Shown here: in pieces, positions 1-64,000 of the stretch
Layout: each line of letters begins with the position of its first letter
Numbering within the stretch: position 1 is the stretch's first letter
Assembly: GCF_018555685.1 (NCBI RefSeq)
Contig: NZ_JAFLWW010000010.1
Span: 62,001-126,000 of the forward strand
Source: Aminobacter anthyllidis
Lineage (GTDB): Bacteria > Pseudomonadota > Alphaproteobacteria > Rhizobiales > Rhizobiaceae
Direction: 5' to 3'
DNA length: 64,000 bases
Notes under the pieces: generated by a model
The model's database searches: none
What the model was told of the DNA's origin: nothing
The model's input: only the letters and a program-made list of their open reading frames with translations
Translations under genes and position numbers: made by a program

Positions 1-2
1 CA

Positions 3-527
3 GGCTTTGCCATCGCGCGCGGCTTGGCGCTTCACCGCCTGCTGCAGATGCTGCCGCGCCTTGTCAGGGAGGATCGCATGGCTGCCGCCGAGCGCTATCT
101 CGCCCGTGTCGGGCAGGACTGGCAGCCGCTCGACCGGTCCGCCGCGGTTGCCTCGGTGCTCGCCATCCTCGACGACCCGTATTTCCAGCCGCTGTTTTCG
201 CCGGCCTCACGGGCCGAAATTTCGGTCATGGGCAGTCTCAACGTGCGTGGCAAGCCGCGCTCGGTGTCGGGCAAGATCGACAGGCTGGCGGTCACCGATA
301 ACGAGGTTTTGATCGTCGACTACAAGACCAACAGCACGCCGCCCAAGTCCTTCGAAGAGGTGCCGCAGGCCTATGTCGTGCAGCTTGCGCTCTACCGCGC
401 CCTGCTTCAGCCGCTCTATCCCGGCAAGGCTGTTTCGGCTGCACTTTTGTTCACCGAAGCGCCCAGGCTGATCCCTGTTCCGGTCGAGGCAATGGCGCAT
501 GCCCTTGCTCGACTCACCGAGGCGTGA
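3..527 (+). CDS. addA: AddA helicase-nuclease, C-terminal part (start outside window)
   Basis: The 174 visible residues are the end of AddA, the UvrD-type helicase-nuclease subunit of the AddAB complex that resects DNA double-strand ends for RecA-dependent repair. The sequence shows a PD-(D/E)XK nuclease core: GKIDRLAV followed by [10 protein letters not shown], where the Asp of GKID and the Asp and Lys of VDYK are the expected metal-binding and catalytic residues. The preceding [10 protein letters not shown] stretch is typical of the segment before this nuclease domain in AddA. trxA follows 74 bases downstream, an order I know from rhizobia. The active-site residues seen here are intact, so nothing suggests decay. 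Confidence 0.9.
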
Positions 528-601
528 CACAAGAACTGCTTGAACCAGGGGCGCCTTACCACCACATATGGCGCGATAGCCAACTCCAAGAGGATCGCAT
601 C

Positions 602-922
602 ATGGCCACCGTCAAGATCGACAACAGCAATTTCAAGTCCGGCGTGCTTGAGGCCAAAGAGCCGGTCGTGGTCGATTTCTGGGCCGAATGGTGCGGCCCC
701 TGCAAGATGATCGGCCCGTCGCTCGAAGAGATTTCCAACGAGCTCGCCGGCAAGGTCAAGATCACCAAGGTCAATATCGACGAGAATCCCGAGATCGCCG
801 CCCAGTTCGGCGTGCGCTCGATTCCGACGCTGATGATCTTCAAGGACGGCGAAGTGGCCGACATCAAGGTCGGCGCGCTGCCCAAGACGGCACTGTCGCA
901 CTGGATCAGCGGCAACGTCTGA
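602..922 (+). CDS. trxA: Thioredoxin TrxA
   Basis: Cytoplasmic 106-residue thioredoxin that reduces protein disulfides, taking electrons from thioredoxin reductase. The redox motif WCGPC is at residues 30-34 and the cis-proline of RSIPT at about 75; length and fold order are standard. The reading frame stays open up to 524, but the ATG at 602 is chosen because an AGAGGA ribosome binding site lies 8 to 9 bases upstream and the protein then begins in register with the family (MATVKIDN). It is probably transcribed with or just after addA and ends at a strong shared terminator before the convergent folC. Confidence 0.96.
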
Positions 923-942
923 TCGTCCGCAATTTCCAAATG

Positions 943-971
943 AAAAAGCCCGGTTTTGACCGGGCTTTTTT
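943..971. terminator. Bidirectional intrinsic terminator between trxA and folC
   Basis: A GC-rich hairpin (AGCCCGG, loop TTTTGA, CCGGGCT) is flanked by five A on the left and a run of T on the right. It can terminate trxA on the plus strand and folC on the minus strand, and sits in the 71-base gap between their stop codons. Confidence 0.9.
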
Positions 972-993
972 GTATCCAGCTTTTGTCCGCCGC

Positions 994-2325
994 TCAGGTC
1001 GGGGGCGTGCCGTTTTCGGCCAGCACGGCGCCGACAAGATAGAGCGATCCGCCAATCAGGATGCGTGGCGCGGTCTCGCCCTCGTCCCAGGTGTCGCGCA
1101 GCAGCATCAGCGCGTTGGCGACTGAACTCACCGGCTCGGCCGACAGGCCGGCTTCGGTGGCACGCACCGCCAGCTCCTCATGCGGCACGCCGCTTTCGCT
1201 CGTCGTCACCGGCACTGTGTAGACGTGGCGCGCCATGCCGTGGAACGGCTTGAAATAGCCGGTCTGGTCCTTGGTGTTGATCATGCCGGAGATCAGAAAC
1301 AGCGGCCGCGGAAACTTCTCTTCCTGCTCGGTCAGCGCCTCGGCGATGACGATACCGGCACCAGGATTGTGGCCCCCGTCTATCCAGATTTCGGCCCCCT
1401 TCGGTCCGAGCTCGCTCAGCTTGCCCAACGGCATGCGTTGCATGCGTCCGGGCCAGGCAACCTTCGTCATCGCCTTGTCGGCGGTGCGTTCGTTGATCGG
1501 GAAACCCGCCGCGCGCACCGCAGCGATTGCCGCGGCCGCATTGGCGAACTGGTGCCGGCCGGGAAGCCTCGGTGGTGACAGGTCCATCAGCCCCGTCTGG
1601 TCCTGGTAGACCATGCGGCCGTTTTCCTCGAAGGCGACGAAATCCTGGCCGTAAACCTCGAGCGGACAGTTGAGCCGCTCGGCGGTGTCGATCAGCACCT
1701 GCTGGGCTGCCTCGGTTTCCTGCGCGCCGACGACGACCGGGCAGCCGCGCTTGATGATGCCGGCCTTTTCGGCGGCGATCAGCTCGACCTTGTCGCCGAG
1801 ATAGGCCTCGTGGTCCATCGACACCGGCATGATCACCGAAACCGCTGGGCGCTTGATGACATTGGTCGCGTCGAAGCGCCCGCCAAGCCCGACCTCGATG
1901 ATGCAGGCATCGGCCGGATGCTCGGAAAACAAGACGAAGGTGACGGCGGTGAGGATTTCGAACACCGTGATCTTCTCGCCGCCATTGGCCTCGCCGACAC
2001 GGCGCACGGCATCCGCCAGCACGTCGTCGGCGACAAGCTTGCCGCCGCCAGGCGCTGCCAGCCGGTAGCGCTCGTGCCAGTTCACCAGATGCGGCGAGGT
2101 ATGCACATGCACCAGAAGCCCTTGGGCTTCGAGCAGCGCGCGTGAGAACGCGGCACAGGAGCCCTTGCCGTTGGTGCCGGCGATATGGATCACCGGCGGC
2201 ATGTGGTCCTGCGGATTGCCGAGCCGTTCGAGCAGCCGCGAGATGCGGTCGAGCGAAAGGTCGAAGCCCTTCGGATGCAGCGCCAAAAGGCGCTCGATTT
2301 CGAGATCGGCTTCGAGCGTGGTCAT
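994..2325 (-). CDS. folC: Bifunctional dihydrofolate synthase / folylpolyglutamate synthase
   Basis: Adds L-glutamate to dihydropteroate and later to tetrahydrofolate, with ATP, in cytoplasmic folate synthesis. The 443-residue protein has the Mur-ligase type P-loop GTNGKGS at 50-56, the EVGLGGRFDATN motif near residue 145 that belongs to FolC/FPGS, and the DGGHNPGA motif of the C-terminal domain. Length is normal. It is the last gene of the leftward trpF-trpB-trpA-accD-folC cluster, 37 bases after accD, and ends at the terminator shared with trxA. The accD-folC pairing is a common proteobacterial arrangement. Confidence 0.95.
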   Translation of the reverse strand: MTTLEADLEIERLLALHPKGFDLSLDRISRLLERLGNPQDHMPPVIHIAGTNGKGSCAAFSRALLEAQGLLVHVHTSPHLVNWHERYRLAAPGGGKLVADDVLADAVRRVGEANGGEKITVFEILTAVTFVLFSEHPADACIIEVGLGGRFDATNVIKRPAVSVIMPVSMDHEAYLGDKVELIAAEKAGIIKRGCPVVVGAQETEAAQQVLIDTAERLNCPLEVYGQDFVAFEENGRMVYQDQTGLMDLSPPRLPGRHQFANAAAAIAAVRAAGFPINERTADKAMTKVAWPGRMQRMPLGKLSELGPKGAEIWIDGGHNPGAGIVIAEALTEQEEKFPRPLFLISGMINTKDQTGYFKPFHGMARHVYTVPVTTSESGVPHEELAVRATEAGLSAEPVSSVANALMLLRDTWDEGETAPRILIGGSLYLVGAVLAENGTPPT

Positions 2326-2362
2326 GGCATTCCCTGGGGCGTAAACAGCCGTTTTGGTGCGA

Positions 2363-3286
2363 TCAGGCCTGCGGCCGTCGTTCGGGCACAGGTACCACCG
2401 GCGGCAGGATCTCGGCCTCGGCAGCCTTGGCCGCAGCTGGTGCCTTGGTCAGGATCTTGAGCAGGTTGGCGATCGTCGACTTCAACTCCAGCCGCGACAC
2501 CACCATGTCGACCATCCCGTGGTCCATCAGGTACTCGGAGCGCTGGAAGCCTTCCGGCAGCTTTTCGCGGATCGTCTGCTCGATGACGCGCGGGCCGGCG
2601 AAGCCGATAAGTGCACCTGGCTCCGCAATGTGCACGTCGCCCAGCATCGCATAAGAAGCGGTAACGCCGCCGGTCGTCGGGTTCGTCAGAACGACGATGT
2701 AGGGCAGGCCGGCTTCCTTGAGCCGGTCGACCGCCACTGTCGTCCTGGGCAACTGCATCAGGGACAAAATGCCTTCCTGCATGCGTGCACCGCCGGAGGC
2801 GGCAAACAGGATCAGCGGCCGCTTCTTCTCAAGCGCAACGCTGAAAGCACGGATGATCGCGTCGCCTGCTGCCATGCCGAGCGAGCCGCCCATGAAGGCG
2901 AAATCCTGCACTGTGACCACGACAGGCAGGCCTTCGATCGTGCCGGTTCCCGACAGGATCGCGTCTTCCATGCCGGTCTTGGCCTTGGCGTCCTTCAGCC
3001 GGTCGACATAACGCTTTTCGTCGCGGAACTTCAGCGGATCGACGATCACCTTGGGATTGTCGATCGGCTCGTAGCGGCCGTCGTCGAAGAAGAAGCGCAG
3101 CCGCTCCTTGGCCGAGATCTTCATGTGGTGGCCGGAGGACGGGATGACATACTGGTTTTCCTCAAGGTCCTTGTGGAACACCATCTCGCCGCTCTCGGGA
3201 TCCTTGATCCAGAGATTGTCCGGTATTTCGCGGCGACCCAGCATCGAGTTGATCTTGGGGCGGACGTAATTGGTAATCCAGTTCAT
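2363..3286 (-). CDS. accD: Acetyl-CoA carboxylase carboxyltransferase subunit beta, lacking the zinc cysteines
   Basis: Beta subunit of the carboxyltransferase that moves the carboxyl group from carboxybiotin to acetyl-CoA, the first step of fatty-acid synthesis; its partner AccA is not in this window. The 307 residues align with AccD throughout: N-terminal [16 protein letters not shown], a central [12 protein letters not shown] segment and [10 protein letters not shown]. The four cysteines that bind zinc in E. coli AccD are all replaced here: LWIKDPESG has Asp29 and Ser32, and YVIPSSGHH has Ile48 and Ser51. I recall the same loss in rhizobial AccD, so it is a lineage trait, not damage. It lies 36 bases after trpA. 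Confidence 0.95.
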
Positions 3287-3322
3287 GGCAGCGGTCCTCT
3301 TCGTCCCGGGGACATGGGGTAT

Positions 3323-4165
3323 TTATTGGGCGGTAGCAAGGCGGGCGGCGCGAATGCCCTGGGACAAGCCGGTGACCAGCGTTGCCACGGCCTCGGCCGG
3401 ATCGGCGGTCTTTTCGCCCTTCGGTCCGATGACATTGGCGACAGCATTGACGATCGCCGTGCCGACGACCACGCCGTCGGCCGATGCGCCGATGGTACGT
3501 GCTTGCTCGGCGGTCTTGACGCCGAAGCCGACGCAGACCGGCAGGTCAGTGTGCGCCTTGATACGCTGGACCGCTTCGGCAACCTTCGACGTATCGGCGA
3601 GTGCCGAGCCGGTGATGCCAGTCATCGAGACATAATAGACGAAGCCGGAGGTGTTCTCGAGCACCTTGGGCAGGCGCTTGTCGTCGGTCGTCGGCGTAGC
3701 CAGGCGAATGAAGTTGATGCCGGCCTTGAGTGCGGGGATGCACAGCTCGGTGTCCATTTCCGGTGGCAGGTCGACGACGATCAGCCCGTCGATGCCCGAG
3801 GCCACGGCCTCTTCCAGGAATCGGTCGACGCCGTAGATATAGATCGGGTTGTAGTAGCCCATCATGACGATCGGTGTTTCGTCATCGCCGGCGCGGAACT
3901 CGCGCGCCATCTGCAACGTCTTGGCCAGCGTCTGGCCGGCCTTCAGCGCGCGTAGGCCGGCAGCCTGGATCGCCGGGCCGTCGGCCATTGGGTCGGAAAA
4001 TGGCATGCCGAGCTCGATGATGTCGCTGCCGGCCTTGGGCAGCGCCTTCATGATCGACAGCGATGTCTCGTAGTCGGGGTCACCGCCCATGAAGTAGGTC
4101 ACGAGCGCGGGGCGTCCCTCAGCCTTGAGCTTTGCCATGCGGCGGTCGATGCGGGTGGTCGTCAT
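3323..4165 (-). CDS. trpA: Tryptophan synthase alpha chain
   Basis: Cleaves indole-3-glycerol phosphate to indole and glyceraldehyde 3-phosphate; indole is tunnelled to TrpB. The 280-residue TIM barrel keeps the two catalytic acids, Glu51 in [12 protein letters not shown] and Asp62 in MADGP. Its ATG lies 2 bases after the trpB stop, so the two subunits are almost certainly co-translated. accD follows in the same direction. Length and motifs are ordinary. Confidence 0.97.
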
Positions 4166-4167
4166 GA

Positions 4168-5388
4168 TCAGATCTCCATGCCCAGCATCTTGGCCACCGT
4201 ATGCACGTCCTTGTCGCCGCGGCCGGACAGGTTGACGATCATCACCTTGTCCTTGCCCATCGTCGGCGCGACCTTGACCGCATGCGCGATCGCATGGGCG
4301 GATTCGAGCGCCGGGATGATGCCTTCCACCTTGGTGGTGAGCTGGAATGCATCGAGTGCCTCGTCGTCGAGGATCGGCACATATTCGACGCGGCCGCTGT
4401 CGCGCAGCCAGCTATGCTCGGGACCGACGCCGGGATAGTCGAGGCCGGCCGAGATCGAATGGCCGTCGAGAATCTGGCCGTCGTCGTTCTGCAAGAGATA
4501 GGTGCGGTTGCCATGCAGCACGCCGGGCTTTCCGGCGCTCATCGAGGCGCAATGCTCGATGCCGTCGAGGCCGCGGCCGCCGGCTTCGATGCCGACGATC
4601 TTGACGCTGCGGTCGTCGAGGAAGGGATGGAACAGGCCGATCGCATTCGATCCACCACCAACGGCGGCGACGATCATGTCGGGCAGGCGGCCTTCCTGTT
4701 CGAGGATCTGGGCGCGCGCCTCGGTGCCGATCACCGACTGGAAGTCGCGCACCAGTTCCGGATAGGGATGCGGGCCGGCGGCGGTGCCGATCAGGTAGTA
4801 GGTGTCGTGCACGTTGGTGACCCAGTCGCGCAGCGCCTCGTTCATCGCGTCCTTCAGCGTGCCGTGGCCGGCGCTGACCGGGCGCACTTCAGCGCCCAAG
4901 AGCTTCATGCGGAACACGTTGGGCTTCTGCCGCTCGACGTCGGTGGCGCCCATGTAGACGAAACACGGAAAGCCGAAGCGCGCCGCGACGGTGGCTGACG
5001 CCACGCCGTGCTGGCCGGCCCCCGTCTCGGCGATGATGCGGGTCTTGCCCATGCGCTTGGCGAGCAGGATCTGGCCGAGGCAGTTGTTGATCTTGTGCGA
5101 GCCGGTGTGGTTGAGGTCTTCGCGCTTGAAGTAGATTTTTGCGCCGCCCAGATGCCTGGTCAGGCCTTCGGCGTAATAGAGCTTGGAGGGCCGGCCGGCG
5201 TAATGGGTCGACAGGTCGGCAAGTTCCGCCTTGAAGGCCGGATCGTTCTTGGCCTCGTCCCAGTGACGCTGCAACTCGAGGATCAGCGGCATCAGCGTCT
5301 CGGCGACGAAGCGGCCGCCGAAAATGCCGAACATGCCCTGTTCGTCGGGTCCGGTGCGGAAGGAATTGGGCTCAGTCGGCTTGTTCAC
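4168..5388 (-). CDS. trpB: Tryptophan synthase beta chain
   Basis: Pyridoxal-phosphate enzyme that joins indole to L-serine to give L-tryptophan. The 406-residue protein has the PLP lysine in HTGSHKINN (Lys99) and the phosphate-binding glycine loop GGGSNAIG near residue 243. It is about 10 residues longer at the N terminus than the E. coli enzyme, which is usual in this group. It lies 28 bases after trpF and directly before trpA, so trpFBA form one transcription unit. The remaining trp genes (trpE, trpD, trpC) are not in the window. Confidence 0.97.
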
Positions 5389-5416
5389 GGCCGATCTCCT
5401 TGCGGCTGGAGGCTGG

Positions 5417-6076
5417 TCAGGCGGCGCTGCGGTCGCTAGCTGCCCGGACGGCCCTGAAGAAATTTTCGATCAGCGCCGCATCCTTGACGCCGGGCGCGCT
5501 TTCCACGCCCGAGGAAATATCGATGCCGGGCGGGGCAGCACACCTGAGGGCGTCGCCGATATTGGCGGCGTTCAAGCCACCGGAAAGCATGTAATCGACG
5601 GAGGCGTCAAGGCCCGCGAGCAGGCGCCAGTCGAACGAGGCGCCATTGCCTCCGGGCAATTCGGAGCCGGCCGGCGGCTTGGCGTCGAAAAGCAGGCGGT
5701 CGGCAACGCCGCGATAAGGCTCGATCGCGTTGAAGTCCTGAGCCTCGCGGATGGAAAAGGCCTTCATCACAGGCAGTCCGTAGTGCGCCTTCACCTCGGC
5801 CACGCGCTCGGGCGTTTCCTTGCCGTGCAGCTGCAGCATGTCGGGCTCAACCGCCGCCACGATCGCGTCGAGGAATGCGTCACTGGCGTCGACGGTCACG
5901 GCAACTGCTTGCGCCCGGCCTTTTGCGGCCTGACGCAGCCGTCCGGCGATCTCGGGCGAAACATTGCGCGGGCTCTTGGCGAAGAAGATGAAGCCGACAT
6001 GGCTCGCGCCATTGCCTAGCGCGGCGTCGAACGTTTCGGCGGTGCTGAGGCCGCAGATCTTGATGTCGAGTGCCAT
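5417..6076 (-). CDS. trpF: Phosphoribosylanthranilate isomerase
   Basis: Amadori rearrangement of N-(5-phosphoribosyl)anthranilate in tryptophan synthesis. The 219-residue TIM barrel begins [11 protein letters not shown] with the catalytic general base Cys8 in KICG, and ends with the SGGLNAANI and GIDISSGVE phosphate-site motifs. No good Shine-Dalgarno is seen before the ATG at 6076, but this start fits the family exactly. It is the first recognised gene of the trpFBA-accD-folC cluster. A possible small gene (6016-6267) overlaps its 5' end. Confidence 0.95.
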
Positions 6077-6267
6077 GGGCCGGAATTGGCACGAAAAGGC
6101 GGCGAAGTCGAGAACAGCTTGCGAAACGCAAGCGTCGGCCAGCGACGCACCGTGCCGGGAAATCGAGAAATGGCCTTGCGGCGTTCATCTGCCGCGATCG
6201 CCCGGAAGTGGTCGTAGTCGATCGGCTTGCTGGATGACGGACTTGATGCAGGCAGCTCGGGATGCAT
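6016..6267 (-). CDS. Possible small protein overlapping trpF start
   Basis: An 83-codon frame begins with ATG at 6267, preceded by GAGGA at a spacing of about 8 bases, a good ribosome binding site. The N-terminal part, around IDYDHFRAIAADERRKA, looks like the short basic helical proteins often found divergent from regulators in rhizobia. The last 20 codons overlap trpF out of frame and look like shadow sequence. It could be a real small gene that leads the trp operon, or only an open frame. No function is assigned. Confidence 0.35.
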   Translation of the reverse strand: MHPELPASSPSSSKPIDYDHFRAIAADERRKAISRFPGTVRRWPTLAFRKLFSTSPPFRANSGPWHSTSRSAASAPPKRSTPR

Positions 6268-6365
6268 GGCCGATCCTCGGTGAACCCATGCCGAGGAATT
6301 ATCATTTCCGCCATTTCGCATAATCATCTAGTTTGCCGATACATTCATGACTAGAGATCACGAAT

Positions 6366-7262
6366 ATGGCTTCCTCGGATGACATGAAGGCGTTTGTGCG
6401 CGTCGTCGACCTGGGTTCCTTCGCCAGGGCAGCCGAGGATCTGCGCGTCACGCCGTCGGCGCTCTCGAAGCTTGTGTCGCGGCTCGAGGACAGGCTTGGC
6501 GTTCGGCTTCTGACGCGCACGACGCGCCGGCTGGCACTGACATCGGAGGGATCGCTATTCCTCGAGCGGGCACGTGAAGTGCTCGAACTCATCGACCTGG
6601 CCGAGGCCGATGTCTCGTCCTCGCGGGCGAAGCCGAAGGGTTTCCTGCGTGTCAATTCCAGCACCGGCTTTGCCAGGCAGACCTTGCTTCATGCGGTGCC
6701 GGAGTTCCTCAGGCGCTATCCCGAGGTGTCGGTCGACCTGACCCTGACCGACCGCCTGATCGATCCCGTCGCCGAGCAGGTCGACGTCGTCATCCGCGGC
6801 AGCCCGACATCAGGCTCCGACATGGTGGTGCGTCAACTCGCCGAGGGGCGGCGCCTGATCTGTGCTGCACCTTCCTATCTGGCCCGTGCCGGCACGCCGC
6901 GCTCGGCAGCCGAACTCTCGGATCACAATTGCATCCCTCTTTCGGGCCAGTCGGCACCGACAACATGGCCGCTGGCAAGCGAAGATGGCGTCGTGCGCTT
7001 CCTGCCCTCGGGCAACTTCAGTTGTGACAATGTCGGCATGCTGTTCGACCTGGCGGTCGAGGGCCATGGCATCGTGCGTCTCGCCGACTTCGTCGTTGTC
7101 CAGGCGGTGCGCGAGGGGCGGCTGATCGAGATACTCGCCGACATCAACCGTTCAGACTCAATCTCGCTCTGGGCGCTCATGCCCAAAGGACGCTTCCGAT
7201 CGCCGCGTGTGCAGGCGTTTCTGGATTTCATGGAGGGGTGGTTGGGAGCGAATAGGGAATAG
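6366..7262 (+). CDS. LysR-family transcriptional regulator
   Basis: 298-residue DNA-binding regulator. Residues 1-60 form the winged helix-turn-helix typical of LysR proteins (FARAAEDLRVTPSALSKLVS, then LEDRLGVRLLTRTTRRL); the rest is a type 2 periplasmic-binding-like effector domain. The subgroup resembles the AaeR/DmlR-like LysR proteins. The effector is unknown. It is transcribed away from the trp cluster, and its target could be the divergent small frame at 6267 or another locus; no clear T-N11-A palindrome was picked out. Its stop codon lies inside an inverted repeat shared with the convergent neighbour. Confidence 0.9.
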   Translation: MASSDDMKAFVRVVDLGSFARAAEDLRVTPSALSKLVSRLEDRLGVRLLTRTTRRLALTSEGSLFLERAREVLELIDLAEADVSSSRAKPKGFLRVNSSTGFARQTLLHAVPEFLRRYPEVSVDLTLTDRLIDPVAEQVDVVIRGSPTSGSDMVVRQLAEGRRLICAAPSYLARAGTPRSAAELSDHNCIPLSGQSAPTTWPLASEDGVVRFLPSGNFSCDNVGMLFDLAVEGHGIVRLADFVVVQAVREGRLIEILADINRSDSISLWALMPKGRFRSPRVQAFLDFMEGWLGANRE

Positions 7263-7362
7263 CGAATAGGGAGTAGAGAAGGCCAGTAATTGTTCGGCTC
7301 TCCGCCAGGGCACTACCGACAACACCGCCTCGACCTCACTACTCGCTATTCCCTATTCGCTC
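7246..7362. repeat. Inverted GAATAGGG-type repeat between convergent genes
   Basis: The left arm (7246-7273, reading GAGCGAATAGGGAATAGCGA at its start) is repeated inverted at 7335-7362. The first 20 bases match perfectly and the rest with few differences; about 60 bases lie between. The left arm supplies the stop codon of the LysR gene and the right arm reaches the stop codon of the metalloprotease gene. Short repeats of this kind are, as I recall, scattered in Mesorhizobium genomes. It may act as a two-way terminator. Confidence 0.75.
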
Positions 7363-8119
7363 ACTCGAACTGTATCGCCTGCAGTGCCCCGCCATTGCGC
7401 TTGAGCCAGGCCTTGCAGCGCTCGGTGTCCGGGCAAAGCTCCTCGCACATTTTCCAGAATTTCGGGCCGTGGTTCATCTCGCGCAGATGCGCCACTTCAT
7501 GCGCGACGAGGTAGTTGATCACAGGCGTCGGCGCCATCATGATGCGCCAGGAGAACGACAGCACGCCGTCCGAGGTGCATGAGCCCCACCGGCTCGTCGT
7601 GTCGCGGAAGCGGATCGCCTTGGCGCGGCGGCCGGCGGCTTGGCAGTGCGTTGCCACCATTGCCTCGATGTCGCGTTTCGCCTCGCGCTTCAAGAAATCG
7701 GCGATGCGGCGCGGCAGGTGCGTCCGGTCGCCATGGACCAGCAGTGTCGGCCCGCTCTCGTCCTGCGACTGGCGCACGGTTCCGCGCGTCCCGCCTTCAT
7801 GGATGATCAGGTGCGGTACCCCGCGAATGGGAATCTTGATGCCGGGGCGCACCTGCGGCCGGTCTGGCACCTTGGCGAGGCGCTGCTCAAGCCAGCCCTG
7901 GTGACGGTCGAGGAAGCGGTCGACCTCGCCCTGGCGCAGGCCGGGCGGCACGGTGATGCGCAGGCCGCGTCCGCCGGCGTCGATGCGCAGCGTCAGCCGC
8001 CTTGCGCGGTCGTTCTCGACGATGCGCAACGGCAGCGTGCGGCCGGCAACGACATGATCCCGCTCCAGGACGGGTGCCGGCGCTGGCTTGGTCAGCTTGC
8101 GGAAGAAGCCAAAGGACAT
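7361..8119 (-). CDS. YgjP-type (DUF45) M48-like metallopeptidase
   Basis: 252-residue predicted zinc metallopeptidase of the YgjP/DUF45 family. The active-site motif HEVAH is at residues 207-211, with a further His217 in MNH, and the family block RWGSC at 177-181 precedes it. No signal peptide is seen, so it is probably cytoplasmic. Cellular substrates of this family are not well known. It is separate from its neighbours, with DUF2852 upstream in the same direction but behind a terminator hairpin. Confidence 0.88.
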   Translation of the reverse strand: MSFGFFRKLTKPAPAPVLERDHVVAGRTLPLRIVENDRARRLTLRIDAGGRGLRITVPPGLRQGEVDRFLDRHQGWLEQRLAKVPDRPQVRPGIKIPIRGVPHLIIHEGGTRGTVRQSQDESGPTLLVHGDRTHLPRRIADFLKREAKRDIEAMVATHCQAAGRRAKAIRFRDTTSRWGSCTSDGVLSFSWRIMMAPTPVINYLVAHEVAHLREMNHGPKFWKMCEELCPDTERCKAWLKRNGGALQAIQFE

Positions 8120-8153
8120 GGGGCGAGACTAGATGATTCGAGTGACATCGACG

Positions 8154-8187
8154 CGAAAGAAAACGGCGCCGCATGCACGGCGCCGTT
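8154..8187 (-). terminator. Intrinsic terminator after the DUF2852 gene
   Basis: A perfect 10-base stem (AACGGCGCCG, loop CATGCA, CGGCGCCGTT) at 8162-8187 is followed, on the minus strand, by a T-rich tail (TTTCTTTC). It lies 25 bases past the stop codon of the DUF2852 gene. Confidence 0.85.
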
Positions 8188-8211
8188 GGCGTTCATTGGT
8201 TAGGGGCGACC

Positions 8212-8652
8212 TCAGTCGTCAAGCAGGCCGGCCTTGCCGCCCTTCTTGGGCGTGACGGTCGGTGCCGTCGGCTTGTGGCGGTTGGACATGAAGCGGTCGA
8301 AGTCGTCCTGGTCCTTGGCCCGGCGCAGTTCGCGGGCATAGGCGTCGAATTCGTCGCGCATCTCGTCGAGCTTGCGGCGCTCTTCATTGAGGCGCTCGAG
8401 TTCCTTCTCGCGCCAATCGTCGAAGGCGACGTTGCCGGTCTGGGCGTTGGCCCGGTAGGAAGCCTTGCGGCAGCCGGCGAAGATGCCGTCGGTTGCCCGG
8501 TTTACATCGCGCTTGAAACCGTCAAGCCGGTCGCCCCAGATGATGTAGGCAAGCATGGCGAGGCCGAGCGGCCAGAACACCATGAAGCCGATCACCATCA
8601 ACGCGATGGTTGCCGGCGTCCAGGCCGGACGGATCAGTGCAGTCGTGTTCAT
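8212..8652 (-). CDS. DUF2852 family membrane protein
   Basis: 146-residue protein with one or two hydrophobic helices at residues 10-38 (MVIGFMVFWPLGLAMLAYII), then a long charged, probably coiled-coil region (REKELERLNEERRKLDEMRD) containing DEFDAYARELRRAKD, the hallmark of DUF2852 proteins of alphaproteobacteria. Function is unknown. The frame is open to 8703, but ATG 8652 has an AAGGAAC ribosome binding site and fits the family start. It is a single-gene unit ended by the hairpin at 8162-8187. Confidence 0.85.
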   Translation of the reverse strand: MNTTALIRPAWTPATIALMVIGFMVFWPLGLAMLAYIIWGDRLDGFKRDVNRATDGIFAGCRKASYRANAQTGNVAFDDWREKELERLNEERRKLDEMRDEFDAYARELRRAKDQDDFDRFMSNRHKPTAPTVTPKKGGKAGLLDD

Positions 8653-8772
8653 AGTAGATTGCCGTTCCTTTGTTCGAGGCAGCCAGGGAAAAAGCTGCTG
8701 CAAACGACATGGGAAAGCAAAAATGGCGATTCAAGACGGTGTCGGCCAAAACCGGACAAAGCCTTGCGAATC

Positions 8773-9915
8773 CTAGCCTTTTTTGAGGCTCTCAAGCACC
8801 AGCACGACAAGCCCGGCGACCAGCCCCCAAAAAGCCGAGCCGACTCCGAGCAGCGTCAGGCCCGAGGCGGTGACCACGAAGGCGATCGTCGCCGCCATGC
8901 GGTGGTGCTCGTCCTTGAGCGCGATGGCGAGTGCATTGGCCAGCGACGAAACCAGCCCGAGCCCGGCCACCAGCACGATCAGGCTTGGCGGCAGCACGGC
9001 GAACACCGCCACCAGCGACGCGCCGAAGGCGGCGAAGATGACATAGGCAACCGCATAGAACGGCCCGGTCTTCCAGCGCTCCTTCATGTCGGGATGCACG
9101 TCCGGGCCGGTGCAGATCGCCGCCGAGATAGCCGCCAGGTTGGTGGTCGAGGCACCGAACGGCGCCGACAGCACCGAAAACAGCCCCGTGACCCCGATCA
9201 GCGGACCGGGTTCGGGGTTGTAGCCCGCGGCACGCAACACGGCGAGGCCCGACAGGTTCTGCGAGGCCATGGTGACGAGATAGAGCGGCAGGGCAAGGCC
9301 GATCGTGGCGGTCAGTGTGAACTCCGGCGCGATCAGCGTCAGCGTCGACAGTTCCGGCACGGGCAGGGCGCCGACGCGGCCGGTCAGGAACGCCGCCAAC
9401 CCGCCGCCGACCAGCACCACCAGCACCGACAGTGCCGGGTTGTAGAGCCGGACCAGGAAAAACGCGCCGATCAGCGGCAGGATCAGCCACGGGTCGGAGG
9501 GCACCGCCTTGGCGGCATTGATGGCGAAGGTGACGACGATGCCGGCCAGCATGCCCGAGGCCACCGAGGCCGGGATGCGCGAGATCAGCTGCGTCAGCGG
9601 CTTGATCAGCCCGGTCAGCACCAGCAGAACGCCGGCGACCAGGAACGCGCCGACGGCCTCGTTGATGGTGAAGCCGCTACTGGCGGCGATCAACGCAGCG
9701 CCTGGCGTCGACCAGGCCGATATGACCGGCATCTTCGTTCGCCATGACAGCCAGGCCGTCTCGAACGCCATGGCGAGGCAGATGGCGGTGACCCAGCTTG
9801 CCGTCTGGATCTGCGTCGCGCCCACGGCGTCGGCGGCGGCTACGATGATGGCGAGCGTGCTGCCGAAGCCGACGATGGCCGCGACGAAGGCGGAGATTGG
9901 GATCGAGATGCGCAT
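8773..9915 (-). CDS. benE: BenE-family benzoate/H+ symporter-like permease
   Basis: 380-residue inner-membrane protein with about 11-12 hydrophobic segments. It matches the BenE family: AFETAWLSWRTKMPVISAWS near residue 52, the conserved PGAALIA and SGFTINEAVGAFLVAG, and GASTTNLAAISAAICTGPD. The known family member imports benzoate with protons, but no benzoate catabolic gene is nearby, so the substrate is open. It starts 4 bases after the stop of the alpha/beta hydrolase gene, which points to one transcript and perhaps a shared aromatic or ester substrate. Confidence 0.88.
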   Translation of the reverse strand: MRISIPISAFVAAIVGFGSTLAIIVAAADAVGATQIQTASWVTAICLAMAFETAWLSWRTKMPVISAWSTPGAALIAASSGFTINEAVGAFLVAGVLLVLTGLIKPLTQLISRIPASVASGMLAGIVVTFAINAAKAVPSDPWLILPLIGAFFLVRLYNPALSVLVVLVGGGLAAFLTGRVGALPVPELSTLTLIAPEFTLTATIGLALPLYLVTMASQNLSGLAVLRAAGYNPEPGPLIGVTGLFSVLSAPFGASTTNLAAISAAICTGPDVHPDMKERWKTGPFYAVAYVIFAAFGASLVAVFAVLPPSLIVLVAGLGLVSSLANALAIALKDEHHRMAATIAFVVTASGLTLLGVGSAFWGLVAGLVVLVLESLKKG

Positions 9916-9919
9916 CGGC

Positions 9920-10693
9920 TCAGCCAGCCCGGGCGATGGTTTGGCCGACCGCCCGCGTCAGCAGCTCGAGGTCCTCCGGCCGCGACAGGCGATGATCGCC
10001 GTTCGGCACCAGCGACAGCGTCGCGTCGTCGGCGGGCAACAGGCTCATCAGCTTGAGCGCGTGGCTGTGCGGCACGTCGGGATCGGCAAGGCCCTGGATG
10101 ATGTGCACCGGGCAGTGGGTATGGATCGGCCCTGTCATGACAAGGTTGTTGCGTCCGTCCTCGATCAGCGCGCGTGTATAGATGTAGGGCTCCGGCGAAT
10201 ATTCCGACGGCTCCTCGAAATAGCCTTTCTCGGCCAAATCCTCGCGCTGGGCCTCGGTCAGCTGCGGCTCGACCAACTCGGCGGTGAAGTCGGGCGCCGG
10301 CGCAAGCAGCACGAGGCCCGCGACGCGGTCGCCCTCGCCTGCCTTGTTGAGCTCGGCGTTCATCCTGAGAGCGATCCACGCGCCCATCGACGAGCCTACG
10401 AGCACTTGCGGCCCGCGTGTGAACTGGCGGAACACGGCAAGGCTCTCGCCAAGCCATTTCGAGATCGTGCCGTCGGCGAAGGCGCCGCCAGACTCGCCAT
10501 GGCCGGAATAGTCGTGGCGCAGGAAGGCGCGGCCCTCGCTCGCTGCCCAGCTGGCCAGCGTTTCGGCCTTGGTGCCGAGCATGTCGGACTTGTAGCCGCC
10601 GAGCCACACGACGCCGGGAGTCGCCCCATCTTGATGCCGAAAGGCAATGCGGGTGTTGTCCACCTCGATGAAGTCCGGCGCGCTTGCAGTCAT
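9920..10693 (-). CDS. Alpha/beta hydrolase
   Basis: 257-residue cytoplasmic serine hydrolase. The nucleophile elbow GSSMG is at 100-104 (Ser102), the oxyanion region is GGYKSDMLG, the acid lies in the GLADPDVPH stretch and the catalytic His is in PNGDHRLSRPEDL near residue 236. The pattern resembles the ABHD10/acyl-thioesterase-like group. The exact substrate is unknown. It is the first gene of a two-gene unit with the BenE-type permease. Confidence 0.85.
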   Translation of the reverse strand: MTASAPDFIEVDNTRIAFRHQDGATPGVVWLGGYKSDMLGTKAETLASWAASEGRAFLRHDYSGHGESGGAFADGTISKWLGESLAVFRQFTRGPQVLVGSSMGAWIALRMNAELNKAGEGDRVAGLVLLAPAPDFTAELVEPQLTEAQREDLAEKGYFEEPSEYSPEPYIYTRALIEDGRNNLVMTGPIHTHCPVHIIQGLADPDVPHSHALKLMSLLPADDATLSLVPNGDHRLSRPEDLELLTRAVGQTIARAG

Positions 10694-10892
10694 GTCAAAT
10701 CCCCTCGGCAGGGACTTGTGACACAGCCGGCCTGATGCGGAAAGTGTCGCAAGAATCGTTCTTTTGGGGCAGTTCGCATGCGCACAAGCAGGTGATTTGT
10801 TGCGAGTGCTGTGTTATTGACTTCGCCCGCGCGCTACCCACATTGGCGCGTCAGACATTCAACAACGTCAATGGCTCGAGGAGACCACGACC

Positions 10893-11432
10893 ATTCGCAG
10901 ACCTTTTAAAGCAGCCGCGCCTACCAAGGACGGCCCGCGTTCCAACCGTGACATCCGGGTTCCCCGGGTCCAGCTGATCGACGTCGACGGTTCCAACCGT
11001 GGCGATGTTTCCATCAACGACGCACTCCTGGCCGCCGAAGAGGCAGGCCTCGATCTCGTAGAAATTTCCCCCAACGCCACGCCGCCCGTCGTCAAGATTC
11101 TTGACCTCGGCAAGCTGAAATACGCCAACCAGAAGAAGGCGGCCGAGGCGCGCAAGAACCAGAAGGTCATCGAGATCAAGGAGATCAAGATGCGCCCGAA
11201 CATCGACAGCCATGACTACGAGACCAAGATGAAGGCGGTTCGCCGCTTCTTCGAGGAAGGCGACAAGGTCAAGCTGACGCTTCGCTTCCGTGGCCGCGAA
11301 ATGGCGCACATGGAACTCGGCATGCAGCTCCTCAACAAGGTTCGTGAGGAAACAGCCACTATCGCCAAGGTCGAAGCCGAGCCCAAGCTCGAAGGCCGCC
11401 AGATGATGATGGTGCTCGCGCCGCGTTCATGA
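10893..11432 (+). CDS. infC: Translation initiation factor IF-3, ATT start
   Basis: IF-3 binds the 30S subunit and checks the start codon and initiator tRNA. The 179-residue protein has the N-terminal domain ([33 protein letters not shown]) and the C-terminal domain ([35 protein letters not shown]). The start chosen is ATT at 10893, with GGAG about 10 bases upstream, because no ATG or GTG is in frame before the conserved region; the next in-frame ATG is at 11190, in the middle of the protein. Rare ATT/ATC/ATA starts are a known infC feature used for autoregulation by IF-3 itself. Confidence 0.95.
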
Positions 11433-11507
11433 GTTGATGCACCGGCCCGAAAGCCGGCAACGGCTCAGTTGGCAACCTTGTCGATCTTGACTGACAAAGC
11501 GTCCGTG

Positions 11508-11558
11508 CGCGCCCTCCTTGGGCGCGCGGCGCTCTGGTGCCCCGGCATTCGCCGGGGC
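11508..11558 (+). terminator. Two tandem hairpins downstream of infC
   Basis: Two short perfect stems follow infC: CGCGCCC/GGGCGCG (11508-11526) and GCCCCGGC-ATTC-GCCGGGGC (11539-11558). The second is followed by CGACATTT, not a true T run, so termination is possible but not certain. Confidence 0.4.
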
Positions 11559-11625
11559 GACATTTCCTGAAGGGCGCCGACGAGTCGAACCGGCCATGCG
11601 GGGATGATGCTGGCGGGTTGATGCC

Positions 11626-12252
11626 ATGAGCGAACAAAACAAGGGCGATCTGGGCCGCTACCAGAGCATGCGCCGGCTCGTGCTGGCCGCGATGATCGTT
11701 GCGATGTTCGCCGCGCTCCTGTTTGGCCAGTCGACCTTTCCGCCTGACACCACCGTTCACGAAGTCGTCGAGATGGTCGGCATCCTGCTGATCTTTTTGG
11801 GCATCGTCGGTCGTCTGTGGTGCACGCTCTATATTGGCGGCCGCAAATCGGGCGAGGTCGTCACCGGCGGACCCTACTCGATCACCCGCAACCCGCTGTA
11901 TGTCTTTTCGACGCTGGCCGCTGCCGGCGTCGGTGCGCAGATGGGCTCGATCATCGCCACTTTCGGCTTCGCAGCCCTTTGTGCCGCGGCCTTCCACATC
12001 GTCATTCTGCGCGAGGAGCGGCACCTCCAAGAGCTGTTCGGTCCCGCATATCGGGCCTATGTGGCGCGGGTGCCGCGGTTCTTCCCGAATCTCTCGCTCT
12101 ATCAGGAAGGCGAGGCGGGCAGCTTCCGCCCGAAGCTGCTGCTCAACACCTTGCTCAACGGGCTGGTGTTCCTCATTGCGCTGCCGGTGTTCGAGCTGAT
12201 CGACCACGCCCAGGTCACGGGCGCGCTGCCGGTGCTGTTCCGCATACCCTGA
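11626..12252 (+). CDS. Isoprenylcysteine carboxyl methyltransferase-family membrane protein
   Basis: 208-residue membrane protein with about four or five helices. It has the ICMT/PEMT-type signature GPYSITRNPLY (residues ~85-95) and LREERHLQELFGPAYRAYVARVPRF, where the RNP and the EER...F...Y pattern build the SAM-binding face. Bacterial members methylate lipids or unknown small molecules; no substrate can be named here. It lies between infC and rpmI, splitting the usual infC-rpmI-rplT order. Confidence 0.85.
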   Translation: MSEQNKGDLGRYQSMRRLVLAAMIVAMFAALLFGQSTFPPDTTVHEVVEMVGILLIFLGIVGRLWCTLYIGGRKSGEVVTGGPYSITRNPLYVFSTLAAAGVGAQMGSIIATFGFAALCAAAFHIVILREERHLQELFGPAYRAYVARVPRFFPNLSLYQEGEAGSFRPKLLLNTLLNGLVFLIALPVFELIDHAQVTGALPVLFRIP

Positions 12253-12290
12253 ACCCCTGAGATTCATTGCAATTGCAGCCTTTGCGGGTG

Positions 12291-12319
12291 TTGCGCATTG
12301 CGCGGCTTCCGCGTATATA
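12291..12319 (+). promoter_or_regulatory. Likely vegetative promoter of rpmI-rplT
   Basis: TTGCGC (12291-12296) and TATATA (12314-12319) are separated by 17 bases, a good housekeeping-sigma arrangement. Transcription would begin near 12326, giving an rpmI leader of about 135 bases that starts with a strong hairpin. Confidence 0.6.
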
Positions 12320-12331
12320 GCCGCGTCCCAG

Positions 12332-12361
12332 AACCGCCCGGCAGGGCATGCCGTGGCGGTT
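12332..12361 (+). promoter_or_regulatory. Hairpin leader (attenuator candidate) of rpmI-rplT
   Basis: The sequence AACCGCC-CGGCA, loop GGGCA, TGCCG-T-GGCGGTT folds into a stem of 12 pairs with one bulge, a few bases after the predicted transcription start, followed by TCATTTGCTTTT. L35-L20 operons are often controlled by L20 or by a leader element; this could be that element or a terminator-type attenuator. The mechanism is inference. Confidence 0.5.
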
Positions 12362-12461
12362 TCATTTGCTTTTCGGGCTTTGGTCGGCCTGAAAACAACA
12401 ACATGAAGGGATTTCGCAAGCACCTTAGGGTGCCGAGGAATCCTAAGAACGGAGTAGCAAA

Positions 12462-12665
12462 ATGCCCAAGATGAAGACCAAATCCGCGGCCAAGAAGCGG
12501 TTCAAGATCACCGCGACCGGCAAAGTCCTGGCGGCTGCCGCTGGCAAGCGCCATGGCATGATCAAGCGCACCAACAAGTTCATTCGCGATGCCCGTGGCA
12601 CGATGGTTCTGGCTGAACCGGACGCCAAGAAGGTCATCAAGAATTTTCTGCCGAACGGCCTCTGA
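12462..12665 (+). CDS. rpmI: 50S ribosomal protein L35
   Basis: 67-residue basic ribosomal protein with the family opening [20 protein letters not shown] and the [12 protein letters not shown] segment. It is preceded by GGAG at a spacing of about 8 bases and followed 35 bases later by rplT, its usual operon partner. Confidence 0.98.
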
Positions 12666-12700
12666 GCCCGGCCGGGATAGCGTTTTAAGGAGATCATGAC

Positions 12701-13102
12701 ATGGCACGTGTAAAAAGGGGCGTAACGTCCCACGCCAAGCACAAGAAGGTTCTCGAGCAGGCCAAGGGTTTCTACGGTCGCCGCAAGAACACCATCCGCA
12801 TTGCCAAGCAGGCGGTTGAGAAGTCGAAGCAGTACGCTTACCGCGACCGCAAGAACCGCAAGCGCAACTTCCGCGCCCTGTGGGTCCAGCGTATCAACGC
12901 AGCGGTGCGCGAGCACGGCCTGACATATGGCCGCTTCATCGACGGCCTGAACAAGGCCAACATCGAGATCGATCGCAAGATCCTCTCCGACATGGCCATC
13001 CACGAGCCCCAGGCATTCGCCGTGCTCGTTGCCAAGGCCAAGGTTGCTCTTGAGTACCTCAAGAACACCACCCCGAATGCTTTTGAAAGCGCTGTTGCTT
13101 AA
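12701..13102 (+). CDS. rplT: 50S ribosomal protein L20
   Basis: 133-residue protein that binds 23S rRNA early in 50S assembly and in many bacteria represses its own operon. It starts [18 protein letters not shown] and has the conserved [23 protein letters not shown] and [15 protein letters not shown] blocks; the C terminus is about 15 residues longer than in E. coli, common in alphaproteobacteria. AAGGAG sits before the ATG. A strong terminator follows. Confidence 0.98.
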
Positions 13103-13138
13103 CCAGCGCCTTCCCAAGCATCACAGACTTGATTTGGG

Positions 13139-13172
13139 AAACCCGCGCTGGCACGGCTGGCGCGGGTTTTTC
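13139..13172 (+). terminator. Intrinsic terminator after rplT
   Basis: Perfect 10-base stem AAACCCGCGC / GCGCGGGTTT with an 11-base loop, followed by TTCTTTG, 37 bases past the rplT stop and 45 bases before pheS. Confidence 0.9.
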
Positions 13173-13216
13173 TTTGCAGCAACGAAGGGCCGTTAGGGCC
13201 GCAACGGAACTGGACC

Positions 13217-14302
13217 ATGAGCGATCTTGAAACTCTCGAACAATCGCTGCTGAGCGACATCGCTTCCGCCGCCGACGAGCAGGCGATCGAGGCGGTGCGC
13301 GTCGCAGCCCTCGGCAAGAAGGGCTCGGTCTCTGAGATGCTGAAGACCCTCGGCGCGATGAGCCCCGAAGAGCGCCAGACCAAGGGCCCTGTCATCAACG
13401 GTCTCAAGAACCGCGTCACCGATGCGCTGACCGCCCGCAAGACCGAACTGCGCGACGTCGCCATCAATGCGCGCCTGATCGCCGAAAAGGTCGACGTCAC
13501 CCTGCCGGTGCGCCAGTCGCCGGCCGAGCGTGGCCGCATCCATCCGATCAGCCAGGTCATCGACGAGATCGCGGCGATCTTTGGCGACCTCGGCTTCGCC
13601 ATCGCCGAAGGTCCCGATGTCGAGACCGACCACTACAATTTCACCGCGCTGAATTTCCCCGAAGGGCATCCGGCGCGCGAGATGCACGACACATTCTTTT
13701 TCCCGCCCGACGCCAATGGCGAGCGCAAGCTTCTGCGCACCCACACCTCGCCGGTGCAGATCCGCACCATGGAGACGCAGAAGCCGCCGATCCGCATCGT
13801 CATTCCCGGCAAGACCTACCGCCAGGATTCGGACGCCACCCACTCGCCGATGTTCCATCAGGTCGAGGGTCTGGTGATCGACAAGACCGCCAACGTCGCC
13901 AACATGAAGTGGGTGCTGGAGGAGTTCTGCAAGGCGTTCTTCGAGGTCCCCAGCGTCAAGATGCGCTTCCGCCCGTCCTTCTTCCCGTTCACCGAGCCGA
14001 GCCTCGAGGTCGACATCCAGTGCGACCGTTCGCGGCCGGGCGAAGTGCGCTTCGGCGAAGGCAACGACTGGATGGAGATCCTCGGCTGCGGCATGGTTCA
14101 CCCCAACGTACTGCGTCATGGCGGCCTCGATCCCGACGAGTACCAGGGTTTTGCCTGGGGCATGGGCATCGACCGCATCGCCATGCTGAAATACGGCATG
14201 CCCGACCTGCGCGCCTTCTTCGACGCCGACGTCCGCTGGCTCCAGCACTACGGCTTTAGGCCGCTCGACATGCCGACGCTGTTCGGTGGGCTGAGCGCAT
14301 GA
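13217..14302 (+). CDS. pheS: Phenylalanyl-tRNA synthetase alpha chain
   Basis: Catalytic subunit of the alpha2beta2 enzyme that charges tRNA-Phe. The 361-residue protein has the N-terminal coiled-coil arm (1-90), class II motif 2 ([18 protein letters not shown]), the FHQVEG block and motif 3 [17 protein letters not shown] near residue 320. Length is normal. Its stop overlaps the start of the ASCH gene by 4 bases (ATGA), so the downstream genes are probably translationally coupled. Confidence 0.98.
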
Positions 14303-14730
14303 GCCCTGCTGCCGACCCATATGCCGATGCGGTGACTTTCGCTTTCGGCGACAGTCCCGAGCTCGCCGACGCGTTGCTGGCGCTGGTGCTGTCGGGTCGC
14401 AAGACCGCGACCTGCGGGGCGCTGCGCGATTACGGCGGCGACGAGCCGGTGCCTGAGGTTGGCCGCAGGGATGTCGTGCTCGACGGCCAGGGCCGGCGTG
14501 CCGCGGTGATCGAGACCGTCGAGGCGATCCATCGCCGCTTCGACGAGGTCGATGCCGAATTTGCTGCCGCGGAAGGCGAAGGCGACCTGACCTATGAGTA
14601 CTGGCGTGAGGCCCACGAGGCCTACTTCGCCCGCAACGGCGGCTTTTCGCCTGACATGATTTTGGTTTGTGAGCGGTTCCGGGTCGTGGAAGTGCTCGAC
14701 CGCAACGACACGAAACGAGTGAACCCATGA
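14299..14730 (+). CDS. ASCH-domain protein embedded in the pheST operon
   Basis: 143-residue protein of the ASCH superfamily, a PUA-like beta-barrel fold thought to bind RNA or nucleotides. Typical features: [17 protein letters not shown] near residue 30 (the SGxKTxT pocket), [19 protein letters not shown], and the C-terminal [18 protein letters not shown] strand. ASCH proteins near E. coli YqfB are amidohydrolases acting on N4-acetylcytidine, but this one is not clearly of that subtype. It overlaps pheS and pheT by 4 bases on each side, so it is made together with the synthetase subunits. Its role is unknown. Confidence 0.88.
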
Positions 14731-17132
14731 AATTCACCCTCTCCTGGCTCAAGGACCATCTCGACACCGACGCCTCGCTCGAGCAGATCGTCGAGCGGCT
14801 GACCTCGATCGGCCTCGAAGTCGAGTCGGTCGACGACAAGGCTGCACTCAAGCCCTTCGTCATCGCCAAGGTGCTGACGGCAAGCAGGCACCCCGACGCC
14901 GACAAGCTGCAGGTGCTGACCGTGGACACCGGCGACGGCAAGCCCGTCCAGGTCGTCTGCGGCGCGCCCAATGCGCGTGCAGGCCTGGTCGGCGCCTTCG
15001 CCGCGCCTGGCGCCTACGTGCCGGGCATCGACGTGACCCTGTCGGTCGGCAAGATCCGCGGCGTCGAGAGCCACGGCATGATGTGCTCCGAGCGCGAGCT
15101 GCAGCTGTCGGACGAGCACAACGGCATCATCGACCTGCCGGCCGATGCGCCTGTCGGCACGTCATTCGCCACCTATGCCCATCTCGACGATCCCATGATC
15201 GAGATCAACCTGACGCCTAACCGTCCCGACGCCACCAGCGTCCACGGCATCGCCCGCGACCTCGCGGCGTCCGGCCTCGGCACGCTCAAGGGCGATGCTG
15301 TCGAGCCGGTCGCCGGCGAAGGCGATTGCCCGGTCAAGGTTTCGATCGAGGCGCCGGAACTCTGCCCGGGCTTCGCGCTGCGCCTCGTGCGCGGCGTCAA
15401 GAACGGCCCCTCGCCCAAGTGGATGCAGCAGCGCCTGCTGGCCATCGGCCTGCGCCCCATCAACGCGCTGGTCGACATCACCAACTATGTCACCTTTGAT
15501 CGCGGCCGGCCGCTCCACGTCTTCGACGCGAAGAAGGTCGCCGGCAATCTCGTCGTGCGCCGTGGCCGCGACGGCGACAAGGTGCTGGCGCTCGACGGGC
15601 GTGAGTATTCGCTGACCCCTGAGATGTGCGTCATCGCAGACGACAACGGCGTCGAATCCATTGCCGGCGTCATGGGCGGCGAGCATTCCGGCTGCGACGA
15701 GAATACCACTGACGTGCTGATCGAATCGGCGCTGTGGGACCCGATTACCACGGCTCGCACCGGTCGCGCGCTCGGCATCATCACCGATGCGCGCTACCGC
15801 TTCGAGCGCGGTGTCGACCCCGAATTCATGGTGCCCGGCGTCGAGCTGGCAACCAGGCTGGTGCTGGAGCTCTGTGGCGGTCAGCCAACGAAGACCGATT
15901 TGACAGGTTATGCAGGCCACACGGCCAAGGTCGTCTCCCTGCCTCTCGCCGAGATCAAGCGCCTGACCGGCATCGAGGTCGAAAAGGCCGAGAGCCTCGA
16001 TATCCTCACCCGCCTCGGCTTCGGCGTGAAGGGCGATGGCGACGTCGTCGACGTCGCCGTGCCCTCCTGGCGTCCCGATGTCGACGGCAAGGCCGACCTG
16101 GTCGAAGAGGTGATGCGCATCCACGGCGTCGACAATATCGCGCCGCAGCCGCTGGGCGCGCATGACGCCGTCAACGGCAAGATCCTGACCACGCTGCAGA
16201 TCCGCACCCGCTCGGCGCGGCGCGCGCTCGCCGTACGCGGCATGATGGAGGCCGTCACCTGGTCGTTCATCCCGGCAAAGCACGCCGAGCTGTTCGGCGG
16301 CGGCCATGAAAGCCTCAGGCTGTCGAACCCGATCGCAGCCGACATGTCCGACATGCGGCCTTCGCTGTTGCCCGGCCTGATCGCCGCTGCCCAGCGCAAC
16401 GCCGACCGTGGCATCGGCGACGTCGCCCTGTTCGAGGTTTCCGGCACCTACGAAAACGACACCGCCGAAGGCCAGCGTCGCGTCGCCGCTGGCGTCCGTC
16501 GCGGCACCGCCAAGCTCGAAGGCTCGGGCCGCTACTGGTCGGGCAATGCAGGCAATGTCGGCGTGTTCGACGCCAAGGCCGATGCCATCGCGGCGCTCGA
16601 AGCCTGCGGCGCGCCCGTCGACCGGCTGCAGATCGAAACCGGCGCGCCTGATTGGTATCACCCCGGTCGTTCCGGCGTTATCAAGCTCGGCCCCAAGGTC
16701 GTGCTCGGCACCTTCGGCGAGTTCCACCCCAGGACGCTCGAAGGCCTCGACGTGTCGGGCCCGCTCTGCGGCTTCGAGGTTTATGTGGACGCCGTGCCCG
16801 AGCCGAAGGCCAAGCCGACCAAGACCAAGCCCCGGCTCGATCTGTCGGCCTTCCAGGCGGTCAAGCGCGACTTCGCCTTCGTCGTCGACAAGGCGGTCGA
16901 AGCCGGCACGCTGACCCGCGCGGCCCTTGCCGCCGACAAGAAGCTGATATCAGGCGTCTCCGTCTTCGACATCTTCGAGGGCGCGTCGCTCGGCGAAGGC
17001 AAGAAGTCGATCGCCATCGAGGTGTCGATCCAGCCGGTCGAAAAGACGCTGACCGACCAGGATTTCGAGGCGCTCGCCGCCCGCATCGTCGAGAACGTCA
17101 AGAAGCAGACCGGCGGCGCGCTGCGCAGCTGA
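14727..17132 (+). CDS. pheT: Phenylalanyl-tRNA synthetase beta chain
   Basis: 801-residue editing and tRNA-binding subunit partnering PheS. Domains in order: OB-type tRNA-binding domain (about 40-150, with [18 protein letters not shown]), B3/B4 editing domain (about 210-380, [27 protein letters not shown]), B5 domain (about 400-480), the catalytic-like domain, and the C-terminal FDX-ACB domain (about 705-801, [13 protein letters not shown]). The ATG overlaps the ASCH stop by 4 bases. Length is standard and a strong terminator follows. Confidence 0.98.
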
Positions 17133-17154
17133 CGCCACCGGGCGCTTATGAAAC

Positions 17155-17183
17155 AAAGGCCGGGCCAAGCGCCCGGCCTTTTT
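17155..17183 (+). terminator. Intrinsic terminator after pheT
   Basis: AAAGGCCGGGC, loop CAAGC, GCCCGGCCTTTTT: an 11-pair stem with a T run, 23 bases after the pheT stop. Confidence 0.93.
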
Positions 17184-17227
17184 CGTTTTCGGGAAACATT
17201 CGCCCTCCCCGTTCGTTGAAGCCAGCG

Positions 17228-17806
17228 ATGCTGCGCAATACGACCACGCGTTACGGCTGGGCCGCGATCATCCTTCACTGGCTGATCGGCCTGGTCTTCA
17301 TCGGCCAGTTCGCGCTCGGCTGGACGATGGTGCGCATCGCCAGCCAGCGCACATCCTTCGAGCTGATCCAGTTGCACAAGTCCTTCGGCTTCCTGTTGCT
17401 CGGTCTGGTGCTGATCCGCATCGGCTGGCGGCTGGCCAGTTTCAGTCCTGAATTGCCCGAGGAGGTCGGTCCGGTCGAGCGTCGGGCAGCTCCGGCGGTA
17501 CATCTGGCTCTCTACGCCGCGCAGCTTGTCGTGCCGCTGTCGGGCTGGGCGCTGGTGTCGGTCTCGGTTCTCGAGATCCCGTCGATGCCGTTCAGCCTGT
17601 TCGTGATGCCGCATTTGCCGTTTCAGGTTTCCGAACAGGCCGAGAATTTCTGGATCTTTGGCCACAAATGGCTCGCATATGCCGCCATCGCCTTGGTCGT
17701 GTTGCACATTCTCGCAGCGTTCAGGCACCATTTCTGGCTGCGCGATGTCGTGCTGGTCAGGATGATTTCGCCCTTTTTCGCAGGCCGGGCGCGCGGGCCG
17801 GAATAG
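17228..17806 (+). CDS. Cytochrome b561 family protein
   Basis: 192-residue inner-membrane haem b protein with four hydrophobic helices. Histidines in ILHWLIG (helix 1), LHKSFGF (helix 2), FGHKWLAYAA and VLHILAAFRHHF (last helices) are the candidate haem ligands of the bacterial CybB type, which passes electrons between quinol and superoxide or other acceptors. The open frame extends far upstream through pheT in another frame; the ATG at 17228 is the first that begins the family sequence (MLRNTTTRYGWAAIILHW). YceI follows, a common partner. Confidence 0.9.
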   Translation: MLRNTTTRYGWAAIILHWLIGLVFIGQFALGWTMVRIASQRTSFELIQLHKSFGFLLLGLVLIRIGWRLASFSPELPEEVGPVERRAAPAVHLALYAAQLVVPLSGWALVSVSVLEIPSMPFSLFVMPHLPFQVSEQAENFWIFGHKWLAYAAIALVVLHILAAFRHHFWLRDVVLVRMISPFFAGRARGPE

Positions 17807-17875
17807 CTGCCGGGGCCAATTCGTTGGTCTCGGTGCATGGCTCAGACGGGCCGTGCCATCAGGGAGTATGGTGAC

Positions 17876-18454
17876 ATGTCTTTGCGTGTTCTCGGCGTTG
17901 CAGCCTTCCTAGCGCTCGACTTGATCGGCGGCACGGCTTCGGCGGTGGCGCTGTCCGATGCTGCCGGGCGCTATGCCATTTCCAGCAGCGGTTCGAGCAT
18001 CCGCTTTGCCATCGGCAAGATCGGCGGCGGTGGGCTCAACGGCGCCTTCGGCCAATTCAAGGGCACGATCCGCATCGACGGTGGCGACATCGCACGTTCG
18101 AAGGTCGACATCACCATCTACCCCGACAGCGTCGGCACCGGCCAGAGCCGCATCGATGCGTTCCTGAAGTCGGACGCGGTCTTCGACGTTGCCAATTCGA
18201 GCCAGATCGTCTTCCGCTCGACGAGCGTGCAGCGCACCGGCGAAAATTCGGCAGTTGTCACCGGTCAACTGACCGCGCGCGGTCATACTTCCAGCGAAAA
18301 ATTCGCAGTCGAGCTGCAGGGCATGAAGGGCGGGCAGATCCGCTTCCATGTCAGCGGCAAGGTTCTGCGCTCGCGCTACCAGATGGACGTCGGCACGCCG
18401 ATCTATTCCAACATCGTTGCCTTCGACATGCAGTTCACCGGCCGCCGCGGCTGA
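17876..18454 (+). CDS. YceI-family periplasmic lipid-binding-type protein
   Basis: 192-residue secreted protein: a signal peptide at about 1-25 ([20 protein letters not shown]), then a YceI beta-barrel, which binds isoprenoid or fatty chains. Family landmarks are [22 protein letters not shown], an [17 protein letters not shown] segment, [10 protein letters not shown] and [14 protein letters not shown] 17876 is preferred over the earlier ATG 17837 because AGGGAG lies 9 bases before it and the signal peptide then starts properly. It sits 69 bases after the cytochrome b561 gene; the two often work together in quinone-linked processes. Confidence 0.88.
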
Positions 18455-18551
18455 GCCAAAATCTCCGGGAAAGTTCTGGCGTTTGGCGGCTGCTTCCGCC
18501 AAGCTTCGGCAGGTGGCACTGGGCCACGTGCCATTTCCGGAGGCAGACCAG

Positions 18552-19538
18552 ATGTTTCGTTGGGGCGTACTTTCGACAGCCAAGATCGGCCGCGACCAGC
18601 TGCTGCCGGCGATCGCCGATTCCGACAATGGCGTGGTGGCGGCGGTCGCCAGCCGTGACATCGGCAAGGCAAAGGCGCTGGCCGACCGCTTCGGCGCACG
18701 CCACGCCTTTGGCTCCTATGACGAGCTGCTCGCCTCCGATGCTGTCGACGGCGTCTACATTCCGCTGCCGACATCCCAGCATCTCCAATGGGCGGCCAAG
18801 GCGGCCGAGGCGGGCAAGCATGTGCTGGTCGAAAAACCGCTGGCGCTGAAGGCCGAAGACATCGCCCCGCTGATCGCCATCCGCGACCGCAAGAAGGTGG
18901 TCGTCGCTGAGGCCTTCATGGTCACCTACCATCCGCAGTGGCTGAAGGTGCGCGACCTGATATCAGCGGGCGCGATCGGCAAGCTGAAGCACGTCCAGGG
19001 CGCGTTTTCCTACTACAACGTCGACCCCAACAACATGCGCAACCAGCTCGACCTCGGCGGCGGCGCCCTGCCCGACATCGGCGTCTATCCGACAGTGACG
19101 ACACGGTTTTCGACCGGCAAGGAGCCGCAGCGTGTGCAGGCGAGCATCGAGCGCGACCCGAAATTCGGCACCGACATCTATTCCAGCGTGCGTGCCGACT
19201 TCGGCGACTTCGAGCTGTCCTTCTATCTCTCGACCCAGCTAGCCAACCGCCAGCTGATGGTCTTCCACGGCGACAAGGGCTTCATCGAGATCCATTCGCC
19301 GTTCAATGCCGGGCTCTACGACCATCACCGCGTCGAGCTGCACAATGCCGGCCACAACGAGGCGACTGTTTTCCGCTTCCCCGGCGCGCAGCAGTACCGG
19401 CTCCAGGTCGAGACTTTTGTGCGCGCGGCACAGGGCGGCAAGGACCATGTCTTTTCGCTCGAGGAGTCGGTGCTCAACCAGAAGGTCATCGACGCGATCT
19501 TCTGCGCCGGCGAACATGATGGCTGGGAGCCGGTCTAG
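18552..19538 (+). CDS. Gfo/Idh/MocA family oxidoreductase
   Basis: 328-residue NAD(P)-dependent sugar-type dehydrogenase. N-terminal Rossmann domain ([20 protein letters not shown], 1-20), the catalytic EKPLA motif ([12 protein letters not shown], near residue 95) and the C-terminal GFO_IDH_MocA domain with [12 protein letters not shown] near residue 170. The frame is open from 18348, but ATG 18552 begins the Rossmann fold directly and has GGAGG within 12 bases. The substrate cannot be told from the sequence. Confidence 0.9.
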
Positions 19539-19609
19539 GCCTTCGCCCGGCGCTTTGGTCGGCCGGCTAGGGCTTTCGTTCAGGCCGCGCACTGGCTTGT
19601 TGAAGCTGT

Positions 19610-19657
19610 GCGCATCGTGCTTTTCGAAAACCGATTCCGGTTTTCGGGCCGATGCGC
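19610..19657. repeat. Palindromic intergenic repeat, copy 1
   Basis: A nested palindrome: outer arms GCGCATCG / CGATGCGC and inner arms CGAAAACCG / CGGTTTTCG. Sequences of this kind are, as I recall, frequent in rhizobial intergenic DNA. A related copy is at 42888-42935. It lies upstream of the spermidine-synthase-like gene. Confidence 0.7.
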
Positions 19658-19699
19658 TAGGGAGCGCCGCATGATGTCCCATAGCGAAAGCCAGCGCCG

Positions 19700-20419
19700 A
19701 TGATTCCCTGGATCGTACTCGATATCGCGAAGATCCCCGGTGGTGGCGAATTGCGCCTCAAGCAGCGCGGCACCGAATTCTCGATCATGCTCGGCTCCAA
19801 CGAGCTGATGAACAGCCGCCTCAGCGGCTCCGAGGAGGCGCTGGCGAAACTGGCCCATGAGCGCATCGGAGGCCGTTCCAAGCCGAAAATCCTGATCGGC
19901 GGCCTCGGCATGGGCTTCACGCTGCGCGCAGCACTTGCCCTGTTCGGCAAGGATGCCCGCATCGTCGTTGCCGAACTGGTGCCCGAAGTCGTTGCCTGGG
20001 CGCGCGGGCCGATGGCCGAGCTGTCCGCCGGCGGACTCGACGACCCGCGCGTCGAGGTGGTGGTGGGCGACGTCGGCAAGCTCATCCGCGATGGCGCGGG
20101 CGCCTATGACGCGATCCTGCTCGACGTCGACAACGGTCCCGAGGGCCTGTCGCGCGACGCCAATGACAGCCTCTACAACTACACCGGCCTCTACGCGGCG
20201 AAGACCGCGCTGAAGCCCGGCGGCGTGCTGACGGTCTGGTCGCAAGGGCCCGACAAGTCGTTCTCGCGGCGCCTGCACGAGAGCGGTTTTGTCACCGACG
20301 AGGTCAAGGTCCGCGCCAGCACCAAGGGCAGCGGCGCAAGGCATGTCGTCTGGGTGGCGGCGAACAAAGTGCAGCCAGTAGCGAAGGGCACGCCTGCTGC
20401 AAAGGCGGCGCGGCGGTAG
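19700..20419 (+). CDS. Spermidine synthase-like SAM-dependent methyltransferase-fold protein
   Basis: 239-residue cytoplasmic protein with the fold of spermidine synthase: the SAM/dcSAM loop ILIGGLGMGFTLRAAL near residue 65, acidic VVAELVPEVVAWA, DVGKLIRDGAGAYDAILLDVDNGPEG with the DxDNGP motif near residue 145, and LKPGGVLTVWS. Rhizobial proteins of this type are usually annotated as spermidine synthase family, but the polyamine-binding residues were not checked, so the reaction is uncertain. The last 20 residues are low-complexity Ala/Lys. Confidence 0.82.
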   Translation: MIPWIVLDIAKIPGGGELRLKQRGTEFSIMLGSNELMNSRLSGSEEALAKLAHERIGGRSKPKILIGGLGMGFTLRAALALFGKDARIVVAELVPEVVAWARGPMAELSAGGLDDPRVEVVVGDVGKLIRDGAGAYDAILLDVDNGPEGLSRDANDSLYNYTGLYAAKTALKPGGVLTVWSQGPDKSFSRRLHESGFVTDEVKVRASTKGSGARHVVWVAANKVQPVAKGTPAAKAARR

Positions 20420-20426
20420 GCGCGGT

Positions 20427-20556
20427 CTTCCCCTCGCCCCGTTTACGGGGAGAGGGTGGCCCGAAGGGCCGGGTGAGGGGCAGCGCCAAGTCTTGCAAGT
20501 TCGAGCCGCCCCTCATCCCCCTGCCGCCACCTTCTCCCCGTAAACGGGGCGAAGGG
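20427..20556. repeat. CCCCTCGCCCCGTTTACGGGG-type inverted repeat
   Basis: Two inverted arms, 20427-20481 and 20508-20556, each hold the palindrome CCCCGTTTACGGGG or its inverse CCCCGTAAACGGGG and a GTGAGGGGC / GCCCCTCAT end. Small inserts make the match imperfect. I recall this as a common intergenic element in Mesorhizobium-type genomes. Confidence 0.8.
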
Positions 20557-21052
20557 ACCAAGCTTATTCACCGCCACGCTCGCTTTCGCGCCTGGCTATT
20601 GTCAAAGAGCACTCCTTGCAGGAGGTAGTTCGGGAAGCGGGGCGCGAGGCCGTGCCTTCCGATTGATAGTATGTGGCGCGAACTCGCGCCCCGCCCGGTG
20701 TCTGTCCCGAGGTTGGCCGGTCACAGCGCCGCTCCATGTACATTCCATGGACAATCGCCGCGGCTTCTCCGCATCTTCCTGCCGCGCTTGCCTTGTGAGG
20801 CTCGCGCCGGAAAACGCCGACCTGTCGTCGGGCCCTCGGAGCCACGGCTACCGTAGCAGTGGCGGGAGGTCACCGCCGCCCTTCCTGATACCCGGTGCGC
20901 ACCAGGTCCCGTAAGGGCGATGGGGGAATGATACGGCAGGTTTTTCAGGGCGTGGAAAAGCAGGAGCGGCTATCCACGTGGGTTGGTGACAGATGGTGAC
21001 AGTCGGCGCGGAAGATTGGGTAGCATTGGACCGCAGCAGCAGTTGCCATTTC
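20557..21052. other. Intergenic DNA with no convincing gene, one strong hairpin
   Basis: Frames exist on both strands, but none has family features or a good start. A 23-base near-perfect palindrome at 20841-20863 (GCCAC, GCTACCGTAGC-type core, GTGGC) and the palindrome GGTGCGCACC near 20896 suggest folded RNA or protein-binding DNA. The block has only faint likeness to cobalamin-riboswitch boxes on the minus strand, too weak for a call. Confidence 0.4.
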
Positions 21053-21306
21053 ACGGCATGGATCCCCGGGTCTCCGCACGTCGCTTCGCTCCTGCTCCGC
21101 CCGAGGATGACGAAGGCATTGGGGTCCGCGGCCAATCACCGACAGCGGCGCTCGGCAGACAGCTTCAATCTCGCCGTCTGCCAGCGAGTTGTCCGGTATT
21201 TCTTGCCAATTGTGACTTCGGAGATTGGCCGAAGCCAACATGGCTTCGTCATCCTCGGGCGGAGCAGGAGCGAAGCGACGTGCGGAGACCCGGGGATCCA
21301 TGCCGT
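21053..21306. repeat. Perfect inverted repeat with long arms
   Basis: The arms 21053-21115 and 21244-21306 (about 63 bases each) are inverted copies with no mismatch that I can see; each includes GGATCCCCGGGTCTCCGCAC and GGAGCAGGAGCGAAGCGACG or their inverse. The 128-base centre is unrelated. The arms resemble widely scattered rhizobial repeats containing CCCGAGGATGACG. No transposase is present, so it is a non-autonomous element or a stem-forming repeat. Confidence 0.85.
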
Positions 21307-21456
21307 TGTTGAGGTTCCGCTAGCCAGCGGAGCCGGCAGGCCAGAAGGGGGCGAAGGAACGCGACCTGGGAGATGCTGGGAGAGTTCCAGCGTGGCGGTT
21401 GTTGTTCAGAAAAAAACGCCACCCCGTGGAAAACCTCTCCACGCCCGAGCATCAAA

Positions 21457-22566
21457 TCACCACCACACCCCGCCGCGCGTTACCCGGATGCGCGGGCGGC
21501 CGCTGTCGGGTGGGTTGATCGAGCTATCGCTGGCCGGTCTGGAATCGTCGGCGAAGTCGGTGTTGGCGGCGTTGATGAAACCGTGCGCGCCTTGCAGATA
21601 GGGGCCGGGATGGGGGCGAATCCGCGGGATGATCGACGGGCGCTGCACATGCGGCACGGCAGGTTCGGCGGCCACAACAAGTTCGTCTGGCGTCTCTGCG
21701 GTCTTCAGCGCCTTCAGCCGGGCGACGCGGTCGGCGGTAAGCGGGTGGGTGCGCAGCACCGAAGGGTCGGGAATGCGGCCGCTGGGCAAAAGGATGTTTT
21801 CCCAGACCCTGCCCTGGGCGCGTTCAAGCTTGGCCAGCGCCGAGGCGAGCCCGTCGGGATCGCCGGTGAGCGAGGCAGCACCCAGATCGGCGTCGAATTC
21901 GCGGGTGCGCGACAGCGCCATCTGCAACAGGCCGCCGACGGTGGGTGCGGCCAGCAGCACCAGCACGGCCAGCCACGGCACCTGGGTGCCGAAGCCGCCG
22001 GCAAAGCCGAACAGGTTGAAAAACAGCGACACCAGGCCGACAGTCGACATGAACGAGGTGAAGCGCGACACCATGTCGGCGAAGGCCATGACCTTCACGT
22101 CCTCATGGGCGATATGGCTGATCTCGTGCGCCAGCACGCCGGCCAGTTCGCGCGGGGTCAGGTTGCGGGCGAGCGCGTCGGTGACGGCGATGGCCGCGTC
22201 GTCGCGGCGACCGACGGCAAAGGCGTTCATCATCTTGGACGGGATGACATAGAGCTTCGGCATAGCTGGAAGCTCGGCACGGCGGGTCAATTCCTGGACG
22301 ATGCGGAAGCCGGCGGGAAAGTCGGCCGCGCTGACCTCCCTTGCCTTGTACATCGACAGCACCATTTGTGGGCTGATGCGCCGCACCGCCCACATCGAGA
22401 TGGCGCCAAAGACCAGCGCATAAAGCAGTCCGGTGCTGCCGGCGAAGGCCCAGGCAGTGACGGCGAGCAGCAGCAGGCTGCCGGCCCCGAGCAGCCAGGT
22501 TTGCAGCATATTCACTGCGCGGTTGCGCCGGTGCTCGAAAAGGTTGATGGAGTGAAGTTCGCTCAT
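21457..22566 (-). CDS. htpX: HtpX-like M48 family membrane metalloprotease
   Basis: 369-residue inner-membrane zinc protease of the HtpX/M48B group, which degrades misfolded membrane proteins. Two N-terminal hydrophobic helices (about 23-58), the zinc motif LAHEISHIAHED near residue 140, two further membrane segments (about 165-215) and the downstream REFDADLGAASLTGDP glutamate motif are present, followed by the THPLTADRVARL block. The C-terminal ~80 residues are proline-rich and unusual. The frame is open to 22989, but ATG 22566 starts the family sequence (MSELHSINLFEHRRNR). It is divergent from dnaK, which suits a joint role in protein quality control. Confidence 0.88.
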   Translation of the reverse strand: MSELHSINLFEHRRNRAVNMLQTWLLGAGSLLLLAVTAWAFAGSTGLLYALVFGAISMWAVRRISPQMVLSMYKAREVSAADFPAGFRIVQELTRRAELPAMPKLYVIPSKMMNAFAVGRRDDAAIAVTDALARNLTPRELAGVLAHEISHIAHEDVKVMAFADMVSRFTSFMSTVGLVSLFFNLFGFAGGFGTQVPWLAVLVLLAAPTVGGLLQMALSRTREFDADLGAASLTGDPDGLASALAKLERAQGRVWENILLPSGRIPDPSVLRTHPLTADRVARLKALKTAETPDELVVAAEPAVPHVQRPSIIPRIRPHPGPYLQGAHGFINAANTDFADDSRPASDSSINPPDSGRPRIRVTRGGVWW

Positions 22567-22628
22567 GCCAAGAATATGAGCTTGCCACAGGCTTTTGCCG
22601 AGTCCCCTGCACGGAAAGTTGCAGAACG

Positions 22629-22657
22629 CTTGCGCTGCCAGAAGCCTGTTCTTATAT
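22629..22657 (+). promoter_or_regulatory. Heat-shock (RpoH-type) promoter of dnaK
   Basis: CTTG (22629-22632), 18 bases, then CTTATAT (22651-22657). This matches exactly the alphaproteobacterial RpoH consensus CTTG-N17/18-CYTATNT. The dnaK ATG is at 22781, so the leader is about 115 bases. Confidence 0.75.
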
Positions 22658-22780
22658 ACGCCGCAACACCGCTTCGGCCCGGAAAACCGGTATCCGGAGC
22701 GGCATTTCGAGTGAACAGGGGCTTTCGTCGGAACGCCTTCATGGGTCCAGAGAGCCTGCTTAGCGGAGAGAAGTAGTAAA

Positions 22781-24697
<1,917 letters not shown>

Positions 24698-24722
24698 CCA
24701 GATCGACATCCAGTCTAATCGG

Positions 24723-24755
24723 AAAGCCCGGCCATCGTGCCGGGCTTTTCTTTTG
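24723..24755 (+). terminator. Intrinsic terminator after dnaK
   Basis: AAAGCCCGG, loop CCATCGTG, CCGGGCTTT followed by TCTTTTG. It separates dnaK from the acyltransferase gene. Confidence 0.9.
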
Positions 24756-24865
24756 CGCCTAATACAAGGGTTTGAGGCGTTTAAGCTTAAGGAAAGAAAG
24801 TACAGGCAGGCTGTGGCTGGACCCGGCTGACAATTGACCTCGGCCGCGCGGTGGCGGAGGGCGGC

Positions 24866-25957
24866 ATGCACTTCAGGACACTCGAAGTCTGGCGGCTGGC
24901 TGCGGCCCTGACCGTGATGATGTGGCATTTCCTGCGCTATGCGCCGCCCGGACATGAGGCGGTCAGCGACGCGCTCTACCGGCTGATGCCGCTGATGGAA
25001 ATGTTCTTCATGATCTCCGGCTTCCTGATCATGCTGCGTTATGCCGACACGCTGATGACCGAACCCGGCTCGTTCCGCCGCTTCATCGTGCGCCGTCTCG
25101 CCCGGCTCTACCCGCTCTACCTGGTGACGCTGCTGTTCTTCTGCATCGTGGCCGTAGCGCTGCATTTCGGTCTCGTACAGTCGCAGCAGCCCGAGCGTTA
25201 TGCCTGGACGGCGCTGCCGGCCAACCTGATGCTGGTCCAGGCCTGGGGCCTGACCGACAATCTGACCTTCAACTATGTCAGCTGGACGCTTTCGGCGGAG
25301 TGGTTCTGCTATCTCGCCTTGCCGGTCATCGTGCTTGCCTATCGCCGCCACGGCATGTGGGGACTGGCGGTGGTGGCGGCATCGGCCGTCACCGTGCTGG
25401 AGTTTGCGGTGATGCTGGGCTGGATCCCGTTTCCGAGCTGGCTCGAGGCCAACACCTTTGGTGCCTATCGCGCCTTTGCCGATTTCGCGCTCGGCGCGAT
25501 GGTGGCCGTGGCGGTGCGCGACTCCAGGCTCAGGCTGTCGAGCCACCTGCCCGGCTGGCTGGCCTTTGCCCTGGCGATCGCTGCCATGGCGAGCCAGCAG
25601 AATGCCTATGTGATCGTGCTTTTGCTGGCGGCGGCGACATTCCTCGCGGCCCTTGCCGAACGCAACAATCCCGACGGTGCGCTTTATCTCAAGCCGCTGC
25701 ACCCGCTCGGCCGCGTCTCGTTCGGCATCTACATGATCCATCCCGTCATCGAGACGCTGCTGCTGGCCTTGGTGTGGCGCAAGCTGGTCGAACCGCTCGA
25801 GGTGGTCGGCTTCTACACCTTCTGGCTGGTGCCGGCGGTGACCGTTCTGGTGGTGGCGCTCGCCTCGGACCGCTACTTTGAAGGGCCGGTGAGCAGCTAT
25901 CTCAATGCCCGGTTGGGCGCGGAGAAGCCCAAAGTCGCCCGGCGCCGCATCGCCTGA
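24866..25957 (+). CDS. Acyltransferase 3 family membrane protein
   Basis: 363-residue integral membrane O-acyltransferase (OafA/ExoZ type) with about ten hydrophobic helices. The family pattern is seen at the N terminus, FRTLEVWRLAAALTVMMWHF, with the catalytic His in MWHF, then FMISGFLI and FIVRRLARLYPLYL. Members acetylate or succinylate surface polysaccharides. ATG 24866 is chosen over GTG 24851 because GGAGG lies 6-7 bases before it. The gene lies between dnaK and dnaJ without an obvious link to chaperone work; it follows a terminator and must have its own promoter. Confidence 0.88.
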   Translation: MHFRTLEVWRLAAALTVMMWHFLRYAPPGHEAVSDALYRLMPLMEMFFMISGFLIMLRYADTLMTEPGSFRRFIVRRLARLYPLYLVTLLFFCIVAVALHFGLVQSQQPERYAWTALPANLMLVQAWGLTDNLTFNYVSWTLSAEWFCYLALPVIVLAYRRHGMWGLAVVAASAVTVLEFAVMLGWIPFPSWLEANTFGAYRAFADFALGAMVAVAVRDSRLRLSSHLPGWLAFALAIAAMASQQNAYVIVLLLAAATFLAALAERNNPDGALYLKPLHPLGRVSFGIYMIHPVIETLLLALVWRKLVEPLEVVGFYTFWLVPAVTVLVVALASDRYFEGPVSSYLNARLGAEKPKVARRRIA

Positions 25958-26131
25958 GCGGCCCCAAGGCCACAACGGCTGCAAAATTAGCCGATTTTCT
26001 GCCGAAAACTGCGGCTTCCGCTGCCCTGCCTATGGCATAGCGGCGCATGGTTTACTAAATCGGGGCCTATTACCACCGATGGCGCAAACGCGATTGCTCG
26101 CGCCGAGGCAGTGACCAGACAGCGGGAAGAT

Positions 26132-27265
26132 ATGAAAGCTGATTTCTACGAAACGCTGGGCGTCCAGAAGGGCGCTGACGAGAAGGAGCTGAAGTCTGCC
26201 TTCCGCAAGCTTGCCATGCAGTTCCACCCCGACCGCAATCCGGGCGACGACGCATGCGAGCACAAGTTCAAGGAAATCAACGAAGCCTACGAGACGCTGA
26301 AGGACCCGCAGAAGCGCGCCGCCTATGACCGCTTCGGCCACGCCGCCTTCGAAAATGGCGGCATGGGCAATGGCGGCGGCCAGGGCTTTGGCGCCGGCGG
26401 CTTCGCCGACATCTTCGAGGATATCTTCGGCGACATGATGGGCGGCGGGCGCCGCCGTTCGTCGGGTGGCCGCGAGCGCGGCGCCGACCTGCGCTACAAC
26501 ATGGAAATCACGCTCGAGGAGGCTTTCGCCGGCAAGACCGCGCAGATCCGCGTGCCGACCTCGATCCTGTGTACCGAATGCGCCGGTTCGGGCGCCAAGC
26601 CCGGCACCCAGCCGGTGACCTGCTCGATGTGCCAGGGCCACGGCAAGGTGCGCGCCAGCCAGGGCTTCTTCTCGATCGAGCGGACCTGCCCGCAGTGCCA
26701 GGGCCGCGGCCAGACGATCAAGGACCCATGCGGCAAATGCGCCGGCCAGGGCCGCGTCACCGAAGAGCGTTCGCTGTCGGTCAACATCCCCTCTGGCATC
26801 GAGGACGGCACCCGCATCCGCCTTGCCAATGAAGGCGAAGCCGGCCTGCGCGGCGGCCCGTCGGGCGACCTCTACATCTTCCTGTCGGTCAAGCCGCACG
26901 AGTTCTTCCAGCGCGACGGCGCCGACCTCTATTGCAAGGTGCCGATCTCGATGACCACAGCCGCCCTTGGCGGCTCGTTCGAGGTGGCGACGCTCGATGG
27001 TACCCAGACGCGCGTGAAAGTGCCTGAAGGCACCCAGAACGGCCGCCAGTTCCGCCTCAAGGGCAAGGGCATGCCGATCCTGCGCCAGCCGCAGATTGGC
27101 GATCTCTACATCCAGACCGCCGTCGAAACGCCGCAGAGCCTGACGCGGCGCCAGCGCGAATTGCTGGAAGAGTTCGAAAAGCTGTCCTCGACAGAGAATT
27201 CGCCGCAGTCGAGCGGCTTCTTCTCGCGCATGAAGGACTTTTTCGAGTCCTTCGGGGACAAATGA
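26132..27265 (+). CDS. dnaJ: Chaperone DnaJ (Hsp40)
   Basis: 377-residue co-chaperone that stimulates DnaK. J domain at 1-70 with the HPD triad (FHPDRNPGD), Gly/Phe-rich linker ([18 protein letters not shown]), four CxxCxGxG zinc repeats ([32 protein letters not shown]) around residues 147-220, and the C-terminal peptide-binding domains. The ATG at 26132 begins the J domain ([11 protein letters not shown]) and follows GGGAAG; the frame extends upstream to a GTG at 26111 without a better site. pmtA follows. Confidence 0.98.
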
Positions 27266-27363
27266 GAATGTTTCTGCCGTAACGGAAATTGAGCCAGCTT
27301 TCTGCTTGCGCTGAGCCACTTAGCTGTTATTTCTCCCCCAGCAGCGGTGAGGAGATCGAAGCG

Positions 27364-27969
27364 ATGACACGCGGTTCCGGATTGCGCAAAACGCTTGCGG
27401 CCAAGTTCGACGATGAACTGAAGTTCTTCAAGGGCTGGATCGACAAGCCCAAGGCCGTCGGTTCGATCGTGCCGACAAGCTCGGTCACCGCCAAGCGCAT
27501 GGCCTCGGTGGTCAATACCAAATCGGGCCTGCCGGTCCTGGAAGTCGGGCCCGGCACCGGCGTCATCACCAAGGCGATCCTCGCCCACGGCGTGAAGCCC
27601 GAGGATCTCTATACGGTTGAATATTCAGCCGATTTCGTCCAGCACCTGCGTCGCCTCTACCCACGCGTCAATGTCATCGAGGGCGACGCCTTCGACCTCG
27701 ACAATACGCTCGGCGACAAGAAGGACCTGACTTTCGACTCGGTCATTTCAGGCGTGCCACTGCTCAATTTTCCGGTCACAAGCCGCGTCGCCTATCTCGA
27801 AGGCCTGCTCAAGCGCATTCCCGCCGGCCGGCCTGTGATCCAGCTGACCTACGGGCCGAAATCGCCGATCCCGCCGGGCCTGGGCAACTACACCGTCGAG
27901 CATTTCGACTTCATCATCCGCAACATTCCCCCGACCCAGCTTTGGGTCTACCGCCGCGCCAAGCACTGA
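27364..27969 (+). CDS. pmtA: Phospholipid N-methyltransferase PmtA
   Basis: 201-residue SAM-dependent enzyme that methylates phosphatidylethanolamine in three steps to phosphatidylcholine, a membrane lipid important in rhizobia. It shows the N-terminal amphipathic FDDELKFFKGWIDKPKAVGSI segment, SAM motif VLEVGPGTGVIT near residue 58, and VISGVPLLNFP near residue 120, as in the rhizobial-type PmtA. ATG 27364, 3 bases after the GAAGCG following GGAG, fits the known length. The location after dnaJ is a familiar rhizobial order. Confidence 0.92.
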   Translation: MTRGSGLRKTLAAKFDDELKFFKGWIDKPKAVGSIVPTSSVTAKRMASVVNTKSGLPVLEVGPGTGVITKAILAHGVKPEDLYTVEYSADFVQHLRRLYPRVNVIEGDAFDLDNTLGDKKDLTFDSVISGVPLLNFPVTSRVAYLEGLLKRIPAGRPVIQLTYGPKSPIPPGLGNYTVEHFDFIIRNIPPTQLWVYRRAKH

Positions 27970-28055
27970 GCGGCGTGCTTGATTTGACCGGCTGATCGCC
28001 TATACCGTCGCCACGATGTTGAGTGCGCCTTGCCGGGCGTGCCACAGGATGGATG

Positions 28056-28652
28056 ATGCCGCTCGTTCCCAGAATTCTCGTCTTTGCAGGTTCGACAAGG
28101 ACCGGCGCCTATAGCGGCCGCACGGCCGACATAGCGCAAAAGGAACTGGCGCTGCAGGGCGCCGACGTGACGCGCATCTCGCTCGCCGACTATCCGCTGC
28201 CGATCATGGACGAAGACCTCGAGGAACGCGACGGTGTGCCCGAAAACGCCGTCAAGCTCGCCCGCCTGATCGACATGCACGATGCGGTGCTGATCGCGAC
28301 GCCCGAATATAACGGCTCGATGCCGCCGCTGCTCAAGAACACCATCGACTGGGTCAGCCGCGTGCGCAATGACGGTGGCAGGCGGCTGCAGCCCTATGCC
28401 GGCAAGCTGGTGGCGATCTGCTCGTCCTCCGACGGCCATTTCGCCGGCATCCGCAGCGCCACCCATCTGCGCGCGGTGCTGTCGCACATCCAGATGGAGG
28501 TGATTTCGCCGCAGGTTTCGGTGCCGCATGGCGGCGAGGCCTTCGACGACGACGGCGACTTCCGCGAGGAGCGCCTGCGCAAGGGCATGCAGCGGCTCTG
28601 CCATGCGCTGGTCGAACGAGCCATCATGATGTCGCGGAGGGTAGAACCATGA
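28056..28652 (+). CDS. NADPH-dependent FMN reductase-family protein
   Basis: 198-residue flavodoxin-fold reductase (ArsH/ChrR/azoreductase group). The phosphate loop [10 protein letters not shown] (near residue 12) and the [18 protein letters not shown] motif (near residue 80) that holds FMN are clear, with a third block SSSDGHFAG. Two adjacent ATGs exist (28053 and 28056); the second gives better spacing to AGGA. It overlaps pyrF by 4 bases (ATGA), so they are coupled. The electron acceptor is unknown. Confidence 0.88.
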
Positions 28653-29350
28653 GCAGCATAGACACTGTACGCGACCGCCTGATCGTCGGCCTCGACCTGC
28701 CGACGGTCAAGGAAGCGGAAAGGGCGGTGCGCGAACTCGAAGGCACCGCGAGCTTCTACAAGATCGGCTACCAGCTGGCCTTTGCCGGCGGGCTCGATTT
28801 CGCCCGCGAGCTAGCGAGCGGCGGCACCAAGGTCTTCCTCGACATGAAGCTGCTCGACATCGACAACACGGTGGCCAAGGGCGTCGAGAACATCGTCAAG
28901 ATGGGCATGACCATGCTGACGCTGCATGCCTATCCCAAGGCGATGAAGGCGGCGGTGGAGGCTGCCAGGGGCAGCGACCTGTGCCTGCTTGCGGTGACGG
29001 TGCTGACCTCGATGGACGAAAAGGACATGATCGACGCGGGCTACGAATACGACCCGCACACGCTGGTGCTGCGCCGCGCCGAACAGGCGCTTCAGGCAAA
29101 GATGGGCGGCGTCGTCTGCTCGGCCAGCGAAGCTTCGGCGGTCCGCCGCATCGTTGGGCCAAACATGGCCGTGGTGACGCCGGGCATCCGCCCTGCCGGC
29201 AGCGACCATGGCGACCAGAAGCGAGTCGTCACCCCGGCTGACGCCATGCGCAACGGCTCGAGCCACCTCGTCGTCGCCCGCCCGATCGTCGGCGCGGTTG
29301 ACAGGAAGGCTGCTGCCCAGGCTATCCTTGAGGAAATGGCCGCCGCATAG
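28649..29350 (+). CDS. pyrF: Orotidine 5'-phosphate decarboxylase
   Basis: Last step of UMP synthesis. The 233-residue TIM barrel begins [11 protein letters not shown] and has the catalytic Asp-Lys-Asp array in [12 protein letters not shown] (near residue 62), with the phosphate-binding [16 protein letters not shown] and [11 protein letters not shown] at the end. It overlaps the FMN reductase stop by 4 bases. Confidence 0.97.
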
Positions 29351-29356
29351 GCGGTC

Positions 29357-29559
29357 GTGCGTCCTTCGAGGCTCGCCTTTCAGGCTCGCGCCTCAGGATG
29401 AGGACCTGAGCAGCTGGCAGAAGCTCCAGCGCCGCGCCTGGCGCTGCCTTCAGCCCTGACGGCGCCCGGCGGCGCCAGCGGTCCTCATCCTGAGGTGCGA
29501 GCCCGGCACGCCGCAGACCGGCTGGCTCGACGGCTGGGGGCGAGCCTCGAAGGACGCAC
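29357..29559. repeat. Inverted GTCCTTCGAGGCTCG-type repeat downstream of pyrF
   Basis: Two pairs of perfect inverted arms are nested: 29357-29377 with 29539-29559 (21 bases, containing GTCCTTCGAGGCTCGCC) and 29391-29406 with 29480-29495 (16 bases, containing CTCAGGATGAGGACC). About 200 bases in total, no coding capacity. I recall this element as abundant in Bradyrhizobium and Mesorhizobium intergenic DNA. Confidence 0.85.
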
Positions 29560-29583
29560 TAAAGAGAACTCGGGAGGAAAAAG

Positions 29584-29871
29584 ATGACCAAGGCTTACTG
29601 GATCGCTCGCGTCGATGTTCGCGACCCCGAGGGCTACAAGGGCTACGTGGCTGCCGCGAAACCGGCCTTCGAACGCTTCGGCGCGAAGTTCATTGCCCGT
29701 GGCGGCGCGCATGAGGCGGTCGAGGGCCCCGGCCGGGCGCGCAACGTCATCATCGAGTTCGCCTCGATGGAAGACGCGCGCAACTGCTACTTCTCAGAGG
29801 AATACCAGCACGCCAAGTCGATCCGCCAGCAGTTTGCCGATGGCGAAATCATGCTGGTCGAAGGCATCTAA
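29584..29871 (+). CDS. DUF1330 domain protein
   Basis: 95-residue single-domain protein of the DUF1330 family, a ferredoxin-like alpha/beta fold related to dimeric alpha-beta barrels. Family blocks are YWIARVDVRDPEGYKGYV, GGAHEAVEGPGRARNVIIEF and DARNCYFSEEYQHAKSIR. GGGAGGAAA lies just before the ATG. No enzymatic function has been settled for the family. Confidence 0.9.
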   Translation: MTKAYWIARVDVRDPEGYKGYVAAAKPAFERFGAKFIARGGAHEAVEGPGRARNVIIEFASMEDARNCYFSEEYQHAKSIRQQFADGEIMLVEGI

Positions 29872-29878
29872 CACCAAA

Positions 29879-29965
29879 GCAAAGCCCCGAATCGTGCTAC
29901 CTCGCCGCGCCGAAAGGCCCGGCGGGACGATGGCGCGTGGCCGCAAGACTGATTCGGGGGTTTGC
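29879..29965 (+). terminator. Long-loop hairpin after the DUF1330 gene
   Basis: GCAAAGCCCCGAATC (29879-29893) pairs with GATTCGGGGGTTTGC (29951-29965) with one G-T position; the 57-base loop itself holds a GCCG/CGGC stem. It begins 8 bases after the stop and may end transcription or protect the 3' end. Confidence 0.45.
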
Positions 29966-30163
29966 GGCGCTGCACAACGTCAAGACGGCCGATGCTGAGC
30001 CGGCGGCGCCATTGGAAACGGTTTTTCAACAGCTTGGACTAAAGAATGACCATGTTTCGCGCCAAGTGAGATATTGCATCGCAGCAGATGTTTGTTAACT
30101 TCGCTGCATTGCATGACGGGCCTCCGGCCGGCTCGCCTCCCCGAATGGCCGTATGAGGACATC

Positions 30164-31435
30164 ATGTTTTATCAGCTTTATGAATCGACACATGCTGCGT
30201 TGCAGCCGGCGCGCGCCTATGCCGACGCCGTCAAGCTGTTCTATTCCAACCCGCTCAATCCGTTCTCGCACATGCCGGTCGGCCGCTCGGTGGCGGCGAT
30301 GGCCGAACTCTTCGAGCGCACGACGCGGCGCTATGGCAAGCCGGCCTTCGGCCTCGAAAAGACGACGGTCGACTTCCAGCCGGTGGCGGTGACCGAGAAG
30401 GTCACCTGGTCGCGGCCATTCTGCAACCTGATCCATTTCGAGCGCGCCCTGCCCGCCGGCCGCCGTCCCGACCCCAAGCTTCTGGTCGTGGCGCCAATGT
30501 CGGGCCACTATGCGACGCTGCTGCGCGGCACCGTCGAGGCGATGCTGCCGCATGCCGACGTCTACATCACCGACTGGACCGACGCCCGCATGGTGCCGGT
30601 GACCGAAGGCAAGTTCGATCTCGACGACTACATCGACTATGTCATCGACATGTTCCACGCGCTGGGACCAGACACCCATGTGATGGCGGTGTGCCAGCCG
30701 TCGGTGCCGGTGCTGGCTGCGGTGGCGGTGATGGAAGCGCGCGGCGATCGCTTCGTGCCGTCGACGATGACGCTGATGGGCGGGCCGATCGACACAAGGC
30801 GCAATCCGACGGCGGTCAACGAGCTCGCCGAGAAGAAGGGCATTGAGTGGTTCCGCGACAACGTCATCATGCAGGTGCCGTGGCCGGCGCCCGGCTTCGC
30901 CCGCGAGGTCTATCCGGGCTTCCTGCAGCTGTCGGGCTTCATGACCATGAATCTCGACCGCCACATCACCGCTCACAAGGACTTCTTCATGCACCTTGTG
31001 AAGAACGACGGCGACGGTGCCGACAAGCACCGCGAGTTCTATGACGAGTATCTGGCGGTGATGGACCTGACCGCCGAATTCTACCTGCAGACCGTCGACA
31101 CGGTATTCGTGCGTCACTCGCTGCCCAAGGGCGAGATGACCCATCGCGGCCAGCCGGTCGATACCTCGGCGATCCGCAATGTGGCGCTGTTCACCGTCGA
31201 GGGCGAGAACGACGACATTTCCGGCATCGGCCAGACGCAGGCGGCGCACGACCTGTGTCTCAACGTTCCCGATGACATGAAGGCGCATTACATGCAGCCG
31301 GCTGTCGGCCATTACGGCGTCTTCAACGGCTCGCGCTTCCGCGCCGAGATCGTGCCGCGCATCGTCGACTTCATGGCCAGCTATGGCGCCTCCGCGCGCA
31401 AGGCGGCCAAGCCGCGCCTGGTGCGCAAGGCCTGA
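30164..31435 (+). CDS. phaZ: Intracellular polyhydroxyalkanoate depolymerase
   Basis: 423-residue enzyme that breaks down stored PHA granules in the cytoplasm. The lipase-box-like motif MAVCQPSVPVL carries the nucleophile Cys177, as in Ralstonia PhaZ1, where the serine of normal lipase boxes is replaced. Other family blocks: LLVVAPMSGHYATLLRGTVE, VYITDWTDARMVP, and the C-terminal EGENDDISGIGQT and AVGHYGVFNGSRFR, the latter with the catalytic His. ATG 30164 follows GAGGAC at 4-5 bases; the frame extends upstream to 30074 without a better site. A hairpin terminator follows. Confidence 0.93.
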   Translation: MFYQLYESTHAALQPARAYADAVKLFYSNPLNPFSHMPVGRSVAAMAELFERTTRRYGKPAFGLEKTTVDFQPVAVTEKVTWSRPFCNLIHFERALPAGRRPDPKLLVVAPMSGHYATLLRGTVEAMLPHADVYITDWTDARMVPVTEGKFDLDDYIDYVIDMFHALGPDTHVMAVCQPSVPVLAAVAVMEARGDRFVPSTMTLMGGPIDTRRNPTAVNELAEKKGIEWFRDNVIMQVPWPAPGFAREVYPGFLQLSGFMTMNLDRHITAHKDFFMHLVKNDGDGADKHREFYDEYLAVMDLTAEFYLQTVDTVFVRHSLPKGEMTHRGQPVDTSAIRNVALFTVEGENDDISGIGQTQAAHDLCLNVPDDMKAHYMQPAVGHYGVFNGSRFRAEIVPRIVDFMASYGASARKAAKPRLVRKA

Positions 31436-31473
31436 CGGCCGCCTAGCCAGCCAGCGACAGCTTTTCCACAGGC

Positions 31474-31500
31474 AAGGCCCGGTGCAAGCGCCGGGCCTTT
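31474..31500 (+). terminator. Intrinsic terminator after phaZ
   Basis: AAGGCCCGG, loop TGCAAGCG, CCGGGCCTTT; 38 bases after the phaZ stop. Confidence 0.8.
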
Positions 31501-31733
31501 CTGCGTTGTGGGCGCATCGAGGGACACGGCAGCCTAACTCGTTGAATTCGTGCAGCGCGACTGGAGAAAGCCGGCTCCGGCGGTCGAGCCGCTGTGCCGT
31601 GCTTCTGTTGCACAATTATCGCTTGGCCGCCGCCGCGGTAACCATGTCTGCAATCTGCCGCGCGCTTCGATTGACTCTGCCCGGTCAACGATCTTAACGT
31701 TTTGTTAACGATGTAAAGGGGCGAGCGGGGCAG

Positions 31734-32363
31734 ATGATTTCCGCGGCAGGCGTACGGCGCGCAGCGGGGCGTGCCGGTGTGTTTTTCGGGCTGATGGCCG
31801 GCGCTGTCCTGTCTGCCGGCTCAACCTTGGCCGTGGCGCAGCCGATGGCCACCGGCGGCCTGACCTCGCAGCCGATCGGCCATTATGATTTCTGTCGCCT
31901 CAACCCTGCCGAATGCTCGATCAGGGCGCGCGACGCCGGCCCGGTGGAGATGACCGGGGCGTTGTGGCGCAAGATCGTCGCCGTCAACATCGCCGTCAAC
32001 GCGGCGATCAAGCCGATGAACGACATCGACATCTATGGCCGTGACGAAGTCTGGACCTATCCCGACAATGGCGAAGGCGACTGCGAGGACTATGTTCTCG
32101 AAAAGCGTCGCACCTTGACCGGCGAAGGCATTTCACTGTCCGACCTGCTGATCACCGTCGTGCGCAAGCCCGACGGCGAAGGCCATGCGGTGCTGACCGT
32201 GCGCACGTCGAAGGGCGACTTCGTGCTCGACAACCTCACCGACGCCGTGCGCCAGTGGGACGAGACCGGCTACAACTATCTCAAGCGCCAGTCGGCTGAG
32301 AACACCGGCCGCTGGGTGACGATCCGCGAAGGCCAGACAACGATGGTCGGCTCGGTCAAGTAG
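31734..32363 (+). CDS. Periplasmic transglutaminase-like cysteine peptidase (BTLCP)
   Basis: 209-residue secreted protein of the bacterial transglutaminase-like cysteine proteinase family (LapG-related). A signal peptide covers about residues 1-35. The catalytic triad is visible as Cys117 in GEGDCEDYVLEK, His151 in GEGHAVLTV and Asp166 in FVLDNLTD. LapG in Pseudomonas cleaves an adhesin under c-di-GMP control, but rhizobial members of this length form a separate group without a proven substrate. It stands alone here. Confidence 0.9.
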   Translation: MISAAGVRRAAGRAGVFFGLMAGAVLSAGSTLAVAQPMATGGLTSQPIGHYDFCRLNPAECSIRARDAGPVEMTGALWRKIVAVNIAVNAAIKPMNDIDIYGRDEVWTYPDNGEGDCEDYVLEKRRTLTGEGISLSDLLITVVRKPDGEGHAVLTVRTSKGDFVLDNLTDAVRQWDETGYNYLKRQSAENTGRWVTIREGQTTMVGSVK

Positions 32364-32610
32364 CGCCTCTTTCAGACGCTGCGCCGTCGACCATCCCGGG
32401 AGCATCGACAAGCGCCAGGACGATGGAGCCCCGCGCGTCAAATCTGCCATCGTCAACCGGGCTCAACGACGCCGATTTCCACCAGCGCTGCGGAAGCGAC
32501 CGGGCGCTTCCTAGTTGTTCACTTCTGTCGTCGCCGTTCTTCTCCTTTCGCCCTCCTTTCCCAGGCGATGGCCTGAGCCACCGTTGCGTGCTCGCGGTGC
32601 TTCGCCGCTC

Positions 32611-34143
32611 CTAAGCCGCCTGCGCCATGCGCTCGGCGCTGATGCGGTACGAAATCGCCTCGGCGAGATGGATGCGGCCGACGGTTTCGTTGCCGTCGAG
32701 ATCGGCCAGCGTGCGCGCCACCTTGAGCACGCGGTGATAGGCGCGGGCGGAAAAGCCGAGCTTTTCGCTGGCGTCGCGGAGCAACGAAAGCCCCGCGGCG
32801 TCGGGCGCGGCAATGTCCTCGATCAGGCCGGCGGCGCATTGCGCGTTGGTGGTAGCACCTGACACCCCATGGCGTTCGAGGCGCTCGCGCTGGATGGTGC
32901 GCGCGCGCGCGACACGCAAGGCGACATCGGCGCTGGCCTCCGAGCGGCTGCCGCGGATGAGGTCGGAGGCCGAGACGGCCGGCACCTCGATGCGCAGGTC
33001 GATGCGGTCGAGCAGCGGACCGGAGATGCGCGCCTGGTAGTCGGACTGGCAGCGGGTGCCGCGCAGGCAGCGATAGCCTGGCTCGCCGGCCATGCCGCAA
33101 CGGCACGGGTTCATCGCCGCGACCAGCTGGATCCGGGCAGGATAGGTGATGCGATGATTGGCGCGCGCGATCATGCATTCGCCCGCTTCGAGCGGCTGGC
33201 GCAGCGAATCGAGCACCTGCGGGGTGAATTCGGGGAATTCGTCGAGAAACAGCACGCCGTGATGCGCAAGCGACACTTCGCCCGGCCGGGCGCGCAGGCC
33301 GCCGCCGACCATCGCCGCCATCGAGGCCGAATGATGCGGCGCGCGGAACGGTCGCCGGTCGGTGAGCTTGCCCTCGGCGAGTTCGCCAGCGATCGAGGCG
33401 ATCATCGACACTTCGAGCAGTTCCTTGGGCGACAGCGGCGGCAGGATCGACGGCAGCCGCGCCGCCAACATCGACTTGCCGGCACCGGGCGGACCGACCA
33501 TCAGCAGATTGTGGCCACCGGCGGCGGCGACTTCGAGCGCGCGCCTGGCGCTTTCCTGGCCCTTGATGTCGGCGAGGTCGGGCAGGTCGCGCGCCGCGGC
33601 GCGGATGCCCGGCTCCGGCCGCGACAGCACCTGGGTGCCGCGAAAGTGGTTGGCGATCGCAATCAGGCTGCGCGGCGCCAGGATGTCGATGTCGGCGCCG
33701 GCCCAGGCGGCTTCCGGTCCGCTGGCGGCGGGACAGATCAGCCCCTTGCCTTCGGCATTCGCTCCGATTGCCGCCGGCAATGCCCCTGCCACCGCCGAAA
33801 TCGTGCCGTCGAGTGAAAGCTCGCCAAGCACCACATAGGCGGCGAGCGCATCGCCGGGCAGGGCGCCGAGTGCCGCCATCAGCCCGAGCGCAATGGGCAG
33901 GTCGTAGTGGCTGCCTTCCTTGGGCAGGTCGGCGGGGGCGAGATTGACGGTGACCTTCTTGGCCGGCATCGACAGGCCGGAAGCGTGCAGGGCCGCCTGC
34001 ACCCGCTCGCGGCTTTCTGCCACCGCCTTGTCGGGCAGGCCGACGATCTGCATGCCGACCTTGCCCGGCGCCACCATCACCTGCACGTCGACGGGAACCG
34101 CCTCGATGCCCTGGAACGCGACAGTGCGTACGCGCGAAACCAT
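32611..34143 (-). CDS. comM: YifB/ComM-family AAA+ magnesium chelatase-like ATPase
   Basis: 510-residue protein of the YifB/ComM family. ComM in Vibrio is a branch-migration helicase that helps integrate DNA during natural transformation; elsewhere the role is less clear. An N-terminal Lon-protease-S5-like ChlI domain (about 1-165, GLPDKAVAESRERVQAAL), Walker A GPPGAGKS at 217-224, Walker B GVLFLDEFPEF near 303, and a Cys-rich CRCGMAGEPGYRCLRGTRC motif are present. ATG 34143 with GGAGGG 8 bases upstream is preferred to the start at 34167. Confidence 0.93.
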   Translation of the reverse strand: MVSRVRTVAFQGIEAVPVDVQVMVAPGKVGMQIVGLPDKAVAESRERVQAALHASGLSMPAKKVTVNLAPADLPKEGSHYDLPIALGLMAALGALPGDALAAYVVLGELSLDGTISAVAGALPAAIGANAEGKGLICPAASGPEAAWAGADIDILAPRSLIAIANHFRGTQVLSRPEPGIRAAARDLPDLADIKGQESARRALEVAAAGGHNLLMVGPPGAGKSMLAARLPSILPPLSPKELLEVSMIASIAGELAEGKLTDRRPFRAPHHSASMAAMVGGGLRARPGEVSLAHHGVLFLDEFPEFTPQVLDSLRQPLEAGECMIARANHRITYPARIQLVAAMNPCRCGMAGEPGYRCLRGTRCQSDYQARISGPLLDRIDLRIEVPAVSASDLIRGSRSEASADVALRVARARTIQRERLERHGVSGATTNAQCAAGLIEDIAAPDAAGLSLLRDASEKLGFSARAYHRVLKVARTLADLDGNETVGRIHLAEAISYRISAERMAQAA

Positions 34144-34451
34144 GCTGCCCTCCCTGTAGCGCGGCACGCCCTTGAGGACGCACGGATGCGCTGCGGCAAT
34201 TCATGCACGTTGGTTCGAAATCAGGCAGGCGGCCCCTCGCCTGCTCAAGGTCGTTGAAGTCCCGACCCAAGACAAGCATAGATTGCAGAAACGCGCAAGA
34301 ACAATTCAAGAACATATGCCCTAACGCCACCAGAGTTTGGGATGCGTTAACCCTAGCGCTCGGAGACGTGCCGTTGCAGCATTAGAGAGAGGGAATATTA
34401 AGCGCTGCGGCGCGAATGTGATGCCGGCAACAGGGGCAACCGATCCACACC
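34144..34451. other. Intergenic gap without recognised features
   Basis: The 308 bases between the divergent comM and the GGDEF gene presumably hold both promoters. I see no conserved hairpin, repeat or small gene with a convincing start. Confidence 0.5.
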
Positions 34452-35495
34452 ATGCGCAGTCCGTCATCGAGACACATGCGGCGGCGGGCCGTTCTCCGGG
34501 GACCCGATGCAGCCACGATCGCCGGGCTTGAGGCCAGGCTTGAGGCGCAGGCCGCGTTGATCCGCGAGCAGGCCGCCTCGCTCTCGCAGAGCCAGAAGAT
34601 CTTCGACCGCGCCTCGGCCGCCGCCCGCATCGGCGTGTGGCAATGCAACCTTGCCGACCAGGCCCTGCAATGGACCGACGTGGTCTACGACCTTTTCGAC
34701 CTGCCGCGCGACGCACCACTCGATCGGGCGGAGATCGTCAAATGTTATACGCCGGCCTCGGCGGCCGAGCTGCAGGCCAAGCGCAGCAAGGGCATAGCGG
34801 AACGTACCGGCTTCGGCCTCGACGCCGAGATCGTGACCGCGAAGGGCAATCGCCGCTGGATCCGCATCACCGCCAGCGTCGAATGCGAGGATGGGGTTGC
34901 CGTGCGCATCTTCGGCATGAAGCAGGACATCACCGAAGAGAAGATCCTCGCCGACCAGACCCGTTATCTCGCCGAATACGACGTCATGACCGGGCTCGCC
35001 AACCGCAGCCGGTTCCAGTCGAAGCTGGCGGAACTGACGGCTGTGACCTCTGGCCAGCCCGCGCTCGGCGCGCTGCTGCTCGTCGATCTCGACGGCTTCA
35101 AGCAGATCAACGACACCTTCGGCCACATCGCCGGCGACGAGTGCCTCAAGGACGTGGCCCGGCGCCTGGAGAGCGCCTGCACCGGCGTCGATCTGGTCTC
35201 GCGCATCGGCGGCGACGAATTTGCCGTGCTGGCAGGGCCGCAACTCGATCTTGCGGCGATCTCGGAACTTGCGCGCGATATCATCGACAGTCTCGGCAGA
35301 CAGGTCGACAATGGCGGTCGCGCTCTCAAGCTCGGCGCCTCGATCGGCATCGCCCGCTACGAAGACTGCACGCCGTCGGAGCTTCTGGTGCGGGCCGACA
35401 CGGCGCTGTATCAGGCCAAGGCCGGGGGCCGCAACACGTTCCGGATCTTCAAGGCGCCAGAGGCGGCCGGCGTTCGCAACCCGCGCGCCGCCTGA
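34452..35495 (+). CDS. PAS-GGDEF diguanylate cyclase
   Basis: 347-residue signalling enzyme predicted to make c-di-GMP. A short coiled-coil (21-50), a PAS domain (about 50-165, with GVWQCNLADQALQWTDVVYD and RWIRITASVECEDG) and a GGDEF domain (about 170-340) with an intact GGDEF at 253-257. The allosteric inhibitory site (RxxD before GGDEF) is absent: the equivalent position reads TGVD. No transmembrane helix is seen, so it is cytoplasmic. The PAS ligand is unknown. It is a lone gene. Confidence 0.92.
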   Translation: MRSPSSRHMRRRAVLRGPDAATIAGLEARLEAQAALIREQAASLSQSQKIFDRASAAARIGVWQCNLADQALQWTDVVYDLFDLPRDAPLDRAEIVKCYTPASAAELQAKRSKGIAERTGFGLDAEIVTAKGNRRWIRITASVECEDGVAVRIFGMKQDITEEKILADQTRYLAEYDVMTGLANRSRFQSKLAELTAVTSGQPALGALLLVDLDGFKQINDTFGHIAGDECLKDVARRLESACTGVDLVSRIGGDEFAVLAGPQLDLAAISELARDIIDSLGRQVDNGGRALKLGASIGIARYEDCTPSELLVRADTALYQAKAGGRNTFRIFKAPEAAGVRNPRAA

Positions 35496-35827
35496 GAACA
35501 GGCCAGCTTCCAGCGCCCGGCGGCGCCCTCAAGGGCTCGTCAGCGTCGCACCCTTTCAAGGCTCGGGGTTGTTCCGGTCCAAGCGGGCTGGTACGAAGCC
35601 GCGAACATTCATAGTATTCGCGAGACATGAACATGGGCGCAGCCAAGTCCGCAGACAGATAGGCCGCAACAACACCGAGCGTTGTTGCGGCGCCCTGCCC
35701 CTCATTCCGAGATCATGGATCAGTCCAGCGCGGCTGCCGGAAATCGCTTCCGGTCTCTGGCCGATGCAGTGGACATGCGAAGTGGCAGATCGCCGCCAGA
35801 TGAATTCATTTGTGCGGATGAAAAGTC
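35496..35827. promoter_or_regulatory. Leader region upstream of the FloR-like exporter
   Basis: 332 bases without a convincing gene. A perfect 11-base stem with a 7-base loop lies at 35663-35691 (GCCGCAACAAC / GTTGTTGCGGC), about 137 bases before the exporter start. Related exporters such as cmlA are controlled by translational attenuation, so a regulatory leader is conceivable, but no leader peptide was identified. Confidence 0.4.
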
Positions 35828-37018
35828 ATGCCCAATCGAAACTCCCTCCATAAGTGGAGCTATTCCCTGCCTGCGGCGCTGCTCTTGATGGCGCCTTTCG
35901 ACATCCTGGCCTCGCTGGCCATGGACATCTATTTGCCGGTGGTGCCGGCGATGCCCGCGATCCTCGGCACGACGCCCGAGATCGTCCAGCTGACGTTGAG
36001 TCTCTACATGATCGTGCTCGGGCTCGGGCAGGTGGTGTTCGGCCCGATCTCCGACCGGATCGGCCGGCGGCCGGTGCTGATGTCGGGCGCGGTGCTGTTT
36101 GCGGCTGCCTCGTTCCTGCTTTCCGCCACCTCTTCGGCGCCGCTGTTCGTCGCCCTGCGCGTCATCCAGGCGCTGGGCGCGTCGGCGGCGCTCGTCGCCA
36201 CCTTCGCCACGGTGCGCGACGTCTATGCCGAGCGGCCGGAAAGTGCCGTCATCTACGGCCTGTTCAGCGCCATGCTGGCCTGCGTGCCGGCACTCGGCCC
36301 GATCGCCGGCGCGCTGATCGCCCATGGCCTGGGCTGGCGGGCGATCTTCGTGACTCTCGGCATCATGGCCCTGGCGGCGACGCTGAACGCGCTTTGGCGC
36401 TGGCATGAGACGCGGCCCGTGGCGACAGCCCGGCAGCGTCCGGCCTTCCGGACGATCCTCAAGAATCCGGCCTTCCGGGTCTATACGCTGGGCTTCAGTG
36501 CGGCGATGGGCGCCTTCTTCGTCTTCTTCTCGACGGCGCCGCGCGTGCTCATCGACCGTGCCGGTTTCTCCGAGATCGGCTTCAGCCTCGCCTTCGCCAC
36601 GGCGGCCGTGGCGATGATCGTCACAACGCGCTTCGCCAAATTGTTCGTCTCGCGCTGGGGCATAGCGGGGAGCCTGGCGAGGGGCATGACGATGCTGCTA
36701 CTTGGCGCCCTGCTGCTCGCCCTCGGGCAGCTGCTCGCCGAACCGTCGTTCCTCACCTTCGTCGTGCCGATGTGGGGGATCTCCATCGGCATCGTCCTTG
36801 CCGGCGCGGTGACGGCGAACGGCGCGCTCAAGGCGTTCGGCGATGCGGCAGGCACTGCTGTTGCGCTCTACTTCTGCGTCCAGAGCCTGATCGTCGGCGT
36901 CGTCGGTACGTTGGCGGTGGTCATGCTGGGCGGCGACACCGCCTGGCCACTTGCCGCCTATTGCGCTGCCATGGCTCTGGTGACGCTGGCCGGCCTGGGG
37001 TGGCTCAGGGCGCGGTAG
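35828..37018 (+). CDS. MFS exporter of the FloR/CmlA phenicol-efflux family
   Basis: 396-residue inner-membrane drug:H+ antiporter with 12 helices. From memory of the FloR and CmlA sequences the match is very close: MAPFDILASLAMDIYLP at residues 21-37, QLTLSLYMIVLGLGQVVFGP, SDRIGRRPVL (MFS motif A), ATFATVRDVYA, FFVFFSTAPRVLIDRAGF and ALYFCVQSLIVG. Those proteins export chloramphenicol and florfenicol. Whether this copy gives resistance is not known; chromosomal homologues in soil bacteria form their own branch. The gene is alone, next to a VOC protein on the other strand, near an AT-rich insertion. Confidence 0.88.
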   Translation: MPNRNSLHKWSYSLPAALLLMAPFDILASLAMDIYLPVVPAMPAILGTTPEIVQLTLSLYMIVLGLGQVVFGPISDRIGRRPVLMSGAVLFAAASFLLSATSSAPLFVALRVIQALGASAALVATFATVRDVYAERPESAVIYGLFSAMLACVPALGPIAGALIAHGLGWRAIFVTLGIMALAATLNALWRWHETRPVATARQRPAFRTILKNPAFRVYTLGFSAAMGAFFVFFSTAPRVLIDRAGFSEIGFSLAFATAAVAMIVTTRFAKLFVSRWGIAGSLARGMTMLLLGALLLALGQLLAEPSFLTFVVPMWGISIGIVLAGAVTANGALKAFGDAAGTAVALYFCVQSLIVGVVGTLAVVMLGGDTAWPLAAYCAAMALVTLAGLGWLRAR

Positions 37019-37142
37019 CCTGTGCCCGGGGCGCCCGGTCAGGCGCGCTTGTCTTCGCCGCGTCCCGGTTCCCCGGGGCGCGGCGCATGAGGCCGGCACA
37101 GTCGTCCTGCGTGCGGCCATACGCGACGGCGGTTTCGAATCG

Positions 37143-37544
37143 CTATGGAGCCCATGTGATTGTCACGGCGTCGGCCGAACGGTTGGCTGGCCCGTGAAAC
37201 ACCGCTTCGATGTTGTTGCCGTCCGGGTCGAACAGGAAGGCCGCATAGTAGCCGGGGTGGTAGGCGCGCTCGCCGGGCCCGCCATTGTCCCTGCCGCCGG
37301 CGGCCAGCCCGGCCGCGTGAAACCGGTCGACCATGGCGCGATCGGCAGCCTGGAAAGCGACGTGGACGCGGCTTGGCTGCTCGCCCACGTCGACCCAGAG
37401 TTCGTCGGCGTAAAAATGCTCGCCGCCGTCGGTGACCTCTATGCCTAGGACGCCGAGCACCGCCATATAGAAGCGCTTGCTTGCCGCAAGATCGCGCGTG
37501 CGCAAATGCAAATGGTCGATGAGACGACCGCGTTTCAGTTCCAT
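37143..37544 (-). CDS. VOC (glyoxalase/bleomycin resistance) family protein
   Basis: 133-residue single-domain metalloenzyme or binding protein of the vicinal oxygen chelate superfamily. The fold pattern is LIDHLHLRTRDLAASKRFYMAVLGVLGIE at the N terminus (His metal ligand in DHLHL), VHVAFQAADRAMVDRFH in the centre and YYAAFLFDPDGNNIEAVFH at the C terminus, with the last Glu as metal ligand. ATG 37544 has GGAGGCAGGACC before it, a better start than 37565. The substrate is unknown. Its upstream leader overlaps a decayed copy of the gshB 3' end. Confidence 0.88.
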   Translation of the reverse strand: MELKRGRLIDHLHLRTRDLAASKRFYMAVLGVLGIEVTDGGEHFYADELWVDVGEQPSRVHVAFQAADRAMVDRFHAAGLAAGGRDNGGPGERAYHPGYYAAFLFDPDGNNIEAVFHGPANRSADAVTITWAP

Positions 37545-37558
37545 GGTCCTGCCTCCTT

Positions 37559-37654
37559 TGAACAATTGCTCTTCTCACCGCGTGCCAGAACAACGCCACG
37601 ATTGGTGACGCCGCCGGACTTGCCGGTCGGCGAGGTCAAGTTGATCTCGGTGAC
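37559..37654 (-). pseudogene. Degenerate copy of the gshB 3' end
   Basis: This stretch aligns with the true gshB 3' end at about 38710-38822, in the same orientation. Shared blocks are ACCGCG...CCAGAACA, GACGCCGCCGGACTT versus GGCGCCGCCGAACTT, and GCCGGTCGGCGAGGT followed by GTTGATCTCGGT. There are several substitutions, and about 15 bases are missing. It does not encode anything. The two copies flank the AT-rich gene at 37800-38708 as imperfect direct repeats, which suggests an insertion at the end of gshB. Confidence 0.75.
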
Positions 37655-37736
37655 TTTCTCTCAAGATGCTTAGTCTTGACTTTTAGAACAAATAGTGAAC
37701 GAATGCAAGTTCGTTGTGACCACCCCCAACGGTGCT

Positions 37737-37771
37737 GGATCAGACTCCACAACACAATCGAAGTCTGATCC
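37737..37771. promoter_or_regulatory. 10-base inverted repeat before the AT-rich gene
   Basis: GGATCAGACT (37737-37746) and AGTCTGATCC (37762-37771) are perfect inverted arms with a 15-base spacer, ending 28 bases before the start codon at 37800. It may be an operator or an RNA hairpin that controls the gene. Confidence 0.5.
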
Positions 37772-37799
37772 AATCAGCCAGCACTCTTGGGGGGATGAA

Positions 37800-38708
37800 A
37801 TGGAAATACAGATACCTTTTAGGGTCGAATACAAGACTGCTGGGGCCGTCCCAATACCAGAGATAGTTGGCAGCCTCTTGGCTCTTCAACGAGTATTAGA
37901 GGAGGCCGGGAAAAACCTTGAAAACTTCATCCCGGGTCTAACTGTCGAAAAGGTTGATGTTAGAGTTGAGGAGATTTCTCACGGTAGCTTGAAAGAGCTT
38001 CTGGTAGTGGGGCTTTTTGCCTTGTTTCAGGACGAGCTGCGAGAGGAGCTGCCCACTTTGGTGGAGCAATATACAGGCCACAGCGTTCCAGAAAGCGCCG
38101 AAACGCTTTTGGTCATACTTGCCCTTGTTGCCATAGTCTATGGTGCTGATTTTGTTCAGAAACTGGCGCTTGGCAAAGTGCACGATACGCCCACGAAGAT
38201 TTTCAAGAAGGCCCTCATTAGAGACCTAGCCGAACGAACTGGAAAGCCAGAGGCAGAAGTTAAGAAAATTCTCGACGAGCGTTATGGGGCCAAGACACGG
38301 ATAAAGCAGCTAGGGGACAGTGCAGTTAAGTTCTTTCTACCTAGCAAGCGGCAATCGAATGCGCCCATTAAGGTCAACGATGTAACAATAGATAGTCGAA
38401 CGGTGGCTGACGCGCCGAGTGACTATGTCTACGAAGGCACCATAGGAACAGAAAAATCCCAGCACCATGACGCTGTGCAATTGGAAATTCATGCACAAGA
38501 CCGAGATCGCGACGCGAGTGGTTGGGCAGCGATTCCACGCGGACTGCACCACAAGCGACTTAGGATGAAGCTAATGGATGCAGCGTCGCCTGAGCAACTG
38601 TGGGGTCACAATCTTGTCGTAGGAGATATTGTCCTGCTCTCCAAACGAGTTGGGTTGGACTTCGAGCCAGTCGAAATTCATCTGGTTCGAATACACGACA
38701 GAAACTAG
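37800..38708 (+). CDS. Unknown protein encoded by AT-rich inserted DNA at the gshB end
   Basis: 302-residue protein that I cannot assign to a family. Residues 1-70 form a compact domain (IPFRVEYKTAGAVPIPEIVG, then VEKVDVRVEEISHGSLKELL); residues 99-118 (SAETLLVILALVAIVYGADF) look like one membrane helix; a charged helical part and a beta-rich C-terminal half follow. ATG 37800 is preferred over GTG 37695 because GGGGGGAT lies 5-6 bases upstream. The base composition differs from the neighbours: by hand count 29 of 60 bases (37801-37860) are G or C, against 40 of 60 in gshB (38761-38820). The stop is 4 bases from the convergent gshB stop. It probably arrived by transfer. Confidence 0.75.
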   Translation: MEIQIPFRVEYKTAGAVPIPEIVGSLLALQRVLEEAGKNLENFIPGLTVEKVDVRVEEISHGSLKELLVVGLFALFQDELREELPTLVEQYTGHSVPESAETLLVILALVAIVYGADFVQKLALGKVHDTPTKIFKKALIRDLAERTGKPEAEVKKILDERYGAKTRIKQLGDSAVKFFLPSKRQSNAPIKVNDVTIDSRTVADAPSDYVYEGTIGTEKSQHHDAVQLEIHAQDRDRDASGWAAIPRGLHHKRLRMKLMDAASPEQLWGHNLVVGDIVLLSKRVGLDFEPVEIHLVRIHDRN

Positions 38709-38712
38709 TTGA

Positions 38713-39654
38713 TCAGTTCCGCTTGCTCTCCACCGCGTCCCAGAACAGTGCGGCGATGTCGGCGCCGCCGAACTTCTTGACCTCGCGGATGCCGGTCGGC
38801 GAGGTGACGTTGATCTCGGTCATGTAGTCGCCGATGACGTCGATGCCGACGAGGATGAAGCCGCGCTCGCGCAGCGACGGGCCGATGCGGGCGCAGATCT
38901 CGCGCTCGCGCTCGGTCAGCTCGGTCTTTTCGGCGCGGCCGCCGGCATGCATGTTGGAACGGGCGTCGTGCTCGGCCGGCACTCGGTTGATGGCGCCGAC
39001 GGGTTCGCCGTCGATCAGGATGATGCGCTTGTCGCCTTTGCGCACGTCCTTGAGGTAGCGCTGGACGATGTAGGGCTCGCGGAACAGCTGGCCGAACATT
39101 TCGAGCAGCGACGACAGGTTCCTGTCGGCCTCGTGCAGGTGGAAGATGCCGGCGCCGCCATTGCCGTAGAGCGGCTTGACGATGATGTCGCCGAACTCCT
39201 TGCGGAAGGCCGCGACTTCCTGCGGGTCCTTGGTGATCACCGTTTCCGGCATCAGGTCGGCGAATTCGGTGACGAAGATCTTTTCCGGGCTGTTGCGCAC
39301 CCAGGCCGGGTCGTTGACCACGAGCGTCTTCGGGTGGATGCGCTCCAGAATGTGGGTGGTGGTGATGTAGTTCATGTCGAAGGGCGGATCCTGGCGCAGC
39401 AGGATCACGTCCATTTCCGACAGGTCGGTGCGAATGGGCTCGCCCAAGGTGAAGTGGTCACCCTTGACGTCGCGCACCTCGAGTTTCTCGATACGCGCGA
39501 AAACCTTGCCGTCGCGCATCGACAGCCGGTCGGGCGTGTAGTGATAGAGCTCGTGGCCGCGCCGTTGCGCTTCCAGCGACAGCGCAAACGACGTGTCGCC
39601 GGCGATGTTGACGGTTGCGATGTGGTCCATCTGGACGGCGATCTTGAGGGCCAT
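38713..39654 (-). CDS. gshB: Glutathione synthase
   Basis: ATP-grasp ligase joining gamma-glutamylcysteine and glycine to glutathione in the cytoplasm. The 313-residue protein starts [20 protein letters not shown] and shows the family blocks [62 protein letters not shown] and [24 protein letters not shown]. The full 3' end is intact even though an AT-rich gene lies right beside it; a decayed second copy of this 3' end is 1.1 kb away. Confidence 0.97.
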
Positions 39655-39799
39655 GGAGGTCTCCGGCGCGGCTGGCGGTGGTCTTGTCGCGCGGGCCGGG
39701 CTCCGGTCGCACGTTGCGGTGACGAGGATGTAGCAATTTGCCGGCCTTATGCAATGGCGGCACGCGAACAGGTTCGTCCGATCAGACCGCCGGCCGTTC

Positions 39800-40453
39800 C
39801 TATGCCCCGGCTTGCCCTGTCGCGTGGCGGCCGCCGATCATGTCGATGAACAGGTCGACCGCTTCGGCCATTGCCTGCCCGGCCGGCTTGTCGACATGCC
39901 ATTCGGCGAAATGGCCGTCGATCCACATGCGGCACAGGCCGTAGATGAAGGCGCGGGCCGACAACATCAGGGCATCCGGCGCAAGCGTCCGGGCGATCCG
40001 GCCGCTCGCCTGGCCGCGGGCGATCAGGTCGAGCATGACCAGGCGGATCGCCTCGGTTTCGCCGGTGAGCTTCGGCGAGCCGTGGAAGTCGATGAGCGTG
40101 CGCGAGGCGATGACGTCGAAATGCGTCGGATTGGCCAGCGCCCAGGCGAGATAGCCTCGGGCGATGGCGCGCAGTCCCTCCACCGGGTCGGCGTCCCCGG
40201 TCTCCGACAGCTCCTGCTGCACCGACAAGGTCAGGCGCCCCATGGCCTGCTCGGCCACCGCCGTCATCAGTGCCGTCTTGTTGGCGAAGTGGCGAAAGGG
40301 GGCCGCAGGCGAAACGCCGGCGCGCTTGGCCGCTTCCCGCACCGAGACGGCGTCGACGCCCTTTTCCTCGATAAGCCCGATAGTGGCGGCGATGAGCTCC
40401 TCGACGAGGTTGCCGTGATGATAGGCCGCGCGGGTGCCGGGAGATTTCGTCAT
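39800..40453 (-). CDS. TetR/AcrR-family transcriptional repressor
   Basis: 217-residue regulator with an N-terminal helix-turn-helix (about 12-58: [49 protein letters not shown]) and a C-terminal ligand/dimer domain close to the TetR_C_33 or WHG type. It is divergent from the ferric-reductase-like gene, and two operator-like palindromes lie in the 105-base gap. It probably represses itself and its neighbour; the ligand is unknown. Confidence 0.9.
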
Positions 40454-40482
40454 GGCTCCTTACTAGCGGTCGGCCGGCCGAA

Positions 40483-40545
40483 ATGTAAACGCCGTAAACA
40501 TCCGCTTGACAGTTCTCCGCGATCAAATGTAAGCAGTGATTACAT
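40483..40545. promoter_or_regulatory. Two operator-like palindromes and promoter between tetR-type and ferric-reductase-like genes
   Basis: ATGTAAACGCCGTAAACAT (40483-40501) and ATGTAAGCAGTGATTACAT (40527-40545) share ATGTAA/TTACAT half-sites; the second is a perfect interrupted palindrome. TTGACA (40506-40511) lies between them as a -35 box for the rightward gene, with the second palindrome covering the -10 region. This is what a TetR operator pair should look like. Confidence 0.65.
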
Positions 40546-40558
40546 CGGAGGACAAATC

Positions 40559-41200
40559 ATGCATGCATTACCCGAAAGTGCTTCGACCTGGCCACCGAAC
40601 GGCTGGAGGGTGACTGCCTGGCTCGGCGTCGGCGTGCTGGCGGCGTGCGCTGCTGCAGCCGGCCTCGCGGGCGATCCGGTCGACGGTACGCGCATGGTGA
40701 TCCGGCTGACCGCGCGCACCTCGCTCGTCCTGTTCGTGCTCGCCTTCACCGCCTCGAGCCTGGCGCAGCTCTGGCCCTCGGCAATGACGCGGTGGATCAG
40801 GGCGAACCGCCGCTATTTCGGCCTGGCATTCGCCTTTTCGCATGGCGTCCATGCCGCCGCCATCATCGCGCTGTCGCAGCTCGATCCGGTGCTGTTTGAC
40901 GAGCTGACGGCGCCCGCCGCCTTCATCGCCGGCGGCACCGGCTATCTCGCCATCGTGCTTATGGCCGCGACATCGTTCGACCGGACGGCCGCCGCGATCG
41001 GGCCGAGAGCCTGGCGCATCATCCATACCGGCGGTGCCTGGTTCCTGGCCGTCTTCTTCGTCGTCAATTTCGGGCGCCGGGCCGTGCTGATGCCGGAGAT
41101 GTACTGGCCCTACATGGCGCTGATCCTCGCCGCGATCGCGCTCCGCCTGGTCGGCCAATTCCGCAGCCGCAAGCGCGATGCGGCCAGGCAAGGCGCCTAG
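40559..41200 (+). CDS. Ferric reductase-like transmembrane protein
   Basis: 213-residue membrane protein with about six helices resembling the haem-binding core of the ferric reductase/YedZ (MsrQ) family. Candidate haem ligands are the histidines in FSHGVHAAAIIAL (helix 3) and RAWRIIHTGGAWFL (helix 5). No flavin domain is attached, so electrons would come from quinol or a partner. ATG 40559 follows CGGAGGAC at 5 bases. It is controlled, by position and operator-like sites, by the divergent TetR-type repressor. Confidence 0.83.
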   Translation: MHALPESASTWPPNGWRVTAWLGVGVLAACAAAAGLAGDPVDGTRMVIRLTARTSLVLFVLAFTASSLAQLWPSAMTRWIRANRRYFGLAFAFSHGVHAAAIIALSQLDPVLFDELTAPAAFIAGGTGYLAIVLMAATSFDRTAAAIGPRAWRIIHTGGAWFLAVFFVVNFGRRAVLMPEMYWPYMALILAAIALRLVGQFRSRKRDAARQGA

Positions 41201-41392
41201 CCACTGCCTTGCCTGCTTCAAGGGCACCGGGTTCTGGAATTCCGCATCCGGCGGCACCAAATGGCCGGCGCTGAAACCGGTTTCGACGCGGTTGTCGAAA
41301 TACGGACGGCAAGCTGATCGAATACAATTCCTAAACGCTTTGCTGGCACTGTGCTGCAACAGTTTCAAATATTAGCAGAACAGAGACAAAGC

Positions 41393-42736
41393 ATGCCCAT
41401 CGGCGTCAGCCATTCGGACAGGGAAACGGCGGACCTGGCCTTCACCGACACCTTGACCGGGCTCGGCAACCAGCGGCGTTTCTTCGACAAGGTCGAACGG
41501 CTGATCGGCGACCGCGCCGAGGACCCCGCGCCCTTCACCGTCGGCATCCTCGATCTCGATGGCTTCAAGCCGATAAACGACCTGTTTGGCCACCGCGCCG
41601 GCGACGACATCCTGATCCAGGTGGCGATGCGCCTGCGCGCGGCATGCGACGGCTATTCGGCGGTGGCGCGCATCGGCGCCGACGAGTTCGCTTTCCTCTA
41701 CCCGCTGGTGTTTTCCGAGGATGCGGCGGCTGAAAAGGCGCGCATGCTGATCGAAATCCTGTCGGCGCCCTATGACGTCGGCGAGCGCACGGCGCGCCTG
41801 TCGGCGTCGGTCGGCTGCTCGTTGTTCCATTCGAGCGACGACACCACCGAGACGCTGGTGCGCAAGGCCGAGACCGCACTCTACCACGCCAAGCGCTCGG
41901 GCCGCGGCCGCGTCGTGGTCTACACTCGCGAGATGGAAGAGGCGGCCAAGCGCGTCACCCGCATCGAGCAGGCGCTGCGCCGCGCCGTTGCCGCCGGCGA
42001 TGTCGCGCCGCATTTCCAGCCGATCGTCGATCTCAACAGCCGCCGTACCATCGGCTTCGAGGCACTGGCGCGCTGGACCGACCGCGACCTCGGCTTCGTT
42101 TCGCCTGCCGTCTTCATTCCGATCGCCGAGGAGCGTGGCATCATCGGCCCGCTGTCGCAGCTGGTGCTGCGCAAGGCGGCGGAAGCTGCGCGTAGCTGGC
42201 CGAAGGACATGTTCCTGTCGTTCAACCTGTCGCCGTCGCAGCTCGTCGACCAGAACACCGGCCTGCACATCCTGTCGATCCTCGAGCGCACCGGCTTCGA
42301 CCCGCGCCGCCTCGAGATCGAGATCACCGAAACCGGCCTGATGACCGATCCCGCCTCGGCGGAAAAGATCGTCGAGGATTTGCGCCGCGTCGGCATCCGC
42401 GTCTCGCTCGACGATTTCGGCACCGGCCAGTCGTCGCTAGGGCGCCTGCGCGAGTTCCGCTTCGACAAGCTCAAGATCGACCGTGCATTCGTCGCTTCGA
42501 TCCTCGAGGACCGGCCGTCCGAGCACATCATCCGCGCCATCCTGGCGATGTGCGAGGGCCTCGGCATGGACGTCGTCGCCGAAGGCATCGAGATGGAAGC
42601 GCAGGCAGAACGGTTGACGCAGTTCGGTTGCGCCGGCGGGCAGGGCTACCTGTTTGGCCGCCCGGCCGACGCCGATGCGACGCTTGGCTATCTCCGCGAA
42701 TCCCATCGCGGCGCTGCTTTCGCCCGGGCGGTCTGA
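41393..42736 (+). CDS. EAL phosphodiesterase with degenerate GGDEF domain
   Basis: 447-residue cytoplasmic c-di-GMP signalling protein. The first domain (about 15-180) is a GGDEF fold, but its signature reads GADEF (95-99, in ARIGADEFAFL), so cyclase activity is doubtful although the domain could still bind GTP. The EAL domain (about 190-440) is intact: EAL at 223-225 in FEALARW, SFNLSP with Asn278, EITETG, DDFGTG at 340-345, KIDR at 361-364 and VAEGIE. It is therefore expected to degrade c-di-GMP. ATG 41393 starts the family sequence; a GTG at 41351 is possible. Confidence 0.92.
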   Translation: MPIGVSHSDRETADLAFTDTLTGLGNQRRFFDKVERLIGDRAEDPAPFTVGILDLDGFKPINDLFGHRAGDDILIQVAMRLRAACDGYSAVARIGADEFAFLYPLVFSEDAAAEKARMLIEILSAPYDVGERTARLSASVGCSLFHSSDDTTETLVRKAETALYHAKRSGRGRVVVYTREMEEAAKRVTRIEQALRRAVAAGDVAPHFQPIVDLNSRRTIGFEALARWTDRDLGFVSPAVFIPIAEERGIIGPLSQLVLRKAAEAARSWPKDMFLSFNLSPSQLVDQNTGLHILSILERTGFDPRRLEIEITETGLMTDPASAEKIVEDLRRVGIRVSLDDFGTGQSSLGRLREFRFDKLKIDRAFVASILEDRPSEHIIRAILAMCEGLGMDVVAEGIEMEAQAERLTQFGCAGGQGYLFGRPADADATLGYLRESHRGAAFARAV

Positions 42737-42887
42737 ACGCCGGTTCCTGATGTTGCGCTGGCGTCTTGCGGGCCGTGTGCCGCACCCGCAGCGAAGCAAG
42801 ATCGGGGTGCCGGGCCGCCGGATTTGGGCGATCGCCTGTCCCTGTGCGGGGCCTCGGATTAACGCTCCGATTTTTCCGTGAGCGAAC

Positions 42888-42935
42888 GCGATCTTTTCCG
42901 AAAACCGGTTCCCACTTTTCGCGATCTTGCTCTAT
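42888..42935. repeat. Palindromic intergenic repeat, copy 2
   Basis: GCGATCTTTTCCGAAAACCG, then GTTCCCACTTTTCGCGATC: the GCGATC ends and the CCGAAAACCGGTTCCC core resemble the element at 19610-19657. It sits in the gap between the EAL gene and the SDR gene. I recall this string as a frequent intergenic element in rhizobia. Confidence 0.65.
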
Positions 42936-42988
42936 GACGGAGGGCATGTCCGGCTTTGGGGGAAGCTGGCGAGGCGAGGGGAAAGATC

Positions 42989-43756
42989 ATGATGCCATCG
43001 GCACGATTTCCTGATCTCGAGGGCCAGTCGGTGCTGATCACCGGCGGCGGAACCGGCATCGGTGCGTCGCTGACCGAAGCCTTTGCCCGGCAGGGCGCCA
43101 AGGTTGCCTTCATCGACATCGCGCTCAAGCCGAGCCAGGAGCTGTGCGACGAGATCGAGCAGGCGACCGGCAACCGGCCGCTCTATCTGCGCGCCGATTT
43201 GCGCGATATCGCCGAGCTGCGCCGCGCCGTCGGCCGCGCCGAGGAGGAGCACGGCCCGGTGACGGTGCTGGTCAACAACGCCGCCAACGACGTGCGCCAC
43301 GAGGTGGCTGACGTCACGCCCGAAAGCTGGGACGAAAACCAGGCCATCAACCTCAAGCCGCATTTCTTCACCATCCAGGCGGTGGCCCCAGGCATGGTCA
43401 GGGCCGGCGGCGGCTCGATCATCAATTTCAGCTCGACCTCCTACATGCTCAACATCGGCGCCATGCCGGCCTATACGGCGGCGAAGGCGGCGATCGTCGG
43501 CCTGACCAAGGGGCTTGCCGGCCGCTACGGCCCCGACAACATCAGGGTCAATGCGGTTGCCCCCGGCTGGGTCATCACCGAGCGACAACGTGAACTGTGG
43601 GTCAGCGAGAAGTCGCTCAAGGCGCATGTCTCGCGCCAGTGCATCAAGCGGATGATGCTGCCGGAGGACATGGTCGGGCCGGTGCTGTTCTTGGCGTCCG
43701 ACGCTTCGAAAATGCTGACGGCGCAAACCCTGATCGTCGATGGAGGAATTCTGTGA
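42989..43756 (+). CDS. SDR-family dehydrogenase, probable sugar 1-dehydrogenase
   Basis: 255-residue short-chain dehydrogenase with cofactor loop TGGGTGIG (18-25), NNAAN near 97-100 and the catalytic Ser149, Tyr162 and Lys166 (AYTAAKAA). Judged by its neighbours dgoK, dgoA and an SMP-30 lactonase, it likely oxidises D-galactose (or a similar sugar) to the lactone, the first step of the De Ley-Doudoroff pathway. Sequence alone does not prove the substrate. The start ATG 42989 follows AGGGGAAAG. Its stop overlaps the dgoK start. Confidence 0.85.
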   Translation: MMPSARFPDLEGQSVLITGGGTGIGASLTEAFARQGAKVAFIDIALKPSQELCDEIEQATGNRPLYLRADLRDIAELRRAVGRAEEEHGPVTVLVNNAANDVRHEVADVTPESWDENQAINLKPHFFTIQAVAPGMVRAGGGSIINFSSTSYMLNIGAMPAYTAAKAAIVGLTKGLAGRYGPDNIRVNAVAPGWVITERQRELWVSEKSLKAHVSRQCIKRMMLPEDMVGPVLFLASDASKMLTAQTLIVDGGIL

Positions 43757-44694
43757 GCGCTGTGCCGACTATTGCGGCCATCGATTGGGGCACGACAAGA
43801 CTGCGCGTCTGGCTGCTTGATGCCGGCGGCGCCGTGGTCGACGAGCGCCGCAGCGACGAGGGTCTCCTGACAGCGCAGCACAAGGGTTTTGCGACGGTGC
43901 TCGACCGGCACCTGCGGGACATGGCGGCACCTGAAAACCTGCCGGCCATCGTTTGCGGCATGGCTGGCGCCCGCCAAGGCTGGGTCGAGGCGCCTTATGT
44001 CGAGGTGCCGGCGTCGCTGGGCGACATTCTGGGTAGCGCCGTGTCGGTTCCAGGTGTCGGGCGCGACATCCGCATCGTGCCGGGCCTCGCCCAGCGCAAT
44101 CCACGCGCGCCCGACGTCATGCGTGGCGAGGAGACCCAGCTTGCCGGGATCACCAAGCTGATCGGGTCGGGCAGCCATCTCGTCTGCATGCCCGGAACGC
44201 ATTCCAAATGGGTCATCGCCGAGGGCGGCGCCATCCAGGGCTTCGGCACCTGGCCGACCGGCGAGATGTTTTCGGTGCTGTCGCAGCATTCGATCCTGCG
44301 CCACTCGATCGGCGACAAGCCTGCGGCGGTGTCGCCCGACAGCCAGGTGTTCCGCGACTGGTGCCAGGAGGCGCTGTTCGACGGCGACATCGGCGCAAGG
44401 CTGTTCAGCATCCGCGCCGCCGGCCTGCTTTCGGGGCTCGGCCAGGACGATGCGGCGGCAGCCCTTTCAGGGCTGCTGATCGGCGCCGAGGTGGCCTCGG
44501 CGATCAGGCGCTTCGCCCGGCGCGAGGCGCCTGTCGTGCTCGTCGTCTCCGGCGCGCTCGGTGCGCTCTATGCCGAGGCGATGCGCCTCGACGGCATCGC
44601 TGTGACGATCGCCGACGCCGATGAAGCGGTGCTGGCCGGGCTGGTTGCAGCCGCCCGCCGTAACGGGATGCTGGCTGAAGGAATGGTGAAATGA
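43753..44694 (+). CDS. dgoK: 2-dehydro-3-deoxygalactonokinase
   Basis: 313-residue sugar kinase phosphorylating 2-keto-3-deoxygalactonate at C6. It shows the N-terminal phosphate loop AAIDWGTTRLRVWLLDAGG, the GMAGARQGWVEAPYV block, MPGTHSKWV near residue 150 and GEMFSVLSQHSIL typical of DgoK. The start is a GTG overlapping the SDR stop (GTGA), with GGAGG 6 bases upstream; no ATG fits. It overlaps dgoA by 4 bases. Confidence 0.93.
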   Translation: MSAVPTIAAIDWGTTRLRVWLLDAGGAVVDERRSDEGLLTAQHKGFATVLDRHLRDMAAPENLPAIVCGMAGARQGWVEAPYVEVPASLGDILGSAVSVPGVGRDIRIVPGLAQRNPRAPDVMRGEETQLAGITKLIGSGSHLVCMPGTHSKWVIAEGGAIQGFGTWPTGEMFSVLSQHSILRHSIGDKPAAVSPDSQVFRDWCQEALFDGDIGARLFSIRAAGLLSGLGQDDAAAALSGLLIGAEVASAIRRFARREAPVVLVVSGALGALYAEAMRLDGIAVTIADADEAVLAGLVAAARRNGMLAEGMVK

Positions 44695-45326
44695 GCGTGA
44701 CTGCACCGTTCCCCGAGCTTGGCCGAGGGCTGGTCGCCATCCTGCGCGGGCTGAAGCCGGAGGAGGCGCTGGCTGTCGGCCGTGCCGTGTTCGATGCCGG
44801 CATCGAGGCGATCGAGGTGCCGCTCAATTCGCCCGACCCGTTCCGCTCGATCGAGATCCTGGCCAGGGCGCTGCCCGCGGCACTCGTCGGCGGCGGCACG
44901 GTGGTGTGGGCCAAGGATGTCGACCGGCTCAACGACGCCGGCGGGCGGCTGCTGGTCAGCCCCAACATCGACCCCGAGGTGATGGGCCGTGCCGGCGCGC
45001 ACAAGATGGTGACGATGCCTGGGGTGTTCACCCCGACCGATGCTTTCCTGGCGCTGCGCCTCGGCGCCTCGGCGCTGAAGTTTTTCCCCGCGAGCGTCCT
45101 CGGACCGGGCGGCATTTCGGCGATCCGCGCCGTGCTGCCCAAGGAGACGCAGGTCGGCGTCGTCGGCGGCGTGTCGGAGGTCGATTTCGCCGCCTATGCC
45201 AAGGTCGGCGTGCAGCTGTTCGGCCTGGGGTCGAGCCTCTACAAGCCCGGCATGAGTGCTGCCGATGTCGGCGAACGCGCCCGGGCGGCGGTGGCCGGCT
45301 GGGATGCCATCGGCAAGGACGCCTGA
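44691..45326 (+). CDS. dgoA: 2-dehydro-3-deoxy-6-phosphogalactonate aldolase
   Basis: 211-residue class I aldolase splitting 2-keto-3-deoxy-6-phosphogalactonate into pyruvate and glyceraldehyde 3-phosphate. The KDPG/KDPGal aldolase pattern is complete: LVAILRGLKPEEAL, general-base glutamate in AIEVPLNSPDP, VGGGTV, and the Schiff-base lysine in SALKFFPA (near residue 125). It begins with ATGA over the dgoK stop and is followed one base later by the lactonase gene. Confidence 0.94.
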   Translation: MSVTAPFPELGRGLVAILRGLKPEEALAVGRAVFDAGIEAIEVPLNSPDPFRSIEILARALPAALVGGGTVVWAKDVDRLNDAGGRLLVSPNIDPEVMGRAGAHKMVTMPGVFTPTDAFLALRLGASALKFFPASVLGPGGISAIRAVLPKETQVGVVGGVSEVDFAAYAKVGVQLFGLGSSLYKPGMSAADVGERARAAVAGWDAIGKDA

Positions 45327-45327
45327 C

Positions 45328-46197
45328 ATGGCAGCCACCATCCTGTCCGACGAGGCCTGCGAGCTGGGCGAGGGCCCGACCTACGATCCCGCCACCGACA
45401 CGCTGTACTGGTTCGACATACTGAACAGCCGGATGCTGGAAAAGAAGCTGTCGGGCGGGCAAACGCGCATTCACCAGCTTGGCGAGATGGCGAGCGCCAT
45501 TGCCACGATCGACGGCGAGCGCCAGCTGCTGCTGACCGAAACCGGGCTGCACATCCGCGATTCCACGACGGGCAAGCTGACGCTTCATATGTCGGTCGAA
45601 GCAGCCAATGCCGCCACCCGCTCCAACGACGCGCGCGTGCACCCGTGCGGCGCGCTGTGGTTCGGCACCATGGGCAAGAAAGCCGAGGCGGGCGCCGGCG
45701 CCATCTACTGGTATTTCCGCGGCGAGCTCAGGCTGCTTTTCCCGGCCATCAGCATCCCCAATTCGATCTGCTTCAGCCCCGACGGCAAGACCGCCTATTA
45801 CACCGACACGGCGGTCAACCTGCTCTATCGCCTCGACTGCGATGCCGACACCGGCCTGCCGCTCGGCGAGCCGAAGCTGTTCGTCGACCGTCGCGGCGGC
45901 AGGGGCGACATCGACGGCTCGGTCGTCGACCGCGATGGGGTGTTGTGGAACGCCAGCTGGGGCGGCGGCCGCGTCGACGCCTATGCGCCCGACGGCAAGC
46001 TGGTGCGCAGCGTGCCGGTGCCGGCGGTGCAGACATCGTGCCCGGCATTCGTAGGTGCTGAGGCCGACCGGATGGTGGTGACGTCGGCGGCCGAAGGCAT
46101 GAGCGCCAAGGCGCGGAGGGCAGACCCGCATGCCGGCAAGACCTTCCTGCTCGACATCAAGGTCAACGGCCGGCATGAGCCGAATGTCCTGATCTGA
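45328..46197 (+). CDS. SMP-30/gluconolactonase-family sugar lactonase
   Basis: 289-residue six-bladed beta-propeller lactonase. Metal-binding positions are in GEGPTYDPATDTLYWFDI (Glu near residue 15), TRSNDARVHPCGALWFGTMG (Asn near 97), SIPNSICFSPDGKTAYYTDT (Asn near 145) and DGSVVDRDGVLWNASWGGG (Asp near 195). Next to the SDR and the dgoKA genes it would open galactono-lactone to galactonate. It begins one base after the dgoA stop. Confidence 0.9.
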   Translation: MAATILSDEACELGEGPTYDPATDTLYWFDILNSRMLEKKLSGGQTRIHQLGEMASAIATIDGERQLLLTETGLHIRDSTTGKLTLHMSVEAANAATRSNDARVHPCGALWFGTMGKKAEAGAGAIYWYFRGELRLLFPAISIPNSICFSPDGKTAYYTDTAVNLLYRLDCDADTGLPLGEPKLFVDRRGGRGDIDGSVVDRDGVLWNASWGGGRVDAYAPDGKLVRSVPVPAVQTSCPAFVGAEADRMVVTSAAEGMSAKARRADPHAGKTFLLDIKVNGRHEPNVLI

Positions 46198-46350
46198 GGC
46201 GCTGCCAAGCACAGGCCCCAGCCGGCGGTCTCTTGTCGCCGGGGCGATGGCAACAGGTCGGTTTTCCAGCAAGCCTGTCGCAACGGGGATGCCATTGTCG
46301 GCCACCGGCGAAGTGCTTCTGCTCCGCCCACATGCAGGAAGAAGTGCCCG

Positions 46351-47424
46351 ATGGCCGGACAAAGACCGATGCTCATTCTCGTCCACGAGCCGGAGCGCGC
46401 CTGTTCCGAGCGATTGCTCGCCGATGGCTTCTCGCGCCAGGCGGCGATGGAGATCTCGTCCTACCTGGCGCAGTCGACCGATCTGGCGCCGGAGTTTGGT
46501 GCGCTCGCCGAGGCCTGCGCGCAACGCGGTTTCGACTTTCGCGCCGTCGAGCTGGACGATGCGGCAACGGTGCTGGCATCCGCGGACCGTCGCACCAGCC
46601 TGGTGTGGACGCTGACCGACGGCATCGCCTATTTCCGCGGTGGTGCTGCACCAGCACTTGCCCGGCTCAACGGGTTGGCGACCATCGGCGCCGACGACTC
46701 GCTGTTTGCGCTGTGCCAGGACAAGTTCCGTGCAGGCGCCGTGCTTTCAGCACTCGGCATGCCGGTGCCGGCCGCAGGCCTGGCTCGCGGCGGCGAATGG
46801 CTGGTCGAGCCGCCGGCGTCTTCGTCGGGCTATTTCGTCAAGCCGAACCGGCTCGGCGCCAAGATCGGCATCTGGGCGGATTCGCGCATCGGTAAATCAG
46901 GCGATGCGCTGGCGCTCGGGCGCAGGGTGTTCGATGCCTATCGCGACGACGTCATCGTCCAGCCCTATGTCGCCGGCCGCAATGTGCGGGCGAGCTTCCT
47001 GGCAATGGACCCCGATGCCGGACCTGAGGCGCTCGGCATCGTCTTTGTCGATTCAGGCGGCGATTTCCAGACCATGGCCGACAGCATGGCGCTCTACGGC
47101 GACACCGGTACCGCTGCCAGGGAAGCGGGGAAGTACAGCGAGCCGGAACTGGTTCAGGTGGCATCGGTCCAGCCGCAGGCCGCCGAAAAGATCAAGCAGG
47201 TCGCGGCGAAGCTGATGGTCGGGCTCGGCCTGCGCGACGTCTTTTCGCTCGACTTCCGCGTCGAGGCCGATGACAGCGTGCACCTCATCGAGTTCGAGGT
47301 CTGCCCGGGCCTGCCGTGTTTCGATTTCCGCGCCTATTGCCGCGCCGAATGGCAGCTCAGCCTCGTCGAGGCGATGGCCGAGACGGCGGCGCGCCGGCTG
47401 TCGAGACAGGCCCTGACGGCTTAG
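46351..47424 (+). CDS. ATP-grasp domain protein of unknown substrate
   Basis: 357-residue protein of the D-Ala-D-Ala ligase-type ATP-grasp fold: [25 protein letters not shown] (the lid helix region, near 120), [16 protein letters not shown] (ATP-binding lysine), [18 protein letters not shown] and the metal-binding end [21 protein letters not shown], where Glu-Val-Cys-Pro-Gly replaces the usual ENxNPxPG. It would ligate a carboxylate to an amine, but no partner pathway gene is beside it. It shares a direction, not an operon, with the galactose genes. Confidence 0.8.
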
Positions 47425-47780
47425 CCCTGGCGTTCCATGCACACGGACGTATGTCCGGACTTGATGAAGCCGATCTGCTGGGCGGCACCCTTGGACAGGT
47501 CGAGCACGCGGCCCTTGATGAACGGGCCGCGGTCGTTGATGCGCACGATCACGCTCTTGCCGTTCTTCTGGTTGGTGACCCGGAGTTTGGTGCCGAAGGG
47601 AAGCGAGCGGTGCGCTGCGGTCATGGCCGATGGATTCATGCGTTCGCCCGAAGCGGTCTTCGAGGTCAGCGCGTACCAGGATGCGCCGCCGCATTGGGCC
47701 GAGGCGGTTCCGGTGAAGGCAATCATCATGCTGGCGGCGAGGGTGGCCGCTACGATCGCGGGCTTGGCGCTGGTCTTCAT
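47421..47780 (-). CDS. RlpA-like double-psi beta-barrel protein
   Basis: 119-residue secreted protein: signal peptide at about 1-28 ([20 protein letters not shown]), then an RlpA/DPBB domain with [47 protein letters not shown] and [15 protein letters not shown]. RlpA of Pseudomonas is a lytic transglycosylase of naked glycan; small rhizobial forms lack the SPOR domain. ATG 47780 gives the signal peptide directly; a GTG at 47807 is possible. Its stop overlaps the ATP-grasp stop by 4 bases. Confidence 0.88.
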
Positions 47781-48088
47781 CTTCTGGTTAATGCTCCGTT
47801 GATGCACACACGGAGCGGTTTCAACCTAAATGTGGCAGCGAATGGGGCAAGCTTCGGGCAGTTCCGTGGCGAGCGCACACGTTTGGAGTCTCAAGGTAAC
47901 AGTTTGTCAGGCCTGTCCGGGCCGCAAAGAAGGAATATCTTCATATTTGCGGAGCGGGCACCGAGATCATTGGCAAATCGCCGGAATCGATGCTGTCGAA
48001 AGAGAGCTTGAGAGTACTTTCAGGAAAAAAGAAATATCAAGAAGCAGGCGAACGTTGTGAAGATAATCGAAAAGGAGGTGTTGTCGAG
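47781..48088. other. Intergenic gap upstream of a small membrane protein
   Basis: 308 bases, AT-richer than the flanks near 48000-48070 and rich in A runs. It must hold the promoters of the divergent RlpA-like and small membrane genes. I saw no EcfG-type (GGAAC...CGTT) site, repeat or small gene. Confidence 0.45.
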
Positions 48089-48268
48089 ATGAAGTTATTG
48101 GCAAACATCGTGGCGGCGCTCGCGGTCGTCGTCGGCGCCGTCTGGATCCTGCAAGGTGCTGGGCTGCTCGGCGGCAGCTTCATGACCGGGCGCACGGAGT
48201 GGTTCTGGATCGGAATCGTGATCGCATTGGCTGGTTGTGCCGCGTTGTTGTGGCTGAGGTGGAGGTGA
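48089..48268 (+). CDS. Small two-helix membrane protein
   Basis: 59-residue hydrophobic protein beginning MKLLANIVAALAVVVGAVWI, with two helices (about 3-22 and 36-56) joined by a short GGSFMTGRTEWFW turn and ending LLWLRWR. It is preceded by a textbook Shine-Dalgarno, AAAGGAGGTG, 8 bases before the ATG, which strongly supports the start. Similar short proteins are common in rhizobia but have no known function. Confidence 0.8.
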   Translation: MKLLANIVAALAVVVGAVWILQGAGLLGGSFMTGRTEWFWIGIVIALAGCAALLWLRWR

Positions 48269-48510
48269 CGGCGACAAGCGCCGGCTCCCATGCCCGTGTG
48301 CCCTGAAATGGCGCGCCTGCGTGGCAGCCCCGGACTGGCTGAGATGTAGGCCGCTGCTGGCCACACGCTCCTGTGCATTGAACTTATTGCATTTTTTTGC
48401 GATAATGGCGGCAGTGCGAGAACGCCCGACTGAGGAGTTCGACTGGCACGCAAATAGTCCTCACGGGCGCTCGAGCTTAACTCGAACGTAGACTAAGAGG
48501 ATTTTTCATC

Positions 48511-48885
48511 ATGGCAACGCTTAACGTAATGGAGCCCCTGGGGCTCACCACGCATCGGCGCTGGGAGGACATCGTGTCGATGATCCTCGGCGCAGCAATC
48601 ATCGTGTCTCCGATGTGGTTCGGTGTAACCGACATGCCGACAATGATGGCGGTTACCGCGCTCGTTGGCGCCGCGATCGTCGTGCTATCCGGACTTGAGC
48701 AGATCTTCCTGCGGCGCTGGGAGGAAATCCTGCTGCTGTTCGGTGGCGTCTGGATGGTCGTGCAGCCGTTCGTCTTCGAATATGGCGGCGCGCTGCGCAA
48801 CTGGCACATCGGCCTCGGCATCGCCGTTGCCGTGCTGGCAGCCCTCGAACTCTGGCAGGACCGCAACCGCAGCCTTGAGGCATAG
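48511..48885 (+). CDS. SPW-repeat membrane protein
   Basis: 124-residue inner-membrane protein with four hydrophobic helices arranged as two SPW repeats: RWEDIVSMILGAAIIVSPMW (about 17-36) and RWEEILLLFGGVWMVVQPF (about 69-87). The second repeat has QPF in place of SPW. AAGAGGATT precedes the ATG. Function is unknown; members are often stress-regulated. Confidence 0.88.
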   Translation: MATLNVMEPLGLTTHRRWEDIVSMILGAAIIVSPMWFGVTDMPTMMAVTALVGAAIVVLSGLEQIFLRRWEEILLLFGGVWMVVQPFVFEYGGALRNWHIGLGIAVAVLAALELWQDRNRSLEA

Positions 48886-48985
48886 CAGCCACGAGACATA
48901 GGAGAGGGGGATTTTTTCAGGACTGTTGTAGGCTCGGACCGACACCAGCTTTGTGATCAGCCGGACACGCCCGCCGGAGGCCGAT

Positions 48986-50629
48986 CTATACGCGGCGACG
49001 CAAGACGGCATCCTGCGCATGGTAGCGTCCGGAACCCAGCATTTCCCCCAATTGCCGCGGCGAAGCCGTCACGAGCCCGCCGCCCGGCTCCATATCGAGC
49101 AGCGATATGTCGAAGTGGCCAGTCAGCCAGACGAGGTCGACCGGTGGGACGTGCAGGATCTCAACCAGGGCCGCGAAGTCGCCGAGGCTTGGCAGCATGC
49201 CGAGCGCGCCACGCAGTACGGCCGCCTCGTGGCCTTCAACGTCCACTTTCGCCAGAACGCGCATTGTCGAAGGATCGGCGTCGAAGTCGCGGAGGAGGAC
49301 ATCCAGCGTGGTTGTTCGCACTGGCAGGGTCTTGCTGTGGCCCGGTTTGAGGCGGACCGTGCCCGACCATTGTGGATCGACATGAAGCGCGGCTTCACCC
49401 GACTTGTCGGACAGCGCAGCGTCGACAACAGTCGCGGACAGTCCTGACTCGCGCAAAGTGCGTTCGAGATAGGGACGTATGGCCGGATTGGGCTCGACCG
49501 CGACGATGCTTGCTCCAGAAGGCAGGCCACCATTGACGAGCATCTCGCCATAGTTGGCGCCGACATCGATGACATGTGTCCAGGGCCGTTCCTGCAACAG
49601 CAGGTGCCAGGCAGCCAGGGTAGGCGGATTGAAGTTGCCGCCAGACTTGATCAAGTGCTGGCCGCGGCGGTCCAGAGGATCGACATGTATCCACGCGCCG
49701 CTCGGGACACGGACACGATCCGGCAGCGTGGCAACTTCCGGCTTTCGCCCGACAGCCAGCCGGCTGGGCAAGCGGAGTATCTTCTTGCCCAGCCGCCGCA
49801 AGCGGTTCTGGGGGCGGCGCGCTTCGGCTTTCGCGTTAAGCCTTGCGATCTCCGCGCGAAAAGCATGCTCCTGGGTGTTCCATTCGGCCTCCTTCTGCTC
49901 CATGTGCCGCACGCGGGCAGCCACAGGCATCAGGCTGACCGCGGGATTGCGGGGGCCCAGATGGCGATCCCGCGCCACCGTATGTGGCCAGAGATGCAGG
50001 TCGGACTCCCTGTTGTCCATGGCCCATGCCGTCGGGCGGAAATTGGCGAACCGAAACGCCATGTTCATCGAAAGCTGGTCCCGGCGCGAGTAGCGCATGA
50101 CGTGCGAAGCCCAGGCCTCCAGCATCGCACGCACGCGCGCCGAGTGATGGTCTCTGACTAGGATGCCTGTCCACCACGGGCGCTCTTCCAGCACTTCGGG
50201 ACAGCTCAGCGTGTAGTGGTTGAGCTGCTCGAAAATGCGGGTGGGATCGTCAAGACCCTGTCTCGCCACTTCCAGGAACTCATCCAGTACCGTCTCCCTG
50301 AAAGAGTGAGATGGGACGAGGAAGCCGACCTCGGGCTCGAACAGCTCCAGCAACCGTTCAGGCGGCTCCTTCAGGATCACCGAATTGTCGATGTAGACGG
50401 AGCAGTCGTAACCCGGCAGGTGGAGATACGGGCGGATCTTCAGGTCGCGCTGGCTGCGTATCGGGTCCTGCGGAAACAATGGCTCGACCACGCGGCAGTT
50501 CCAACTCTCGCTTCGCAGCGTGGGATCGTCGGTCAGGCAGATGAAGGGCAGGTTGGAACGGGAGGCGGCCGGCTGTTCGTTGAGGTCTTCGTAGCCCCCA
50601 AGCAGCACGGTGTAGACGCAACATTTCAT
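48986..50629 (-). CDS. Glycosyltransferase-like (DUF616) plus FkbM methyltransferase fusion
   Basis: 547-residue two-domain protein. Residues 1-230 fit the TOD1/MUCI70 glycosyltransferase-like family (former DUF616): CVYTVLLGGYEDLNEQP, FICLTDDP, RDLKIRPYLHLPGYDCSVYI then DNS. A basic, probably helical linker (about 240-300) leads to an FkbM-type SAM methyltransferase (about 320-520) with THVIDVGANYGEM, IVAVEPNP, and VLAKVDVEGHEAAVLRGA. Such fusions usually act on surface polysaccharide. ATG 50629 is preferred to 50671 because it starts the domain. No sugar-biosynthesis genes are adjacent. Confidence 0.85.
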   Translation of the reverse strand: MKCCVYTVLLGGYEDLNEQPAASRSNLPFICLTDDPTLRSESWNCRVVEPLFPQDPIRSQRDLKIRPYLHLPGYDCSVYIDNSVILKEPPERLLELFEPEVGFLVPSHSFRETVLDEFLEVARQGLDDPTRIFEQLNHYTLSCPEVLEERPWWTGILVRDHHSARVRAMLEAWASHVMRYSRRDQLSMNMAFRFANFRPTAWAMDNRESDLHLWPHTVARDRHLGPRNPAVSLMPVAARVRHMEQKEAEWNTQEHAFRAEIARLNAKAEARRPQNRLRRLGKKILRLPSRLAVGRKPEVATLPDRVRVPSGAWIHVDPLDRRGQHLIKSGGNFNPPTLAAWHLLLQERPWTHVIDVGANYGEMLVNGGLPSGASIVAVEPNPAIRPYLERTLRESGLSATVVDAALSDKSGEAALHVDPQWSGTVRLKPGHSKTLPVRTTTLDVLLRDFDADPSTMRVLAKVDVEGHEAAVLRGALGMLPSLGDFAALVEILHVPPVDLVWLTGHFDISLLDMEPGGGLVTASPRQLGEMLGSGRYHAQDAVLRRRV

Positions 50630-50796
50630 TCCGTACGCCTCAACTGTTTCAAGCGGGCATCTGCGGCCCATGTCCTTTCGGCCGCCTGTCCATTGACCTG
50701 GAATGGCTGAACCCCGCGTTTCAGTCTGCGGGCAGTTCGGGCAACTCGCAAGGTGTCCGCGTAAGGCTGCGGAGTGTGAAACATCGCCGCAAAGAA

Positions 50797-50820
50797 AAAG
50801 GGCGCCTTGTGGCGCTCTTT
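50797..50820 (-). terminator. Intrinsic terminator downstream of the barrel-protein gene
   Basis: AAAGGGCGCC, loop TTGT, GGCGCTCTTT, with an A run to the left, which is the T run for the minus strand. It lies 23 bases past the stop of the outer-membrane barrel-like gene. Confidence 0.85.
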
Positions 50821-50842
50821 TACATTCAACTGCGCCGAGCCA

Positions 50843-51754
50843 CTACTCGACTTCGTTGGCGTTGAAGGCGACCCATTTGCCGAAGGACGGCAAATCAAGG
50901 GAGCCAGGTGCACGGTCGGCTTCGCGCAGGGTCGCGCCGGAGCGGAATTTCAGTCCGACCATCAAGGTATGGAAGTTCTCGCCGTAGCGGTATTGGTCGC
51001 TATCAAGCGCATGGTAGGAAATCTGGGTGAATTCATAGCGGGCGAACAAAGAGACCGGCCAGGTTTCCGGGCGGATTTCGCTCTCCACGTTGAAGTCGAA
51101 GATCCGGTTGGGAAGATCGTCCGTCCACTTCTTGCCGCCGGCATAGGCGCCGTCCAGCTTCACCGACCAGTTGTCGTTGAGGAAGTAGTTGATGCCAAGC
51201 CGGGCGAATGGCGCCTCGCGCGTGCCTTCGTCGTACCTGTCGTATGAATCGAGGTAACCCGCCTGGGCGAATACCGAGCCCCAGCCGGTCAGCAGCTTGC
51301 CTTCGGCGCCGGCGAACCAGTAGTTCATCTCGCGGTTGGAATCGCCGCGGTCGTCGTGAATGCCAAGGCCGCCCAGGGCACCGACGAGAAAGCTGTCCGT
51401 GCGATGGTAGAGGTGGACGGCGCCGTGGCCATAAGCGTTGGTCCTGTCGCCGTCGGCGACGTCGGGCCGGCCTAGCGCCGCCGCCTGCAGGTCGCCCTGG
51501 ATGCCCCAATTGGCGGCAAAATCGTAGCCCAGCGTTCCATCAAACATCACGGTTGGGCGGGTGTCGGCAACTTTCACGCCGCCAGATGATTCTATCCCCA
51601 GTCCACCAAGCGTGTTGTGGACGCCGGCGAAGGCGAGGCCGATGCGATAGCCGATGGCCTGCTGGTCGGAAGACTGTTCGCCGGAGATTGCCGCGGACGA
51701 CATGCAAAGGAGAGCCATGGCGCTGGCTGCGCCAAGATAATTTAGAGATTTCAT
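50843..51754 (-). CDS. Outer-membrane beta-barrel-like protein
   Basis: 303-residue secreted protein: signal peptide at about 1-24 (MKSLNYLGAASAMALLCMSS), then repeating amphipathic strands rich in Tyr, Trp and Gly (for example TLGYDFAANWGIQGDLQAAA, GSVFAQAGYLDSYDRY, RLGINYFLNDNWSVKLDGAY and FARYEFTQISYHALDSDQY), as expected for a small outer-membrane barrel. It does not end in the usual aromatic C-terminal residue, so the barrel call is not certain. No known porin motif was recognised. Confidence 0.7.
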   Translation of the reverse strand: MKSLNYLGAASAMALLCMSSAAISGEQSSDQQAIGYRIGLAFAGVHNTLGGLGIESSGGVKVADTRPTVMFDGTLGYDFAANWGIQGDLQAAALGRPDVADGDRTNAYGHGAVHLYHRTDSFLVGALGGLGIHDDRGDSNREMNYWFAGAEGKLLTGWGSVFAQAGYLDSYDRYDEGTREAPFARLGINYFLNDNWSVKLDGAYAGGKKWTDDLPNRIFDFNVESEIRPETWPVSLFARYEFTQISYHALDSDQYRYGENFHTLMVGLKFRSGATLREADRAPGSLDLPSFGKWVAFNANEVE

Positions 51755-52067
51755 GATGCCAACCCGGCCTGCAATTTCAAATATTATGGTTCAAGTAATT
51801 TTCAACTGAGTAATTGACGAAGAGACTATAGCAATAGGTCAGCGCGTGGACTCGCGACAATTTACGAAGTTCTTTAGGTGTGTGGCATATTTATCGCAAC
51901 TTGTTTACGACACTGCAATGCACGTAAAATGACAATTCCTGGGATTGATACAACCATCAGATGTGGTTCGAGCGCGCGTCATGCGGTCCGACATTCGATT
52001 TGTCGCATTGCCCCTCCTTTCACTGGGCTCCCGTTGAAGAGCCTCCGCGCCTGCGGGGCAAGCGGGC
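51755..52067. other. AT-richer intergenic region upstream of the barrel protein
   Basis: 313 bases with several T/A-rich stretches (for example near 51776-51815) that presumably carry the promoter of the leftward barrel-protein gene. No small gene or repeat is seen. Confidence 0.5.
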
Positions 52068-52559
52068 TTAGCGCCAGCCTATATAGGTGGTGAACTCGGC
52101 CATCAGCGTGTCGAAGCGCTCGAGGTTCTGCGAAAGGTTGGCGGCCGAAACGCCGCCGCCGCAATCGATCAGGTAGTCGAAATAGGTGTTTTCCTTGTCG
52201 TTGGAGGCGCGGCCGGCGACCTTCTTGTTGTTCCATTCGAGCGCCTTGTCCTGCATCGCCTTGTCGGTCTTGAAGCTGCTCTGAAACTGCACGCGCCGGC
52301 ACTTCTGCGGCTCGGCGCCCTCGCAATTGTAGAGATAGACCCAGAAGTTCATGCCGGAGGCCTTGGAATCGATGACCGGCAGATTTTCGCTGTCGACGCC
52401 CACCTTGGCCTGATACCCGGCCTTGATCATGATGTCGCCGAACTCCGCGACGGTTACGCCTTCGACGACGGCCGGCGTGGCCTGAGGCTTGTCTTCCGCC
52501 CTGGCTGCCGTGCCGGCAGCGAGGGCCAGTGCAGCGGCAAGAAGGGCAAAGCGCAGCAT
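52068..52559 (-). CDS. Secreted YbjN-like protein
   Basis: 163-residue protein with a signal peptide (about 1-21, LRFALLAAALALAAGTAARA) and a YbjN-type domain: VTVAEFGDIMIKAGYQAKVG, SKASGMNFWVYLYNCEG, KCRRVQFQSSF and WNNKKVAGRASNDKENTYFD. It is probably periplasmic and of unknown role; YbjN in E. coli affects stress and motility genes. ATG 52559 follows GAGGAG and is better than the TTG at 52577. Confidence 0.82.
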   Translation of the reverse strand: MLRFALLAAALALAAGTAARAEDKPQATPAVVEGVTVAEFGDIMIKAGYQAKVGVDSENLPVIDSKASGMNFWVYLYNCEGAEPQKCRRVQFQSSFKTDKAMQDKALEWNNKKVAGRASNDKENTYFDYLIDCGGGVSAANLSQNLERFDTLMAEFTTYIGWR

Positions 52560-52790
52560 CGGCGTGCTCCTCAACAAGGTTGTGCATTAATATTAGCGCA
52601 ACCTGATATTAGCATCGAGCATGGGCCAGCGGGAAGCTGACCATTTGGGCGATGACCGAGGGTGCAGGCGGCGGCGATGGTGAGGGTCGGGCGGCTGACG
52701 CTTGTGGCGCCAACCTCGGGCGGATGCCGGTTCAGACCGCGACGCCAGGCCGCTGGCGGCGGCGCCGGACAATGCGCAAATCAAGGCAAT

Positions 52791-52818
52791 AAAAAAGCCC
52801 GGCGAACCGGGCTTTTTT
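52791..52818 (-). terminator. Intrinsic terminator after tRNA-Leu
   Basis: AAAAAAGCCCGG, loop CGAA, CCGGGCTTTTTT: a symmetric hairpin with A and T runs on both sides, 41 bases past the tRNA 3' end on the minus strand. Confidence 0.9.
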
Positions 52819-52858
52819 GAATGCTTCGCGACAGTTGAAACTGTCCGAAGCAGGAAAC

Positions 52859-52943
52859 TGGTGCCCAGAAGAGGACTCGAACCTCCACGCCTCGCGGCAC
52901 ACGGACCTGAACCGTGCGCGTCTACCAATTCCGCCATCTGGGC
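52859..52943 (-). tRNA. tRNA-Leu, anticodon CAG
   Basis: 85 bases including the encoded CCA. The acceptor stem GCCCAGA pairs with TCTGGGC; the D arm is GCGGAATTGGTAGACGCG; the anticodon stem-loop CACGG-TTCAGGT-CCGTG reads CAG; a long variable arm typical of class II tRNAs follows, then the T arm GGAGGTTCGAGTCCTC. It decodes CUG leucine codons. Confidence 0.96.
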
Positions 52944-53172
52944 TGGTGGCGGTGATGTAAGCGGGCGAAGCGACTGTGTCAACGCGCTTTTTCAGCTTTT
53001 GCCGACGAATGCTGCGGCTGGCCGCAAATGTCGCAATCAGGCACAAAGCCTGACGTAGGGGCCGACAGGGCTTTCGAAGCCGGCGAAGGGTGGAAGCCGC
53101 GCATGCACGGCTCCCAAACGTATCTGGAATGCTCCAGCATCCCTTTGCGCGTCCAGCTGGACGCGCGGTGGC

Positions 53173-53790
53173 TCAGGCCAGCACGTCCTTGGAAGCGACG
53201 GTCGAATCGGCGTTGAGCTTGTAGACGATCGGAACGCCCGTTCCGAGTTCGAGCTTGACGATGTCTGGGCCCGAAATGCCTTCGAGCGCCATGATCAGCG
53301 CGCGCAGCGAATTGCCGTGCGCCGCCACCAGCACGGTGCCGCCGGAGAGCACGTGCGGCTGCATGTCGTGCATGTAGTAGGGCCAGACGCGCGCGCCGGT
53401 ATCCTTCAGGCTTTCGCCGCCGGGCGGCGGGGTGTCGTAGGAACGGCGCCAGATGTGGACTTGCTCCTCGCCCCACTTGGCGCGGGCGTCGTCCTTGTTG
53501 AGGCCGTTGAGGTCGCCATAGTCACGCTCGTTGAGGGCCGCATTGCGAATGGTCTCGAGATCGCTCTGGCCGAGCGCGTCGAGGATGTGTTGGCAGGTCG
53601 TCTGCGCGCGCGACAGCGCCGAGGTGAAGGCGATGTCGAACTTCAGGCCGCGCGCCTTGAGCTTCTCGCCGGCGGACTTGGCCTCGGCATGGCCCTGCTC
53701 GGTCAGGCCGGGGTCGCGCCAGCCGGTGAACAGGTTCTTGAGGTTCCATTCGCTCTGGCCGTGACGGACGAGCACGAGAGTACCGGACAT
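53173..53790 (-). CDS. gpmA: 2,3-bisphosphoglycerate-dependent phosphoglycerate mutase
   Basis: Interconverts 3- and 2-phosphoglycerate in glycolysis. The 205-residue protein has the phosphohistidine motif [10 protein letters not shown] (His10), the acid in [13 protein letters not shown], and the second histidine in [12 protein letters not shown]. The length is that of the shorter alphaproteobacterial GpmA. dapB lies 45 bases upstream on the same strand, the usual rhizobial order. Confidence 0.95.
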
Positions 53791-53835
53791 TTTTGCTCCC
53801 TTGGGTGAGGACTAGTTGGCAGGATTGGTTTGGTT

Positions 53836-54645
53836 CTAAAGCCCGAGCACGTCGCGCATCGAATAGAGGCCGGGCTTGCGGCCATGCGCCCACAAGGCTG
53901 CCTTGACGGCACCTCTGGCGAAGATCGTGCGATCCTCGGCCAGGTGCGACATGACGATGCGTTCGCCGGTGCCGGCGAGAATGACCGAATGCTCGCCGAC
54001 GACCGAGCCGCCGCGCAGCGCGGCAAAGCCGATGGTGCCCGTCTCGCGCACGCCGGTGTGGCCGTCGCGGACGCGCACGCTCTTCTCGGCCAGCGCGATC
54101 TTGCGGCCTTCGGCGGCGGCCTCGCCAAGCAGAAGTGCGGTGCCCGACGGCGCGTCGACCTTGTGGCGGTGGTGCATCTCGACGATCTCGATGTCGAAAT
54201 CGTCGGGACCGAGCGCCTGGGCGGCCTTTTCGACCAGCACCGACAGCAGGTTGACGCCGAGGCTCATATTGCCCGACTTGACGATGGTGGCGTGACGCGC
54301 GGCAGCGGCGATCCTGGCGTCGTCGTCAGGCGAACAGCCGGTCGTCCCGATGACATGGGCGATGCGGGCCTGGGCGGCATAGCCGGCGAACTCGACGGTT
54401 GCGGCCGGAACGGTGAAATCGAGCACGCCGTCGGCCTTGGCGAAGGCTGCCAGCGGGTCGTCGCTGATGGCGACATTGATGATGCCGATGCCGGCGAGTT
54501 CGCCCGCGTCCTTGCCGAGATGCGGCGAGCCGGAACGTTCGATGGCGCCGACGACGCGGACGCCTTCCATCGTGTGCACGGTGCGCAACAGCACCTGTCC
54601 CATCCGGCCGGCGGCGCCGACAACCACAAGACCCATCTCGCTCAT
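53836..54645 (-). CDS. dapB: 4-hydroxy-tetrahydrodipicolinate reductase
   Basis: NAD(P)H-dependent step of lysine and diaminopimelate synthesis. The 269-residue protein has the Rossmann loop [10 protein letters not shown] (7-16), [10 protein letters not shown], the catalytic His-Lys pair in [19 protein letters not shown], and the C-terminal [19 protein letters not shown]. Length and motifs are standard. Confidence 0.96.
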
Positions 54646-54677
54646 ATCAGGCTCCCTGAAGCGGCATGCGCTTGCCG

Positions 54678-56540
54678 CTACGCTACTATTGCAGTCTCGA
54701 CGGTATCGTCCACCAGTCCAAGTGCTGCCTCATCGTGCAGATTGTGGAAGCGGGCGTAGATGCTGTTCTGGTCGGCCATGAGGCCGGCATGCGTGCCTTG
54801 TTCCACTAGGCGTCCTTGCTCCAGCACCACGATATGGTCGGCATTGATGACCGTCGAGAGGCGATGGGCGATGACGATGGTGGTGCGGCCCTTGGTGGCG
54901 CCGGCAAGGGCTGCCTGAACCCGCGCCTCGGATTCGTTGTCGAGCGCCGATGTCGCCTCGTCGAGCAGAAGGATCGGCGCGTTGCGCACCAGCGCGCGGG
55001 CAATGGAGACACGCTGGCGCTGGCCGCCGGAAAGGGTCGAGCCGCTTTCGCCGACTGGGGTGTCGTAACCCTCGGGCTGGTCCAGAATGAAGTCGTCGGC
55101 GAAGGCTTGCCTGGCTGCCTCGCGGATATCCTCGTCGGTTGCGTCAGGACGGCCGTAGCGGATGTTGTCGGCGATGGTGCCTTCGAACAAATAGGGGTGC
55201 TGCGAGACATAGGCGATGGACTGGCGCAGCGAGCGCTTGGTGACTGTCGAGATGTCCTGGCCGTCGATGACGATGCGGCCGCCGTCGAGGTCGTAGAAGC
55301 GCTGCAAAAGTGCAATCAGCGTCGACTTGCCGGCGCCCGAAGCGCCGACGATGGCAGTGGTCTTGCCGCCGGCTGCGGTGAAGCTGAGCTCGCGCAGGAC
55401 CGGGATGTCGTCGCCATAGCCGAAGGAGACGTTGTCGAAGCGGATTTCGCCTTTGCCAACAGCGATCGCCCTGGCGTCCTCGCTGTCTTCCTGGCGCGGC
55501 GGCGTGTCGAGGATCTCGTAGAGCATGCGGGCGTTGACCAGCGCGGCCTCTAGCCCGACCTGGGTGCGGGCAAGGCGGCGCGCCGGATCATAGGCGAGGA
55601 TGAACGAGAAGATGAACGAGATGATGTTGCCGGGCGGCTGCATGTCGACGGCCGAGCGGTAGCCGGCGTAGCCGATGATGCCGGCAAAGATCGCGCCGCC
55701 GAGCATCTCGGTGATCGGCGAAAGGCGCTCCGACACCCGTGCGATCTTGTTCGACCGCGCCTCGACGTCGCCGATCAGCCCGTCCATGCGCCTGGCGAGC
55801 TGATCCTCCATGGTGAATGCCTTGACGATGGCCATGCCCTGGACGGTTTCCTGCATCGAGCCGAACAGGCGGGCGCCGACGAGGACGGCATCGCGGTTGA
55901 GGCGGCGCAGCCGGCGCATCAGGTAGTTGACGGCAAAGACCAGCGGCGGACCGATCAGCAGGACCAGCAGCGACAGCATTGGGTCCTGGTAGATCATGAC
56001 GCCAACGAGGACGATGAGCGAGACGGCATCGCGGGCGATCGAGGTGACCAGGATGTTGAGCAGGTCGCGCACGCCGGCGACATTCTGGTTGACCTGGGCG
56101 ATCAGCTGGGCCGAGCGCTGCGACGAGAAGAAGTCCATGCCGAGGCTCATCAGGTGGTCGAAGATGCGGCGCTGATAGCGGGCGATGAGATTGTTGCCGA
56201 CCTTGGCGAGGACGACCGCCTGGCCATAGGTGGACAGGCCACGAATGACGAAGGCAGCGAAGATCGACAGGCTGATCAGCAGGATCAGGTCGGCGCGCCG
56301 TTCGTAGAACACGAGGTTGACGACGTCGCGCATGACCCAGGCGAGAAAGCCCGTCGTGCCCGAGATGGTAAGCAGGAAAATCGCCGCGAAGGTGTAGTTC
56401 CAGACGTAGTCGCGGCCATTCTCGGCGACGATGCGCTTGATGACGCCCGCAATCTCGCTGCGCGGGGAATTGGGCGTCTGGTTCGGGTCGATGGTCAAAC
56501 AGGCAGTCCTGTCGCTACTTGCGAAAACTGCGCCTCTCAT
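54678..56540 (-). CDS. ABC transporter, fused permease and ATPase
   Basis: 620-residue half-transporter working as a homodimer or heterodimer in the inner membrane. Six helices fill residues ~50-330; the nucleotide-binding domain (about 370-605) has Walker [12 protein letters not shown], signature [10 protein letters not shown], Walker [12 protein letters not shown] and the H-loop IAHRLST. The organisation is that of MsbA-like lipid/drug exporters. The ATG at 56540 has no clear ribosome binding site; a TTG at 56498 (AGGA 9 bases upstream, giving [11 protein letters not shown]) is an equally good start. Substrate unknown. Confidence 0.9.
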
Positions 56541-56591
56541 AAAGCATGACGCCGCGAGGGGAAACCGCCATTTGCCGCAGTGCGGTAGTGG

Positions 56592-57614
56592 TTAGACGCG
56601 CCAGCGCCGGTCGCCGGTCTCGATGCCGAAGAGATCAGGATTGCGGGCATAGGCGGCAAGCCCGGCAAGGGCGGCCAGCGGGTGGGTGATGACATAGACC
56701 GGCATCGAGGCCATCAGCTCGCGATGCGGGGCCTTGTCTTCGAAGGCCTCGCGGAAATTGCCCTGTTTCAGCGCCGGCACGATCTTCTGGGCGATGCCGC
56801 CTGTCAGGAAGACGCCGCCCTTGCTCTTGAACACCAGAGCGAGATCGCCGGCGGTACGGCCAAGGCAGGTGACGAACAGCGACAGCGCTTCGACGGCCAC
56901 CGGATCGCTGCCGTCAAGGGCGGCTGCGGTGACCTGTGCCGGCTGGGTGAGGGTAGGCGTCTTGCCGTCGGCCTTGGCCACGGCGCGGTAGGTGTTGACC
57001 AGCCCACGGCCACACAGGATCTGCTCGCCCGAAATGCGGCCCTCGAGCTTTTCGATATGGGGAAATACTTCGAAATCGCGCTGAGAACGCGGGCCGATGT
57101 CCATGTGGCCGCCTTCGCCGGGAACAGGGATCCAGCGTCCGAGCGCGTGGATCAGCCCGGCGACGCCAAGGCCCGTGCCGGGCCCGAGCACGACGCGGCC
57201 GGCACCCTGTTCGGGTTCGCCGCCGCCGATCTTTTCCATATGCTCGTCGCCAAGTGCCACCACGGCGAGCGCCTGGGCCTCGAAGTCGTTGAGGACGAGG
57301 ATGTCGACGAGGCCGAGCGTCGCAAACATCTGCCGGGGGCGCACAACCCAGGGGCAATTGGTAAGCGCGATCTCTTCGCCCTCGACCGGGCCGGCGACTG
57401 CGAGCACCGCCGAGCGCGGACGCACCGGCGCGCCGTCGAGCACGGCCAGGATGGCGTCGTCGATGGTGGCGTAGCTGGCGGTCTGGACGATGCGCGGCTC
57501 GCCGGCATCCTTGTCGGCGCTTTCGACGATTGCGAAGCGCGCATTGGTACCGCCGATGTCGCCGATCAGGATCGGGAATGGGAGGGCCTGCGCCTGCTCG
57601 CTCTGATGTGACAT
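56592..57614 (-). CDS. glk: Glucokinase
   Basis: 340-residue enzyme making glucose 6-phosphate with ATP. ATP-binding [15 protein letters not shown] is near residue 18; the sugar-binding region [13 protein letters not shown] and [12 protein letters not shown], and the [11 protein letters not shown] motif with the catalytic and zinc-free binding residues of the bacterial Glk (PF02685) type follow. ATG 57614 with MSHQSEQ is chosen over 57632. It is separated by 26 bases from mgsA upstream, so they are probably co-transcribed. Confidence 0.94.
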
Positions 57615-57640
57615 GCCCGGTCTCGTCCCCACGTCGGCGT

Positions 57641-58117
57641 TCAGCCGTTCTCTTGGTTTTCCAGCATGATCTCGGCCGTCGCCCGATTCAACGCCATGGG
57701 AATGTCGTAGACGATGGCGAGCCGCATCAATGCCTTCACATCGACGTCATGCGGCATCGGCGTCAGCGGATCAACGAAGAAAATCAAAAGGTCGATCTTG
57801 CCCTCGCTGATCAGTGCGCCGATCTGCTGGTCGCCGCCGAGCGGACCGCTTTTCAGCCGCGTCAGGTTGAGGTCGGGGCAGGCCGCCAGGATGCGCTGGC
57901 CGGTGGTGCCGGTGGCGACGATGTGGCAGGTCATGAGGAACTCGACGTGATCCCCGGCGAAGGCGACAAGATCGTCCTTCTTCTCGTCATGGGCGATCAG
58001 GGCGAGGCGCAATGCAGGGGTCAATGGAGGGCTGCCATTACTATCTAAATCGTTTGAAATCCATAGACCGATTTCCGGCGATTTGGAAGCACCGTGGCGC
58101 ACCCTCCAGTGCGTCAC
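57641..58117 (-). CDS. mgsA: Methylglyoxal synthase
   Basis: Converts dihydroxyacetone phosphate to methylglyoxal, a bypass when sugar phosphates pile up. Motifs: [45 protein letters not shown] and [19 protein letters not shown], with the catalytic Asp in DPLTP. The GTG at 58117 overlaps the mepA stop (GTGA) and gives 158 residues, about 30 more than most family members; a TTG at 58024 would give the common length. Next to glk, a control of upper glycolysis is plausible. Confidence 0.9.
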
Positions 58118-59208
58118 TTGTTGGCTGGGCGCGGACGCGGCAGCGGGATGTCGACCGAAGGCCGCGGCGCGAAGGCGTTTGCCTCAGCTGGCACGCCGGG
58201 ATCGGTGATCACGGGCGTCTCAGCCACTGCCGGAGCCTGGGGTGCTGGCGTCGCCGCATATTCGCTGCCACCGGGGCCGTGGTAGGTGACGGCGGCTTCC
58301 GAAGTCGGCGAGGGCGCATCGAGCACGGCGCGGCACGCCTTGGGCAGGCTCGACATCGTCATGATGTCACGCGCCCTCGGCTTGGCCGGGCCAGTGGCCG
58401 GGCGCCAGGGTTCCTCGGTGAACCACCAGGCCAGCGACTTGTCGCAGCCGTCGCCGCGTGGCGTCGGATCCTGCTCCTTGCAGCCCACCGAACCGGCCTG
58501 GCAGCCGATGCGGACGTGGAAATGATAGTCGTGGCCCCAGAACGGGCGGACCTTGCGCAGCCACGAGCGGTCGCCGGTGACGGTGTCGCAGAGTTTCTTC
58601 TTGATGCCCGGATTGACCAGTATGCGCTCGACTTCGGGATAGCTCGCGGCGCGCTCGAGCAGGCGCGTATGCGCCGGCGTCCAGCGTTTTTCGATGACGC
58701 GATGGGTCTTTTCGTTGACCATCGACACCGCGCTCATGTTCTCGCGCTCGGTCGGCGATAGCCGGTGGTCAGGCATCGGCGTCAGCCAGATGTCGGCGTC
58801 GAGGCCGATCTGGTGCGAAGCGTGGCCGGTCAGCATCGGGCCGCCGCGCGGCTGCGAGATGTCGCCGACAAGCAGGCCGGGCCAGCCGTCGGCGGTGGCT
58901 TCGCGCGACAGCTTCTCGATCAGCGCGATCATCTTCGGATGACCCCATCGCCGGTTGCGTGACAGCCGCATCGCCTGCCACGTCGGGCCGTCGGTGGCGA
59001 TCGCGACGCCGCCGGAAAAACAGCCCTTGGAATAGAAACCGTAGGAAGCAGGCGCGATGGCGGCAGGCAGCCTCTTGCCGCCGAACAGGTCCTTGGCAAG
59101 CTCAGAGGCGCTAGCTGCGTGAATGTCAGTGCCAACAAGGCCAAGTGTCGCGGCCGCCATCAGGAGCCGCCCTGCCTTGCCAAGAAATCCGCTGGAAAAT
59201 GCCGTCAT
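58114..59208 (-). CDS. mepA: Penicillin-insensitive murein endopeptidase
   Basis: 364-residue periplasmic metallopeptidase that cleaves D-Ala-meso-Dap cross-links in peptidoglycan. It has a signal peptide (about 1-32, with [20 protein letters not shown]), the zinc ligands in [18 protein letters not shown] and [13 protein letters not shown], and the SQPRGGP block. The C-terminal ~80 residues are proline-rich and beyond the usual MepA length. Its stop overlaps the mgsA GTG by 4 bases, so they may be translated together. Confidence 0.95.
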
Positions 59209-59303
59209 GGAACCCGATCCTCTCAGCCAGCTTGGGCTGCCACGGTTACCGAAAGGTAAATTTCAGCACCCGCACCCCGGTCATTTCGTCGCGCAGCCGG
59301 CGC

Positions 59304-60218
59304 TCAACCTTGCCTGATCGGACTGCGCCGGTCGCCTTGTCCTTCGCCGCGCCAGCTGCCGTCGGCCCACATGCTGTCCAGCGCCTTGCGATAGTCGGGC
59401 ATGCCGAACTTGTAGCCGAGCGCCTTGACCGCGGTGTTGGCGACACGCTTGTTTTCGCCATAGAAGGATCGCGCCATGGGCGAAAGTTGGGCAGTCTCGA
59501 AAGGAATTTCAGGCGGCGGTGCCACGCCCATCTTTTCGGCCGCATAAGCGACCACGTCCTGCGGCGGCGCGGGCTCGTCGTCGGTGACGTTGAAGACGCC
59601 GCCATAGTCGCCCTCGGCGAGGAACCACAGCGCGCCAGCGATGTCGTCGACATGGATGCGGTTGAACACCTGGTCCTTCTTGACCAGCCGCTTGGCGGTG
59701 CCGTTTTCAAGGTTGACGAAGGCGTTGCGGCCCGGCCCATATATGCCCGACAGGCGCAGGATCGCCACCGGCCGTGCGACCGCTTCACCAAGCTCATGCC
59801 AGGCCTGCTCGGCGTCGAGCCGCATCGCGGAACGGCCCGGTTTCGGGCGGCATGTGGCGGTCTCGTCGATCCAGGCGCCACCATGGTCGCCATAGACGCC
59901 GACGGTCGAGAGATAGCCGATCCAGCGCAGCAGCGGCATGCCATGGATGATCGCTTCACGGGCGGTATTGAGCACCGGGTCGCCGTCATCTCCGGGTGCC
60001 GCGGAGACGACGAGATGCGTGGTCTTGGCCAGTTGCGCCCTGATTTCCGGGGTGAGGTGCCCATCAAAGACGAAGGGCTCGATGCCGGCGGCTTCGAGGC
60101 CTGCGACCTTGTCCGCTGACCGGGTCGTGCCCACTATGTTCACGCCTTGCGGGCGTATGCGTGCAAAGGCCTTGCCGGAATAGCCGGCGCCGAAGATGAA
60201 GAAGTTCTGCTCGGTCAT
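59304..60218 (-). CDS. SDR-type NAD(P)-binding protein (YeeZ-like)
   Basis: 304-residue atypical SDR. The Rossmann loop [11 protein letters not shown] (7-17) opens the protein; [15 protein letters not shown] and the [15 protein letters not shown] block, then NRIHVDDIA, are typical of the extended NAD-dependent epimerase/dehydratase fold of the YeeZ group. The active tyrosine is not placed with certainty. ATG 60218 overlaps the queG stop by 4 bases. Substrate unknown; next to queG by operon only. Confidence 0.85.
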
Positions 60219-61372
60219 GCCTGCGTCCGTGCCGGTTCGACTTGCGTGAGCTGCCATTCGGCGATCACGTCCTGTTCGGTTTCGACCTTCAGCGCCTGTT
60301 CTGCAAGAGCCGAAAACGTCGCGTCGGGCAGCAGCCGCGACAGCGCCCACACGGCGGCGCCGCGCACCAAGGGCGAGGGATCGGCAAGCAAAGCCTGGCA
60401 AGGCTCGACCAGCGCCATGTCGGCCGAGTTGCCCGATGCAATCAGGACGTTGCGGACGAAGCGGTCGCGGCCGATGCGCTTGACCGGCGAGCCTGAGAAG
60501 AAGGTACGGAAGCTCGCGTCGTCGAGCAAAAGCAACTCGGAGAGGCGCGGTTCGCGCAGGTCGTCGCGGGCGGCGAGCTTCTGCTCCGATGCGGCCTGGG
60601 CGAACTTGTTCCACGGGCAGGCGGCGAGACAGTCGTCGCAGCCGTAGATGCGGTTGCCGATCTTGTCGCGGAATTCGAGCGGGATCGGGCCTTTGTTCTC
60701 GATAGTCAGGTAGGAGATGCAGCGTCGGGCATCGAGCCTGTAGGGTGCGGGAAAGGCGTCGGTCGGGCAGGCATCGAGGCAGGCGCGGCAGGACCCGCAA
60801 TGGTCGATCTCTGCTTCGTCAGGCTGAAGCTCGGCAGTGGTGAAGATGGTGCCCAAAAACAGCCAGGAGCCGAACTCGCGGCTGACCAGATTGGTGTGCT
60901 TGCCCTGCCAGCCGAGCCCGGCGGCTTCGGCCAGCGGCTTTTCCATGACGGGTGCTGTGTCGACGAACACCTTCACGTCGCCGCCGGCGCGGGCGACGAT
61001 CTTGCCGGCGATCTCCTTCAGCCGGCCCTTCATGACGTCGTGATAGTCGCGGTTGCGGGCATAGACCGAGATCGCGGCGCGGTCGGGCCGGCCCTGGAGC
61101 GCGCGCGGATCGCTGTCGGGGCCATAGTTCATGGCGAGCACGACGATCGAACGCACCTCGGGCCACAGGGCGGAGGGTTCGCTGCGCCGCTCCAGCGTCT
61201 CGGCCATCCAGGCCATGGAGCCGTGCAGGCCTTCATCGACGAATTGGGCGAGGCGGGCAGGGGCCAGCGGAATGGCGTCGGGGCGTGTGACGGCGATAGC
61301 TGCGAAGCCGGCGCGTTTGGCTTCGCGCTCGATCAGCTGGCGCAGGGCCGTATCAGAAATCGAGGTCCGCAT
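60215..61372 (-). CDS. queG: Epoxyqueuosine reductase
   Basis: 385-residue cobalamin-dependent iron-sulphur enzyme that turns epoxyqueuosine into queuosine in tRNA wobble positions. Two [4Fe-4S] clusters are ligated by [16 protein letters not shown] and [10 protein letters not shown]; the N terminus [20 protein letters not shown] and the [16 protein letters not shown] and [19 protein letters not shown] blocks hold B12. The C-terminal 60 residues form HEAT-like repeats. It overlaps the GST stop by 20 bases and the SDR gene by 4, so three genes are in one unit. Confidence 0.95.
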
Positions 61373-62045
61373 AATGCGATGCCGGGGTCAGCCCGCGCAC
61401 CCTGTCGGTGAGCAGGGGCCGGAAGGACGGGCGCGACTTGACGCGTGTGTACCATTCGCGCGCCGAGGAATATTCGCGCCAGTCGATCTCGCCGAGATAG
61501 TCGAGCACCGAAAGCGACGCTGCCGCGGCAAGGTCGGCATAGGTGATGCGCGTGCCGGCGAGCCAGTGACGCGTGCCGGCGAGCCAGTTGGTGTATTTCA
61601 TGTGCTGGCGAATGTTGGCGCGCGCCGCGCGGATGGCCGCCGAATCGGGCGAGCCGCCGCCGGCCGATTCCGGCATCAGCGGCTTGAGCACGCGTTCGCG
61701 CACCAGATGCCGCGTCACTTCGCTTTCGGTCTTGGTCAGGTACCAGTCGGTGAGGCGGCGGATTTCGGCGCGCTCCATCGGGTCTTCGGCAAACAGGCGC
61801 CGCTCGCGCTTCAGCACGCCGCGGGTCTCGTCGATGTATTCGGAAATGATCATCGCGCCGACGATCGGCACGTCGCCCTCGGCCAGAAGCACCGGCAAGG
61901 TACCCGCCGGGTTGAGCGACAGGAATTCCTTGCGCCGTGTCCAGGGCTTCTCCTCGATCAGCGCCAGCTCCTCGCCATATTCGCCGAACGCCAGACGGAC
62001 GAAACGGCATGTGGCAAACATCGGGTGGTGGAAAAGCGTCAGCAT
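61353..62045 (-). CDS. Glutathione S-transferase family protein
   Basis: 230-residue GST. The thioredoxin-like N domain (1-80) shows [19 protein letters not shown], the cis-Pro segment [11 protein letters not shown] and the glutathione-binding IISEYIDE; the all-helical C domain holds [20 protein letters not shown], the N-capping box and hydrophobic staple of GSTs. The class and substrate cannot be told. It is first in the GST-queG-SDR unit, overlapping queG by 20 bases. Confidence 0.9.
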
Positions 62046-62205
62046 GGTCCTGCGAAATTCGTGATCGATGGCGCTCTGGCGAATCGCCTGATGCGTCGCT
62101 AGAGCTTCTGGGCCCGGCTCGCCGGGCTTCTCGGGCGACCCGACCTATAGGGTGAGTTCCGCCCCATGACAAGCAATCGCGCATGAACGCCTCGCGGGGA
62201 TGGGA

Positions 62206-63012
62206 ATGGATAGCCAGACAATCATCAATGCACTGCTGCTCGGCCTGCTCGAGGGCCTGACAGAGTTCATCCCTGTGTCCTCGACCGGCCACATCCTGCT
62301 CGCCGGGCATTTCCTGGGTTTCCACTCGACCGGCAAGACCTTCGAGATCCTGATCCAGCTCGGCGCGATCCTTGCGATCCTGTCGGTCTACGCTACCAAG
62401 CTGTGGCGGATGCTGATCGACCTGCCCCGCGACCCTCAGACGCAGCGTTTCGTCGCGGGCATCCTGATCGCCTTCCTGCCGGCGGCGATCATCGGGGCAC
62501 TTGCGCACGACTTCATCAAGACGGTGCTGTTCGAATCGCCGCGGCTGATCTGCGTCATGCTGATCCTGGGCGGTATCGTGCTGCTGTTCCTCGACAAGCT
62601 CGACCTCAAGCCGCGCTACGGCGACGTCACCAACTTCCCGCTCTCGGTCTATCTCAAGATCGGCCTGTTCCAGTGCCTGGCGATGATCCCCGGCACCTCG
62701 CGCTCGGGCGCCACCATCGTAGGTTCGCTGCTGATGGGCGTGGAAAAGCGCGCGGCGGCGGAATTCTCGTTCTTCCTCGCCATGCCGACAATGGCCGGCG
62801 CCTTTGCCTACGACCTCTACAAGAACCGCGACATTCTTTCAGCGGCGGACCTGCCGGTAATCGGCATCGGCTTCCTCGCCGCCTTCATCACCGCGCTGCT
62901 TGTCGTGCGGCACCTGCTCGACTACGTCTCGCGCAACGGCTACGCGCTGTTTGGCTGGTGGCGCCTGCTGGTCGGCGGCGTGGGATTGATCGCGCTGATG
63001 GTCTGGGGCTGA
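62206..63012 (+). CDS. uppP: Undecaprenyl-diphosphatase UppP/BacA
   Basis: 268-residue inner-membrane enzyme that dephosphorylates undecaprenyl pyrophosphate to recycle the lipid carrier of wall synthesis. The two signature motifs are present: [15 protein letters not shown] (about 14-28) and [19 protein letters not shown] (about 160-178), plus about seven or eight helices. ATG 62206 with GGGG 6 bases before it is preferred to the ATG 62200. A repeat follows the stop. Confidence 0.95.
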
Positions 63013-63032
63013 GAGCCCACTGCCAACTCTAC

Positions 63033-63134
63033 TCTGCCGGCCATCTGACGCGGTTTTCTGCGCTTCCGGTGCTCACGTACTTCAGTACGCTCCGCTCCGG
63101 TTCTCGAAGAACCGCGCCATATGTCTCGGCAGAG
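63033..63134. repeat. Inverted repeat between uppP and the TauE/SafE gene
   Basis: TCTGCCGGCCATCTGACGCGGTT (split arms) on the left is mirrored by AACCGCGCCATATGTCTCGG on the right with a few mismatches; the middle has a small stem (GTAC-TTCA-GTAC) in GCTCACGTACTTCAGTACGC and a CGCTCCGGTTCTCGAA tail. I recall this string as a common Mesorhizobium-type intergenic element. It lies between convergent genes and may help stop transcription. Confidence 0.7.
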
Positions 63135-63185
63135 CGAGTTATCAAGCGGGCTCTCGCGTCGAGCTGGCCACCCCGGACAGGCGCC

Positions 63186-63953
63186 TCAACCCAGTCCCAT
63201 CAATCCCCTGCGCAGCAGGTCCAGCGCCAGCACGGTGATGGCGATCTTGAACCATTTGCGGAAGCTTTTTTCCGGCATGCGTTCGAGCAGCTTGGTGCCA
63301 TAGACGGTGCCGAGATAGCCCGAGACGATCATCGCGCCGATCAGCGGCAGCCAGTCCCAGAAGGCGAAGCCGGCGAGGCCGAAGACGATGATCTTGAGCC
63401 CGTGCTGGGCGACCATGCCTGCGGCATGAGTGGCGACGAGCGCCTTGCGGTCATTGGCGAAGAATTGCGCGAACAGCACCGACACCAGCGGCCCGGTGGC
63501 GCCGACAAGCATGCCGATCAGCGCGACGACGACGCTGCCGATGGCAAGCCCGGTGCGGGTCAGCTTGTCGATGCCGGGGATCTTGGCCCAGGTGATGGCG
63601 ATGACGAAGGCGCCGAGCACCAGCTTGAGCAGGGCATCGGGCAGCTGGATGACGACAAAGGCGCCGATGATCGCGCCGACGACGCTGCCAGCGATGAAGG
63701 GTGCCGCCACGTCCATGCGCACATTGGCGCGCTGGTGCCAGGCGCGGCCGGTGTTGGAGCCGAGCTGAACGGCGCCATGGACGGGGATGAGGGCGGCGAC
63801 AGGCACGAACAGGCCCATCAGCGTCAGCATGGCGATGCCGCCGCCGACGCCGAAAGCCGCGGTCAGCGCCGAGGTGAAGGCGCTGGCGACGATGAGGATG
63901 ACGGCAATGAGCGGGTCGAGCCCCTGCGGCAGGAGCGTGGCGAGGGCGTCCAT
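63186..63953 (-). CDS. TauE/SafE (TSUP) family membrane permease
   Basis: 255-residue inner-membrane protein with about eight helices. The family pattern TAAFGVGGGIAMLTLMGLF (about 30-48) and its second half, VALIGMLVGATGPLVSVLF, mirror each other as in TauE/SafE carriers, which export sulfite, sulfonates or other organic anions. No sulfur metabolism gene is adjacent, so the substrate is open. It is convergent with uppP. Confidence 0.88.
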   Translation of the reverse strand: MDALATLLPQGLDPLIAVILIVASAFTSALTAAFGVGGGIAMLTLMGLFVPVAALIPVHGAVQLGSNTGRAWHQRANVRMDVAAPFIAGSVVGAIIGAFVVIQLPDALLKLVLGAFVIAITWAKIPGIDKLTRTGLAIGSVVVALIGMLVGATGPLVSVLFAQFFANDRKALVATHAAGMVAQHGLKIIVFGLAGFAFWDWLPLIGAMIVSGYLGTVYGTKLLERMPEKSFRKWFKIAITVLALDLLRRGLMGLG

Positions 63954-63967
63954 GCGCCCTCAGCCGG

Positions 63968-64000
63968 TCAGGCTTCGGTCCGGCGGGTGAACTGGCCGGC
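63968..64000 (-). CDS. Possible 3' end of a leftward gene cut by the window edge
   Basis: The last 33 bases read, on the minus strand, AGQFTRRTEA and a stop. The tail is consistent with the end of a gene that begins outside the window and precedes the TauE/SafE gene on the same strand. Ten residues are too few to name it. Confidence 0.35.
   Translation of the reverse strand, partial: AGQFTRRTEA

Follow-up and report, generated by a model that had tools for sequence, protein, structure and literature searches.

A gene of a phage protein family has entered the chromosome at the 3′ end of gshB, leaving gshB itself intact. The inserted gene lies between gshB and a VOC gene within the window, the whole stretch of 64,000 nucleotides that was analysed, and the features of this region are collected in Table 1. 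It forms a complete frame of 302 codons on the plus strand, running from an ATG at 37800 to a stop codon at 38706–38708. A sequence-only reading had singled out an AT-rich gene at 37800–38708, and both the frame and the low G+C content were confirmed: the gene has 49.8% G+C against 64.3% for the window, and a recount at 37801–37860, inside the gene, returned exactly the 29/60 reported before. The stop codon of gshB occupies 38713–38715 on the minus strand, so that the two genes are convergent and, in agreement with the earlier coordinates, the stop of the inserted gene is four bases from that of gshB.

Table 1. Features at the 3′ end of gshB, in window coordinates.
Feature	Position	Strand	Basis
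VOC (glyoxalase-family) gene, old neighbour of gshB	37143–37544	−	Pfam Glyoxalase E 1e-11 (scanned as 37146–37565); directly after gshB in G002 and G004
Decayed, displaced gshB 3′ end	37566–37651	−	Alignment to 38723–38820
Inserted DNA from the decayed end to the upstream inverted repeat	37652–37735	.	No counterpart in the other genus genomes or in plasmids
Inverted repeat with 11-bp arms (37736–37746 and 37762–37772); candidate operator or promoter element	37736–37772	+	
Inserted gene, PHROG_4506 family, 302 aa	37800–38708	+	
Codons 99–124, predicted membrane helix	38094–38171	+	AlphaFold2 model; hydropathy peak from residue 102
Codons ~218–298, predicted C-terminal small β-barrel with invariant A-x-D-x-D and W	38450–38696	+	
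gshB, intact, with its present 3′ end	38713–39654	−	Pfam GSH-S_ATP E 1.5e-73; 96–98% protein identity to eight genus relatives

The inserted gene is present in one of the ten genomes of the genus, this one, and is absent from the other nine. gshB was found in nine of the ten (the tenth, G007, is 81% complete), and each of the eight relatives that carry it has a single copy of the gshB-end core within the 5 kb analysed per locus. When a second gshB end was sought in 3,052 bases downstream in these relatives, the best score was 16–20, against 39 in this genome. The VOC gene lies 73 bp past the gshB stop codon in G002 and 65 bp past it in G004, an arrangement that constitutes an empty site. From the restriction of the gene to one of ten genomes, the single gshB end in the relatives and the empty sites, we conclude that the gene is an insertion. 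The sequence-only reading had looked to the gshB–VOC junction of related genomes for this outcome, with the gene absent and one gshB end remaining. The upstream flank of the gene (148 bases, 37652–37799) matched nothing in the other genomes of the genus (10 in the set), and window DNA from 37640 to 38720 matched nothing in plasmids.

On the VOC side of the insert, a diverged copy of the gshB 3′ end had previously been proposed at 37559–37654, in the same orientation as gshB. Alignment places it at 37566–37651, opposite 38723–38820, and is far above chance: 500 single-base shuffles reached at most 16, and other 160-base stretches of the window, searched on one strand, reached 25, against a relaxed local score of 39 here. 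Over the full alignment 81 bases are paired, 72 of them identically, and there are 20 gap positions; a 31-nt block (37621–37651 against 38790–38820) is 94% identical. The repeat covers the last ~100 bp of gshB and, judged by this alignment, represents a second gshB end that has decayed. Since it stands on the VOC side, we take it to be the displaced original end. Only 21 bases (37545–37565) separate it from the start of the VOC gene, compared with the 65–73 bp between gshB and VOC in the empty sites, indicating that DNA was also lost at the VOC side. The tail of the present gshB is 90.7–96.0% identical to the relatives and the rest of the gene 90.3–94.3%; these values do not distinguish the origin of the present end and lend no support to a foreign one. 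By comparison with the relatives, a mobile accessory gene, from a family carried by phages and transposons, entered at the 3′ end of gshB, and the old end was displaced and is decaying beside VOC.

Integration at a gene end would produce this geometry, and a one-off repair event fits it as well. A pattern search for the gshB-end core, allowing up to two mismatches, was run over 297 genomes of the bacterial family; it was used in place of a DNA search with the gshB tail, which scored at most two candidates per genome and was unfit for partial copies. The core was matched in 187 of the 297 genomes and doubled in this genome only, indicating that gshB is not a recurrent integration site. Of the integrated element that the sequence-only reading had envisaged, the foreign one-gene insert and the displaced end near VOC stand, whereas integration by an integrase is not established. 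An integrase-type element, or a CIME-like remnant of one, is a serious candidate that falls somewhat short of an even chance. By this route the crossover would lie ~100 bp inside gshB, the element would have carried a gshB end with it, and the integrase would have been lost or would have acted in trans. The two gene ends in the same orientation, where relatives have a single end, speak for it, as does the position of the best-kept 31-nt block at the inner end of the copy, with the decayed end towards VOC. However, although the genome contains 19 matches to tyrosine integrases and four to serine recombinases, none lies on this 219-kb contig, which agrees with the earlier remark that no integrase is present. 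The lack of any second case among the genomes searched and of any foreign trace in the present gshB end also count against such an element, and in the open-licence literature the match for gshB as an integration site concerns cyanobacteria. We give close to an even chance to the other route, a single repair or template-switch event that duplicated the gshB end and took up the gene, with no site-specific enzyme involved. This would be in keeping with the uniqueness of the doubled end and with the fact that neither element ends nor a recombinase were detected nearby, but a duplication confined to the end of a gene that stays intact is what gene-end integration produces by design.

The sequence-only reading had found no family for the encoded protein, and here it has to be corrected. 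PHROG_4506 matches the protein with E 8.1e-30 over residues 2–283 of 302 (profile positions 6–281 of 300), and in a wider alignment all 17 members match the same profile. By these profile matches the protein belongs to PHROG_4506, a phage protein family of unknown function. It has no match in Pfam, PADLOC or NCBIfam; 14 members searched against Pfam gave nothing better than E 0.011, and 17 members searched against PADLOC 2023 gave two weak matches, from one member each, the best being to MkoC (E 0.0078). In the open-licence literature on the PHROG_4506 family, IS1595 passengers, repressor-linked exclusion genes and gshB as an integration site, no description of the family was recognised. Seven residues are invariant in 14 members (L26, S63, A232, D234, D236, W242 and R253), and comparison with two close relatives gave pN of 0.12–0.16 and pS of 0.84–0.91, with synonymous sites saturated, indicating that the protein is under purifying selection. 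The family is sparse. A protein query found it in 3/297 genomes of the bacterial family, and profile searches found it in 5/397 genomes of the order and 9/398 of the phylum, this genome being included each time. The E. coli form is carried by 148 of 5426 complete E. coli genomes and is annotated as a hypothetical protein in the 20 rows listed.

AlphaFold2 models of the window protein (mean pLDDT 77) and of an E. coli member (mean pLDDT 84, pTM 0.68) both place a helix at the hydrophobic segment and end in a barrel of five strands, with a short helix before strand four, which is the order of an OB-fold; an N-terminal β-α-β-β-α domain is seen in the E. coli model only. The predicted layout is an α/β domain at the N-terminus, followed by a single membrane helix and, at the C-terminus, a small β-barrel. 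The C-terminal domain appears OB-like, going by strand order and weak matches. Hydropathy peaks of 2.09, 2.24 and 1.98 were obtained for three members, and a low peak of 1.27 for a Mu-like one. A search of solved structures with the window model returned nothing at E 0.001, and the three matches to the E. coli model (TM ~0.14) were not trusted for naming the fold, such that no solved structure convincingly matches either model.

With the insert protein as query, no relatives were found in viral contigs, nor in phages or plasmids at E 1e-5, and A6 likewise found none in viral contigs. More distant queries did find carriers: L032 matched four plasmid records, and L039, a Mu-like prophage member by reading of its neighbours, matched 16 of 50,697 phage records, 11 of them from Escherichia. 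In E. coli Lambda_ev203 an S24-type repressor is followed by the family gene and then by a region with a putative superinfection exclusion protein, Kil, Gam and an integrase, and another E. coli record has the same gene order. The family gene also comes after the repressor in a Pasteurella record; between the repressor and the family gene there are two small genes in Pseudomonas phage U9 and one in Pseudomonas phage D14C, and in the Leptolyngbya phage Lsp-JY19 it lies near lysis genes. Inspection of 22 viral loci (13 and 9, from two rounds) revealed a co-directional Peptidase_S24 repressor upstream, 49–645 bp away, in 12, and 10 were without one; the Pfam check covered only loci with a repressor-looking upstream frame, while the base of the count is all 22. 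From one set of 19 loci, seven were inspected and 12 left out. There is no repressor beside the window copy and no prophage around it.

We compared the identity of the family protein with that of the repressor in front of it across these carriers. L104, L114 and L117 share 94–97% identity in the family protein and 18–26% in the repressors. The protein of L119 is 100% identical to those of L120 and L121, with repressors at 22%, and L120 and L121 are again 100% identical to each other, with repressors at 63%. Accordingly, where the family protein is 94–100% identical, the repressors are 18–26% identical in five of six pairs, falling in two groups, and 63% in the sixth. Lower down the scale, L086, L087, L088 and L090 have 88–92% identity in the family protein and 22–60% in the repressors, and L092 and L093 have 82% and 29%. 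Near-identical genes therefore stand behind different repressors.

Transposons and islands also carry the family. In L018 (Mesorhizobium sp. B4-1-3), whose protein is 77% identical to the insert protein, and in L097 (one viral contig), the family gene is convergent with an IS1595 transposase, and both genes are bracketed by inverted repeats of the same type and flanked by 8-bp target duplications, CACTACCC and TCACTCTG, read from the sequence; in L097 the family gene and the transposase are both split. Adjoining transposases of the IS1595 type and the IS1 type were found in L033 and L034, respectively, although repeats bracketing both genes were not found in either. L032 has an integrase within 2 kb of the family gene, on an island, and integrase-like frames lie nearby in L042 and L044, by reading of the frames. 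Given that its closest named relative is the passenger of such a transposon, the window insert might be regarded as the remnant of an IS1595-type transposon. We consider this very improbable: the terminal repeat of L018 and L097, CGGATGTATCCCC, is missing from the window at up to two mismatches, there is no 8-bp duplication, no IS1595 transposase was found in the genome, and insertion of this type does not copy 100 bp.

Several further features of these loci were observed. An exact 18-mer, TAGCAAACGCACCAAGGG, lies just upstream of the family gene in L033 (9562–9579) and L035 (10000–10017), in otherwise unrelated surroundings, with a similar stretch upstream of the gene in L094, and may mark the terminus of another mobile element. 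A DUF4365 gene is directly upstream of the family member in L035 (10018–10476). In L044 (6928–12761, genome G173) the family gene is in two pieces, 5 kb apart, with two near-identical frames of 313 residues between them that we read as transposases. The transposase-linked copies of L018 (12035) and L034 (10326) adjoin, by reading, recA and a DNA polymerase III alpha-like frame; proximity to repair and replication genes is possibly chance.

The inverted repeat upstream of the window gene includes the 9-mer GACTCCACA (37743–37751), which also occurs upstream of the family gene in L018, L032, L035, L043, L044 and L083. It is positioned 37–38 or 57–59 bases before the start codon in seven of 20 upstream regions, where a hand calculation gives ~0.01 as expected by chance, and the proteins of the loci that bear it are as little as 27% identical. 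The 9-mer is likely to be a shared operator or promoter element. SOS control was considered and set aside: a GAAC-N7-GAAC site is present at 37686–37700, but the window has two such sites against 1.68 expected. A sigma-70 promoter scan of the region preceding the gene gave no plus-strand match.

A membrane-linked defence role is plausible, given the position of relatives behind phage repressors. We see an even chance that the insert is a mobile accessory gene of the lysogeny type whose role is to keep out other phages. In the many temperate phages where it stands behind the repressor, the family gene would be co-expressed with it in the lysogen; the soluble domain could sense a product made by the infecting phage, whereupon the membrane part could stop the infection or the infected cell. 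The benefit would be exclusion of other phages by a protein that acts alone. In this explanation, which we favour, the window copy would be such a gene, captured and kept outside any prophage. Against exclusion, no PADLOC model matches the insert protein, almost half of the viral loci have no repressor directly upstream, the Lsp-JY19 gene has lysis genes as neighbours, the window copy is outside any prophage, the hydropathy peak of the Mu-like member is low, and no solved structure is a convincing match. The protein might instead work for its carrier, phage or transposon, for example by maintaining lysogeny, by controlling the repressor or in membrane stress while the phage cycle runs, and give the host no protection. 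We regard this as unlikely, even if the lack of a match to any defence model, the hypothetical annotation of the E. coli copies and the occurrence of relatives in other phage contexts would suit it; the gene is swapped between phages of different immunity and yet stays behind the repressor, and it travels as the sole passenger of transposons and stands alone in the window.

If the function proposed under phage exclusion is confirmed, the gene of those 148 E. coli genomes would be a phage-exclusion gene, and a single exclusion protein would be exchanged among the repressor regions of prophages, transposons and a bare site in a chromosome. On a small scale, gshB illustrates how a core gene can receive an insert at its end and stay unbroken. 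The fullest form of this reading is an undescribed one-protein exclusion module that is swapped between the immunity regions of heteroimmune prophages, rides as the only passenger of IS1595-type transposons and forms, at gshB, a minimal one-gene element with no recombinase, whose entry left the target gene whole; we put this forward tentatively and think it doubtful in its entirety.

Among the closest known systems are rexAB of lambda and bstA of Salmonella BTP1, which PMC7067206 places at a site, between the repressor and N, that is common for accessory loci. Relatives of the insert gene occupy the position behind the repressor (cI in lambda) in 12 of the 22 viral loci. In contrast to Rex and BstA, exclusion by PHROG_4506 is putative, one protein is involved rather than the two of Rex, the members match neither the Rex nor the BstA family in Pfam or PADLOC, and the window copy has no repressor beside it. 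Tab, which has 83 residues and occupies another site (PMC10884400), was dropped as a counterpart. The window copy shares its sequence family with PHROG_4506 but is alone in a chromosome rather than in a phage. It lacks the repeats and the transposase of the IS1595-family passenger transposons, in which L018 and L097 hold the family gene and transposase between terminal repeats. From gene-end integrative elements and CIMEs it differs in comprising one gene, with no recombinase found and the gshB site not reused in the genomes searched, while it shares with them an insert between two copies of a gene end, an intact gene and an empty site in relatives.
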